Assembly: GCA_946699065.1 (NCBI GenBank)
Contig: CAMPDV010000008.1
Location: forward strand, 1,426,001 to 1,490,000
Source: Loxodes magnus
Lineage: Eukaryota; Ciliophora; Karyorelictea; Loxodida; Loxodidae
Length of the DNA stretch: 64,000 bases
Reading direction: 5' to 3'
Each line of letters opens with the position of its first letter. The stretch's first letter is position 1. The position numbers and the translations under genes are program-made. A model generated the notes under the pieces. That model was not told the origin of the DNA. It searched no databases and saw only the letters and a list, made by a program, of their open reading frames with translations. Positions 1-64,000 of the stretch are shown here, piece by piece.

Positions 1-1989
1 CTTTAGCCTATAATATATTATTCTGACACAATTTTATTTAAATTAGTTATTTTTTAAGAAAGTGATATCTTTGCCAAAAGTTTAAATATATATCATCAGC
101 TCTATTATTTATTTAGTAAAATAAGTATTTTTAATTTCTATTATTAAATTTTCTTTTTAATTGTCAATTTTTGTATCTTTTTCCAAAATTAGTTTTACTT
201 TTACACAAATAAACTAGATTTTTTCAATTCTATAATTTTCTTCTTTTCTTACTTATCTTTTCTCTTTGCTATCGTTATATCTCTGAATTAAAAATTTTCT
301 ATACTGTTTTTAATGAATCTAGAGGACTATAAAAATAATTTAAATTTGTATTAAATTTTATATTTTCCTTTATAACTAAAATGAGGATTTATCTCTTTTG
401 TTTATTATAAATTTCTATATAAAGCCTTAGCTGTTCTTTCCTTATAATATTATTAATTAAAGAGATTTTTTATTATATGCAAGTAGATATTACTTCTATT
501 TAATTTACTATATGATTTTATCGAAATTAGGATATTTTAAAAATAATTCATTCTTTCGCTTTTATTTTGGGACTATTTTTACTCATTTAACAAGTATTTA
601 TTGGTCATTCCTGTGCTTTAGTATTTTGCCATTGTTCTGCTATTCCAATGTCATAGATATATAAATTGTTTCTAGTTATTTTAAACCTATGATGCTTGCA
701 TATAAATTTCATATTCTGTTACTGTTGTTCATTTTTCAATTAGACAAAAGAAAACTGAGTTACCTCTAAAATAAATTATTTTCCGTTTTCTATTACATTT
801 TTTCTATCTTATACTTATATTAATTCTTATTTCCTTAACTATCTCAAATATATAAATATTTTGATTGATTATCATTGATTGCTTACAATGAAAGAGCTTC
901 ACAGATAATGCCACATTATTGATATTATTCCATTAATTTTTAACTTTATCAAATTCAACTATACCATCAGACTCATAATGGTAGTTATCATTAAACTATA
1001 TATACTCTCCTCCAATTGACATTACTTTGCTTTATCAGAAACATATCGTATTATAGTAAATATTTTAATATGTTGCTAAATTTATTTTTATTCTCCTGTT
1101 TATATGTCATATATTTCAATGTATTCAATCAAAATTATTAAGAGTAATATCATCCTCGAAATAAAGAGTAACTTATTATTATCTCAAACAATAGAAGTTT
1201 ACTCTTTAATTCTAACTTTTCCATTATTTGTTCTTACTATCTAATTACTCTCAATTTTTTTATTTTTCCCTTATGGGATTATTCATCTTTACCTTCTACT
1301 ATATCATATAGATATTATTCATTAAAAATGAATTGCATCAATTAACTGGACTGATTGTGACTGATAATATTGAATCTTGGAATCATAGGAATAAAATGAA
1401 TCTATGCTATTTTCTTATATTAAGCTAGAATTTTTCTTTATTCTACAATATCTTAATATCCTAAATAAAACATTTTAGGTTAAGCATTTTTAATAACAGG
1501 AAGCAATTAATTATGTTTCCTTATCTTAATTAAGCTGCACGATTCTTAGCATCTAATTTACTAATTTTTTTTCTTTTCTGTTATAACACCTTGCTTTACT
1601 CAAATGTTTCATTTATTTAATTTTTCAAATATCTATTCTCTACATTCACTACATTATCTTAAGTTTAAATCTTTCAAATCATTCTACAAATTATTTTATT
1701 TTCTTGTTTAAATTTTGCTTATCAAGGATGAGTGAATCAATCTGTTTTTAAGCTTTAAGTTAAATCAATTAAAATTTATCTTTCTTAACAGTTTTATAAT
1801 TTGTAGAATTTTAAGTCTCTAATTATTTATTTAGCTACACAATTATTTCATTTAACTTTTAGATTTATTCTCTTTACTTATTATAATGTCCTGCTTTCGT
1901 TTTTCTTAATTTTCCTAGATTAATTTCCTTTAACTAGGAAGAATTTTAACTCTTTTAATATAAGATTAAGTTAAATCTAAAAAAAAAGT
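1..1989. other. AT-rich spacer without recognised gene
   Basis: The stretch has very low GC and long T- and A-runs. The + strand is clearly pyrimidine-rich, with C well above G in most lines. Open frames exist under the UAR=Gln code, but their peptides follow base composition and resemble no family. I see no tRNA, repeat array or element end. Confidence 0.6.
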
Positions 1990-2360
1990 TATAGAGAGGT
2001 CGGTGACCTCTGAAAATCTTTTCTGACCCGATAAACAAAGATTAATTGTTCTGTCATAGACTCCACCAGCTATAACTTAAGTTATACTCTAAAATTCTGA
2101 TTTCGACTCCGACTTAACATGTCGAAATTTATCAGCTTTGATTGTTATTGACTCACTAACGAGAGACGACTAATTTCGTTTGCGTAAGCAAGTGTGGTGA
2201 CTACGAGCCAATACAACAAGACAACTGAGAGAGAACTGCCACAAAATTTGACTGGATTATGTCTATCTCTAATAGATAGATATACATCGATCACTGTAAT
2301 GATTAAATCATAGGAAACATTCAAACAGTGATTTCGACAATTGTTAACAATGTCGTAGTT
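1990..2360. other. hairpin-rich island, possible structured ncRNA
   Basis: This island is visibly GC-richer than the DNA around it and holds a run of inverted repeats. AGAGGTC/GACCTCT (1995-2011) has a 3-nt loop. TATAACTTAAGTTATA (2071-2086) is a perfect palindrome. ATTTCGAC/GTCGAAAT spans 2100-2128. TCTATCT/AGATAGA (2262-2280) has a 5-nt loop. ATCACTGT/ACAGTGAT spans 2290-2332. ATTGTTAACAAT (2340-2351) is a perfect palindrome flanked by CGACA and GTCG. The word GATTTCGAC occurs twice, at 2099 and 2330. No known RNA (5S, U1-U6, SRP, RNase P) is recognisable. It could be a structured RNA gene, a cluster of regulatory palindromes or a decayed element. Confidence 0.4.
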
Positions 2361-2443
2361 AATAATTATATTCAGTTATTTCCGTTGTAGCAGTCACCAA
2401 CTACCCCTACTAGGCGAAGTTCATTTGCAAAAGTCCTAGCTTA

Positions 2444-3841
2444 ATGCTCAGAAATTGGCATGATTATACAGCCAAAATCATTACAGCTGCAATTCGTGAT
2501 TATCTATAACTTCCTAATGGTTTCACGATCATAGAGTATTTTATGAACGAGAAGATGATTTTCCTAAATAAACCAAAATCATTTCAGGACTTCAATAGGA
2601 AAAAGAAGAAGAAGACCAAGAAACCTGTTTTTTCATTTTTCCCTTTAAATACTTTAGTTGATATTTTCTTTATAACTAAGATAGATCTTCTTCTAATTAG
2701 ATTTCTCCTTTTTTATTATTAAAACTCTACTAAATTATTGATAGAAGCATCTTTAGTTCGTAGTAGTTTACTTTATACTCTTTCATTAGAAATAAGTTAT
2801 TTGGCTCATCTTGACTTTACTTAATCTATTTTAATTAATAAGCTTAGAGAGCATAATTATCTATTTTACAAATAATTACTCTTTAGCTTATTTTCTATAT
2901 CTTACATTAAATATTTATTATATTTTATAGCTTCTTAAGTTTGCTAAGCTTTAAGGATATTTTATTTTATTGAATTTGCTTTTAGTTACTTTTACTTTTA
3001 TGTGAATTAAAGCATAGATACTAGCTTAGTGTTATCTAGTTCTGCAATTTATTCAATTTGTCTTAGTCTAGGATACTAATATCCTTTATATTTAGACAGT
3101 TTACATTTTTCAAATATTGAAACTTTATCAAAATTGCAGCAATGTCTGTATCACAAATTATGCATCATGCAGGAGTCTTCACTTTCTTTCTACCTATCCT
3201 TCTAAATCAATTATTCTTATACGTTACCTATATTAAATCTTACAACTTCTGGGTCTTCAATAACTTTATTTTTCTTTTAATTATATTTTTGCATTTAATT
3301 TCCCCTAAAACTTGAGTATAGCTTTGAAGTACCTCTCATACAATATACATTAACAATCTAATTTCTTAGGTTTCTTGAATTTAGTTTATAAATATATCAC
3401 ATCTTGTATATTGGGCATTCTACTTTTAAAGAGAAAGCAATTAATATAAGCAGAATCAATAATATATCCCTCTTCATATCCTTTCTACAGTAATTTCAAT
3501 ATATCTAGCTTAAATATAACTAAGCAATTCTTTTAACTATCTAACTAAAAAAGTACCTAATCAGAAACTCTTTCATTTGCTAAAGTACCACTAATTCTAA
3601 CTGTAGATACTTTAAGTCATCAGTAATTTTATAGATATTAACTTCAAAATATTACAGTAGAAATCTCTTAAAGTTGAGGATATTCAGTTTAACTAAAAGG
3701 TAATAATTAAGAAATCTGAATAAGATATTATAGAAGCTATGCTTATAAGGAAAATTAAAGAAAATGATTAATGAACATATTATTAGAAAGTTTAGGGAAA
3801 CTAAGCTTTATATATAGTAAGACACTATTTTCTATGTTTGA
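2444..3841 (+). other. long open frame of doubtful coding status
   Basis: Reading UAR as Gln, 465 codons run from ATG 2444 to TGA 3839-3841 with no internal TGA. The first 70 residues look protein-like, with a balanced mix (NWHDYTAKIITAAIRDYLQL) and then a Lys-rich patch near 2593-2625. The rest is Leu/Ile/Phe/Tyr-rich and follows the AT-rich, pyrimidine-rich base composition. No family is recognised. It may be a short real gene or fragment in front of ordinary spacer, or chance. A second small frame at 3142-3315 (57 residues, two hydrophobic stretches) overlaps it in another phase and is equally uncertain. Confidence 0.2.
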
Positions 3842-6717
3842 CTCTTTCTAAGAATTAAGCTAAGTTTTATTAAAACTTTTTAATCTAATTAAAGCCAAAA
3901 TTAAGTAGGTTAGGATAGGTTTTCTGGAGTTAATAATGGTGTTTAGATATTTAATGATTAGTAAATTATAAATATAAGATAGTAAATAATTATTATAATC
4001 TATAAGCCAAATGAATGTCATAGGAGTTATTAATATATAAATGCATCTCTGAAAATACCAAAAAATATATAAATTAAGGGAGAAAGTTTTTCCTATTTCT
4101 AAACTATTTTATACTTGGATAAATAAAGCAGTTAGTTTCCAAGAAAAGAATAACAATAGAGTACTTGAGACAAATAAAATAGAAATAGGAACCTGTTTAT
4201 AAATATAATGATTATACAGCTAGAAGTACTATTCAATTTAGATATTATGAATAAAACCTTTACTCCTATAAGGGAAAAGTTATAGTATAAAATTTAGCAA
4301 GTAACTTAAATAGCATACTTAATATCTATCTACAAAATAACTACAAATCTCAAATTTAACCTATAAATATAAAAATCCTAAGTTATGCTTTTTAATTATT
4401 TTTAAAATTTCAATCTAAAAATATAAGAAATAAAGATAATTCAAACATAAGAATTTAAGTTCTTTTATCAGATAAAAGTTAAATTATAAATCATGAGAAG
4501 TCATAATAGACTTAAAGAACATTAATAATCATTATATTTTAACTTAAAGCTAAATTAAATAGGAAGGAGAAGGCTATCGATGCGAATAAATTTTTAATAA
4601 AAATAAATTTATTTACCTCCCTTATTAGACTCTATTAATTATCACTATCTGTTTAAATATTAATTTACATTCTAATCGCTTAAAATTTCTCATTTATATG
4701 GATGTGATTTAATTTGCAGAGATATGAAAAATAAAGTCTTTATATCTCTTTATCAGGTTGAGAACATTTCTTTAATGATTGCTAGATTTTTACTTTATAT
4801 AACCATTAAAATTTTAAATGTTCTTGCTTCTTATTTTAACCCATTTGTATGTTAATACTTTAATTAATATTCCTAGAACTTCTGTTTATATTCCTTATTT
4901 TTTCAGATATATTGATGCTAATTTAAGCTTCAAATTGAGTAATTAAAGAAGCCTTTTATAGTTTTGGCTGCAAGTTCTGAAACTTAATACTTCTTACTGG
5001 TCTTAAAAAGGAAAATTTTATTAATAAATTATCTTTTACTAAATAGAGTCCTTGAAATCCTCGCCAATTTTCATGTAACTATCATATAGATTATCAAAAA
5101 TTCAATTATATATTAAACTATGAAACTAATGCTTAATATTTATGGCTTTTTTATCCTATTATGATCTAAGAAATTTGAAGAAATCATAGTGCAATTCCTG
5201 GAAAAATTAATAATCTTACTTTGAGAATATTATTTACAGTCCTATGTTTAATATATTAAGTTAATTTATTCCTATTATCTAATTATAATAAATACTCTCA
5301 ATATTTGAATGCTTTATTCATAAATTATCTATTACTCCTTATTAAATTTAGCCTAGTACTTATCTTCCTCAAATACAAATGCTTTAGATACAATTTGCAT
5401 CTTAATTCTTTTGCTTCAAATTAAAGAAGATCAATCATATTATAATATATTAACTTCAAGTTCACATTTGAACAATTACTTAAAAACTTAGCATTTTAAG
5501 AGATTTATATGTCCTATTTCCTTCGTTGTATTTCTGCTAATCTTAAACTATATAAACTAATATAACCTTACATTCTAAAGCATCTAATTATATATGTTTT
5601 TGTTACTATCTATTTTATTATTGAGCAAGATAGTTCTTTATATTTCCAGGTTTTACTAGTATTTATATATAAAAGTTCATCCTTTAATTTTTTAAATAAG
5701 AGATATTTTTACTAGCCAACGAAATTACATCCATCAAGCAGTAGAATGGGGAGGTTATTTACTTATAATCTTCAAACTGTACCTAAAGGTTTAAATTAGC
5801 ATGTAGTAGAGAAATGACTATTATATAACTTCTATTTATTATTCTAGATTATACTCATACTGCTTTCTAGTTATCTAATATGTAAAAATAATCTTTATAT
5901 TTAGCTGATTCATTAATAGCCTTTTTACATGCATTCTGTTTTATTTATTGCTTAAATATTGTTAGTTAGTTAAATTATTACAGGAATTATAGGAAATAAT
6001 AGTCAATAATTTTAAGATATTATACTACTTACTAAAAGTTGAGATTTTAACAGATCAACTAATAATATTATAAACAGCCTCTTCATTTTAAGCAGATCTA
6101 TTTATCGCAAATTCGACTAAATCCTTTATAAATAAAGCACTAAATCTTATTTAGATATCCCATAGTAAAGAATACATTAACTCTGAAATATGAATTGCTT
6201 AGTATTTTCTTTTAACCTTTAGAAATAAATTAACTAAAATACATTAAAATCAATCAATCTAAGCACTAAGAAGTCTCTACCTTCTTTATTTCTAGCTAAT
6301 TCTTTGATTTAATGATTTACTAAATGACTTAATTTAATACTAGAAATCAGTTTATATAGTTTGATCTAGTAAATTATAAGTTTCAGTTAATAGCAGCATC
6401 TGATTGAATGCTTGGATATTATCTAATCTTTATTATCTGTCTTCTATTTAAGTAATTATTAGCTATTAAGTTTAAAATTATACTTATGAAGGATATAAAG
6501 CAGCAACAGTATAAAGAAGAAAGAAGTTTTAATAAGTGGAATAAAATTGCTTTCTTAGTACTAATTTAGAGATTAAAATGGCTTATTTATAAGAGATTGA
6601 ATTTTATAAGTAAGATGATTGAATAGATTATGCTAATAAATTGGGAAATATGAAGTAGAATCTAAGATAAAATAATTGAAGTAACTTTTTAATAGAGTTT
6701 GCTAGATATTAGTACAC
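3842..6717. other. AT-rich spacer without recognised gene
   Basis: The DNA is low in GC. The + strand is purine-richer from about 3700 to 4560, then again pyrimidine-rich to about 6450. No protein family, RNA gene or ordered repeat could be seen on either strand. The end nearest 6717 is the 3' flank of the histidine kinase gene. Confidence 0.55.
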
Positions 6718-9228
6718 TCAAGGTTCTTGCAAAAACTAACTGGTGGTATGATTTTCAGGGAAGCAATTGTTTAAATCATATGAATTCTTGCTGGACGTGT
6801 TAGAAATAAAGTTTTAAGATCTGTAGACTCGAATACTTTCAAACTTATTTCTTTAGAATAAGAGGCTTTCGCTATTTCTTTTCACCAGTATTTTTTGCTC
6901 GAAGATCCTTTATTTTTTTTGTCTTAATGTTTCTATTTTTCGAAGTAAAATTTCTGTTTTAGCGGGCTTTGCCAACACGTCGTTCATTCCTGATTTTATA
7001 CATCTTTCAACATCTTGCGCATTTGAATAGGCCGTATAACCTAAAATTGGTCCTTCGTAACCTAATTGCTTAATTTCTTGAGTAGCAGTCCATCCATCTT
7101 TCAACGGCATCTCGCAATCCATTATTATCAACTAAAAATTATTGCAGCAATAGTTATTCATTCTTTCCTAAACAAACTAAACAGCCTCTTCGCCATCTCG
7201 TGCTTCTGCAAGTTTAAATTTCTATAAAATTTCTGATAAGCAAAATCTGATTATTTCAGTGTCATCTACCAAAAGTATCTAAGGACAGTTGCATTATATC
7301 TAATTCCTTACACTAAATGATCTTTCTTTGTAAATTCTATTAACTTAACTAGAACTACACTTCCTCATCTTCTATAGCCTTTTAAGCTTAGGACTCTCTA
7401 CAAATTTCATGCTAATAAGAGATTTAATTGATTTTAGCGAAAGGTTATTGCTAAATTCTTTATCAGCTGACTTTATAAGAGAATTTATTGTATTAAATAC
7501 GAAGTAGAATTGAAAGATTGTTGTATCGTCCTTCCTTTTAAACTAGATTGACTTTTTTCCAAGTTAAATTGCTAGTCTTTAGGATAGAAAAAGCCCAAGA
7601 CCTATTCCTGTAGGTCTCTCCAGACTAAAGTTTCTGTTACTGGCGTGACTGAAAAGATCAAACAGAGCTTTTTATTTCTATTCGTCAATTCCACATCCAC
7701 TATCTATTACTCTTATTTTACAAATTTAGGTAAACTTCCTTTAGTCTTTCTTAATAGTGCTCATTATCTAAGAGTGCTTTTCTTTTTTACTTAAGGAAGC
7801 TTAAATAGATATGAATCCCTTTTTCGTATATTTGAGGGAGTTTTGAAGCATATTTTACAAAATTGCCCTAATTCTCTTTTAGTCTGCTACTACATCTTCT
7901 GGAATTTTATGATTTACTTTAGTAAAAAGCGTCAATCCCTTCCTTTCTGAATCTTTTCGAATCAAGTCCATAGTTGAATCAAGGAAATTCTAAACATTAA
8001 ATTACTCAGGCTAGAGCTAAAAAGTAGATGACTAAATGTCAGAAATATCGACTAGTTATTGAGAGATGTTCAACAGATAGCTTGCTTACTACTCTATAGA
8101 CTACAGATATTCTAGTAAAAAGGGTCTTATTGTAAGATAGTCAATTCCTTTCACTTAATCAATCTTTTAAATTTTTTGGATAGCTAGACTAGTGATACTT
8201 TAGATAGTGGTTACAGGATGTCTAGTTTCATGACTGAGAGAACGTATGAACATCTGTTTGTAATTATTTTCAAGTAGTATATTTTAGTTATGCAGCACTA
8301 CAGTTATATCTATAATATTTAGCACCAAGCAATTTTTACTTTCCTAGCAAATCTTCTAGCAGTATATCAAATAGAAATCCAATCCTATTTCATATATACC
8401 CATATATCTATTTTCTTGACTATCTTACTTAAGTTAGACTTGCAAAGTTTGGATTAACGTAGCATTGTGAGATGCTTTCTAGTCAATGGTATACTCTTTT
8501 GCGCTTTATAAGACATTAATAGCATTACGGCTTCCAAATTTCTCAGAGAAGAAACTGTTTTTGAAGTAAATAGAATCAGTATCAGTAACGAGTAGCCCAC
8601 TACTCTAATGATCTACGTATTTCATTAAGTTATTGACTTATTTCTTATAAGCAAGGATAGTTTCTTAACTTCTAGAGATTGAGGATTTGAAATCCTGATA
8701 GTTCAAAGTATGTAGTATTTAAAATGTCAGAATCAGTAAAATGTAATATAGCAAGGGGGTATCCACAGAATTACTGTACTAGGCTTGCTCAAAAATATTT
8801 ATTGCGAAGAAGGTGAATCCGCTTAACTGTAACTTACCGTATGTTCTATAATTCTTAATAGCTACTTAAGCTACAAATGCTTGTATTATGATAAAATAGC
8901 ATTATATCTAAAATTGAGTTTCGATGCTTCTACCTCTTTAAAAATATATCAATATATTGCTACAAAATATCAAAATCTTCTAAATCTTGTGCAGACTCTA
9001 CAAGCATCGTAAGCTCTTCTATAAGTACAATTTCTGAAAAACAAACAGGAGTGTAGAAAAATAAACTTGTATTAAAGCAATATCCAAAAACAGTCAAGAA
9101 TCAGTAAGTTAAAGGAAAAACAAACTGACAACTGCAGTTCCGAGTAAGATCCAATGCAAGTAAGTCTTTAGCTTTTTTCTAGAAAAGTTTCTACTTCCTT
9201 CAGAACAATATTTCATCGTAGTCTCCAT
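6718..9228 (-). CDS. membrane-bound hybrid histidine kinase
   Basis: A two-component sensor of 836 residues, intronless (837 codons including UGA). The N-terminal third is hydrophobic, with several membrane spans up to about residue 180. A PAS-like stretch follows (SSGLLVTDTD). The HisKA box reads SLSHETRHPVTT, with the phospho-acceptor at about His333. The ATPase domain shows the N box (NMLQNSLKY), G1 (DSGCGID) and G2 (GIGLGL). A C-terminal receiver starts LLVDD and has Asp655/656, phospho-acceptor Asp704 (IMDCEMP), Thr732 and Lys754, all at normal spacing. About 60 residues follow the receiver. The kinase should therefore pass phosphate from His to its own Asp; no output domain or separate partner is seen. 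UAA/UAG encode many Gln. The start is the first ATG before the membrane spans. Such kinases occur in ciliates, so transfer need not be invoked. Confidence 0.92.
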
Positions 9229-10688
9229 CTTAATATAAAGTATAAATGAAGACTAAATTTAAAAAATTGAATACTTAATTTTAAATACCATAATCAAACT
9301 AATTTCTACTTATATTATTTCAAGTTTAAGAACCTATACTCTAAATTATTTCCAAAATAAAGAATTGCCTTAACTTAGTTTATTGCTGCTTTAAATAGAT
9401 TATGCTAGAACTCCATGTGTTCAATAAATCGAATTTCCTTGTATGGAAATTAAAGAAAATAATAGGATAAGATATCTGAATCTAAATATCAATCTGCTTG
9501 ATTTTTTGCTTATAGCATGATTGAAGCTTTAACAAAATTACCAATATTCTTTTTAATTTTAAACGTAAATGAAAGTTTAGTTTTAATTAGAACTAAAATC
9601 TTCATCCAATTTCATTTAATTTCCAACTAAATTTTCATAAAAGTTAGTTATTTTCTTTAAAAGTTAGTTATAAGTAATTGATACTGTCTATTGATAGCCT
9701 AGGTTTAATCTTTATAATATTCTATCCTTCTATTTTACTCTTCATACGTAGAAAAATAAGATTGAAAGGAATTGTTATTTTTAGAGCTGAGTTATATCAA
9801 TAATATAAATTAAGATAATCAGCACTCATATGATCGATATTTTAGTTGATTCTCTATAATAATATTCATACATAATCTGCTGCTTTATCCAAATATTTCT
9901 AATTTGAGGGCAGTAAACATAAGTAAGTTGAAACATATAAAAGGTTATATAAACTTTTAACTTAAATTAGTGTCTAAATGTAACAAATAGTTTAAGGATA
10001 TGATAGGCTATTGTATTCTATAAAGGAGTATCCAGTCTATCTTAGATGTTTAATATGCAGGATCTATATTTGTCTTGCAAAGTTAGTTAGATAATATAAT
10101 GTTTATTTTAGAAGTTGAAGCTAGAGTTGGGATTAATTTCAATATTATATTAAGTATTGGATTATGCAACAAATCTTTTATATGAGATTTATTATTGCCT
10201 CATGTATTCTATCTAACTTTTAAAATCTTCATTAGTATTTTATTTTAAAGAATATAGTAAAGTAATAGAATTAACTTAATTATGAAGAATGTATAAAACC
10301 ATTGCAGGCACAGAGATTAATATACACTTTATATTAATCTACTAATGACAAATTTTCTAATTATGCTTAGTTAAAATAAGATTAAAGACACTATGATATA
10401 ATGATGTAAGCCATGTGATGTTTATAAAGAGACTTGCTATATGAGGGTAGTTAAATTAGTTTATTTTAAATCTCTTTCTTTATCAAACTTTTATAAGAGA
10501 AGAAACGATATTGTTGAGAAATATGATTTATATTAATAAGACTGTATGCTTGATTTAATATTTCGATGAAAATTTTTTGTTTTTTTAGAGGAAAAATGTG
10601 TTTATTGTATGAGATTTCATGAGATGAGATCTTTTAATCTTATTTATGTCTACTAATATTTAGAGTATTAATTGTCTAGATAAATAAA
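9229..10688. other. AT-rich spacer between two minus-strand genes
   Basis: This is the upstream region of the histidine kinase and the 3' flank of the prefoldin gene. The DNA is AT-rich with scattered homopolymer runs, and no coding or RNA signal was recognised. Confidence 0.55.
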
Positions 10689-10982
10689 TCAGTTAGATAT
10701 TTATTAATTGCCTTGATACTGCTGCTGTAATTTTAAGTATTACTACCTCTGTTTTTCTATTTCTTCTTATAGACTTGCCATTGCTTTCTAAATTTAAGCC
10801 AAAGTCTAATTTATACTTTATTTAGCCTCTTATACTGTCACTTCTACCAAAACTTCTCCAACTTACCTTCAAGCTTTTCGTGTTGGTTCCATTTTTTCTA
10901 GGAATTCTAAAACTTTCTTTTGTTGATTGTATTCTTCTTGCATCATTTAAAGCTTATTATCTAGCATCTTCTGCTCTTCCAT
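10689..10982 (-). CDS. PFDN2: prefoldin subunit 2 (beta-type), short form
   Basis: A 97-residue protein (98 codons with UGA) of the prefoldin beta class, a part of the hexameric co-chaperone that hands nascent actin and tubulin to the CCT chaperonin. The core matches eukaryotic PFDN2 in order. A first helix is followed by VLEFLEKMEPTRKAWRQVGE, then VLVEVTVQEA, which lines up with the GGVLVERTVKEVLPAL hairpin of the family, then a second coiled-coil helix (QTLAQIQKAMASLQEEIEKQ). The usual second Gly of GGVLVE is Glu here. The Trp of RKAW is a TGA codon (10869-10871), while the next in-frame TGA ends the gene. About 20 residues of the first helix are missing against longer homologues. An upstream exon is possible, but no convincing one was found. 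Confidence 0.85.
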
Positions 10983-12950
10983 TTTTAAATAGAATTAAGA
11001 TATTTTTAGTGTATTGAGTAGCTATTTTATTAACTAATGTCTTGCTATTAATTTTATTTATTTAACTATAGATCTTTAGTAGCTTGAGATATAAATAAGT
11101 CACCCGGGCCTAATAATTTCCAAACTATAAATAAAAGCTGAGCAGAGTATATATTTCCCTGATTATCCAGATAGAATTTTAGATTAAACATGGATTTGCA
11201 AAATTAGATTTTAGCAAAAGTGAAAATAATAAAATCAAAGGAATAAAAACAACTAATACAAGCTATTAAGCACTTTTAAACTTTAATAAGCATTGTGATT
11301 ATAATCATATAATTACTTTCTTTAGAATATCAATAGATATAAGTAAATGAAATAAACTGAACTATTTAGTTTATGTTACTCCTTCTTTTTTGATTTACTA
11401 ATGCATTAAACTATTCTTCAACTATGCATTAAACTTTTAAAATTCTTCAACTATGCATTAAACTTTTAAAACTCAACCATTCTTTTAAAATTTTCAACTA
11501 TGATTTACTAATGCATTAAACTTTTAAAATTCTTCAACTATGCAAACTTTTTAAGATTTATTGTATATATAAGGTATAATTTCATATCAACTAAAATTGA
11601 TCTTTTTTAATTAGCGTTTTATAAATTGTGTATATGATTTCTATTTAATGAAAGAAGAACATCATTTTATTTTTAACTTCTGATTTTCCAAAAGTTATGT
11701 AGTTAATATTCTTTAATAATGACTCTCTGTGAATTATTTTAGATATTTAGACTGATAAATTTTATTTAATTTGTAATACTAAGATATCAAACTCCTTCTC
11801 CATTCAACTATTCATAGTAAGCATCAAATGTAAATAACTAACTTCTAAAACTTATTTTATTTCTTCAAGATCAATACTATTTTTGATTCTCATTAGCTAT
11901 TATTAATCATTTATTGTTAAGTATATTTAAATGTTAAATGAGAATTATCTTTTATTTATAAATTTGCTTATCTAATATTTTTAGTAAGTCTTACTTTTCC
12001 TTTTGCTTTGTAAATGACATAATATAAAAATTCTTAGATTAGAAATAACTAGAACGAGTTGCTCAAAAAAGAAGATACAGTTAATTTTGTCTAGAGTAAC
12101 TTTTAATCTAACTCCATCAATTAAAAAGTTAAGTTTTCTACGTTCTGCTTAGACTCTTATTTTAGTACTTTAATCGTTTTCAATAATTATCTTTTAAACT
12201 AAGAAATAAAGTTTAACCTAAAGGCTTAATTTTTATATTTCTATTGCTATTTTATTATATACCTTTAATAAAATCACATATAGCTATCATAAGCACGTTA
12301 ATTCCCATATTCGTTAAATCTTATTAAATAAGCAAACAGCTGGAAGTAAATATATGAACCCTTTAAGCTTTAATTTGGATATTTTAAATAATTATAGCTA
12401 TAGTGACTATAAATTATAACTCTTTTCTTCTTTAACCTGAAATATACTTATTCCAAAATTCCTTACTTTCAAATATTACTTTTGCTTTACCTTTTAATTG
12501 CTTTAATTAGATATTATTAAACATCTTCCCTTTTAGCTTTATAATATGCTTACTATATGCATTTATGATTATTTTTCTCCTTCTTAAGTAAAGGAAATAC
12601 TTATCTTATTTAAAGAGGAGTAGAATAAGTTTAGATAGTAGTATATCATCTAGCTTATTAGCTATTGAGTAATTAACCAATTTATTCTAGACTTCAATGA
12701 TAAAGGCAAAGCACTAAATTAGATAAGGTAACTCCGCATTCATTACTCACTATAAACCTATTTAGATGTGGCTTAATAGATTTAATATATTGGCTAGATC
12801 TCAGATATCGATATTAAGAGATGATAGCAAATCTTGCAAAGTAAATAGAAGTAATAAGGGAAGCAAAATCTACCATATTTCATTTAAAAGTAAGAACTAA
12901 AAGGGATTTTCTTAACTTTAGTAGTAACAATTAAAAGCTTATTACGAAAA
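10983..12950. other. AT-rich spacer containing a minisatellite
   Basis: This spacer lies between two divergent genes, so both promoters should lie in it. It holds the tandem repeat at 11391-11555. Otherwise I see only AT-rich sequence with no recognised gene. Confidence 0.55.
11391..11555. repeat. minisatellite, about 29-bp unit
   Basis: Imperfect tandem copies of a unit built around TGCATTAAACTTTTAAAA followed by TTCTTCAACTA. Two versions of a longer start (TGATTTACTAATGCATTAAA) occur at 11391 and 11501. One copy carries an insertion (near 11471-11500), and the last is truncated at TGCAAACTTTTTAAG. About four to five copies are visible. Confidence 0.85.
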
Positions 12951-14558
12951 ATGAAGCTAATTTATGTCCAGATTTTTATTTTAAATCTATTCATAACTTT
13001 ATTTAACGCCTAATGCTAAGAGGAGTCTTCGCGTGATACTTTTATAAGCAAAAAGAATCTTGAAACTAAGACTTAAAGATTTTTATATCAAAACAAGACT
13101 TAGACATCGAAGAAAAATACCTAGACACAAATTGGAGGTTTGTAAAAGAATGAAACATCATAGAGTATGAGCTTAACGTCTAACATTAATAAAGACATTC
13201 CTTAGTAGTGTGATGTTTATTTATATTGGAATTCTACCCTTAAAACTTGTGATAATTGCTTTCCTTCATGCCACAACTGTAAAGGACCTGGAGTAGATTA
13301 ATGTACTCAATGTAGATAGGAATATTATGATGTTGGAGATGGTAGATGTCTAACTTAATGTCCTAAAAATTTATATCCCATCAGAAACGATGCTTCACAT
13401 TGAAAGTGTGTTGGTTGTCATAGTTCATGCAAAAGGTGCTTTGGCCATGGTTATGATATGTGTACTGAATGCATAAATTAATTTGTCCTGTAAAATAGTA
13501 CATGTAGACTTGACTGTGACTAGCATTATTATAAAGATTTATAGTATGATATCCAAAGCGGACCTTCTATTTGTAAACCATGTGATATAGCTTGTAGCGA
13601 ATGCTTCGGCGATGATGATAAAGCTTGCTTAACGTGCAATTTTCCGAATTATTAAATGAATAATCAAAGAGTACATAACTGTATCCTTAATTCTACTCAC
13701 ACAAATATGTTAGAACAAATAGCCTCAGAAGCAAGATGGAAAAATATCTTGAGGATAACAGAATTGATATTTGAAATAATAATTGGACTAGCCTTAGTTG
13801 TATTTGGAGTCTTCTTTGGCAGATGAATATATAGGTAATATAAGAAAAGATAAAGAACAGATTACAATGTATTTCAAGACCACAATTTGAATAAAAACCA
13901 GCACGTTATTCTTAAAAGTATTGAGATAGAGAAATACTAAAACGAGGAAATTCAAGTAGCAAACAAAGATTTCAATTTTATCATTAAGTTTAGCTAAGCT
14001 CCCTAAAAAAACTTGTGCGTTAGACTGACTAAACCAATTCAAACTAAAGAGAATGAAAAGAAATTTATTTACTTTGAGGTTGATGTTCTAGAAAACTAGT
14101 ATAACTCTACAATTGTTATTGGATTAGGAGCTCCATTTGAGGAAGTAACAGGAGACGCTAATAGTAGTATGCCTCTTGAATAGTATTAGCATTAACTTCC
14201 AGGAGATTACGAAAATAGTGTTGGCTATTAAAGTAACGGAAATGTGTATTAAAGTGCTAAACCTGCTGACTTTATTTCCATTAAAAAATATGGGTAATAA
14301 GGAGATTGTGCAGGTCTTTGCTGGGTTTTTGAAGAAGAATCCTCTGATAGCAAGAATTCAAAGATGGGACAGTAAAAAATTCTGTTTTACAATAATGGAA
14401 ACTATTGCAAAGAAGTTGAGATCGAAGGGAAAAAATGGGAGAATAATGTTTTCGTATTGATAGGAAGTTCAGGTCCTTGCGAGTTAGAATTAAATATAGG
14501 AGGGAATAGCTTCAGAAACACATTTGCAGAGTTTTAGCACGGAATTCTTCCAGGATGA
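12951..14558 (+). CDS. furin-like Cys-rich receptor with cytosolic SPRY domain
   Basis: An intronless gene for a 535-residue type I membrane protein. Residues 1-24 form a clear signal peptide ending near FNAQC. After a hydrophilic linker, residues about 86-245 hold many CxxC and CxxCxxC spacings typical of growth-factor-receptor/furin-like cysteine repeats. A single membrane span lies at about 267-293 and is followed by basic residues. The cytosolic part (about 385-530) looks like a SPRY fold, with NSVGYQSNGNVYQ, KILFYNNGNYC and a closing Gly-rich strand. A role as a surface sensor whose SPRY domain binds a partner is inference. ATG 12951 was chosen because it alone gives the signal peptide in frame. 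It ends at TGA 14556-14558; if that read as Trp the next TGA is ten codons on. The next gene begins 40 bp later. Confidence 0.85.
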
Positions 14559-14598
14559 TTCTTATTTAATTTAATTTTAATATGAAATTGATATAAAA

Positions 14599-17500
14599 AT
14601 GGAACAGGAATAAGTAAACAGTTGCATTATTAAAAAATACTTGAAAAGAGGACTTAATGGTTTAAACCTCGAAGAGTTAGCTGTAACTGTTGTTCAGCCA
14701 GAATGAGCTGCTCAATTTAAAAAAGAAACTGGAAAGGAATGAGATTAAAATACTTAGCTGAAAGCATTGGAAAGGTTGAGATAAAATAACTTTGATTTAC
14801 AATGATTAACAAGAGTGCATGATAATCAAATGGCTCCTTTGTTATCAGCTGCTTCTCGAGGTGATGTATCTAGGTTACTTCTTTTCATCCAAAAGCATGG
14901 AGTAGAAGCCTGCAGAAAGGCAGTAGATGACAAGAAAAAATCTGCTTTGCACATAGCTTGTATGAAAGGACATTTGCAAGTGGTTGAAATATTGCTATAG
15001 AAAGGATGAAATATAGAAGCAAGAGATAAACTATTATACACTCCTCTTCTTTATGCAGCTTAAGGCGGGTTTGGGAAACTTTGTACATTTCTACTTAACC
15101 AAAATGCTGATATAAACGCGAGAGATCCAGAGGGTAGATCTGTACTTCATCTATCAGCTGCAGCGGATAATAGTGAATCCATTATCGCTTTACTCAATTT
15201 TAACAGCGAATTAGTAAACGTAGCAGATAGTTTCGGTAGAACTCCACTTCACTATGCAGTCTTTAATAATAATTCTAAGTTAATAGATATAACCAGAATA
15301 TTATTAGAGCACTAAGTTAATGTCAATCACCAAGATTAGGCAGGAAAAGCTGCACTTCATTATGCATGCGAATCTGCGAAAACAAGAGTAATACCTATTC
15401 TTTTAAAATCAGGAGCAAGCTGCATGTTAAAGGATAAACTGAATAAAACTCCAAATGACTATGCATAAGACTAAAGAATAAAAGACCTACTGATTGCATA
15501 TTCTTAACCTCAATTAAAGAATAAATATCAGATTAACTAAGACGATGACTATAGCAAAGAGAAAAAACAATATCCAAATCAATCAGAAAATAGATTACCT
15601 CCTCCACTTATTGGAAGAGAGGATTCAAATATGCAAAGCAATGGTAACTAGATGTGATAATAATATTAGGGAAAGTAAGAAAACCAATATAAGTAGAAAT
15701 TGCTTAACCTTATGAAGAGGATTTAGGAAGTAGGAGTGTAAACTAGATAGCATTTAAAAAAGCCATGACTCTTTTCAGGCAGCTGGATGGATGGCGTTTA
15801 AACAGCTGAGCAACTTCTTGTTTCAATTGCAGAAATATCAACAAGCGAAACTGCACTAATGATCTTTAATATATTCTACCCTTATGAAAATCCTTTGCCA
15901 TAAGGAACGACAGAAGAGGTAACAATCATGCAATTTTATGGGGAGACATATGAACCAACACTTACGAAACTCAACTCAAATTTTTAGAAAAATAAAATAA
16001 ATTCATAGGGTAGTTCATTAAGTATAACACCCTTAAACAAGCAAATTACAGTAGATAGAGGTAAAATGGAATAAGAAATTAAAGAATTATACGACGCAGA
16101 ACTTCAAAAAGTAAAAGAAAACATAGAGCAAAAGTATCAATAGTTGCTTAATATCAAAGAAAGGGAACTTTCTGATCTTACTATGGAGCTTAACAAATTT
16201 AAAAACGCTAAGTTAGAGGATAAAAACTCTAAGTAATAACTAGAGAAATTCTAAAAAATGAACTAGCAGTATGAAAGCGAAATCCAAAAGCTACAGAATG
16301 AATTGATTATAAGTAAGAGTTAGTTGAGAAAGATAGAGTAAGATACTGAGAAGAAATTAGAATAGTAGAAATAGCTGTATTAGGATACTATTAAAAAGCT
16401 TTAAATTAGAAATGAGGAACTTCAGTAGTAGCTTATGTAAATTTAGGAAAAAGAGTAAGCTCTTAGAATGAAAGCAGGAGAAACTTTCCTTTAAGCTATT
16501 GAAACTAGAGATAAGACTCAGAAACTTAGTGATATAGAAGAGGCTAAAAGATTTAAGGCAGGATAAGTATTTCTAGAAAATCTGGAAAGACTTACAGGAG
16601 AAAAAACGCATAGGGAGGTAGTTGGATCTATTTAGACAGAAGGAAGAGCTAGTACTTAAGAATTAAGCTTATGCGATGATTTCTCTATCAATTTTTTTTA
16701 AAGCTTACTGAGCTAATAGCCTCCTTCCTTACTAGAACGAATGATGAAAGTAGATACAAATAAAGATGGAAAAATAACAAAAGTTTAAATGCTTAAAGTG
16801 TTGAGAGGTATAAAAGGACTTTCTCCATAAGATTATTCAGTAATACTCAGAGTAGCAGGGTTCAATGCAGAGTGTAGATAAATTGTAATAGAAGACTTTA
16901 ATAATTATCTATAACAGCGCCCAAGTTTAGTTGAGAAGGCTTAGAATGATCTTTTCCTAAAAATATGCAAGCAATTTATGCAGAAATTTGAGGATAGCAT
17001 AGATAAAATCTTCGATTTATTAGATGTTAACAAAGATGGAAGCGTAAATTTCTAGGAATTAAAGGAAGGGTTAGAAAATCTATAAAGCACCATGAGTAGA
17101 AAATAGTTAGAAGATATTTTCTCAGTACTGGATATGGATAAAAACGGAAAAATTAGTTTATAAGAATTTTAGGAGAGATTGTAATCAGCTAAAGTAATAT
17201 ATGACTAGATATGATAATAAGATGAATAAAATAAGCAAACGAAGTAAAATGCTCAGAAGCCTCTAGCAACAAAAATAAAGTAGTAATTATAAAGCAAATA
17301 AAACTAGAATGAAAAATAGCTTTAAGTTGACGAGTAGAGCATTCAGCAAGAGCTTCAAAATGAAGTCTAAGAGTTTTATAATAAAAAGATTAATGGAGAT
17401 TTGATTGTTCAACTCTTTCAAAGCAAAAACTTACCAAAAAGTAAAAATGTCCAAGCCAAATTTTGACTTCCTAACCACCCGTAAAAAAAAGTATATTAAA

Positions 17501-19245
17501 CGGAACTTTTTTAAACTAAAGACCCTGAGTGACGCTTTAGGTCGAGAATTCGTTTATGAAATATTGAAATAGATACATTGAATGATGAGATAGTGGTAAC
17601 AGTCACTTCAGATGGTGAAGATATTGGATAGACAAAAGTTAAATGGAAAAAGACAACTCTAGTACCAGGAACTTGAGGAATTAACGGAAACTACCTCCTG
17701 AAATCTAATGATGCAACAGGATAAAATCCTGGATAGATAGTGATTCAAATGAAATTTATTGAGAGAACTGGAATAGAAACTATAAAAGACGCAATGGAAT
17801 AGAAAGTTTTGAAAATGGTATAAAATTCCTCAGATTAAAGCAACTAGTAATTGGGAAAAAAAGATGCAAAAAAATAGGAGAATTAGCAGACTAATCAGAG
17901 CAAACAAGAAAAAAAAAATAGCAAATAGAAATAACTTGAAGATGAATAAGCAAATGATGAAAATTAGGAAAATGATAAGTTATAAGAAGCAGCTTTAAAA
18001 ATATAAAGAAACTGAAGGAAAGCAAAGCTTCGATCAGTCTTTAAAATTAAGAAAAGGAATAAGAGTCATTTATTTCACAGATGTGCTAAAAAAATTGGTG
18101 ATATTTTTTATCTTTTATCATTCTTAAACTATGACAATGAATATTGGAAGGTTTAATTAAATGTTGCTGATAGCGAACCTTTCTGGAAAATAGAGTAAGA
18201 AATAATTATAAGAAAAGACCAAAACCCAAGCGTTAATTATATACTTGATAACATTTACTTTGATACAGATAGTTTTTGCAAGATAAAAGGATATGTCATA
18301 GAGACAGCTATTGAAGAAAGTTAAAATAATGAGCTCGAAAATTAAGCAATCAAAATATAAAGAATATGGAAGGGAACATAGTCACGTAATAAATTTGAGA
18401 TGATGAAAAGCTAAAAGAGATAACTGTTAACTAGAAGAGCTAAAAGATGTAATAATAACTGATATATGTTTGATTACCTTAAAATATCTGAAAAAATTAT
18501 GAAAATAGAGCTACATCTAGCACATCCTGATGTTCCTATGTGATAGATATAGGATTGCCTTGAAATTTAGTATGATTAAAATATTGACCTGCTCAATCTA
18601 CATGAAATAATCTCAGTTAATGAGGAGGGAAAAATTTAGATATCTTAAGGTAAGAAGAAATAAGGATACAGCTCAAAATAAGCCTGGAGTACTAAAAATT
18701 ATGCCAAATTTTAGCAAACTGCTCAAGAATAGCACTCAGCTATAAAAATTTAAAAAGCCTGGCGATCCAAATATTAGTAGAAAAATTCTTATTTATATAA
18801 ATCCCAAGATAAGCCATGAAGAACATGCAAGAAGATAGACGACAACTTCTATTTCTTCACTATAAAGCAGCAGTCAAGTGATAAATGTAAAGTTCTATTG
18901 CATCCTGTCTAGAATGACGAACCTTTATGGAAAGAACTTGATGAGAAAGAGATATTAGGAACAGCAACTGAAGTAATAGGGAAATTATCAGTAAAGGATG
19001 GAAAAATTATAGTTCTAAGTTAACATATTTTAATAATAATTATATCACATTATTACTCCTTTAATAAATAAAGCTTTAAATCTGTCATCTATTTCATACA
19101 TTATGATGCTTTCATATTTCAGACTTAAAGTAATAAGATCATAAGCTTTTTAATGCTTTTATCTTTAAGTACTATTCAATAAGCTTAAAAATATAATAAG
19201 TTAGTGCTCCTATCTGCTAGATTTACCTTAGAGCATTTAATTTGA
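14599..19245 (+). CDS. ankyrin/EF-hand/C2/IQ scaffold protein
   Basis: A large calcium-linked scaffold of about 1474-1548 residues in one frame. The order is ankyrin repeats (about 75-290), a Gln-rich coiled coil (about 490-660), EF-hands with good loops (DTNKDGKITKV near 716, DVNKDGSVNFQEL near 815, DMDKNGKISLQEF near 847), then a C2-like domain (about 932-1055; GDLIVQLFQSKNLPK). The C-terminus carries three copies of a module: an IQ motif (IQRNWRKAK, IQRIWKGTQ, IQKAWRSKY) followed by about 100 residues that start with an aromatic-rich strand and end with a xGKIxxx strand. Calcium, calmodulin and membrane binding are inferred from these domains. The third module ends at 19020 and is followed at once by TAA (19021-19023). 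The first in-frame TGA is at 19243-19245, after a 74-residue tail that looks like spacer translation. The real end may therefore be 19023. Confidence 0.85.
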
Positions 19246-19369
19246 AGTTAAATAAATTTCTTTTTTATTATTCACTTTATATACTAACTTAGCGCTTTGA
19301 AATAACTTAGTTTGAATTCAAAATTCATAACAAGATTTAAATTTGAATTTTTAGTAAGAATTATAAAGA

Positions 19370-22051
19370 ATGGAGGGAGCGGAGTTCTATATTTTTAGAA
19401 AGAGTTAGGATAGCTTTATTAAGGAAAACTAAGTGATTATTTCTGATTCTTCTGATAAAAGTGAATCAAGCATGTCTCAGTAAGAGGATAAAACTTCTAG
19501 TAGAGAAGAGTATTCTGATTTAAACTCTGGAAGCTACTTCTAGGCTAAGATTAATGAGGACTAGGATGAAGAGATTGTGGATATAGTCTAACTAGAATCC
19601 GAGTATGCTTAATCATCTGAGAGTTAAATCAAGCTGAATGATTATAAAGACTTCTTCTTACCTAGGAATAAAAATATTAAGATAAGAATAACCAACGATC
19701 CTATAACCTTAGACAAAAATGACTTTCATGAAGGCATTTTTATATTACAAGACTCTAAATTTGTGGGAATATAGCAGTATATTAAGAATGAAGACTGCCT
19801 TAACGCAATTAAATCCAAAAGGTTAAGCTTAAATCTGCACATAAATGGTAAAGAAATATTTTACATGTGTACGGATTTGGAGAATCAAGAGGCTAGTTAT
19901 ATGTAATATATGCAAATCTTTTACTGATGCTTATAGAACGAATGGAAGAATATTGCCCTATGCTTCTTATATAACAACACAGAGCCATAGCAGGTCCTAA
20001 ACAGGTTCTTAATCTCATTTTAAGATGCATGCTCAGGAAATTATTTAGAGAAGCTCCAGACTATTAAAATAATAACCAATCTTGAAAGAAAGTTAAATGA
20101 AGTGATGAGTGGAGTAAATGGTGTTAATGAGTTAGAGATGCTATGTGTATAACTCAATTCTGAATAAGTTCAATCCAAAATTTCTAGCAATAAGTTCAAA
20201 GCATCACCTGAGTTATTTAACTGGATTTTGTCAAATTAATAAAAAGACCAAAAGAGCAGTCTGTTACTATCAGCAATAGAGAATAAACTTTTTCGCGGAT
20301 AAGAAAGCGGAAGTTCAAGCAAGGAACTTGATAAAGAAAGTGATACTAGTCAGAAGGAAAAAATTTAAGGAAAGAAAGAAGAGTAAATGGATATGATCAT
20401 CAAGAACTGGATGAAAAAATAAGATGAAGTGAAATAAAATCTGTAAAAATCCAGTAAAACTTAGAACAGATAGGAAGAAAAAATACTCGAAGATTCCCGA
20501 GAAAAAAAACCTAAATAAAAAAAGCATGTAAGATTGCAAGATCCTATGTAAGAAAAATAGGAATTAATTGATATTAATAAAGAACAAAGAAAATAGCAAG
20601 CATCTAACTCTAAAGAGTCACAAGAATAACCACTATAAAAAAATCAAGAGTAGGAAGTCCAAGCAAACATTTAAAACAAATCTCAAAAATAGGAAAGATA
20701 TTTTCAGTTTGAAAAAAAGAAACTTTTAGATGAAAATGAGAAATAAGACCTTAATAAAAATGAAAACAAAGAACAGATTCACGAGAAATAAAATTAAAAA
20801 GAACTTAACAAAAATAACTTCGAATAATTCAAGGAAATTGTAGCCTAAAAATAAGAAATATTATAATTAAAAACTTAAGCAAAAGAAAATAATTAAAAGG
20901 AATAAAAAATTGCTGATAGCTTAAAATAGTAAAGATAAAGTGTTCAGGTTTAAGTAAATGTTCCTAATAATAGCAACCAAAAGCAAATCGATCATGTTCA
21001 ATAAGCTAGTCAAAATGAATAGAAATAGGAAGTAGAAATATAAGTAAATAAAGTGGTAGAGTAAAAATCTTAGGAAGAAACTGAAGATCAAGTACATATA
21101 TAGGTTTAAAATTTATAGCAATATTCGAAAGTGGATTAAAGCTAACCAAGTTAGCAGCAATAATAAATAAATCTGAATAACCAAGTCCAACAAATTGATA
21201 TCAAAACGAACTTACATTAGAATTTTAAATCTATTGCTTAAATATACTAAGACTTAAAAGAAGATACTTAAAAGGACTAGTCTTAATCTTGGAATTTAAA
21301 CAACAACCAGAAGTAAGGAACAGGTTAAGCAGTTTAAGAGTAAGAAAAATAGAAAAACTAGTAGGAAACTTAACTATAGCAATAGTAGAAAGAACAAGAA
21401 GCAGGCTAACGTTAATAAGCAGAATAATAATAAGACGAAGAATATTAATATGTAAATGGTTAAGGCAAAAAAGGAATTAAAAGAAGACAAAGAATTAACA
21501 GAATTCAAATTTACAAACCTAAAGAGCAAACATATATTCCTTAGTAGAGGTAAAAGAAGAGAAAGAAGGACAATGAATGCATCGCTAGAACCCGTTATGA
21601 TCCTCTACCTTATGACATTGACTTTATAAACAAACTATTTGATATACATGTGAAGGAGAATGAAAAAAAGACAATATAAAAGTAGAAGTTAACAAAGTAA
21701 ACACAATCACAATCTTAAACGATAAAATGAAGTATAAAAAATTGCCCTTAAGAGATTTAGAAATTTATCAGTGATGAAATGTCAGGATGCTTTATCTAGT
21801 AACTGTATATAGATCCACCTTAATATGATTTCATTCTAAGAATCCCGGCAAATTTCGAGACAGAAATACTTCAATGCAAATTCGATTTCTTAATTTGTTT
21901 TTCTGGTTCTCCTTTCGGAAAAATTATACTAGAAGTAGGCAAGAAGAAGTTTTCCTTACAAAAAAACTAGGAAGTAAAAATAGAGCAAGGATAAAACGTT
22001 AAAATTCTGAATGAAGGAAGGTTTTCTTATGTTCTATTAAAGATATTTTGA
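19370..22051 (+). CDS. glutamine-rich protein with conserved-looking ends
   Basis: Family not recognised. This intronless 893-residue protein (894 codons with UGA) begins with a Ser/Glu/Asp-rich region (1-90). A folded-looking segment with several Trp, Cys and aromatic residues follows (about 100-330). Then comes a very long Gln/Lys/Glu-rich low-complexity stretch (about 350-760), and last a compact C-terminal domain of about 105 residues rich in beta-type patterns (DFILRIPANFETEILQCKF). The Gln is written mostly with TAA and TAG, so under the standard code this gene would show dozens of stops. The start is the first ATG after the spacer; the TGA at 22049-22051 fits the end of the C-terminal domain. 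No function is proposed. Confidence 0.7.
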
Positions 22052-22639
22052 TGTTATATAATTACTCTTTAATATATTTTTGCAAGTTCTAATTATTTAT
22101 CTTTTTACTTCATTATCAACTTATAAAATTAAGTCTAAACTAGATGAATTTAAGTATGGTAGTGCTACAAACTTACCATATATGATCGATTTCATAGTAA
22201 TATCTTATTTATTCATATTAGAAGAAATGCTAGTAATCTCATGTTCGCAGTCTTAATGACTGATCTTGTTCTTATTAGCATCAAATTTTTACTATTTTTT
22301 TTACCTAATAAAGTCCTGCTTAATATTATGTATCTTAAAAGAAAAAGAGATGAAACTGGTTTGTATATTAATAAAGCTACTTTAGTACAAGCGATATTTA
22401 TATATTAAAAGCATTTAAATTATTATTCAACATTCTTATCAGAGTTTTAACGCATTTCTTAGCAAAAGAAAGGAATTAATATCATAGAGGATAAAATATC
22501 TCTATAAATAATAAAAAGTAGAAGAGCTAAACTATCCCACTAGTCACTTTAAAGGAAGAGCAATAGAGAGAGGTTGAGTAAAGGGAGAATAATTTTATAT
22601 AATGCTTTTGAAAATAAATAATAAAAAGTATCTCTCACT
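22052..22639. other. spacer or 5' extension of the HEAT-repeat gene
   Basis: The frame of the downstream gene stays open from at least 22181 to 22639. An in-frame ATG lies near 22327, followed by balanced, charged residues (KRKRDETGLYINK). Alignment by eye with HEATR5 proteins puts the start at 22640, so this part is either an added N-terminus or leader DNA. The purine-rich composition can by itself produce such peptides. Confidence 0.4.
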
Positions 22640-25600
22640 ATGGAAAATAACTAACTAAACTAATTTTGTGAGAAGTTAAAATCTTTTATATAGAACTAAT
22701 AAAAACCCTAGCAAGCCTCTCTTTCTCAGAAGTTGGAATTTCTGCACTAGCTGAACTAATTTCTGAAATCTCAGTCCTCTGCTTCGCAAATAAAAGTTTT
22801 AAAATAGAAGTAGGAGCTTTTAGAGCAGTAACTGGTTAGTTTTATATCTTAAGGATGTTCTCTTAATGTAGCTAAGATAATTCTGATAGTTCATATTACA
22901 TTGTTAAACCAAGCTTAGCCATCAAGAGTTATGGATCTGTCAGACGCTTATTTTGCTATCATTAATAACTCAAAGCAAAATATCTAATCTAGACTTTGTA
23001 GTTTGCATATAATATCAAAGCTTATTTCCAAATTCTGCCAGAAAATGATATCCCCACCAACATAAGAGATAGTCCAAGCGATTTAGAAGTTGATGAAGAG
23101 TGTAGAAGGCTTCCCTAATCGCCAGATAGTTCTAAGTTCAATAAAAGCAACAATAAAGGCAAAGTTATTCTAGCCTAATATTCAGGAGTATCTGAAAATC
23201 ATTTAGAAGTACGTTGAAAACAAATATACAGCTTAGGTTAATTTATTTGCTCTTAAAGCGTGCAAAAATCTAGTTTAGTACCAAAACTAGCATTTAAATT
23301 AACTATAGCAAGATTAGATACTTTAGATCTGCTTAAAAGGCTTTGAAAGAAACTATCGCTGTATTAATGCTGCGACTCAAATTATTTACGTAATGTACCA
23401 AAAGGATTTTTAGGTTTTAATCGTTAGCTAATAAGCTACACAGCAAAAGCATTTATTAGATATTACCTAAGCATTAGTAGCACAATTTTATGCCAAACAA
23501 AGCGTAGAAGTTAAATATGGAATTTTAAATTCGCTTTTGAAATTAGTGGAACGAAGCCCCTTGATTATCACTGTTAATGAAATAGGATAATTTATTGACT
23601 ATCTAATAGTTAAGAAGGTAAGTTTAACTATTTTAGGAGTAAAATGAACTAAACTACTTTAAGCAAGTTTAGCTCATTTCTTGGTTTTTAAAAAAGTTAC
23701 CTGATCATCTAGACACAAAGCAAAATATTAGCCTGCTTGAGTATCTTATGAATAAACTTACTAGCTTTTAGTCGTAAAATGAGACTTAGACATAGGGATA
23801 GCAAGGCAAAAAATAGATAACACCTCTTTAGTTCTGTATAGCATTTTTAGTTTGCATTTCTAAGCTTTTGTGAAAGCTAGAAGGAGCGATTGAAAGTAGT
23901 ACACTAGAAACACTTATGGTATCTGTTTAGTAACTTCTAACTAAGAATGACACTTTCATTTCGAGAGCTGTTTCATGCACATTGAAGGATTTAGCTATAT
24001 CTAATCCAGCTCTTATTTCAGGTCTTTTGTCACTATTAATCAACTCAACTACTATTGCTCATGCTGAACTTGCAGCTTATGCAAACTCAGAGTTTGAGGA
24101 GTAAGAAAATATAAAAACATGTACTGGGACTCTGAAAGGAAATGCAGAAGCTTTATCAAAAGTTTTGTAAGGCTTGAGTGAATTTAAAGCTGGAGTTAGC
24201 AGCGAACTTACAGTTAATGCTTATAATATAGTAAAAACGTTAATTACTGGCATGTACTAATTTCAATTTGGCTAGCTTGAAGAAAAGCTCTAGACTTAGC
24301 AGGTTGAAGATAACTTATATGAAATATGCAAAAAGCAATCAGGATGGATTATCCTTAAGGGTTTAGTGAGTTTAGGACCTGCGTGGTGTAGCTAAAGAGT
24401 AACAGAATTATTCACTTTATGAAAGCTTGTTTTCGGTAAAAATTCTTGCGTAAACAATTTGGAGCAAAGTTTAATGATTAACTCTATCAAGTTAAAAGCG
24501 TTCGCAGTAAAAAGCCTCAAGAAGTTTATTAAGCAATGTAAAAATCTTAGTAATAACGTACCTAAGTTAACCTGCGTATTTTGCGTTAACTGTCTAAGCT
24601 TTATGTTGTCAAATGAAACTGTAACTAAGACCTTTCTTGACTAAGTACCAACCTTATTTTTAGAGCTAAAATCAGACTTAATGAAGATATTAATTGAGCT
24701 TCCCTCACATCTCTATTCCTTAAAGCTGCTTCCATTTTTACAATCAATCATCCGAGATATAACTATTGACATTTCAAATTCATATCCTAAAGTAAAATTC
24801 GTAGAATGGGAGCATTATATCTCAAACGAAAACCATTTTAGCAATAAGACAATTTAGTGACTTTAGAAACTCTAAACTTCTAACTTTACTCCTCTCAAAG
24901 AACAAGTGAAGTAAACCTACGTTCATACGAATTTCTAAACAGAATTTTAATCAGCTGCTATTTAAGCTTTAATCGAAGTCTTCACAGATCCTTAACTAAG
25001 CCTTTCTAATAAGCTATAGATTTTAAAGCACTTCGAGATGCAGCTAACAGCAGTTATAAAATCAAAGCAGATAAGTGGACAAATATATAAATTAGTTAAC
25101 ATCCTTTGCTGTGTCCTAGGATTTCTCAAGAAGCAGCTAGAGAATAAACTCTTCACAAGCGAACTCTAAGAGTAGATTAACTAAATCTTTCAGTTGACCT
25201 TTCAGATAGTAGAAATCTACTAAACGCAGCTAAACGAAAAGCACTAAACTATTTTATTGAAATTAGCAGCAGAAGGTATGGTATTGACTGTCTTAAACAC
25301 TAGTAGCTTTGATCGTTAGGAAGTTTTATAAAAAATCTTGTCTCAGTCTGAGAAATTTTGCTATATTAAAGAGAAAGCAAGACAAATAAGCTACATTATC
25401 CAGTAGATTGCTGAATATCTATCGTCATAGTACTAAGATATTCTTGAGCCACATGTTTAATTAATCGGCTAAATTCTTCAAACTTTGCTTAAAGAGGATT
25501 CAAGCAAACCAATAGCGTTCCAGTGCTTACTTCATTTCTATAGAGCAATGCCAATTTCCTTTGAAAACATAGTTTAAGCCTTATTCCCTCTAGTGTTCTA

Positions 25601-28256
25601 TTATATCCTGCAAGAGTTCTATATTTATGATAAATTCTAGAGTGATGTGTTGCTTTCGAACGTGTGCTCAATGTTTGAAGTTTTCATAAGGATGAAATCA
25701 TCAAACAAGCAAACTCAGATATAGTACGATTACGAAGGGAAACTGAACGTATTCGTTATGATTTAGCAGACAATAAATTAGCAAAGCTCAGGCTATCTGA
25801 GTCTTTACAATGCTCTCCTAGAAAGTAATAAAAACTTGCTTCACCAATTAGTTTCAAAATAACCAGTAGATATGCTAGGTAAATGGCTTAATTCCTATAA
25901 AGTCAACTACAACTATTCAACCTATTTCAATAATTTCTGCGTGTTCCTTCAGATTGTTTATTATGATCTAAGCAAGAGGAAAAATGAGTTTTATCCTTTG
26001 TATTAGCTGCTGACGTTTTTCGAAACTCTTCAGCTTAATAAAAAAACGAGAGTAATTTTTAAAAACCTAACCATGTCTCTAACCTAAGAATCTACAGAGT
26101 CAGAATTTAAAAACATTCTGAATGTTCTTAAAAACATAATTTTGAACCAGCCACAACAAGCTTTAAACGAAGGCTCTTTACAAACTGTGGAATTAAATTC
26201 TGAAAGATAAGAAGAAGTTGAAGATGAGCAGATTCAGCAGTCTGGAAACTAGGAGCAAAACTAAAAAAGAGAGATTTATTTTTCGTAGATAACTAGACAC
26301 TTTGCTACTGAAATAATGCTAAAGAAAATCTAATAAGCTTCGACTGAAAATATTACTGCTAACTTGCAATCCATTATGTAACTAGCTTCGTAGCTTGTTT
26401 CTAACAAATCCCAAAAATTACAACTAGCAGGATTGAATATTTTTCAGTCTATTGTAGATAAGTGTAAAGATCTACCTGATTAAGAATTAGGTAATGAGTT
26501 CCTAATGCTAGAGCAATTTGAAGCATAGATATCTACTGCTCTGAGAGAGATTTTTAATAAAACCTGAAATTTTCCAGATGTGACCTTGAAGGCTTTTAAG
26601 CTTCTAATGAAGTTCATCGTAACACCTATAACAAAAGATGCGCAAGTAGTAAGACAAGTATTGCCAGTTGCATGAAATGTGGTCCAGAATTTCCAGAGTA
26701 ATAAATGCTTTCATGAAGATATTGAAAACAAAATGTATGTAGAAAACTTCAAAATCTTCGTATTGATTTATCTTTTAACGGTGAGAAATGAGCCATGTGC
26801 ATACCGCTCTTCTTTGATAAATATTCAGGAACTTGATGGTTTTATACAGGCCATTCAAGAATTCTACCATCCCAGCTAGTAAATTATTTGCACTTAGATC
26901 TAGTCCATCTTAGTTGACAGTCTCAGTACTATTCTCAAATAAAGTCAAAAGGCAAAAGCGGAAAAAAGGAACTTCGCCATAAAGATAGCAAACAAGTGCT
27001 TCCATGTATTTCTAAGAGTTTTAGCGTATTTTTTAAGAGAATAAGAAGAGATACCAGAAAACAGTTGGATTCTTATAATAGGAAGTACAACATATTTGCT
27101 GTTTAATAATCCTTAGATAGAGAACAAAGTCTAGAGTGATAAAGACATCAAAAACCTGTTTTAGAGAAGGTAGCATTTATTAGAAACAATCACTATCCTA
27201 TTCCAGAAATAAATCCCTAAATAGCAAGAATTAATAGAAGATCTGCTAAAATTCCTTAACATTCTCAAAAATGATGTCAACCTCATAAACTTTATCCTTA
27301 AGATCTGCAAGCTAATAATCTCTAAATCTCCTAACTTATAGCATTTTAAGCAGATAAAGGATATACTTATATATGTCTTTATCAATTACCTAGATGATCA
27401 GTGCATAAGAGCTGCTAAAGTATGATTTTCGTTGATAATAAAAACTCATTAAATCCAGAATAAATAGGAAATTGAGCAGAATGCGCACATTGAGTTTTTA
27501 TTCTGGCTCTGCAAGAAGACAACAAGCACATAGAAGAACGAAAGCTTCTACAAACTAATATAGAAGTACTTTCTTAAGTTCAGTGACCTAGACATTGGTC
27601 ATTAGCTGCTAATAACTGTTATTCAAACTCTTCTGGCTAGTAAATAGAATCAGGAAAATGCGCTACAAACAATCTGCCAAATTATTATAGAAAGGGATAT
27701 TTTTGATGATAGTGTGATTTATATCCTGCAAGAGAGTAGTAATAAAGAGGAACTTTCTCTTTTTTTAATTCAGATTCATGATCAGTCAAAATTCTAGAAG
27801 GATAAAGTAGGAAAACTAATTCACAGGCTAATTTTTTGTTTGTTTGATAACCTCAATTTTCCACAGGCTGGTGGATACTAATTATCCAATGATGAGATTC
27901 TGCTATAGAGCAACCTTATCAAACTCATGCTAATGCTAATTTTAGAAAATAGCCAGAACGCATAGTTGATAGAGCACTCTTTATGCTTCTTCTTAACTTA
28001 CTTCCATGTAAGTAGTCCTGAAGTTCTCTTTAGACTTAGTTTGAAATGTGTTATTCAAATCATAAGAATTAACCCTCAAGCCTTTAAGAATTATATTTTG
28101 TAGTTGAATGAGAAAGAAAAAAATTATTTGGAAGCAGTAATAAAGAAAGCTTTACAGTAAGATGGGAATGAACAAGCAAACGCAAAGAAACAGGTTGAGG
28201 AAGAAAAGAAAGTTAAGCAAGGTGAGATTCAGCTTAAGCTTAAGTTCAATAAATGA
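22640..28256 (+). CDS. HEATR5/Laa1-like HEAT-repeat protein
   Basis: A 1865-residue alpha-solenoid (1866 codons with UGA after one intron). In other eukaryotes HEATR5/p200/Laa1 binds the AP-1 clathrin adaptor and helps trafficking between endosomes and trans-Golgi. The N-terminus (QKLEFLHQLNQFL, then KQKQELLEQQLVSFI) follows the HEATR5 N-terminal pattern, HEAT-type helix pairs fill the whole length, and the C-terminus ends GEIQLKLKF, like the IKLKT-F ending of the family. One intron of 19 nt lies at 23618-23636 (GTAAGT...TTTTAG). Without it the frame fails. Several TGA codons are read as Trp (for example CTT TTG TGA AAG). The assignment is by length, helix pattern and end motifs, not by search, so another HEAT protein is possible. 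Confidence 0.72.
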
Positions 28257-28845
28257 AACCTTTTTTATTATGCATTTTCTTTTATTTACTAAAGAGAGAA
28301 ATAAACAAGTATATTTGCTTGGTACAAGGGAGTTGCTTTACTAAACAGGGGTTTAAATAACTTATTCACCCTTAAAAAACTTGAAAATGATCCAAATTAA
28401 GAATAATATTTAAAGGGATTTATCATGCTTCTCAGATTTAAAATTGGTAAGCATTTGATACTAAAATCTATCATGGTAAGTTAATAGTCCAAATATAAAT
28501 ACCATATATATGGTTTTTTTAACTATAATATTCCGATATTATTGATAGCTTCTTATATATCAGCGACATTTATCTTAGTCACATATTTTCCCTTTTGAGT
28601 TAAACTTAATAGTAAATATGAAAAAATAAAGTTGAAAGCAAATAAAATGGGTTTTCCTATTTAATTATCATAAGGTAATATACTTTTGATACCTCTTATT
28701 ATAAAGCAAGGTACTCTCTTGGTGTTGATGAATAGATACATTGTTGAGTTAATAATTTGAGCATAGTAGTTTGATTTACTTGGTATATAAGAGAGGGAAA
28801 TAAATAATTAGCTTAATATAATAAATTAGTTAACATTAGAGGTTC
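28257..28845. other. spacer between convergent genes
   Basis: AT-rich 3' flanks of the HEAT-repeat gene (+) and the four-span membrane protein gene (-). No terminator structure, RNA gene or repeat was recognised. Confidence 0.55.
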
Positions 28846-29641
28846 TCAGTTCTTTATCTTTAGTTTCTAATTCTTCTCTTGAATAGCTTGAATTACCTAT
28901 TTTCTGTATATGAAGATATAGTAAAAGTATCCAACAAACATTACAGAGTATGAGGAAAATAATAGAGCTGCTCCAGCTCTTGTTTCTACCACTTTCTCAA
29001 TTTCTAAATGTAAAGGAATAGAGTAAATAAAAGCGATGAATAAGATAAAAGCTATGAAGAGGCATAAATGATGGCAATGAAAAAAAAAATCCGTTCAAAA
29101 CCCATTTCTTCAGAAACCGAGGAAACTTAAAGTCTTTTTTTATATGAAGGATAGGCATAAAAATGGATAAACACCCAAAAAAAAGAGCTAGTATTATAGC
29201 GCCTGATATTATGATTCCGCAAGAAGACATTTACTCTATAATGTCGCAAAAGTTATTGTACCATTGATCGTATTCGACAATAGTATCACATCCATCACAT
29301 ACGCAAAATTCCTAAACTATATATATTAAGTCCACAAAATATCTCTTATCGGGATCTTTCTTAAAATCGAGCTCATCTACCACCCACCACGATATACTAG
29401 TAGATATTTCTCCATCCTCATAATCCGCGTCTTTAATTGTATCCTCCAACATATCTTTATCATAAGTTATTAAATCTGTCAGCGAAAACAAATCAGTAAA
29501 GTATAAATGCTTTTAAGTTTCGAAAGGCCGATATTTTTCCAGATAGTATCACTCAGGTACAGTCATAGCTATTAAGACTAAGATCATAGACAGTAGTATG
29601 ATTAGCTACATAACAAAGGCTAATAGCTTTATTTTGCTCAT
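28846..29641 (-). CDS. four-span membrane protein, family unknown
   Basis: A 258-residue protein (259 codons after one intron). Span 1 covers about 7-29 and ends TVPEWYY. A long outer loop (30-140) holds the pair CVCDGC and further Cys. Span 2 covers about 142-165. Spans 3 (LCLFIAFILFIAFIYSIPLHL) and 4 (about 222-243) lie after the intron, followed by a Lys/Gln-rich tail. The layout recalls claudin/tetraspan proteins, but no signature proves this. The two halves lie in different frames. A 19-nt GT-AG intron at 29108-29126 (transcript GTTTCC...CTGAAG) joins them exactly and gives a length divisible by three. Its 5' site (GTTTCC) is weaker than the usual GTAAGT, so an indel in the T-run near 29080-29090 is the alternative. 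Confidence 0.7.
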
Positions 29642-31267
29642 TTTATTAGGCTAATACTTTCTAAAATTAAATATATCTCACTTGTTTATTTTAGACTTAA
29701 CTAACCAAATGAAACGCATTAGTGGTATATGCTCTAATAACTTTTTTATTTTCAATCACCTATGATGATGTATAGGGTGATTATAACTATATACTCAGAA
29801 ATGTGCAAGAATTGTAGAAATGAAAACTTCAAATTAGTTACTCAAAATTACTAAGAAGATTAAGAAAATTTGGTTGCTTTCTTAGTAAAATTGAAAGGAA
29901 TAATGCAAATAGAAATTTACTCTAATATTCTATTAGAAGTTTTTATCTAATTATAGTCACTTTAACCAGATATCACTTTAAATAATCTATAGGAACAGTT
30001 TTTCTATCAAATAAATGCTATCTCTAATCTATAACCCGCCAATCTTAACTATTATTTCACAAACTATAAGCTTGTGGTTTGTTTAGTATAATTAATTTCT
30101 TATTTACACTCAGGTATTAATAATTAATTTTATCCTTAAAGCTAGTAAAATATACACTAAAGTTATCTTTATTATTTATCATCCAATTTCATTTAAAATC
30201 GTCAAAGTGATGTATGATTTGCATCATCGTTATAAAAATGTTTAATATGATTGATGAATGATTCTTAATTTATCTCTCGATCTTCCAGTTTATGCCATTA
30301 ATCTATTTAAGCCTATTTACAAGCCTATATTGGACTATCAAAGTATAACATAGAATGCCTTAACTAAAATCGATACTAAATTCCTTTGAATCTCATTAAT
30401 TAAATTATTTTAATTTCTCTTAATCAATCAAATCTATCTAGCTATCATCTTAATTAAAAGGAAAATAGTTAGAATACCCTATTCTACATTCATTTCTCTT
30501 ATTAATTAAAAATTTAATAAAAGAGAGTTGAAGTTCCTTCTTCTTTTAGTTAATAGATTGAAATAAAGAAGCAATCTACTGAAATTTAAAAGCTGATAGC
30601 ATATAAAAGTTTGATTAGTTAAAACTGGGCAACTAACAAATAAGTTATAAATACAAAAGTGTGTACTATAATATATAAACAGTTTAAGCTTATAAATCTA
30701 ATTGTACTTTAGACTACATAGCAAGTAATTCCCTCATGTTTAGTTTATATCTTTCTAATTATATTATAACTATGCTATCTTACTCACCTATTAGTTCCTA
30801 TAATTCTAGATCTTTTCTAGTGGAATAATTAATATAGAGCTTCTCCTTAACTTTCAACTTGCTAATGCTTCACTTTTTAATAATAAGTAATAAGGAAAGA
30901 GTCTAATGAATAGGCTAATCTAATAGTATCTAAAGTAGTTATTATGCTAAATGTATGGATTTACTTAGTCAGTATAAAGAAGTTAATACCAACTGATGCT
31001 TAATATTTCATCTTTAATCTCTAAGTTTTACTCTTTAAATACCCTTAAAGGTACTTAACTGAATAATTTCCAGATATATAGTCTATTTCATTTATGATAT
31101 ATAATTAAGCATTACATCTGTAATATAAAGATTAAACTGCTAAATATAAAGTTAAGGAATGAAAGGTAAAGTGATTAAGTAAATATAAGCTAGATGATAT
31201 AATAGATGAACAGCTTATCTAATCTATGATTTAACTAAAGAGCTTATTATATTATAGCTAAAGTAAT
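29642..31267. other. spacer between divergent genes, with a doubtful open frame
   Basis: The upstream regions of the four-span protein gene (-) and the next plus-strand genes. On the + strand, ATG 29801 to TGA 31160-31162 leaves 453 codons with only two internal TGA. The first 100 residues look fairly protein-like (MCKNCRNENFKLVTQNYQED). GC stays as low as in other spacers and I recognise no family, so I do not call it a gene. Confidence 0.4.
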
Positions 31268-31489
31268 ATGGAAGATATAGTAGGTCAAGTAAGGTTTTAT
31301 ATGATTGCTTTGATTTCTTTCATATTGATAAGTTTAGGTATAAATAACCCAGTTGAGAATATCAAAGGAGGGTATCAATCATTCTATTAATAAAGGCTCA
31401 TTTAATAGTATTTAGCTTAGCAAAATAAATAAGAAATAAAAGGGAAGCTTTATTTTAGAAATCTGTAGGTAGTAATTCTTTTCTAGTGA
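31268..31489 (+). CDS. possible small single-span membrane protein
   Basis: The frame gives 73 residues. A short acidic start is followed by one hydrophobic span (FYMIALISFILISLGI) and then a Gln/Tyr-rich hydrophilic tail. It ends with TGA at 31487-31489. A possible 18-nt GT-AG intron at 31467-31484 would leave the same stop in use. It lies 64 bp upstream of the MFS gene, in the same direction. There is no family match; it could also be a chance frame in AT-rich leader DNA. Confidence 0.35.
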
Positions 31490-31553
31490 GTTTAATAAGA
31501 GGATAATTTATAAATTGTTTAAATTAATTTAGATTTAACCAAAATAACAGTAG

Positions 31554-32984
31554 ATGGATCAAAAATTACTTGAGGATTAGGAATAGCAAAAAAAAGAGGA
31601 AGAATAAAGCTCCTTCTGAAGCAAGATCAAATAACTAAAAAACGCTCCAAGAGAGCTTTGATTAATATAGTTATTCCACTTCTTAGAAATGTACTCCACA
31701 TTCTCATTCTAGATTGTACTTATTAAATATCTAAAAGAAGATTGAGGGTACGATGATTAGACTGGTGGAAACTATTATTCGTTCAATATGTATGTAGCTA
31801 CTTTTCTTAAACTATTAAGTGGAACTTTTATTGATTGGTTTGGAGTAAAAAGAAGCTTGATTTTAGGTACTATTTTAGAAATGCTATCAAGATTATTCTT
31901 GGCATTTACCACAAACTGATATATGCTAGTTATTTCTCTTTTTTTCATCAAAACCATCGGAGGATGTATTGCAGGTCCCGCACCTTTGATAGCTATAAGA
32001 TATTATACAAATGAGAAAACAAGAAGTATATCATATAGTATATACTATGTCATAATGAACCTTGGATTCATTATATGCTCATGGCTAATTGATTTATTCA
32101 GAAGTTGGTGGTAGAATTCTCCTTTTACTTGGAATGTGTTAGGGTCGGAAGTTTTAATGACTTATAAAAGAACTATTATACTAATAACCTTTATAATTAC
32201 TGTTATAGAAGTGGTTATTGTTTTCTTCATTAGAGATATTGACTATGAAAACTCTGGTGAGAAAAAGATAGAAAAGAAGAATGAAGGTATTTGCACTGTA
32301 TTTAAGCAAGTGCTGAGTAGCCGCTCTTTTTGGTAGTATACCATTATCTGTACCTTTTTGCTAAGTACTTAGATGGTCTTTAGACATTTTGAAGCAACTA
32401 TTCCTGATTTCATGGAGAGAACAATAGGTGAAGATGCTTAATGGGGAACAGTGCTTTCTTTAAATGGAGTTTTGATCATTTTTTTAGTTCCATTGTTTGC
32501 TCCTTTAGGATATTGGCCAGATATTCTAAATGTATTCGTATTTGGAACTTTAATAGGAGCGATTGCTCCTTTTATGTGGGTGATTCACACTGAAAGCTAT
32601 GCTACTGCTATCTTATTTATAATAATTTTATCAATCAGCGAAGCAATTTACTCACCTAGAACTTACGATATTGCATTTTAATATGCAGAAAAAGGAAGAG
32701 AAGGTACATATCTAGCCTTAGCTAACCTGCCTGCAAGTGGAGCTTCAGCTGCTACAGGGTCACTGGGAGGATTTTTACTAGCAACATATCTGCCTAAAGA
32801 TAGATCGGTATATGAGCCTAGAATGATATGAATTATAATAGGATTGATATCCTTATCTTCACCTCTTTTAATTTGTAGCTTTAAAAGGTGGTTAAAGCCC
32901 CAAAACTTGAAAAAAGATTAACCGTATTAATTTTTATTTATCTAAGCTTTTAATTATCTTTAGATAATAGAGAAAGGATATTGA
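31554..32984 (+). CDS. MFS-type membrane transporter
   Basis: A 476-residue transporter with about 12 hydrophobic spans in two halves, split by a charged central loop (DIDYENSGEKKIEKKNEG, about residues 225-242). An acidic Gln/Glu-rich N-tail precedes span 1. The loop between spans 2 and 3 reads GTFIDWFGVKRS, the MFS motif-A position (G-x-x-x-D-x-x-G-x-x-R). A Gly/Ala-rich helix (LANLPASGASAATGSLGG) sits in the second half. The substrate cannot be told. Trp is written both TGG and TGA. There is no intron. The fold ends near KKD at 32920, where a TAA follows. The first TGA in frame is 32982-32984, giving a 21-residue tail of spacer-like composition. Confidence 0.85.
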
Positions 32985-34605
32985 AATATTTCTTTCTCTT
33001 AATAAATCTCCTTTATGCAACTTTAGCTCTAAGTATGCATATGAGATTTTTTGTTCTTATGCTATTAAATGAAATATTAAGTGACTTCTTTAAGAATATC
33101 TTTCCTTCATTGTGATACCAATTGTAACTTTGCTTATATAAATTAAGCTACTGTCTTGAATACCAAGCTTTTATCCAAATTCGATACTTTAAGTAAAATA
33201 TAATTCTACAAGCCTTTAGTTAGTTACTTTTACATAACTTTATGTATTCTCCCTTGCTTTATAGTTTAAAAGAAAAGAGATCATTTTAGCCTTACTATTT
33301 TAGAAATTCTTAATTCTTTCCATATATTACTTCACTCCTATTGATGTTCAAAGCAATACTAGAAGAATAAAAGCCTTTAAAAATAGTTAACCCTAATTGA
33401 GATTTGTTCCTTGTATTTAAATATCCATTTCTGTAAGCATAATCTATACTTAAGCCATAAGTTTATAGCCCTGTATAATTTAATTAAATCAGCATTCAAA
33501 AATTTAAACTTCTCTACTAATAAAAGTCTAAGCAATAGGTACTAAAGCTATTATAAATAGCAGACTATTATTATGTCAACAAATGAGCTTACAGAAAGAC
33601 TTTAATATTACACCAAGCGCAGCAGCACTATCTTGATAGCAAGCTTATATACTTCAAATAATTTCTTGAAAGGAATCTCCTTTAAATAAAGTTGAATGGG
33701 TATAAACTATAATGAATATCTAGTTAGTTAGGCTAAAATTACTAGACTAGTGGTTATTAAACCTTTAATTAATTACTGGAAAGCAATAAAGATAGAAATA
33801 AAATTAAGTGAGAATAGTGTAAATTAGAATATATCACACTGCTATTTTTAACTCACTTATATACATTACATGACATATCGTTCTCACAGTTATGATTATA
33901 ATAGAACTAATTAGTAAAATATCTATCATTTAAAATATTTAAGACTGAATTTAGAAATTCAGTGACCTTTGAAGAAACGAAATAACCAATCTCTATATGC
34001 ATAAACTCCCTATAAGATACTGATCTTAAGAATATCAAACTGTAATTTCTATTAAGGCTATAATAATTATGCAATTACGATATGCACTAAAGTATGGTGA
34101 TAGTTAAGAATATTTAAATTCATTAATAAATAGAAGGCTAATGATGAGAATTACCAATGTGATTAACTAAATTACTTTTGCATGATAATAAACTTAAATA
34201 CTTATGATAATTAAATGAGCTTACTTAACAGCAGTTAATTCTTTATTTACTATATTCCTTATTCTTCTTAAATGGCCCCCTATATAAGTTTGTGGACTAA
34301 ATTGTCTTTATTAAGAAATGAAGATATGAAACTAACAGTTTTGATGAAAAGTCCTTTGCAATAATAAATACTGACTGTATCTTAATTATTATAAGCAAAG
34401 CTTCTTTCCTTCTACTAAATAGAAAGGAGCAGGCTAGAGTATTTGGCTTTAATCCTTAAGACTGAAATAAATTAGCTGATCTACAGAAAATTGGCTTTTG
34501 TATATCTATAATTGCTTATTTAATTCTCTAAGGCTAAGGCTATTTTTATTTAATAGATGATTCGTTTAAAGTTAAAAGCTAAGCTGACACTAAAGTCAAA
34601 TAAAA
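32985..34605. other. AT-rich spacer upstream of the kinesin gene
   Basis: No coding pattern, RNA gene or repeat array was recognised on either strand. The plus strand becomes slightly richer in CT close to the kinesin start. Confidence 0.55.
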
Positions 34606-37600
34606 ATGGAAGCTGTACATGTTGTTTTTAGATTCAGAGGCGGGGAGGGAAAAACTGAATTCGCTCCCGTGAGGCTTACTGATAAATAAGTAATAGTAGA
34701 AACTTAAAAAAATCCATTCAATTTGGATGCTGTTATAGACCCTAGTAAATCACAAGCTGAGGCTTACGATATATGTGGTAGGCATGTAGTGAATTAGTTT
34801 ATGGCAGGATTTAATGGTACAATATTTGCTTATGGATAATCTGGATCTGGAAAGACCTTCACTATGATGGGTCCTGAATCTGTGACTGAGGCATTAATGT
34901 AAGATGAAAGCCAAATTCCTCCTGAAGTGCAAGCTTCTTTTGGTGTAATTCCGAGAGCTGTAGCTCATATGTTTGAAACAATAAATTAAGGTATTTAAAG
35001 AGAGTAAATATCATATACTCTAGTAGCTAGCTACATTGAAATCTACAATGAAAAGGTTAATGATATTATGTCTTGTCCTATTTAAAAGGATCTTAAAATT
35101 CGTGAACTACCTAATTTAGGCCCAACTGTTATGGGAATTAAGTAGTAGCCAATAGTAGCCCCTGAAGAGGTATTTTAGTGTATTGCAATGGGTACTGCCA
35201 ATAAATAAGTAGCCTCCACTAACTAAAACTCTAGATCTAGTAGAAGTCATACCTTATTCCTTTTAGACTTGGAACAGAAATATTTAACAGGAACAGTGAA
35301 GAAATCTCGTATCAATCTTGTTGATTTAGCTGGTAGTGAAAAAATATCTAAAACAGGCGCAGAAGGTTAAACTTTAGAAGAAGCTAAGAAGATCAATCTT
35401 AGTCTGACTACATTGGGAAGAGTCATAAAAGCACTAACAGATCCTAAAGAGAAGTTTGTACCTTACAGAGAGTCAAAACTAACAATAATCTTAAAGGAAT
35501 CTCTTGGTGGAAACAGTAAAACTTCTTTAATTTGTACGGCTTCAATGAAAGGCGTTCATATAGAAGAAACAGTAAATACTTTGAGATTTGCAGAAAGAGC
35601 GAAAATGATAGTATGTAAAGTAAAGTCAAACGTTCAAAGATCGCCAGCTGAATTAGAAAAAATTATTGAAGAATTGAAAAAAGAAATCACAACCTTGAAG
35701 AAGAAGATGGTAGAAGGTGGCTAATTGGTAATGGGTTCTGAAGAAGATGAAAATGCAAAATAGCAGTTTATTGAACTAAAGACGGAATATGAAAACTATA
35801 AAAACAGTACTATTATTCAAATTGAACAACTTAAAGATGAACTTGAAAGAGTTAGCAAAGGTGCTAACAGTTTAGAACTATCAACTTTGCAAGAAAAGTT
35901 TGAATTATTAGAGGAAGAAAACGATAGTTAAAAACAGAAAGTGGCAATCCTGGAAGTAGAGAAGTAGAATATTATCCAAGAAAAGGAGGTAAAATTAAAA
36001 GAACTTCAAGATGAAAATGGAGAACTAAAAATAATAGTTGACTAAGTAGTGAAGGATTGTGAGAATGTTGATAAACAGAAATAAGAATGCTAACTATAAT
36101 TATAGAAAGCTGAAGGAAAGATTGTTGAGTTTAAGCTATAAGTTGAACTTCTGACAAAAGAGAAATAGCAAGCAGAAAAGAAAATTAATAATTTTGATGA
36201 AGAGAGAAATAACATAAAGCAAGATCTAAATAGAGCTAAAAATGAACTTAATAAGTTGAGTTAGGAGTGTGAATATATGAGCAGTGAATTGGATTAGACA
36301 AAGAAGAGATTACAGAATGTTTAAGGAGAATTGTAAGCTTCAAAGGATGAATAATGGAAAGCTGATGAAGAAATAAAGAAATTAAAGGGTTAAATTGAAA
36401 AGCTAAAAACAGAGAATGATAAGGTTACTCATTAACATGGAGATCAAATAGCTAAGAATGAGGAACTAAAGTTAACTAATGAGAAAATCGAATAATCTTT
36501 GAAGATAGAAGTAGCTAAAACATCTTCACTAACCAGTTAAATAAACATGGTAGAAGAAGAAATAACTAAATTGAAAAAGCTTTTAACAGAGAAAGCAGGT
36601 TAACAAGAGATTTTAAAAGAGAAAGATGATTTTATCTCTAGATTAAAGATAAACAATTAAAACTAAATTGATGAAAAGAATGCAATGATTGAGGACCTTA
36701 ACAGGAAGTTAAAAGTAATATAAGAGTAGGAATTATTGAAATCTAAAGAGTAATAAGAAAAACTATAAAGCCAAATAGATCAATTCAGTCAAGAGTTGAC
36801 AAGTTTAAAAGAGAAACTAAATGTAAACGAGAGTGAATTGTATGAAGTTAAAAGAAAGAACAAAGACTAAGATGACTAAATTAAAAGATATTAAGAGTCA
36901 AATGACACGCTAAAAATGGAAAACAGAAAGTAAATTTAAGAAATACAGTCTGAGCTTTCAAAATACAAAAATCAAAGCTCTGATTTATAAGCAGACAATG
37001 AAAGATTGAAAAAGGAACTTAAAGAGTTCGAACAAACTCATAAAAAGGAATATTCTCTTGCTAAAGAATAAGCAATGGAGGCTAACAAAAAAATAATTAC
37101 TCTTTAAGGAAAAATTCAAAGTTAGAAGGAAGACGCTGATAGAATGGAAAAGTAAGTTATTTACATTTAGGAATTTCTAACAAGAAATGAATCTCAAAAC
37201 TCACGCTCTTTAAGCAGCTGAAAGACAAGCAAACACTTAAACTGAAAAAGCTTATGAACTCGAGTTAAAATTAGCATAAGCTACAGCTGATATGAACAAG
37301 CTTCGATAGGTAATTTTCTATACAGTAACTGCAAACTTTAATGAAACAAAATGAAATTTAGAGAAGAGAAACACTAGCTACAAGAATGATGGGAACTAAG
37401 AAAAACGCGAAGACAATGGGTGGTATTGGTATGGGAAAAACTATTTAGTCATAAGTAAAAAGTGTGTTTGGAGTAAATTTGAAAAAGCCTCAAAACAAAT
37501 ATTTACAAGCAGCTCTTTAAGAAAGCAATAAATTCTAAGAAGAGGATTAAGAATCAGAAAACTCAGAAAGGCTTAAAACCTCAAAAGCATCTAACAAAGA

Positions 37601-37774
37601 GCCGGTAAGTTATAACATTAGGAACAAATTGAATAATAGGAATCAGAAGAAGAAAGTAGCGAAGAAGAAAAATCAGGAGAGAAAGGGACAATAGAAGTAG
37701 AAGAGGAGAGCAGTAGTGATAGTAGCGAAGAGGATTCATCTTCAAATGAAAGTGATTCAAGTAGTGATAATTGA
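34606..37774 (+). CDS. N-terminal-motor kinesin with long coiled coil
   Basis: A 1038-residue microtubule motor. The motor domain (about 1-345) has the P-loop GQSGSGKT (77-84), switch [11 protein letters not shown], switch II DLAGSE and the end strand [13 protein letters not shown] neck and a very long Gln/Lys/Glu-rich coiled coil (about 350-890) follow, then a Gly/Met-rich patch ([19 protein letters not shown]) and an acidic Ser/Glu tail. The plan resembles kinesin-1 type transport motors, but the subfamily is uncertain. Three introns fall in the tail coding part: 37152-37170 (19 nt), 37310-37325 (16 nt) and 37605-37621 (17 nt). All are GT-AG with TAG or CAG ends. Removing them restores one frame of 1039 codons to TGA 37772-37774. 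The motor starts only a few residues after Met1, so the N-terminus is very short. Confidence 0.93.
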
Positions 37775-38343
37775 TAACCTTGGTTTTTTATTTAAACTTA
37801 TATGTTTTAAAAATCATTTTACACGCCAATTTATAAAAGCACTAGATATGAATTATATCTAAGTAACATTAGCATCCAAAAAGGGCAGTACACTAGGATA
37901 TTATAAGCTTTCTCAATACTTAAAAAAACTATCCACACATATTTCCATATTAAGCTATCACTTTTATCCTACATATTTCATCTTTAGATTAACTATTCTT
38001 AAGGAATAGAAAATAGTAAAATAGAGAGCTATAATTTAAGACAATAAAAATAGTCTTATAGACTAAAGTTTTGTCAATGAATTAATTAATTTATCTCTAA
38101 TTAAGCTTTATATTAGTTAATGAGATTAAAAGTAGCACAATATGAATATACTACTGTCTACTAATATTTCTGCGGATTAGAGGCCATGTAGATGGAAAAT
38201 TGGGCATTATAATAATCTATTTTTAAGCGTGAAGAATAGGGAAGTTAACTGAGTTGAGATCAATATAATAGATAATTCTTATTTTTTAGTCTAAAGTTTG
38301 ATAGAGAAAATATTAGAAATACATATGAATTGAAATTTAAGTG
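37775..38343. other. spacer between convergent genes
   Basis: AT-rich 3' flanks of the kinesin gene (+) and the 825-residue protein gene (-). Nothing recognisable lies in it. Confidence 0.55.
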
Positions 38344-40821
38344 TCATTAGCTTTTAGTTTCAATCATTGCTTTTAATTTTTTAATCTTTTCTTCTATTTT
38401 TTCGTTACTTTCTAACTGACTAAGTAATGTTGCTAGATCCTTCTTTCTATAAACTATGAAATTTTGACTTTCCAGACCGAATTACAGGATTAACTCTAGG
38501 ATTTCGCTAGCAAGAGTTCAACTCTTGAACTGAACTGCCTTTTTTAGTCCTTATAAAACATATCTCCATACTTCATGAGCAACTGATAGGAAAGCGTTAG
38601 GAATTTTGACATTAGGAGGATCTGAAGGATCGAAAACTAAAAAGAGTTGCTGTAGTTCCTTCGCAATTAATAGTACATCATTTGAAACATTTTTAAGGTA
38701 TTTATCCGAAATAGTGAGCTATAAGTCATTATAAGTATCTAACGATTTATTTTTAAGCTTACTAAAGCACTTTAGCATTATATCTACTGTTTTATGTCCT
38801 CATCATAAGTCAGACCTTTTCTATATACAGAAATAAATTCTAACCCTCAGCAGAATTTGCCTAAAGAAATTAGCATCATCAAGGATAGATACGAAGTTAG
38901 TTAGAAATATGAAAATACTCTTGCTTGGAGCTTAAGCTTGCAGATCAAATATCTGCAAAACGTTTTTGATTACAAATGGAATGGTTTGCAAATCATTTGA
39001 TATTTAGAGATATTTGATGATATCGTTATAGTTACACCATGAAAAGTTGTTTTTCAGCTAATTATTGAAATTGCTTAAGAGCTAATCACGATATTAAGAT
39101 AATACTTCCCCTATAGTAGCTTTGTTAGTCAATCAACATAATTAAGTTTCAGTTCTTGGAATAAATATCTACAAAGTTTGCTCAAGGTACATATAAATAA
39201 GCTGGACTAAATTTTCTTACAAGGCTCCTTTAATCGCAAGTTTAACTAGCTTTGTGAATATCTAGTGATGCAATATTTCTAAGTAGAAATTTAGTAATGG
39301 AACTTGATTAGTTTAGCTTTTTTCTGGGTCTAATCTATGTAATCATATTTAAGCATAAAACTCTTGTATAAAGAAGGGAAGCTAATTTGGATCTAAATGT
39401 TTCAGCTAATTAAGTAGAATGTAAGTACAGACAAACACAGTCTGTACATCTTCGCTAGTAATTTTCTCTATATCTTTAATTGCAACTTCTTGTTTCTTAA
39501 ATACGCTTTCGATAGAACTAAATAAATCCTGTCAGCTGAAAATGACAGATTTGATGCAGTTGCTTAAATAGGTTACAATAAGATCCTCATTTTCCATAAA
39601 TAAAATCTGTTTTTTTCAGAAGTTTATAAGATCAGATTTAGAGCAACTATCAGGTATTTCTTAAACCTTATTAAACTCTATTTTTATCTTGATAATGGAA
39701 TGAAGAAGCTTCAAAAATTAGGGTTTAAAGGCCTCAATAAAGATCTCTTTATCTTTGTAAAAAGCAAATATTTCTTCTATCATTTAAAGACTTAACTGCT
39801 TTTATTGCTATGACTCTTAATGCAAACTAGATAAAAGCTTTTATAATATTTCAAGCAAATTAAAACTAGCAGGTAATCGTAACTAAAGTTAAACCCTGCT
39901 TAATCCAATATCCTACTCATCCTCTTCTTCCTATCTAATATCATTATTTTATATCCTATAGCTTTTCAACTTAACTCAGATTTTCAAGTATAAGTTTAAA
40001 ATTTTATTTTTAAAGCTAGAGGCTTCATTTTAGAATATTTCCATTACATAATAAAGATAATCTTCAAAGGCTTAAATCTATTTCGTATTTAGATGCTTAT
40101 CATTCAGTATAATCTCTTAGTGCTTGATAATCTGTTCGAAGTTATTCATTATACGAATTTAATTAACCTCTTATTATTATTCCTGCTTCTGGTTTATCGT
40201 TACTAATTTCTTAGCCAGTTCTTTTTCGCTAATGTTATGGACAAACAAATGCTAAACAGATTTCATTAGCTGCCTTAATATTGATATCAAACTGGTAATA
40301 AGCTTTACTTTTATTTTGCTATTCTCATGTTGGAACTCGTTAAAGCATTTCAGTATAAATAGAAATACTCCTGGAAATACCTTAAAGGTTTCTTATTAAG
40401 GCATACTCGTAAATATTGAGCATAAGATTTGAATGACAAGCTAAATGATCTGCTTATTCTTTTACTAATCATACTCTTAAATCATGTTCTATATAATGAA
40501 CGCTGAAAGACTAAAAGCTTCTCCTTACTTAAAAAACTTATCTAGAAAAATTCCCTAGTTCATCAGTCTGCGAAATGCTTATAAGATATTGAGAATATAA
40601 TCTTCATCTCCTTTCTAATAGTTAGATATATATTGCTCAACCAAGTCCTATATCAATTTATTTCAAAGCTGAAAATTCATATTCTTAGCATTGTTTTCTA
40701 GTTACTTATTAATCTCCTTCAAACTAGAGTTTACTTCGCTGTTTTTTTTCGAAGCTTTTAGTTTGTTGAGTAGTATTATCATCTGTACTTATCACACCGC
40801 ATTAGGATCTAAATCTTCCAT
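38344..40821 (-). CDS. 825-residue all-helical protein, unrecognised
   Basis: An intronless open frame of 826 codons. Almost the whole length is predicted-helix-like sequence with alternating hydrophobic and charged residues and no Gly/Pro-rich breaks, as in ARM/HEAT solenoids. There is no signal peptide or membrane span. The best-looking conserved stretch is near the C-terminus (FDPSDPPNVKIPNAFLSVAH). It ends in a Lys/Glu helix and ETKSQ. Many UAR codons serve as Gln, and TGA as Trp occurs at several places, including a TGA-TGA pair (LWWGHK) near 38800-38810. I cannot assign a family. A transport, trafficking or nuclear solenoid is possible. Confidence 0.75.
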
Positions 40822-41054
40822 TGTTTAGATTTTTGCTTTGATTATTTGACTTTTAAGTATTTAAGGATATTAAATTTTATCCCTTTCTTTTAGCTAGTTT
40901 CTAATAGTAATGACAAAATTGCCTTATACCTCACAAACCTTTAATACTTAATTAATAAATGCTATTCAATTAATATAAGAATCTGAACCTTTAGGTATGC
41001 ATAGCTAAAACTGAGAGGGTAACTTATATATAGATAATTAACTTTAGATAAGCA

Positions 41055-43189
41055 TCAATGTTGATTAACGATATTAAGCAGATGGATATACTTTGAACAT
41101 TAGTAATGCTTAAGGAAACTCTTATCAGCAGAATACTGAAGAAGGACATAGACTATTACTAAATTGCTAGCTAATGTGCTATATTCATAGGATAGACTAG
41201 TAATCATTATTGAGATATCGAATATGAAAGAGGATTAAGTTTAAGATAAGAAGAAGATAAGAATAGTTTCTGTGCTTTCTCTTACTTCCTTATCTATAAC
41301 CTATGAATAAGCTATAGATGCAGATAAGGGTATTAGTTTAATACTCCCCAAATAAGGCTGCTCATACTTGGTATATTTAAGCTCTTATTCAATTTTTGTA
41401 TTTGGATAAGTAAATAAAGTTAATTAAAATGATTAAGGTGAACAAATAGAGCCAAATTTCCAATTAGATGGCTGATTTTGTACTAAAACGACAGAAACTT
41501 GATAAAATAACATAAGAAAGACAGTGGAAACCAAGAGAACGAATGCAAAGATCAGCAGAGAGTTCTTTTAAATGTGTTAGGAAATAAACTTACTCGATTG
41601 TATGTCCTCACTATTTTGCTAATTAAAAAGCATCCTATGAAAGAAGAAATGGATGATAGCATAAATAGAAAGCTAGCATAGTCATAATAAATGTTATTCT
41701 ATAAATAGAGATAAATTACATCTACTAAGTACTCAATAAATGTGCTAGATGTAGTGAACAATCCTAGAAAGATACTTGTAGCACCTGATGATTCTGGATT
41801 TATACCCGCTGAAAGCATAAGAGGATTGAAAATAATTCCTCCAGATGTTCCTAATAAACCTGCTAAAAGACCTCCTATCATACTTGCTAAACTATATAAA
41901 GTAGAATTATAGTAACCTCATTATATCTCCTCTTCAGTAAAAGCATAATTACATTATTTTTTTGCCCTAAAGTCATTAGTGACAATATATCAAGAAAAGC
42001 GAAACAGAATAATCATACAAATTGCATATAAAAGAATTATTCCTCAGTGCTAAAGGGAGCATCTTTGAATATTCAAATAGTTTATAATAGCGTTTGTTCT
42101 TAAAAAGGCACCTAATATTTGAATTATGAAGATCAAAAATATAACAGAATATTTTTCTTTGGGAAACATCTTAGATTCTCTCTAGACTATAGATTACAAA
42201 AGTATGTCTTTTCTATAATCAGATTACGTCTACATTATTGTACTTCTATCAAGTAAAACATTTTCTTTAAGTAAATTGTCTTATTAAATCGGTTAGGTTT
42301 ATTATCTTAACTCTATTTGCTAGAAATTTATTTAATCTATCTGGTTATGATTCACTTATTTGTTTCCTTTCTAAAGCAATGATTCTAGTTCTTTTATTTT
42401 CCATCATTACTTTTTTTATCCTTTTAATATATAAGCTCCTTGAATTTAGTCGGAAGCAGATCTTTCTTTATCCTGTAGGAGTTGTTAATGACACTTATCT
42501 TCTCCTTCACTCATGTAAATTACTTTTAGTTCGTTTTACTGATTCATATATCATCTTGGATGTATACCTTTGCTTAAGCCATATATCCCTGTGATTGAGA
42601 GCTTGTGCTATGATAAAAATTTATTGTCCTAATCCCTGCTTTCCTTTTAATACAGCGATACACCTGATTTAACTGCCATGCTAATACTAACTAAAATAAC
42701 GCACATCAAAATTAGTTCTATCAAAACATTTGGAAAAAGCTTATTAAGCTAAATGCCAAAACTAGTGCCAAACAAAGCAGATGGAAGTAAAAAGATGGCA
42801 AAGTTATAATCAATAAGAGGTCTATTTTTACTAGGATGCTTTAATAATGCACTTTGTATAAATCTGGTTAAAACGCCTCCAAAAACAGCTGCTACTGAAA
42901 TAGGAGAGGCATTACTTGCTTAGAAACCAAAAAAATATATAAGTATAGGAAAAACAATAAATCCTCCACCAGTGCCTACAGCATTTGCTATCGCTACAGA
43001 AAAGCAGATTAAAACAGTTCCCAATATTTCTGAAATTTAGAAAGGAAAAAAAGCTTCTCTTATGCATACTTAGCTTTGACATTAGAACTTTTCATCACAA
43101 TCACTATTATCACTGCAAACGCTTTAAAAGGCAGAAGTGGTGCAAATATGATACATCAGAAGAGTTATAATTACTTTCATTATCTTCAT
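41055..43189 (-). CDS. TauE/SafE-type membrane transporter
   Basis: A DUF81/TauE-SafE family anion-exporter-like protein with two Gly-rich halves: NAVGTGGGFIVFPILIYFFG in the first and LAGLLGTSGGIIFNPLMLSAG in the second. It starts with a signal peptide (MKIMKVIITLLMYHICTTSAF) and a short outer Cys box (CSDNSDCDEKFQCQSQVC). That box, and the ending WKFGSIC, are as I recall them from other ciliate members. The halves are separated by a Gln-rich cytosolic loop of about 130 residues. A 29-nt intron (41565-41593, GTAAGT...AAAAG) is needed to join the last spans. The family end (WKFGSIC) lies near 41445. A TAA follows at 41433-41435. The first TGA is 41055-41057, adding about 125 residues of unclear status. 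Sulfite, sulfoacetate and sulfur-compound export are known for bacterial relatives; the substrate here is unknown. Confidence 0.85.
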
Positions 43190-44504
43190 TCAAATTGAAA
43201 TATAAAGTGATTTTACAGCTTTAATAACTACTAGGTATCATTATTTAGGCTTAAAGCTATTTAATATTTATGTGTATTATTAATTACAATCTACTAATCA
43301 ATTATGCCTTCTATAGCTTACTCCATTTCTACGCTGATTTACTAGAGCATTTATAAATATTAATCATCCATATTCTTAAACTATCTAAACTATAACTAAT
43401 AACCCTTCAGCATAGGATAAGTGCAAACTATCTTATTAATTAATCCTTGAAGCTAGTGAAATATCCTAGATAAGCCTAGAAGAAAGTTAGATAAAAAATC
43501 ATAGAAATTACCAAAGTAAACGATAGTAATGATTATAAGAAGGAATAATATAAAGGAATGCTGTAAATTAGTTTAATAAGCCTTTATTAATTAATTTATT
43601 CTAGTCTATGATATGCACTTTAGTGTATATCAGTTCATCTATATATTAGTATCCTTATATCTAGAGCTATTCTATATTCTTATTTCTAGCCTTTTTGCTA
43701 CTTTCTAAAATCCTTACTCATTCCTTTTCTTATACTATCTACTGCTTCATTTTTATTTTATTAAGTAAGGAACTTGTTATTTTAGGAGAGGTTTATGTAA
43801 GAATTAAGGGATAATTTAAAAATGTAGATCACTTAGTTTCTAGTTAGTGAAAAATATGAGGTTTGCTTTATGAGATAAAGATATAAGTAATAGAATAAAA
43901 GTTAATTAAAGAGGAAATATTTATTTGATATAACAGCCTAAACTTATTTACTTTCCATTTTAAGCTAAAAATTACAATAAATGAAAGACTAGAAATTCAT
44001 ATTTATAGAATTGATTTAATTATATCTATGCAATGCTAAGAGAAATTGAGACTTAGTCTAATATAGAAGGAGATTAATAAAACTTTTTGAATGAAACAAT
44101 TATGAAAATAGGATTTAAAATGAAAGGTAGCGAAGCCATAAAAATTTAACTGTATAATGATAAAAAATGTGCAGTGGTTTATATAAATACATTTAAATTT
44201 ATTCTTATAAGTATTAAATATTTATTGCTTTTCATCGAATATAAATTAAAAATATATAGAAAGGAATTTTTAATCACAGACTACATGAAAATGCTGGGAA
44301 TAAATTTAGATCTAGCAATGCTGTATAATATTCATTTCTAGAACTGCTTTTTTTATATTAAGCAATTGAAAAATTTGATGCATTGTATTATAATAGCTGA
44401 TTGATAAATCTATTATGAATATTCTAGGGTTAAGCTTAATGCTGTTTCATGGGTAATATATAAAAAGCACTTTAAAAGTTAAAATACAAGCTAAGTATCT
44501 TCTC
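43190..44504. other. AT-rich spacer between minus-strand genes
   Basis: The upstream region of the TauE-type gene and the 3' flank of the low-complexity protein gene. No gene, RNA or repeat was recognised. Confidence 0.55.
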
Positions 44505-45595
44505 TCACTTTTTTTAAATTATTCCAGAGGATTTTTTACTAACATTATATATAAGCTTATTAAGCTAGTTTTAGTAACTATATTTAAAGCATTAAACCCT
44601 TACCTAGAACTTAGTTTTAGGTACTCTTCTCTCGTCATACTATCTAATAACTAATTGACGTGGACTATTTTGTCAAGGGTGAATTCTTGCTCAAGTTTAT
44701 TTTCTTAATGGTTTCTCAAATTTTTTTTGAAGTTATTGCCATGACTATTCATCTACATAATTTCCTATTCAAATTAGTTATCACTTTCTGAATAAAAGAA
44801 CCTACAGAAATAGTTGTCTTTCTTTTCTTAAGACTCATTTTTTTCTGGGTCATAATCAATACTGCTATTTTCATATTTGTTTTAACTTTAAGACTTCATT
44901 AGGGATAATTTAATTAAAGAATCTTGACCTAATTAAAATTTCCCTTTTTAGTTTTATCTTCCTTCTAGCTTTGTATTTCAAGTCTATAACTTTGGGCCAT
45001 TTGCTGCCTTAGGAGTTAAATAGTTTCACAAGCTTGACGATTTATTTTACTTAGATTGGATATTTGTCGTATTGACTTTCCATAAATTTTCTTCCCCTTT
45101 ACTTTAAAGTTTTCCTCTATAATCTGAGAAAGAAGTTTTAGGTCTACTCACAAAAGTTTGCTATATTTTATTTATCAGCGTAAGTTTAGGATCTTACTTC
45201 ATTCTTTCTACTGAACTATTTCTACTTTAAGTTGCGCTTTATTTATACTTCTGTAGTTCATCCTTAAGCATCTGTACACTTATTCCTTAGTTTTTATGCT
45301 GTCTTTATAGACTTGATCTATCCTAGTCGAAACTAGTATTAACCTTACTCTTTTGCTTGCATCCTTATAAATATTTTTGTATATCCTACTTCAGAGCATT
45401 TTTTTGCTAAAATTGTGGACTAGGATTCTAAGATCTTGGCTTTGTTGTAATTTGGTTGGATAGCAAGGCTTGAACTCCTTCGTCATAGTTCTAGTTTTAA
45501 ATTTCCATTTGGCTTTAGTTCCTTTTAAGATTTTGACGATATCTCATTCAGGTAGATGTGATGCTATCAGTCAAATTTGATTTAGAGTCTGACAT
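44505..45595 (-). CDS. Gln/Asn/Ser/Lys-rich protein, unrecognised
   Basis: A 354-residue basic, low-complexity protein (355 codons after one intron) without membrane spans or a known domain. Clusters worth noting are the N-terminal MSDSKSNLTDSITSTW, an acidic segment (SSIDYDPEKNESQEKKDNYF) and a C-terminal helix (LDKIVHVNQLLDSMTREEYL). One intron of 26 nt (44578-44603, GTAAGG...AATATAG) near the end brings the frame to TGA 44505-44507 with the tail KKSSGIIQKK. Without it the frame runs on into spacer-like sequence. It could be a cytoskeletal or disordered adaptor; no function is proposed. Confidence 0.65.
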
Positions 45596-46253
45596 TTTTA
45601 AATTAAATGTTATTCTTAGTTATTACCTAATTGATATCCTTAGTCTTCTCTAGTTAGGAGCTTTAATAGATATTTTAAATTGCTTCTTTTATATTACCAC
45701 TTGTACTTTTGCTTACTCCAATTACTAGAAAGTGGACATCTATTAGATTGCGTTTAATACCATTGAAGTAAGACACTTAAATCACTAAGCGTAAAAGCCC
45801 TTTTATTTGCATATTGAGGATAAGAAAGAAGCCTATTTAGCATTGCCATCTTGACTCTACTTCCTTTTTACTCTTTAAATGCTTTATTGTTTCTCCTATA
45901 AGTCGATATATCCATACCTAATGAGATCCTTACACAAACAAGAGTAGAGAGGTTATCCTTAGCAAATAGATAGCATAGTATTTAATAATCATCCAGGCAG
46001 TTAGATCTCCAAGTAATTAGTCTAAAAGGCATAATTTTGTACCTTTATGCAGGACTTTAATAAAAGTAAGTAAAACTAGCTTTAAAATAGTATGGACTAT
46101 CTTGGTATCATAGTAGTTAAGCACGCTATGTTATGCCTAAAAATAGTATTTAGAGATTATCATTTTTATCTTATTTTTAGATCTAGAAATAAAAATCTAA
46201 TGAAATAGCGTACATGGGGAAGTCAAAATACTGAGAAAAGTACTGAGGTAAGA
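45596..46253. other. spacer between divergent genes
   Basis: The shared 5' region of the low-complexity protein gene (-) and casein kinase 1 (+). It is AT-rich. No promoter motif could be singled out. Confidence 0.55.
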
Positions 46254-47346
46254 ATGGATTAAAAGCTAATAGGTAAATATATGATGACTTAAAAAATAGG
46301 AAGCGGATCGTTTGGGGAGATCTATTTAGGATAACATATTGAGAGTAATTAAGATGTAGCTATAAAGGTAGAAAAGGTTAAAAATAAGCATCCTTAGCTT
46401 AGATATGAATCTTAAATTTATAGAATACTCTAAGGAGGAGTAGGAATACCAAATTTGTACTATTTTGGAACTGAAGGAGAGTATAACTATATGGTTATTG
46501 ACTTGATGGGACCTTCTCTTGAAGATTTATTCAATTATTGCAACCGAAAACTTTCGCTAAAAACTACACTTATGCTAGCTGATTAAATGATGTCTCGCAT
46601 TGAATTCATGCATGCTAAGAATTTTTTGCATAGAGATATTAAGCCTGATAATTTCTTAATTGGTCTTGGAAAAAAAGCTAATATGGTACATGTAATTGAC
46701 TTCGGGTTGGCAAAGAAATATAGAGATAGTAAGACGTAATAGCACATTCCATACAAGGAAAACAAAAATCTGACAGGAACTGCCAGATATGTTAGTGTAA
46801 ACACTCATCTAGGAATAGAATAATCGAGAAGAGATGACTTAGAAGGTTGTGGCTATGTATTTATTTACTTTATTAAAGGAGCTTTACCTTGATAAGGAAT
46901 TTAAGGAATCTAAAAGAAGGAAAAATATGACAAGATAATGGAAAAGAAAATGTCAACTCCAGTAGAAGTTCTGTGCAAAGGTATACCCCCAGAGTTCGCA
47001 AATTATATTAATTACTGCAGAAATCTTAGATTCGAAGACAAACCTGATTATGCATATTTAAAAAGAATGCTAAAAGACTTATTTTTTAGGGAAAGCTATT
47101 AATATGATTTTATCTTTGACTGAACTGTCATGAACTTCGTAAGTTTTTGATATTAATAGAAATCCTAAAGCAAAAGCACTAAGATTAAAACCCCAGAAGA
47201 GGCTAAAGAAAATAAGAACACTGCAAAACTTGCAATAAGGGATAATAATTAAGATCAGAAAAAAGCGAAAAAGAAGTAAGTATATTTATACTCGTAGTGA
47301 TATAGCTCTGAATTAAAACGGAAAAACAAGTTCTTAAAATATGTGA
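46254..47346 (+). CDS. casein kinase 1 family Ser/Thr kinase
   Basis: A 356-residue protein kinase with all CK1 hallmarks. The Gly loop is [12 protein letters not shown], followed by AIKVEK. The catalytic loop [12 protein letters not shown] starts at about residue 126, then comes [10 protein letters not shown]. The CK1-type activation region is [25 protein letters not shown], and LPWQG and FDWT lie in the C-lobe. LPWQG is encoded CCT-TGA-TAA-GGA (46887-46898) and the FDWT Trp is also TGA, which fixes UGA=Trp and UAA=Gln in one gene. The tail after about residue 290 is Lys/Gln-rich. An intron of 22 nt (47276-47297, GTAAGT...CGTAG) leads to the short end NDIALNQNGKTSSQNM and TGA 47344-47346. 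CK1 kinases act on many acidic or primed substrates in the nucleus and cytoplasm. Confidence 0.96.
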
Positions 47347-48524
47347 GATATTTAAAGACTGACTATATTATAACTATTTCTAACACTTTTTACCTTTTCA
47401 TTCATTCCTATGCCAATTTTTACATTTTGACTATTCTGCTAAACATATTTATCTTTTTTATTTTTAGAGCATAATAAAATTATTCATTTAGTGTAGTTTA
47501 AATGTCTAAATTAACTTGCTAGAACATGTTTTTTTATATATTAGACGACAGGAAAATTTAATAAGATTAAAAATAAACTTTAAGCTAGAATGATTTTCGT
47601 TGGCCATGCCATCAGAATATATGTTATGCAGCAATATTACTTTGCAAGTTAAGCCTCGCTAGTAATTAGTCTCTATCTCTCCTTTCTATTAAATAAGAAA
47701 AGTTTTAATATGCTTAATAAATGATAAAAGGCATCAATACTTAACTTAGCTGAACTCTTTGATTTCCTACACTTTTATGCTACCTCTTTAATATCCTTTA
47801 AAGCAAATATTAGACTTAAAAATCTAAGAAAAGTAGATATATACATTAATCATACTAAACCTATCGAATGAATATAAGTTAAATTGCAGCCATTGGAAGG
47901 TATTTAATTTCTAAATACTATTAATTTAGAATATACTTTAGATGCATCTATATCAGTATAATTATTCTGTATTACTACTAGGATATAGTTAGGCTTTGTT
48001 TGGCATGTATTAAGAAAACTTTTATCTATACTGTAAGTTCAACATAATCACTTGCTAGCATATAAGTAGACAAAAGTTGTGGTTATTAAGCTATTTGAAG
48101 ATATCTTACAATAGTAGTCTTTATAGCATTAAAATATTATAAGCTCTTTTCTTGCCTAGCTTATTGTGAAGAGCTCTGATATAATAGATATGAAATATAT
48201 CCTTGCCAATTATAAAGCTTAATTAAGATATAAGATACTATATTCCTTACTAAGTATTTTCCTTATATTATTGTTATCTTCTTTTTTCTTATCTACCACA
48301 TCAACAAAATGCTTATATACTAAATGCAATACATCTATTAGCATACTTCCTTCTCAAACTCATTCTTTTAGCATATAAAGTCCAAAATAATCTGAGACTA
48401 CGAAATATGAATATAAGAGACATGCGTGTAATGAAGTATGTAGTCTGAATAAACAATAAGTAAGTTTATTTTCTTGGATTGTTCTCTTTTAAATAACAAT
48501 TATATTATTTAAATCTTTCTAACT
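47347..48524. other. AT-rich spacer between plus-strand genes
   Basis: Contains the 3' flank of casein kinase 1 and the 5' flank of the EF-hand gene. No gene, RNA or repeat was recognised. Confidence 0.55.
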
Positions 48525-50892
48525 ATGATAAGTGAATAGACTGAGTACCTTTTATCCAAGCTTTTTATGTCTATTATAGAAACTGAACATAAAGTTGAAT
48601 TGGCCAGAGAAATTCTGTGTGAAAATTCTAATTTTGAACCTTATTCTACGTTCAGACAGTTAGATAAATTAGATAAAGGGATTTTAGATGCTTAGGATTT
48701 TGAATATTTTGTGAAGAGAAATGCTGTTCAGGCGAATATTTAGGATATTAACACTCTAATTAAAAATTATGATAAGGATAGAAATTCTATTATCACTTAT
48801 ACTGAGTTCATGGAACTTGTACTTACTAACCAAAACTTAGTGCAAAGGAATATTGTTACTTAGAGAAGTGGACTTGCTTAGTAGCCTCTTCTTAGAGATG
48901 TAGAGGAATGTCTCATTAGAATTATTGAAAACGAAGTTATTGGAAATAAAAAGACAGAAAGTGTCAAAAAAGAATTGCTCAGACGGTACGATTTTAGGAC
49001 AGCAGATGCTTTTGGAACTATCGATAGAGATTAGTCAGGATATATTAATGTTGAGCAGGTGGCTTAGTTCTTACTAAGGCATGGCTATGAAGTTTCTGAT
49101 GAAGGTATTGCAGCCTTATTTAGAAGGTTCGATAAGGATAAGGATTGTTTAATTTCCTATGATGAATTTAATTATATGATACTACCTAGCGATAACTAAT
49201 AAATATAGGCCTTAAACGAGGAAAATAGCTATAAAAATAAATAATTTAGTTATATGCAAGAGAGTTATGACTAAAGAAACGAAACTGACTACTCCCATAG
49301 ACGGAAAGACTGAGATTCTTAAGATTAATCTATTCGTCAATAAGATAAAATGTATGGGGATAGCTAAAGAAATTAAGGCTATTAAAGATTCTAATAAGAG
49401 TAAGATCCACAAATCTAAGAACGCTTTGTAGCTTCAAAAAAAAGAGCAGTTTCTGAAGATACCTAAAGAGAAAACGAAATTGATAAATAGATTCAAAGAA
49501 ACAGAGAATATGAGCTGTAATTAAAACTGTAATATTAACAGAATCAGATTGAATAGCTATAAAAGACTTAATAAGAATTGCTTACTTAATCAAGATTAAA
49601 GGAAAGTTAAGAGAACATTAAGCCAGTATAAAAAGTGGAAAGATAATTGGAACCACCTAAGAGATAGATAGAACCTGATAACTATATTGGTAAGAGTGAC
49701 TTTTTCAAGGAAAAAGAGAAATAATTGTTTTAAGAGAAAATTTCAAATAGAAATGTGGAAACTTTTTAGTAAAAGTGTATAGACAAATATCTTGAGAGTA
49801 ACAAATATTGGTAAAAAAAGCCTCATATAGAAGATTTATAGCCGAAACCAAGCTCGGTTAGTTCTAAAAAGCCTCCTATCTAGTAGCCTTAAAACAAATA
49901 TTCATCTATCTATAAAAATGAGCAAGAAAGCATCTAAAAGTAAGTCCCTTAAAGATTGTAATTTTTTGAATCAAGCAAAAAGCCAGACATTTCCAGCCTG
50001 TATCCTAATAATGCTCAAGCTTTATAATAAACTTTTAAAATGTAGGAGCCACGAATAGGATATGGAGAACTTGCTCGTCAAGCAAGCAATCAATCACAAC
50101 AAATTTAGGATCAACGACCAAAGGAATTATTTAGGAGCCAGGAAAAAAATAATATCCAATAAACAGTATAAGCAGAAAAAATTTAGCAACAGTTTGATAA
50201 ACTGATTTGAATCTTTAAGCAGTAACTATAATTAGAAAAATAGTAAGAGTTGCTTAGATAGCAACTTACTCTCAAAACAGACTTTAACTTAAAAGATACA
50301 TTTTAGTATTTCGATTTGAACGATAAGAAATACTTAACACAAAGAGACATTGAAGTCACTCTATACGATCTTAACATTGAAGCTACAAGTGATTAAATTA
50401 AGTTGCTATACTTAAAATTTTAGAACAAAGAGGGAAACATTAGATACTCAGACTTCTGTCATATTTTCATGCCAAAATAAAGTTCTTACACACAAATATT
50501 GGAAAACAGAAATTCTAAAAACCCCGGTCATTTGATAAAAAAGCAGGGGAAATAAATATTCTCGCTTGAAACCTAGAACTTGATAAAAAAAGTGCTTAGC
50601 GAAATTATTTTTGTGGAAGATAGTGTAGAAAAATTGAGATGATAATTTGCCTAAGATAAAAGCTTTAATCCATATGATATCTTTATGAATTTGAATAAGA
50701 ACAGTTATGGTTATTTTACTCTAGCAGAGGTAAATTTCATTAAACCTATAGTTATAAGAAATACTCGGAGTGTACAGGATCTTCCCGAGTGAAAGAGAGT
50801 GTAAATGACTTTTAGGAAGATACGACAATGATAGAGATGGAAAAGTGACTTACAGTGAGTTTGTTCAAGAAATCACGCCTCACCTAAAGTGA
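48525..50892 (+). CDS. multi-EF-hand calcium-binding protein
   Basis: A 781-residue protein with EF-hands at both ends and a Gln-rich linker. The N-terminal set includes DKDRNSIITYTEF (about 82), DRDQSGYINVEQV (about 167) and DKDKDCLISYDEF (about 202). The middle (about 215-560) is Gln/Lys/Ser/Pro-rich and low complexity. The C-terminal set includes DLNDKKYLTQRDI (about 594, missing good acidic ligands) and a final canonical DNDRDGKVTYSEF (about 759). Calcium sensing is inferred from the loops. A 22-nt intron (50730-50751, GTAAAT...CTATAG) is required to read the last EF-hand and the ending HLK-TGA. The pattern of calmodulin-like pairs recalls ciliate cortical and basal-body EF-hand proteins, but this is a guess. 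Confidence 0.88.
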
Positions 50893-51545
50893 ATTATTTA
50901 ACGATACATTATGATTACTTTATTATTGAATATGCTTAAATTTTTTATCTATTCTTACCTCAAATTGGGTTAACAACTAGATTTTAAAGTATACTAAGAT
51001 ATTAAAATAAAGTCTCTAATCTTTAAAAAGACTAATATAAACGCAATCAAAGTTTAAGTATTAGCTTATCCTGCTCTTAATCTATAACGCTTAACTTACT
51101 TTTAGAAGAGACATCGTATAGCTTGATAAAACTTTCTAGTAAATAGAATATTCATTAGTAGCTTAATAATTATCATAGAAGCGCTTATATTTAATCAGAT
51201 AAATTAATTACTCAGTCATTAAGAAAATTCTACACCTAAAGTCTTATTAAAAGCTTCGTTACTTAAATTGAATATTCCAGATAAAGAATCTTATCAGTTA
51301 CCTTAAAGCGTATCTCTATAATCCTTATTAATTACTCTTTTTACCATTTATAGCATTATTTCCTTACCTTAATGAACAAATACGCAATTAGTAGAATATA
51401 GTTTGAGTCTAATATATAAAAGATACAAGCTTAGTCAATAAAAGGATTAGAGGAAAGAAAGATTAGTAGTGAGTTTATTTTTAAGTTATGAAAGGTAGAT
51501 TTAATTTATGTACTATGTAGAATTTATTTTGATTTGATTCTAAAT
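50893..51545. other. AT-rich spacer between plus-strand genes
   Basis: The 3' flank of the EF-hand gene and the 5' flank of the WD40 gene. Nothing recognisable lies in it. Confidence 0.55.
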
Positions 51546-52685
51546 ATGGAACTTAAAAATTTCGAACCTTCCACAGCTGATTCTGATAAACTTGTGTTTA
51601 GTAAGAGAATGAAAGATATCAGACAGTTTGATAATGAACTTGATTTCTCTGCTGCTTTCTCATAGCACTGTCATGGTAGACATATAAATGCATGCTATCA
51701 ACAGTTGAAGGCTCATGTAGGCACTGTGAAAATATTGATGGCGCTGAATAAAAACTTGTTGCTATCGGCTGGTTTTGATGGGTTAATTAATTTTTGGGAG
51801 TTTAAGGATTTAAAATTCTAGCATGTTTTGTAAATTAAAGCTAGTAGGGACGGAATAGAAAGTATATGTAAGACAGATGATTATATTATTAGTGGTGGAT
51901 GGACTTAGCTACATGTCTGGAACTTGTAAACCATTTGGGATCATATTTCTTAAGAACTTCCTCCATAAGGAAAACAAGTAAAAAATGAAAATTTTCTGTT
52001 TTAAGTAGTAGAAAACGTGCATAAGGGTTCTGTCACTTCTTTAATGGTGATTAAGGGTGAAGATAATTTGATAGCAAGTGCCTGTAGATGTATTAAGATT
52101 TGGCAAGTAGGTGTTGGATTGAAATAAGTTCTTAAGGGAAGACATAAGTTTAATATAACCTAACTAAAGTAACTTGAGAAAAAAAATTTGATTGCATCCG
52201 CTGCTGGAGATAGTATTAAGATATGAGATATTCATAAAGGTAAATGTATATAGAAACTTCCAAATCACGAAGGTTATATAACTTCCTTAGTCGAAATGTA
52301 CTGCTTTGATTATAACTTACTTATTTCAGGAAGCTTAAACTAGAAAATGTCCTTTTGAAATATATAGGAGAACTAATTACTATTTGAAACTAAGAAGGAG
52401 CAGCATGGAATTCTTTCATTAGAAATGTTATAGGATAACACTATAGTAACAGGAGGAACTGATAACGTTATAACCTTTTGGGTTAATAAGAATAATGCTT
52501 TCAAACCTTTAAAATATATTTTGGGACATCGAAGTTCAGTATAGTGCTTACTTCAATGAAAGCAAGATGTACTAATAAGTGGAGACCAGGATGGAGAAAT
52601 TAGAGTGTGGTATGCTAAAGAAGCAGTATATGATAATGCTCAGGCTTGTTGTAGGAAAAGTTGTATTGACTGCGAAATTTTCTGA
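51546..52685 (+). CDS. WD40-repeat protein
   Basis: A 379-residue beta-propeller protein without introns. About seven blades can be followed by their ends: LINFWEF, LHVWNLQ, IKIWQVG, IKIWDIHKGKC, MSFWNIQ, ITFWVNK and IRVWYAKE, several with the usual GH start (KGSVTSLMV, LPNHEGYITSL, LGHRSSVQCLL). A charged segment (1-50) precedes the first blade. The blade Trp codons include both TGG and TGA. WD40 propellers act as binding platforms, and no partner can be named. The call ends at TGA 52683-52685, just after RKSCIDCEIF. If this TGA is read as Trp, the frame goes on and gives protein-like sequence for at least 115 further codons. Confidence 0.86.
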
Positions 52686-53150
52686 ATTTTGTCAATTATT
52701 ATTATCTTAAAATATTACAAGAAACTGACTTCTTATCCATTTTCCATTAATTATAAAGCATTCAATTAAGTATACTTAACATATAGCTTCTTAGATTATC
52801 ATCATATAGATTATTTAAAAGAGCTGAATGATGTGTTTATCACAACTATGAGTACGAATACAAAGAGTTAAAATGTTATCAAATAGAATAAAAAGCTTTA
52901 TAGAAAAACAAATTCCTTACCAAAGCTTTTCATTGATATTTTTGATTTAAATAAGATAAGCCAAAAGAAATGGTTTTTTACGCTCAAGAAAGTTAAAAGC
53001 AATAGTTAGGGATATTTTAATGTTTCTAAATGAGAGCTTATTAAAAAGGAAGCATTATAGAAGAATATAGAAATAGTTGATTCAAGATGATATAAAGTAA
53101 ACAACGAGTAAATTGAAACAAAGTGTAAATACAGAATTTATTCACTTCTC
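52686..53150 (+). other. possible WD40 read-on region or small separate gene
   Basis: The WD40 frame stays open after its TGA to TGA 53031-53033 or, if that is Trp, to TGA about 53163. An in-frame ATG at about 52848 would start a basic peptide (MSTNTKSQNVIKQNKKLYRK) ending KSNSQGYFNVSK. After 53033 come more balanced residues, including KKEALQKNIEIVDSRWYKVN. The 3' end would meet the convergent K+ channel gene. It could be a C-terminal extension, a small gene, or purine-rich spacer that imitates coding sequence. Confidence 0.3.
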
Positions 53151-56034
53151 TCAACTTTTGCTTGACTTTTCGAGTAAATTGATTAGAGCCTGCAGCTTCA
53201 TATTCACCTCATTAGCTTTAGTTTTCATATCGCCTAAAGTTTCCTCCAAAACAGCAACCTATATTTAAATTAAGTCTTACTTTTCCTACTATTTGATCTT
53301 CTATCAAAGTTCTTTCTTATACTAAGCTTTGAATTCTTTAGCTTTATTATTTCATCTCTTGTATTTTCTAGCTCATTTGCTCATCTATTTCTCATTATTA
53401 AGGGAATTTTGAGGATGAATTTCTTCCTCCTAAATTCTCATCAGAGTAAGTTTTCTTAAAGCCAAGCCATTATCCAATGTCTTATGAGGATTTTGTCATA
53501 AGATCATTTTTGGTCTACATTCTGGAACTACTATTAGATTCCTAGCTTGTTGAATTTTAACTTTATAAAGTTTGATTTTTTAGTGGTTTACGCTTTTAAA
53601 CTTACTCTTCATCAGATTCACTATCCTTATCCTCTTATGATATTAGCTTCTAATACTTTTTATCATTTTCCTTAGTCATCGGAATCTCTACATTATTTTA
53701 CGTTATTGACATAAAAGAAGTCTTTTAGTCTTTGCCAATTTTAGGCAGTTTCTTCCTTTTGATGTCATTTTCAGATTAATCATTTTCTTTTTCTTCATCT
53801 TCCTCAGAAATTGGCAATACTTGAGATTTTCTATTTCTGTTAAATTTGAAACTTCCAGTGTTCGTCTTTCGTATAGCTTCATGCTCATTTTTATTTTCTT
53901 AATTCTAGTTTGTTTCCTTTTTAAAGGCAAATCCATTTTCACTGGCATTTTTTATAATTTATCCTTTCTTCGCTGAATATGAGGCTTGTCTACTTGCGTA
54001 AGAAAACTTGCTATTTTCCCAGTCATCATTTTCTTAATTCATATCTGGTGAAACGGAATTCCCTTTTTTTAATTTGGGATTTTATATATCTAGTAAAAAG
54101 TCCTTTTTGCTATTGAGTGCTTCTACAGAAAATCCTCTTGATATATTCTTAGCGTTTATCAGACCTTAAGATGTTTTGGTTTCTTGCTTTTCCTATTTAT
54201 AGCTTAGCCTGTTTTATGACTTGAAATCTACAACTCCTTTTTCTTCATTGATGATGATCTTATTAGCTGCATTTCCTTAAGTTAATTAATTCAACTCCTC
54301 CATATGCTTCCTTGACATCTAATTTCTCTTATCCCTCATTTTTGCGTTAAGCTTTATTTCCTTCGCTATTGCTGGAAATTCTTCGAGTATTTGATTGAAA
54401 TCTTTCTTAGATAGAAGTAAAAGTTCACATTCACAGTTAGGAGGAACTTAAACTGTGAAGGACCTATTTCTCTCTTCCAGTATATCACACTCTCCGAAGT
54501 AGCTTCCTTCGATATATGTCTTGAATGTTATATTATCTTTTGTCTTTAGATAAACTCTTCCTTGCACTAAGAAGTAGATTTCCTCTGCATGATCATCTTC
54601 CTTATATACATATTCATTCGCCTATAGATGCATTGATTTTAACTTAGGTACTATAGCTGCTACAAAATTTGGATCCTTCTCCTTCAGAAAAGCAATCTTG
54701 TTTACAATCCTAGAGTGCATGTGCATTGCTACATCAGCTCTTAGAGCAGCTGGAAGTTCTTTTAGCAAGTTTTCTTAGTCAAACCAAGAGTAGATATTCT
54801 CTTTGTGATTGTGCTCAATAAACTGCTTAATCCTCCATTTCAGATCTTCAGGGAGTTTAGTTTCTTTTGCAAATTCGTTTAAAGTTTGTAACCTAGCTCT
54901 AAGATGATTTGAACGTTGATCCATATTAGCCATAATAGTAGACAAGTTACCAATAGTATAAGAATAAAAGGCTACACCGAAAGTCATCCAACATATTGCA
55001 AAGATTTTCTCCACAACTGTATAAGCAACGATATCACCAAACCCAACAGTAGTCAAGGTGGTGAAGACTCAGTATAAACTAGCTAAATACTTGTCTAAGT
55101 TACTAGAGTCCAAATAGCCATGTCTTACAATCCAAGTTTAATAATTGAAATCATCCATAGCAGCTGTATAATACCAAAAGCATGCTATTAAGTGAACCAG
55201 AATAATGACAGTAAAAGCGAACCTAAACAATCTTATAATACCCATATTCATTTTAAGGACTTTAAGAATATACCTCATAAGTGAATTGTATCTGAAAAGC
55301 CTGACCATTTTAATGATTCTGATGATTCTTATTAGCTTATATAAACGAGGTAATCTTACAAGTCTTACAAGCTTGTTATAATTTCCTTAACTAGAATTGT
55401 CCGAGAAAATCAGCTACGTTGGGAAAGTAGCTACAAGATCAAAAACCAGTCAACTTTTTGCATATGAACAGATAATAATTTTAGGGTCTGACACAAGAAT
55501 ATTATTATCATCGTAATAGGCACTAAAAACATTTACTATAATGTCAAATCCAAAAACACTATCTACAACATAATCAAAGATTAACCAATCATCGCTTGAA
55601 GTTTCGATGAAGCAGATCTTATATGGAAGGACAAAAGCTACATATAGAAGAAAAAATGTTATGTTCATATTTCAAGCTCTTTTGAAATACGACTCTGGAT
55701 GTATTATGAATCATCTTATTGACTTAAGTTCCTTTTCATATTCCTAGTCTTTCCTTTCACTATAATGCTGCTTTGTTACACCATATAGCTGGATTTCCTT
55801 CTATAATCTATTAATTCTGGCCATTATTCGAGAAGCAGAAACGGTTTTCTTCCATAGGTATTTAACACGCTCTTTCATTGCCTTTTTTTTCTATAATTCT
55901 ACATCCTCCACAGAGCTTTTTCTAGCATCAAACGAAGTTTCGAATGAATCTTCCTGATTATCCTCCTAATGATCTGGATTTAATCTACAGTCTGTAGTAT
56001 TTACTTACAGTTTATCTTGATTTTCTTCAGCCAT
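53151..56034 (-). CDS. voltage-gated K+ channel with cyclic-nucleotide-binding domain
   Basis: A 953-residue channel of the EAG/HCN/CNG superfamily. An acidic N-tail of about 120 residues is followed by S1-S3, an S4 rich in evenly spaced Arg/Lys (KLVRLVRLPRLYKLIRIIRI), S5 and the pore TTLTTVGFGD (filter GFG at about 331-333, so K+ selective). A C-linker and a cNMP-binding domain follow (about 440-570; GRVYLKTKD, GSYFGECDIL). In the phosphate-binding cassette the usual RTA is RSF (ERNRSFTV), so cyclic-nucleotide binding may be weak or lost. The last 300 residues are disordered and then coiled coil. The pore-helix Trp (LYWVFTT, about residue 322) is TGA 55069-55071. A 22-nt intron (53259-53280, GTAAGA...AATATAG) leads to the coiled-coil end and TGA 53151-53153. 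Confidence 0.94.
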
Positions 56035-57090
56035 TATGTTATGAAAACTTAATAACTAAATATGATTAATTAAACAAACTTAATTAAGATTACATTCGTT
56101 ATTTTTCAAAAGGATATCAAAGTATATATCCCAATATTTACTTATATATTTATTCCTTAAACATCACCAAGCTAGCATTTCTATCAGTTAAACACTCATC
56201 AATAGAGAATTTGGCACTCAGCTTATCAATCTAATGATGTCTTGTTTAATTTAATTTTCTGTCCACTATTATAAAAAAGTATTTATATTGCTTAGGTTTT
56301 AGTATTCTAACATAATGTGGTTATCTCTTTATATGGTTAGCATGTAATTTAATTATTTATTATTTCCCATAATTTTATCTAGTCTAAATATGGTTTAATT
56401 TATATATTACCTTTACATTTTGCTTTGCTATTTATTTCATTTTAATTCGCCTTTTATTGCTAAATAACCACTGTTAGTTTGACTCTGTTGGTATTATAAT
56501 ACCTAACAACTTATTTTTCATAAGCTTTCAATATTTGGTTAAAGACTCAGGAATGAAATGAGATGGGGGTAGCTTTTCTTTATAAGTTATGGAATACTGA
56601 GACTGTATTATCCTATCTATAATCAAGAAAGGCTTTATGTCATAAGCTTTTTAATCAGTTTAAATTCTGATGGCAGATTGCTTTCAGAAAAGCATTAAAT
56701 ATAGCAGATAATTTCGAAGCTAGAACAAAGATGAAGAATTAATTACCAAATAACTAGCTAAATATAAGGCAAACATTAACTACTAATATGCCTAAGTTAT
56801 AAAAGTGAGATATTTAACTTAGGTATATAGTAGGATTGAAATAGTCTAGAACTTAAAGCTCAAAATTGTCATTATAGTAGTAAATATCTAATTTGATATA
56901 TAATAAATGTGCATAATGTATATATATGATGAAGTATATCTAATGAACAATTATATCGACTGCTTTATTTATCTATTTAAATATCTCAATAATTATGAGT
57001 AGTATTAAGAGTGGTTTGATTAGATTTAAAGAAAATAAAAGAGAAAGTATATAAGAATGATAGGAATTTTGAAAAGTCCATAAAAATGTC
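56035..57090. other. AT-rich spacer between minus-strand genes
   Basis: The 5' region of the K+ channel gene and the 3' flank of the START gene. No gene, RNA or repeat was recognised. Confidence 0.55.
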
Positions 57091-57760
57091 TCAAAGACTT
57101 AATTTCTTTCTTAATAAAAGAACTGCGTCAGTAACTTTTCCAATTGACTTTCCAGCCATTGAAGTTCCAATGCTGCCTCTTGGATGAGTGCATCCTGAAA
57201 AAAGCATTGTGGTTCCACTTGCATCTTATGTTAGTTCAAATTGTTTCCACTAAATTTAAAATTCTTACATAGCAAGATCCACGCGTGTGATCAGGTGGTG
57301 GATTCTCTTATCCAGGATGAGCTACGTCAAACATAGTAATGAAAACTTTTCCTGGTGTTGGCTCTGATTTATGCATGGCACATAAAAATTCTCTTGGGCC
57401 TACAACCATCTACTTTTTAATAGTCTCTTATATGACACACATATCAGAACCATATTCTTCTACAGTCTTGATTTCATTTAAGTTTTCTCTCCATAATTTA
57501 ACATTAGCAGCATTCAAAAGCCAAGGTAAAAGGTCATCAATAGTTTTTCCATTGAAAGTCGTTCTTAATCTAAAAGCAACCCAATCCTAATGAGGCTTTT
57601 TGTGAGTTGTAACTCCATTCTTATTATGAGTCTCCTCCCACCCACTAGCGTTAACTTCTTAGTTAACAAGAGCCTAAGTGCTTTTGCTCTATTATAAGTA
57701 ATTTTAATAACGTGAATCGCTAGAATTAGAGGCAGGAAACCTTCCTGATGATTCGACCAT
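57091..57760 (-). CDS. START-domain lipid-binding protein
   Basis: A 216-residue protein (217 codons after one intron) made almost entirely of a START (StAR-related lipid transfer) fold. The helix-strand order shows the typical pieces: VAFRLRTTFNG near residue 75, LWRENLNEIKTVEEYG, GPREFLCAMHKS (the family's RDF/REF strand), HPPPDHTRG-type loop written as NPPPDHTRG, and the C-terminal amphipathic helix KSIGKVTDAVLLLRKKL that closes the lipid pocket. It should bind a sterol, phospholipid or ceramide in the cytosol; which one cannot be told. A 19-nt intron (57250-57268, GTAAGA...AATTTAG) interrupts the domain after GSCY. The product is START-only, with no membrane anchor. Confidence 0.88.
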
Positions 57761-58522
57761 TTTTATTTTAATAAAGAGAAAGAAGCGTTTAAATATGAAA
57801 GTCATGCCATCTTTAATTTAAACAAGCATATTTAATAACACTTTTACCATATAAGCCTAACTTTTAAATTACTCTACCTACTTATCAATTAGTAGTCTTA
57901 AAGGGTTATAGTATAATAGGATGATTAAGTAAGTTACTATGAGGAAATATATATTTGAAGTACATTTTTAATTATGCTTTATAAGCATATGCTTAGAATG
58001 CAAATGTTATGAGAATGCTCAATATTCAGATTTACTAGTTCATATACAGGAAGGAGTTATTAAGGAGTAGTATATCAGCAGCTAGCTTCTCTCATGTTAT
58101 ATTCTCAGACTCATTAAGAGTATCTTTAATAAAGAGAGAATTAGATAATATTAGGTTTTAGCCTTTCTATAGGAGATAACCTTTGGGGTTATTTAGAAAA
58201 GGGGCATTAACAATCTATAGACAGAAAAATGAGAAGTAAAATATTAGTTCTATTTAATGTAATAAAGTAAGCAGCCATATTAGAAGATTTAAACTCTAAA
58301 GTTATAAAATCAGCAATTATTAAGATTATACATATGACTCTATTAAGATTAAATGAAAAAAGAATTTAGCTTAAGGTTAGTAATTATGCACTATTTAAAT
58401 ATAAGCAACCTAATAAACCTTTTAAGTTAAAATTTTTATTAAAGGCTTGAATTAACCTTACTAAACAAACAGTAACATAACTAATCAAGTATTTTTAATT
58501 TTCTTACTAAAGGTAAAGTTAA
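57761..58522. other. spacer between divergent genes
   Basis: The shared 5' region of the START gene (-) and the GAF gene (+). It is AT-rich with nothing recognisable. Confidence 0.55.
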
Positions 58523-60779
58523 ATGGCTCTTTTTAATCAAAGTAGGAGGACACCAAATACTACCAATAGATTTGTACCTAAAAAGAATTTATACTCAACT
58601 GAGTTTCCTTTTATCACTAGAGAGTAGAAAGAACATTCTAAGAAATTAAAAAACTTGGCTGATATATAAAATTTAGTTCAGTCTTATAAGAAAAAGCAGA
58701 ACTAAAAGCATAAAAGTTCTAAAAGTTTTGATTTGAAGGAACTTTAGATGCTAAGTAATACTATAGACTAGTCTACTAAGGATATATCTGATTTTGCTCT
58801 TGATAGTAGAAATTACGAAGCGGAAAGTTTATTTATAAACCTGAGCAAATTTGATTTATAAGTTAGGGAGTCATCGTATAAAATGAGAATAATAAACGAC
58901 TAAGATAAAATTCAGAAGATGAAAGACTAAGTACTATAGACTCATGCTATTTTAGAGTTTCTATAAGAATAACTTGAAGGATTATTAAAGATACCTATAT
59001 TAGAAAAAGTCCATGTACTGAAAATTAGTGAACGACTTTACAGAATTCTCAACAAAGAAGAAACTTTTGGAGATATGTAAACGAAGTCATAGTAAGTAAA
59101 TAAGCAGTTTAAGTATCATTTGTCATACTAGCAAACAATTATTTAGGTATGTTTGTCTATGCTTTATTTAGGAATTAAATGCTAAGATAGAAAAACTGGA
59201 AGCAACGATAACTAGCTTAGAAACAACAAATTAATTATTAAATGAATAGATTAAGCAAATCAAGTCAAAACTTGATTAAACAAATTAACTACTTTTTGCC
59301 TAGAAAGAAGCATATGAAAAATAGCTAACAGAATTAAGAGAAAAATATACTTAATTACTTACTGAAAGGTCGGGATAAATATAAATTATGGAAAAGTAGG
59401 ATAGATCAAAAAAGGGGAAAAAGGCAAATCTTGGTAACTAAAATAGGATTTGGAAAATATATGGAATAATATAAACAGTTTTCAACTACGATTAGTTGGA
59501 TAAAGTAAGTTCTATTATTCAGGGAATTGAATTAATTACTTCAGATATAGCCCGAGCAATGTAATGCTCATTTGTATGCTTAGCACTTCCAACTTTGAAC
59601 TTAGCGAATTTCAATCTCCATTATAATTTAATTCATGATAAGAAAATAACTGCAACTTCGTTAATAGGCACAGTATTTTTCCATAAAGAAACTATAATGG
59701 TAAATGATCAGAACGAGCCAAAGTATGAGCAAAGGCTTCCAATAGTATTTAGATGTATTGTTAAGAACTTTATAATGGTACCAGTCTTTAATACTTTCTA
59801 AGAATGCATAGGAGTTCTTATTGCAGTCAATAAGCTTGAAGAAAACTTCAACAATATAGATATTGACCATTTCCAACGCCTTTCTATCTTGCTTCAGATT
59901 TTTATACTTAAAATTGATTTGCTGAAAAAAGCTGAAGAAGAGTAGCATAGAACTAAGATAATAAATGACTCTATTTAGAAATTGACAGTGTGTGATAAAA
60001 TTGAACCTATGCTTTAAATAGCTGAAGTGCTTATACAAAGCATGCTATAGTGTGAAAGATGTACAATATGGTTTGTGGAAAAGAATTATATGGAACTGTA
60101 TAGATAGTGCGGAAAAGACTTAGCAGTAATACCAATCAATGAGGGATTAACAGGACAATGTGCAAAAACGAGAACACCGATTATATGTAACCATACTTTA
60201 AGTGAAAAGAAGTTTAATAAGTTTGTAGATGATCCTCAAACAATTAAGTCAAGAATGAATAGAATTATTTAGATGCAAAAGAAACCAGAAAATTAGAATG
60301 ACCTACAGTAGAGAATTATTATAGATAATAGTATGGAAAACTAAGGTATGACTGAAGAAGACATGATAGCATAAAAGTTAGAAAATTTTTTGCCTCCTAA
60401 TAAAATCCTTCTAGTTCCTTTAATATACGCAGAGGAGGAAGGACTTGCAAGTTACGAGTTACCGAGAGGAGTAATCATTGCAACTGATAAAACTTCAGGG
60501 GAAGATTTTATGTCGTCTGATATTAGAAGCCTTAAGTAATTTGGCCATATATTAATAAGAATAATTGATATCATCTAGATAATCGAAGTTTTTTATGGGC
60601 TTAGAGTTACCTTAAAGAAAATGGTAGAATCAAGTTAAGAAGTAGAGGGAGGCTTACTGTAGTCAACTACACAGATGAGCTGGCTTAAGAAATCTCTTAT
60701 AAAATTTGAAACTATGATTAAAGATGTTTAGCAGGAACAAAAAAATATCCAAGAAAAGACTTATACAAAAGAGATTTGA
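58523..60779 (+). CDS. GAF-domain protein with coiled coil
   Basis: A 743-residue soluble protein (744 codons after one intron). A Lys/Gln-rich helical region (1-200) and a coiled coil (about 205-300) precede two GAF-like domains. The first covers about 340-470 (IGVLIAVNKLEENFNNID, the common GAF end strand followed by the last helix). The second covers about 500-690 (CTIWFVEKNYMELY, then NEGLTGQCAKTRTPIICNH, later VIIATDKTSGEDF) with an insert of about 60 residues before its last strands. GAF domains of this kind (cf. phosphodiesterases, adenylyl cyclases) bind cyclic nucleotides or other small ligands, but no enzyme domain follows here. A 25-nt intron lies at 59147-59171 (GTATGT...ATTTAG). 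A helix and TGA 60777-60779 end it. Confidence 0.85.
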
Positions 60780-61781
60780 AGATACACTATTTTATTTCAG
60801 TTCTTCACATCTTGATAAATTAGCTTGAAGTTCTTAATTTAAAACATTAAAATAATTAGAAGTAAATGTAACGAATTGTATAGTGTGCTAATATCCATTA
60901 ATAACTTATTAATTAATCTTAAATCAGCAAAAAAGTAGATAAATTTTGGTAAAATTTCTTTAGAGTTCAACAATATAGAAAACAGCGAAAAATTTATTTG
61001 AGCAAAATTATTAAAAAGTTGCACGATTATAGAATACATTAAATAGTGATAATACTTAACAAATTAATAGAAAGAAACGGCTCTTTCTTGGTAAATTTTT
61101 AAATCTTATTCTTTGAAGTAAATTACATGATATATTATTTCCGCTTGCAAGGCTTTTTAATTAGTAGGAAGCTTACTATTAATATAGAAACTTGCCTTTT
61201 GTAGTAAAAGCTAATTTTGCCTTATTTTCTTCGATTTTGTTGGACATTAAAAATTTAATTTAAATAGTGTATCTAAAAATCTCTTTACTTCATTATAGTA
61301 AACATAATACTAAAGATTGTAAATTTAGTTGCACAAATTATTATTTAATCTACTATTCCTTTCAATGAAATAAACTAGGCTAACTATAAATTCCAAAACG
61401 TTTCTATATGATAATTTGGTTAAATTATAGTGGTTGATCATGTGCACTACTTACTAAGTAAATTAACAAGCTCTGCTAAATTTCTTCTTCAAAATATAGA
61501 GATTTAATGAGGAATGTTATCGTATTTATAATATGATATAGTTACTAAAAAGCTTCACTATTCCATTCCTTGTAAAAAATAAATGGAACTAGAGAATGAT
61601 TATATATAATTGTCAGTATTTTATAGTCAATCACTAAGCATAATTTTGCTAGCTATTAAAAGTTTAACTGAGTTATATTTAGTGTAGATTTATTTTCAAT
61701 TGTAAAGAATTTCAATATTTTAACTAAGTTGGTTTTTAGATTTTATTCAATTTTAGATTATCCTTAGTTAATATTAAATAT
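60780..61781. other. AT-rich spacer upstream of the tRNA
   Basis: The 3' flank of the GAF gene followed by plain AT-rich DNA. No gene or repeat was recognised. Confidence 0.55.
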
Positions 61782-61854
61782 GCGGTTTTAGCGCAGTCGG
61801 CAGCGCGTCAATCTCATAATTTGAAGGTCGTGACTTCAATCCTCACAAACCGTA
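61782..61854 (+). tRNA. tRNA-Met (CAT), elongator type
   Basis: A 73-nt cloverleaf. The acceptor is GCGGTTT with AAACCGT, giving one G-T pair at its end. The D-arm is GCGC/GCGC, the anticodon loop is CTCATAA, and the variable loop is AGGTC. The T-arm is GTGAC/CTCAC around TTCAATC. The body matches eukaryotic elongator tRNA-Met (CGCAG, GCGCGTCA, CTCATAAT, AGGTCGTGA). The closing T-stem pair 53:61, normally G:C, is C:C here, so it is a variant or a decaying copy. TTTTT follows just after the 3' end, as expected for Pol III. No intron. Confidence 0.92.
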
Positions 61855-62380
61855 TTTTTAATATAATCACTTTTGCTTCTTACCAATGAATATTAAATAA
61901 CTAAGAAGCCTTAATCTTGACGATCATTTGAATACATAAAAGCTATTAATTTCTATATGCAACATGAGTAACAAAATATAACTTAGCAAAGCAGTATTTA
62001 AATACTCTTATTTATATTAATTACTTCTAACTTACTTTATATTACTTCTATTATAAGCAATAGGAGCTTAATCTTCATGTCTTATACAATATCTCATCTA
62101 GTTATATACAATATCTTTATAACTATTTACACTTATCCAATATAACTGATTTCTATTTTATCCTGCTAATGTCTTTTATAAGTATGATTGGCTTTTGATG
62201 TTTATGAGATCTGACTAGAATCATATTATTGATATCTTCAGCCATAAAGCATTCTGCTATTCGTTTACCAGCATTAACTTTCTTAGGTAGTTGTTTAAAC
62301 TTGCATCAGATAAAATACTTAAAAGAATGAGTTTCATGCCTTATACAGTGTAATATTGTAATATAGGAATATAAGTAAAA
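61855..62380. other. spacer downstream of the tRNA, with a doubtful minus-strand frame
   Basis: AT-rich leader of the ankyrin gene. On the minus strand a frame from ATG 62245 to TGA 62075 (56 residues, basic, upstream part also open) looks fairly protein-like (GKRIAECFMAEDINNM) but matches no family. I do not call it a gene. Confidence 0.4.
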
Positions 62381-63981
62381 ATGTCTAATAAGCACTTTCT
62401 TAATTAGAGGAAACTTAACTTGATGCAGATAGAATAAGCTTTCGATAAATTAAACGACGAAGCTTTGAGACTTAAAAATGTGTACAATGACAAGTTTTTC
62501 AATTAGCTTTCAACCTACAGAGAAAATAGATACCTTTAGACAGAAAGTAATAATATGATTTATAGCATGCGAACGGAAAATTCAATGTCTAATTTATCTC
62601 AAAAGCAACTCTTGAAGGCAAGAAGTAGTCATAATATCAACCTTCATTTATCCTCATAAGACAAAAGCAGCTCTCCAATGTTTAAGAGCAACACTTAATA
62701 TGAAAATGTATTTAAATCAGCTAAAGTTTCGTAAGACTCGAAGATATAGTTTTCTACTGATTTATGGACTGAAAGAGGATTGAATACTTCTAAGTTTAAT
62801 ACTTCTAAAAAGACAGACATAAGTTTAGAATCTCATAAAAGCGCAAGAATGAAATTCCCCCAGATTAAACAGAAAAATTTTCAATAAGAAGGACCTGGAA
62901 ATATAAGGTAAAAAGTAAATGACACTTTAATGTAGTGCCAAGCAAAAGAATCAAGCTATAAAAGGTTTTGGATTGGTAAATTTTTGTTTCCTGAAATCTA
63001 CGGAACGTAATGCAACTAAAAGTACCTAAAACCGGATGAAAGAACATATAAAGTTAGAATGAACCCCAGCAAAAGAAAAATATATGTAGGACATGATATA
63101 GAAATACATGTACCTAGGTATAAGTTTCAATTAATGGGCTCAGAGGATATTGATTATAATATAGAAAAGAAAATATTAGAAAATGTCTAAGTTTATTCCG
63201 ATAATCTTGAGAAAGGAGTTCAAATGCTTGAAAAATTTAAGTAAGAATCTATAATTAAAAATCCTAAAAAGTTGTTTAGTTAATAATTAGTCGAAATAGG
63301 ATTTTAGGATAAGGTTATTACCAAGAACATAAATGAGAAGTTTTCTAGCGCTTTTTTGAAAGCAACTGAATAAATGAATATGTTTCGGCTCAAGCCTCAT
63401 GATTTAAGTAATCTTCATAAAGTATTCTAGACAAGTCCTTACTATCTTCCTAGATCAAAAGCCTTTTTCAAAGCAATCAAACTAAATCTTTTTGAAGAAA
63501 CTAAGAAAATTATTTACTAAGACAGATTCTTAGCTTTCAGTTATGATGGAATGAAATAAACAGCCCTACACTGAACAGCTAAAAGAGGGAATCTAAAAAT
63601 TGCCTCTATTCTCATTTAAATAGGATGTGACATTAATGCAAAAGATATTTCTGGAAGAACTCCTCTACACCTAGCATGCAAATACAACTAAGTTGAAGTT
63701 GTAAAGTTGCTGCTGAAATCAAAAGCAGATTCCTATATTAAAACAGCAGCAGGTAGAATACCTCTCGTTCTGACAGAACATTTATAGATCGTAAAAATGC
63801 TGAAATATGCTATGAGAGTAAGTTTGTATTCTATAAAATTTGAACTATATAGTTAAAAATAATGCTATCACTATCTAAATATGAGCAGAAAATGCAACTT
63901 ATGAGTGAAGCTGAAATATTTTATGACAGTGTTAAATAACCGAAATATTCACTATTTATAAAATTTGCTTATACTTCTTGA
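62381..63981 (+). CDS. ankyrin-repeat protein, near window edge
   Basis: A 521-residue protein if it ends at TGA 63979-63981. The first 390 residues carry a Ser/Asn/Gln-rich region and then a basic folded-looking part with several aromatic residues (SYKRFWIGKFLFPEIYG; TYKVRMNPSKRKIYVGHDIE). Two to three ankyrin repeats follow (about 397-475): TALHWTAKRGNLKIASILIQ and TPLHLACKYNQVEVVKLLL are textbook copies. The Trp in the first is TGA. An intron of 35 nt (63818-63852, GTAAGT...ATATAG) leads to a helical tail (KYEQKMQLMSEAEIF). The intron makes the total divisible by three. The last TGA could be Trp and the gene may run past the window. Confidence 0.78.
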
Positions 63982-64000
63982 ACAAAACTAGTGCCGCTCC

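Follow-up and report, generated by a model that had tools for sequence, protein, structure and literature searches.

The casein kinase 1 (CK1) gene in a 64,000-nt stretch of Loxodes magnus DNA (the window) raises the question of how one codon can both encode an amino acid and end a protein, because TGA stands within a conserved motif of this gene and again at its end. The original prediction held that UGA stands for Trp within genes but for stop where they end, with UAA and UAG as Gln, and we find that this reading holds across independent gene families. As judged from sequence, L. magnus almost certainly uses the karyorelict nuclear code, NCBI table 27: internal TGAs lie at positions of Trp and TAA and TAG at positions of Gln, TGA stands at nearly all of the examined ends with a recognisable C-terminus, and termination would be set by position and not by a dedicated stop codon. 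Table 27 is the Loxodes/karyorelict code, and work by Seah et al. in 2022 reportedly described it for karyorelicts including Loxodes. The CK1 stretch itself is an ordinary casein kinase gene of this karyorelict ciliate.

Read with table 27 from position 46254, the CK1 frame matched solved CK1 structures in a phmmer search, the best of them (3sv0, which we take to be rice CK1) with an E-value of 7.6e-150 and the CK1 delta structure 1cki with an E-value of 1.2e-143. The LPWQG motif had been said to be written CCT-TGA-TAA-GGA; these letters are present at 46887-46898, and the TGA is aligned with the invariant Trp (Table 1). The last of the three internal TGAs listed for this gene lies outside the part aligned with homologues and probably also encodes Trp. 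The further claim that CK1 ends at another TGA is correct insofar as the end is a TGA whichever way the 3′ part is read, but the most distal TGA serves as the end only if a predicted intron is removed. The length of this intron, 22 nt, fits that of published Loxodes introns (mean 19.3 bp, PMC11441545). With the intron removed the predicted C-terminus is ...NGKTSSQNM, followed directly by the terminal TGA; in the unspliced sequence the next in-frame TGA is at 47298.

Table 1. Features of the window that bear on the meaning of TGA, TAA and TAG (positions counted from the first letter of the window)
Feature	Positions	Strand	Basis
CK1 gene, read with table 27	46254-47346	+	phmmer, translation, splice model
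Sense TGA, Trp of LPWQG, followed by TAA as Gln	46890-46892	+	alignment with rice CK1 and human CK1 delta
Sense TGA, Trp of FDW	47121-47123	+	alignment with rice CK1 and human CK1 delta
In-frame TGA past the aligned kinase part, probably Trp	47148-47150	+	translation
Predicted 22-nt GT-AG intron, GTAAGT...GTAG	47276-47297	+	removal gives a frame ending at TGA 47344
Terminal TGA, predicted stop	47344-47346	+	splice model
Sense TGA, pore-helix Trp of a cyclic-nucleotide-gated-type K+ channel	55069-55071	-	alignment to AKT1 SMYWSITTLTTVGYGD
Sense TGA, Trp of KSW in the same K+ channel gene	55450-55452	-	alignment to HCN1 YLKSWFVVDF
Sense TGA at the Trp of a WD40 repeat (KMSFWNI)	52356-52358	+	within the WD40 Pfam match of 50841-53279
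Sense TGA in prefoldin subunit 2 (TRKAW)	10869-10871	-	aligned with Tyr of human prefoldin 2
Kinesin motor and coil, 54 TAA/TAG as Gln, no TGA	34603-37191	+	

Several other genes of the window had been named as showing the same double use of UGA, and they proved to be of unequal value. In the K+ channel the pore-helix TGA does correspond to a Trp of AKT1 (HCN1 has Lys at this place), and in the WD40 gene the TGA falls, as claimed, on the Trp of a repeat inside the Pfam match. The RKAW of prefoldin is a weaker case; the gene contains the TGA, but human prefoldin 2 has Tyr there. The kinesin segment provides no example of UGA as Trp, since there is no TGA among its 863 codons and TAA and TAG are the only reassigned codons in it, contrary to what had been claimed. 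Kinesin and prefoldin were therefore poor examples. The HEAT-repeat match in the window is PF20210. Further window genes recognised by Pfam are an MFS transporter and a GAF-domain protein (31782-33425 and 58704-61253, both on the + strand), together with matches to ankyrin, EF-hand and, weakly, START; several stretches in between yielded no Pfam match.

For a larger sample of internal codons, the residues at TGA, TAA and TAG were tabulated, as had been proposed, in an alignment of 70 kinase domains (30 taken as loci and 40 fetched) out of at least 136 reported, the other 66 being left out. A column counted as a majority column if it held 30 or more other residues and one residue made up a 50% majority. 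Of 35 TGA codons in such columns 32 were on Trp, which argues against chance and is not the scatter over random residues that would have spoken against the reading; the remaining three sat on Ile (two) or Leu (one) columns, and two of these three adjoin a Trp column. The column profile of TGA correlated with that of Trp at r = 0.999. For TAA and TAG the best profile was Gln (r = 0.981 and 0.987, respectively), followed by Lys (about 0.80), with Glu at about 0.68. UGA as Trp within genes, as table 27 has it, is therefore seen in the kinase columns and in the CK1 and channel alignments alike.

The same data bear on the plain ciliate code (table 6), under which UGA would be only a stop and the internal TGAs would be spliced out, RNA-edited or confined to pseudogenes. 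Introns in this genome are very short, and one is predicted in CK1 itself, so that the loss of a TGA by splicing is worth considering. The strongest Trp column, however, has TGG in 39 and TGA in 23 of the 70 otherwise unbroken kinase frames (the other 8 have neither), and the CK1 and channel TGAs replace single conserved residues with no gaps. We find this explanation scarcely credible, and read the internal TGAs as Trp.

The codon used at gene ends was read from recognisable C-termini. A pattern admitting TAA, TAG, TGA and TGG after GFGG, whose matches we take to be histone H4 from this C-terminal motif, gave TGA in 9 out of 9 matches. All 20 actin loci that were read end in KCF-TGA, although the copies are so similar that they represent hardly more than one observation. 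Both eRF1 genes finish where expected, with DEDFL-TGA, and shortly after this point an indel distinguishes one copy from the other. For the Ras-family GTPases, 60 of 147 matches were used, taken from among the higher-scoring ones that extend to the end of the domain; their ends were placed by eye with the help of C-terminal motifs. TGA was the stop in 56 of these and TAA a candidate stop in 4; TAG was assigned in none. A C-terminal Cys motif was present in 49 (45 with TGA and 4 with TAA), and in the 11 without it the ends are less certain and the TGA less independent. Four further genes in which CC-TAA is followed by TGA directly or one codon on, and three with TAG directly before TGA, were counted as TGA, although the TAA or TAG could be the stop. 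UGA as stop, the second meaning that table 27 gives to it, is what the H4, actin and GTPase ends display. As a separate observation, there were about 40 full-length actin matches of near-equal score on contigs C266, C524, C707, C711, C1162, C437 and others, many of them on few contigs, with several TAG and TAA and no TGA inside the match.

If UAA, UAG and UGA all served as stops near transcript ends, as in a code of the Condylostoma type (table 28), this would account for the TAA found directly after the C-terminal motif in four of the 60 GTPases (L135, L139, L149 and L174). In three of the four candidates the TAA could be lost with a possible 16-30 nt GT-AG intron, but at least one C-terminal Cys would go with it, and in L174 such an intron would bring up a TGA at once; one candidate has no intron alternative of this kind. 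UAG, on the other hand, was assigned as a stop in 0 of 60 GTPases (counting the three TAG-TGA genes as TGA), 0 of 9 H4 and 0 of 20 actins. It also appears to be sense at three codons or fewer from the end, where KCC-TAG-YV-TGA stands against KCC-TGG-YV-TGA in a related gene, and where ATAN-TAG-TGA stands against ATAN-Q-TGA in another. We consider a code of the Condylostoma type very unlikely. Under the table 27 reading that we prefer, the claim that no codon is reserved for stopping is upheld by internal UGA as Trp, with the qualification that UAA is perhaps not purely sense in view of the four candidates.

It had been suggested that the ribosome separates the two kinds of UGA by position or by 3′ context. 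In the last 15 codons before the 60 GTPase stops TGA occurs in 0 of 900 codons, compared with 63 in about 9600 codons of the domains (taken as 160 each; p = 0.006), and the ratio of TAA to TAG is 19:39 there against 283:129 in the domains (p = 2.6e-7), these being tail statistics that may include unremoved introns and tail-specific amino-acid bias. The reversal comes mainly from commoner TAG (p = 6e-9), the rarity of TAA alone not being significant (p = 0.17). Published work on L. magnus reports a depletion of UGA and UAA over about 20 codons before the stop that does not extend to UAG (PMC11441545). Our data agree with this in part: sense UGA is avoided just before the stop, as in table 27, whereas the TAA:TAG ratio is reversed mainly via TAG.

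Alternatively, the nucleotides that directly follow UGA, rather than how far away the mRNA end lies, would separate its sense from its stop use. At stops the base after TGA does lean to G (15 of 56 GTPase stops versus 11 of 62 sense TGAs in kinases), and the 60 nt downstream of GTPase stops are 81% A+T. The overall difference in this base is not clear, however (chi-square p = 0.13, in a comparison that covers +4 only), and the absence of sense TGAs from the last 15 codons is what position dependence predicts, in line with the published depletion. We regard a signal in the immediate context as unlikely. Since the +4 base does not distinguish the two classes and no TGA occurs in the last 15 GTPase codons, position is favoured over immediate context as the feature that would mark a UGA as a stop. 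The published mean 3′ UTR of L. magnus is 53 bp (PMC11441545).

We then turn to the molecules that would read these codons. The original prediction pointed to a tRNA-Trp(UCA) or a variant tRNA-Trp(CCA), and it is the variant that we found. An anticodon-arm pattern that would accept either CCA or UCA found 76 matches, every one with CCA: 72 of them are on contig C148, and the remaining 4 are on C110 and C7736. The C148 matches lie in C148:155434-209573 (L109-L112), most of them in a tandem array with a unit of about 241 nt. In the copies that were read (five complete and one partial, from four stretches) the anticodon stem has 4 bp, with an unpaired U.C on top; the other C148 matches are known as 25-base strings only, and their stem letters are all identical. 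The copies that were read also have a T-run 3′ of the gene. An initial tRNA-Trp pattern (11 matches) had reached only two tRNAs, both on C110, because the D loop of the C148 genes contains GGCA and not GGTA. In three of the four matches outside C148 the anticodon stem is paired at all five positions, and the one on C7736 has a mismatch lower in the stem. An extra base is present in the T arm of L096, L105 and L106 and a mismatch in the T stem of L097; ARAGORN calls L096, L097 and L105 putative tRNA-Trp. None of the 76 anticodon-arm matches was UCA, and with a looser UCA pattern there were 21 matches, compared with 13 in a reversed control, none of the 21 having more than three of five stem pairs; a very different sequence would escape these patterns. 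A tRNA-Trp(CCA) with an unpaired top pair (72 of 76 matches) and no UCA form by either pattern is what the 4-bp-stem mechanism calls for. Also on C110, two stretches (L107, 31-103, and L108, 30-102) have bodies 85-86% like the C110 tRNA-Trp and are called tRNA-Arg(CCT) and tRNA-Met(CAT); they look as if their anticodon arms had been swapped.

A 4-bp-stem tRNA-Trp of Loxodes is already in print (PMC13092985 and PMC12005148, citing Swart et al.), and the array of 72 matches on a single contig is not mentioned in the available passages of these papers. The same unpaired U.C as in the C148 genes has been described in Amoebophrya, and the pair in Condylostoma is stated to be identical (PMC12005148).

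For the glutamine codons a tRNA-Gln(UUA) pattern gave 178 matches against 1 for a reversed control, and three fetched copies fold as tRNAs. Together with the kinase profiles these genes agree with UAA and UAG as Gln in table 27. The companion tRNA-Gln(CUA) that had also been proposed was not found with the same D arm, and none of the 178 matches, 100 of which were listed, is CUA; tRNA-Gln(UUA) is a candidate that may read UAG by wobble. At C214:232580-237600 (L114) tRNA-Gln(UUA) is repeated about every 275 nt, and a second tRNA-like stretch, with no ARAGORN call, was seen by eye in the repeat unit.

The predicted changes in the release factor were present as well. Two eRF1 genes (L010 and L011), both on contig C196, carry RAQNIKS, FLCENTF and Ala70 together with E55A and Y125F. 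The first three equal the entries tabulated for Loxodes striatus eRF1 (PMC4695839), which agrees with a karyorelict host, and the name karyorelict-type ambiguous code is fitting. In human eRF1, activity on UAA, UAG and UGA is 75, 35 and 80% of wild type for E55Q and 100, 34 and 100% for Y125F (PMC4698671). By analogy, the changes at 55 and 125 would fit weak recognition of UAG, and we infer their combined effect in Loxodes, which has E55A and not E55Q. A review gives the Loxodes eRF1 motifs a UGA-only specificity; this is a further point against a Condylostoma-type code, and it speaks against residual recognition of UAA. The best eRF1_1 match, L009, was rejected as an eRF1. Its N-terminal sequence has a motif on which we take it to be Pelota/Dom34-like.

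Because TAA is a candidate stop in 4 of 60 GTPases, the TAA:TAG ratio is reversed before stops, and eRF1 carries E55A and Y125F, we tentatively raise an extension that we judge to have slightly less than an even chance of being right. UAA may be ambiguous too, standing for Gln within gene bodies and for stop at the extreme end of a small share of genes, while UAG may be nearly invisible to the release factor and a single amplified family of 4-bp-stem tRNA-Trp may read both UGG and UGA. Rare UAA stops are said to have been suggested already in the abstract of Seah et al. 2022.

Translation would be the default at UGA, with the 4-bp-stem tRNA-Trp as the putative reader, and eRF1 would win at UGA only near the transcript end. 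This follows the model of Swart et al. 2016 (PMC4967479), with translation by default and termination close to the end. Whether position in the mRNA can set termination is what codes lacking a dedicated stop codon put to the test; published work on Condylostoma has proposed the idea and tested it, and it has been carried over to karyorelicts, Loxodes among them. The ambiguous code of Loxodes is already known, and our finding is a correct reading of known biology to which the CK1 locus adds little beyond an independent check by gene family. The leads are the tRNA-Trp array, eRF1 positions 55 and 125 and the possible rare UAA stops; within open-licence PMC papers, the 72-match array and the link of E55A/Y125F to UAG tolerance are possibly unreported.

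Comparison with known systems places this code close to, but not within, two others. In Blastocrithidia UAR is Glu and UAA also a stop, and UGA is read as Trp by a 4-bp-stem tRNA-Trp(CCA) together with eRF1 changes that include position 70 (PMC12153298). UGA as Trp, the 4-bp-stem tRNA-Trp(CCA) and a change at eRF1 position 70 are shared with L. magnus; unlike in Blastocrithidia, UAR here is Gln, the best profile being Gln and not Glu, UGA is the main stop, and residue 70 is Ala rather than Gly. Condylostoma magnum (table 28) likewise has no codon reserved for stopping and terminates by closeness to the transcript end. All three codons are stops there; in L. magnus the TAA candidates are few, and TAG was not assigned as the stop at any of the ends read. 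An earlier transcriptome survey gave UGA as stop in all of its karyorelicts (PMC6935857). Table 27 (Parduczia sp. and Loxodes) has the same meanings as found here, UAA and UAG as Gln and UGA as Trp or stop, and no tested point contradicts it; the 4 candidate UAA stops among 60 GTPases would go slightly beyond that table.
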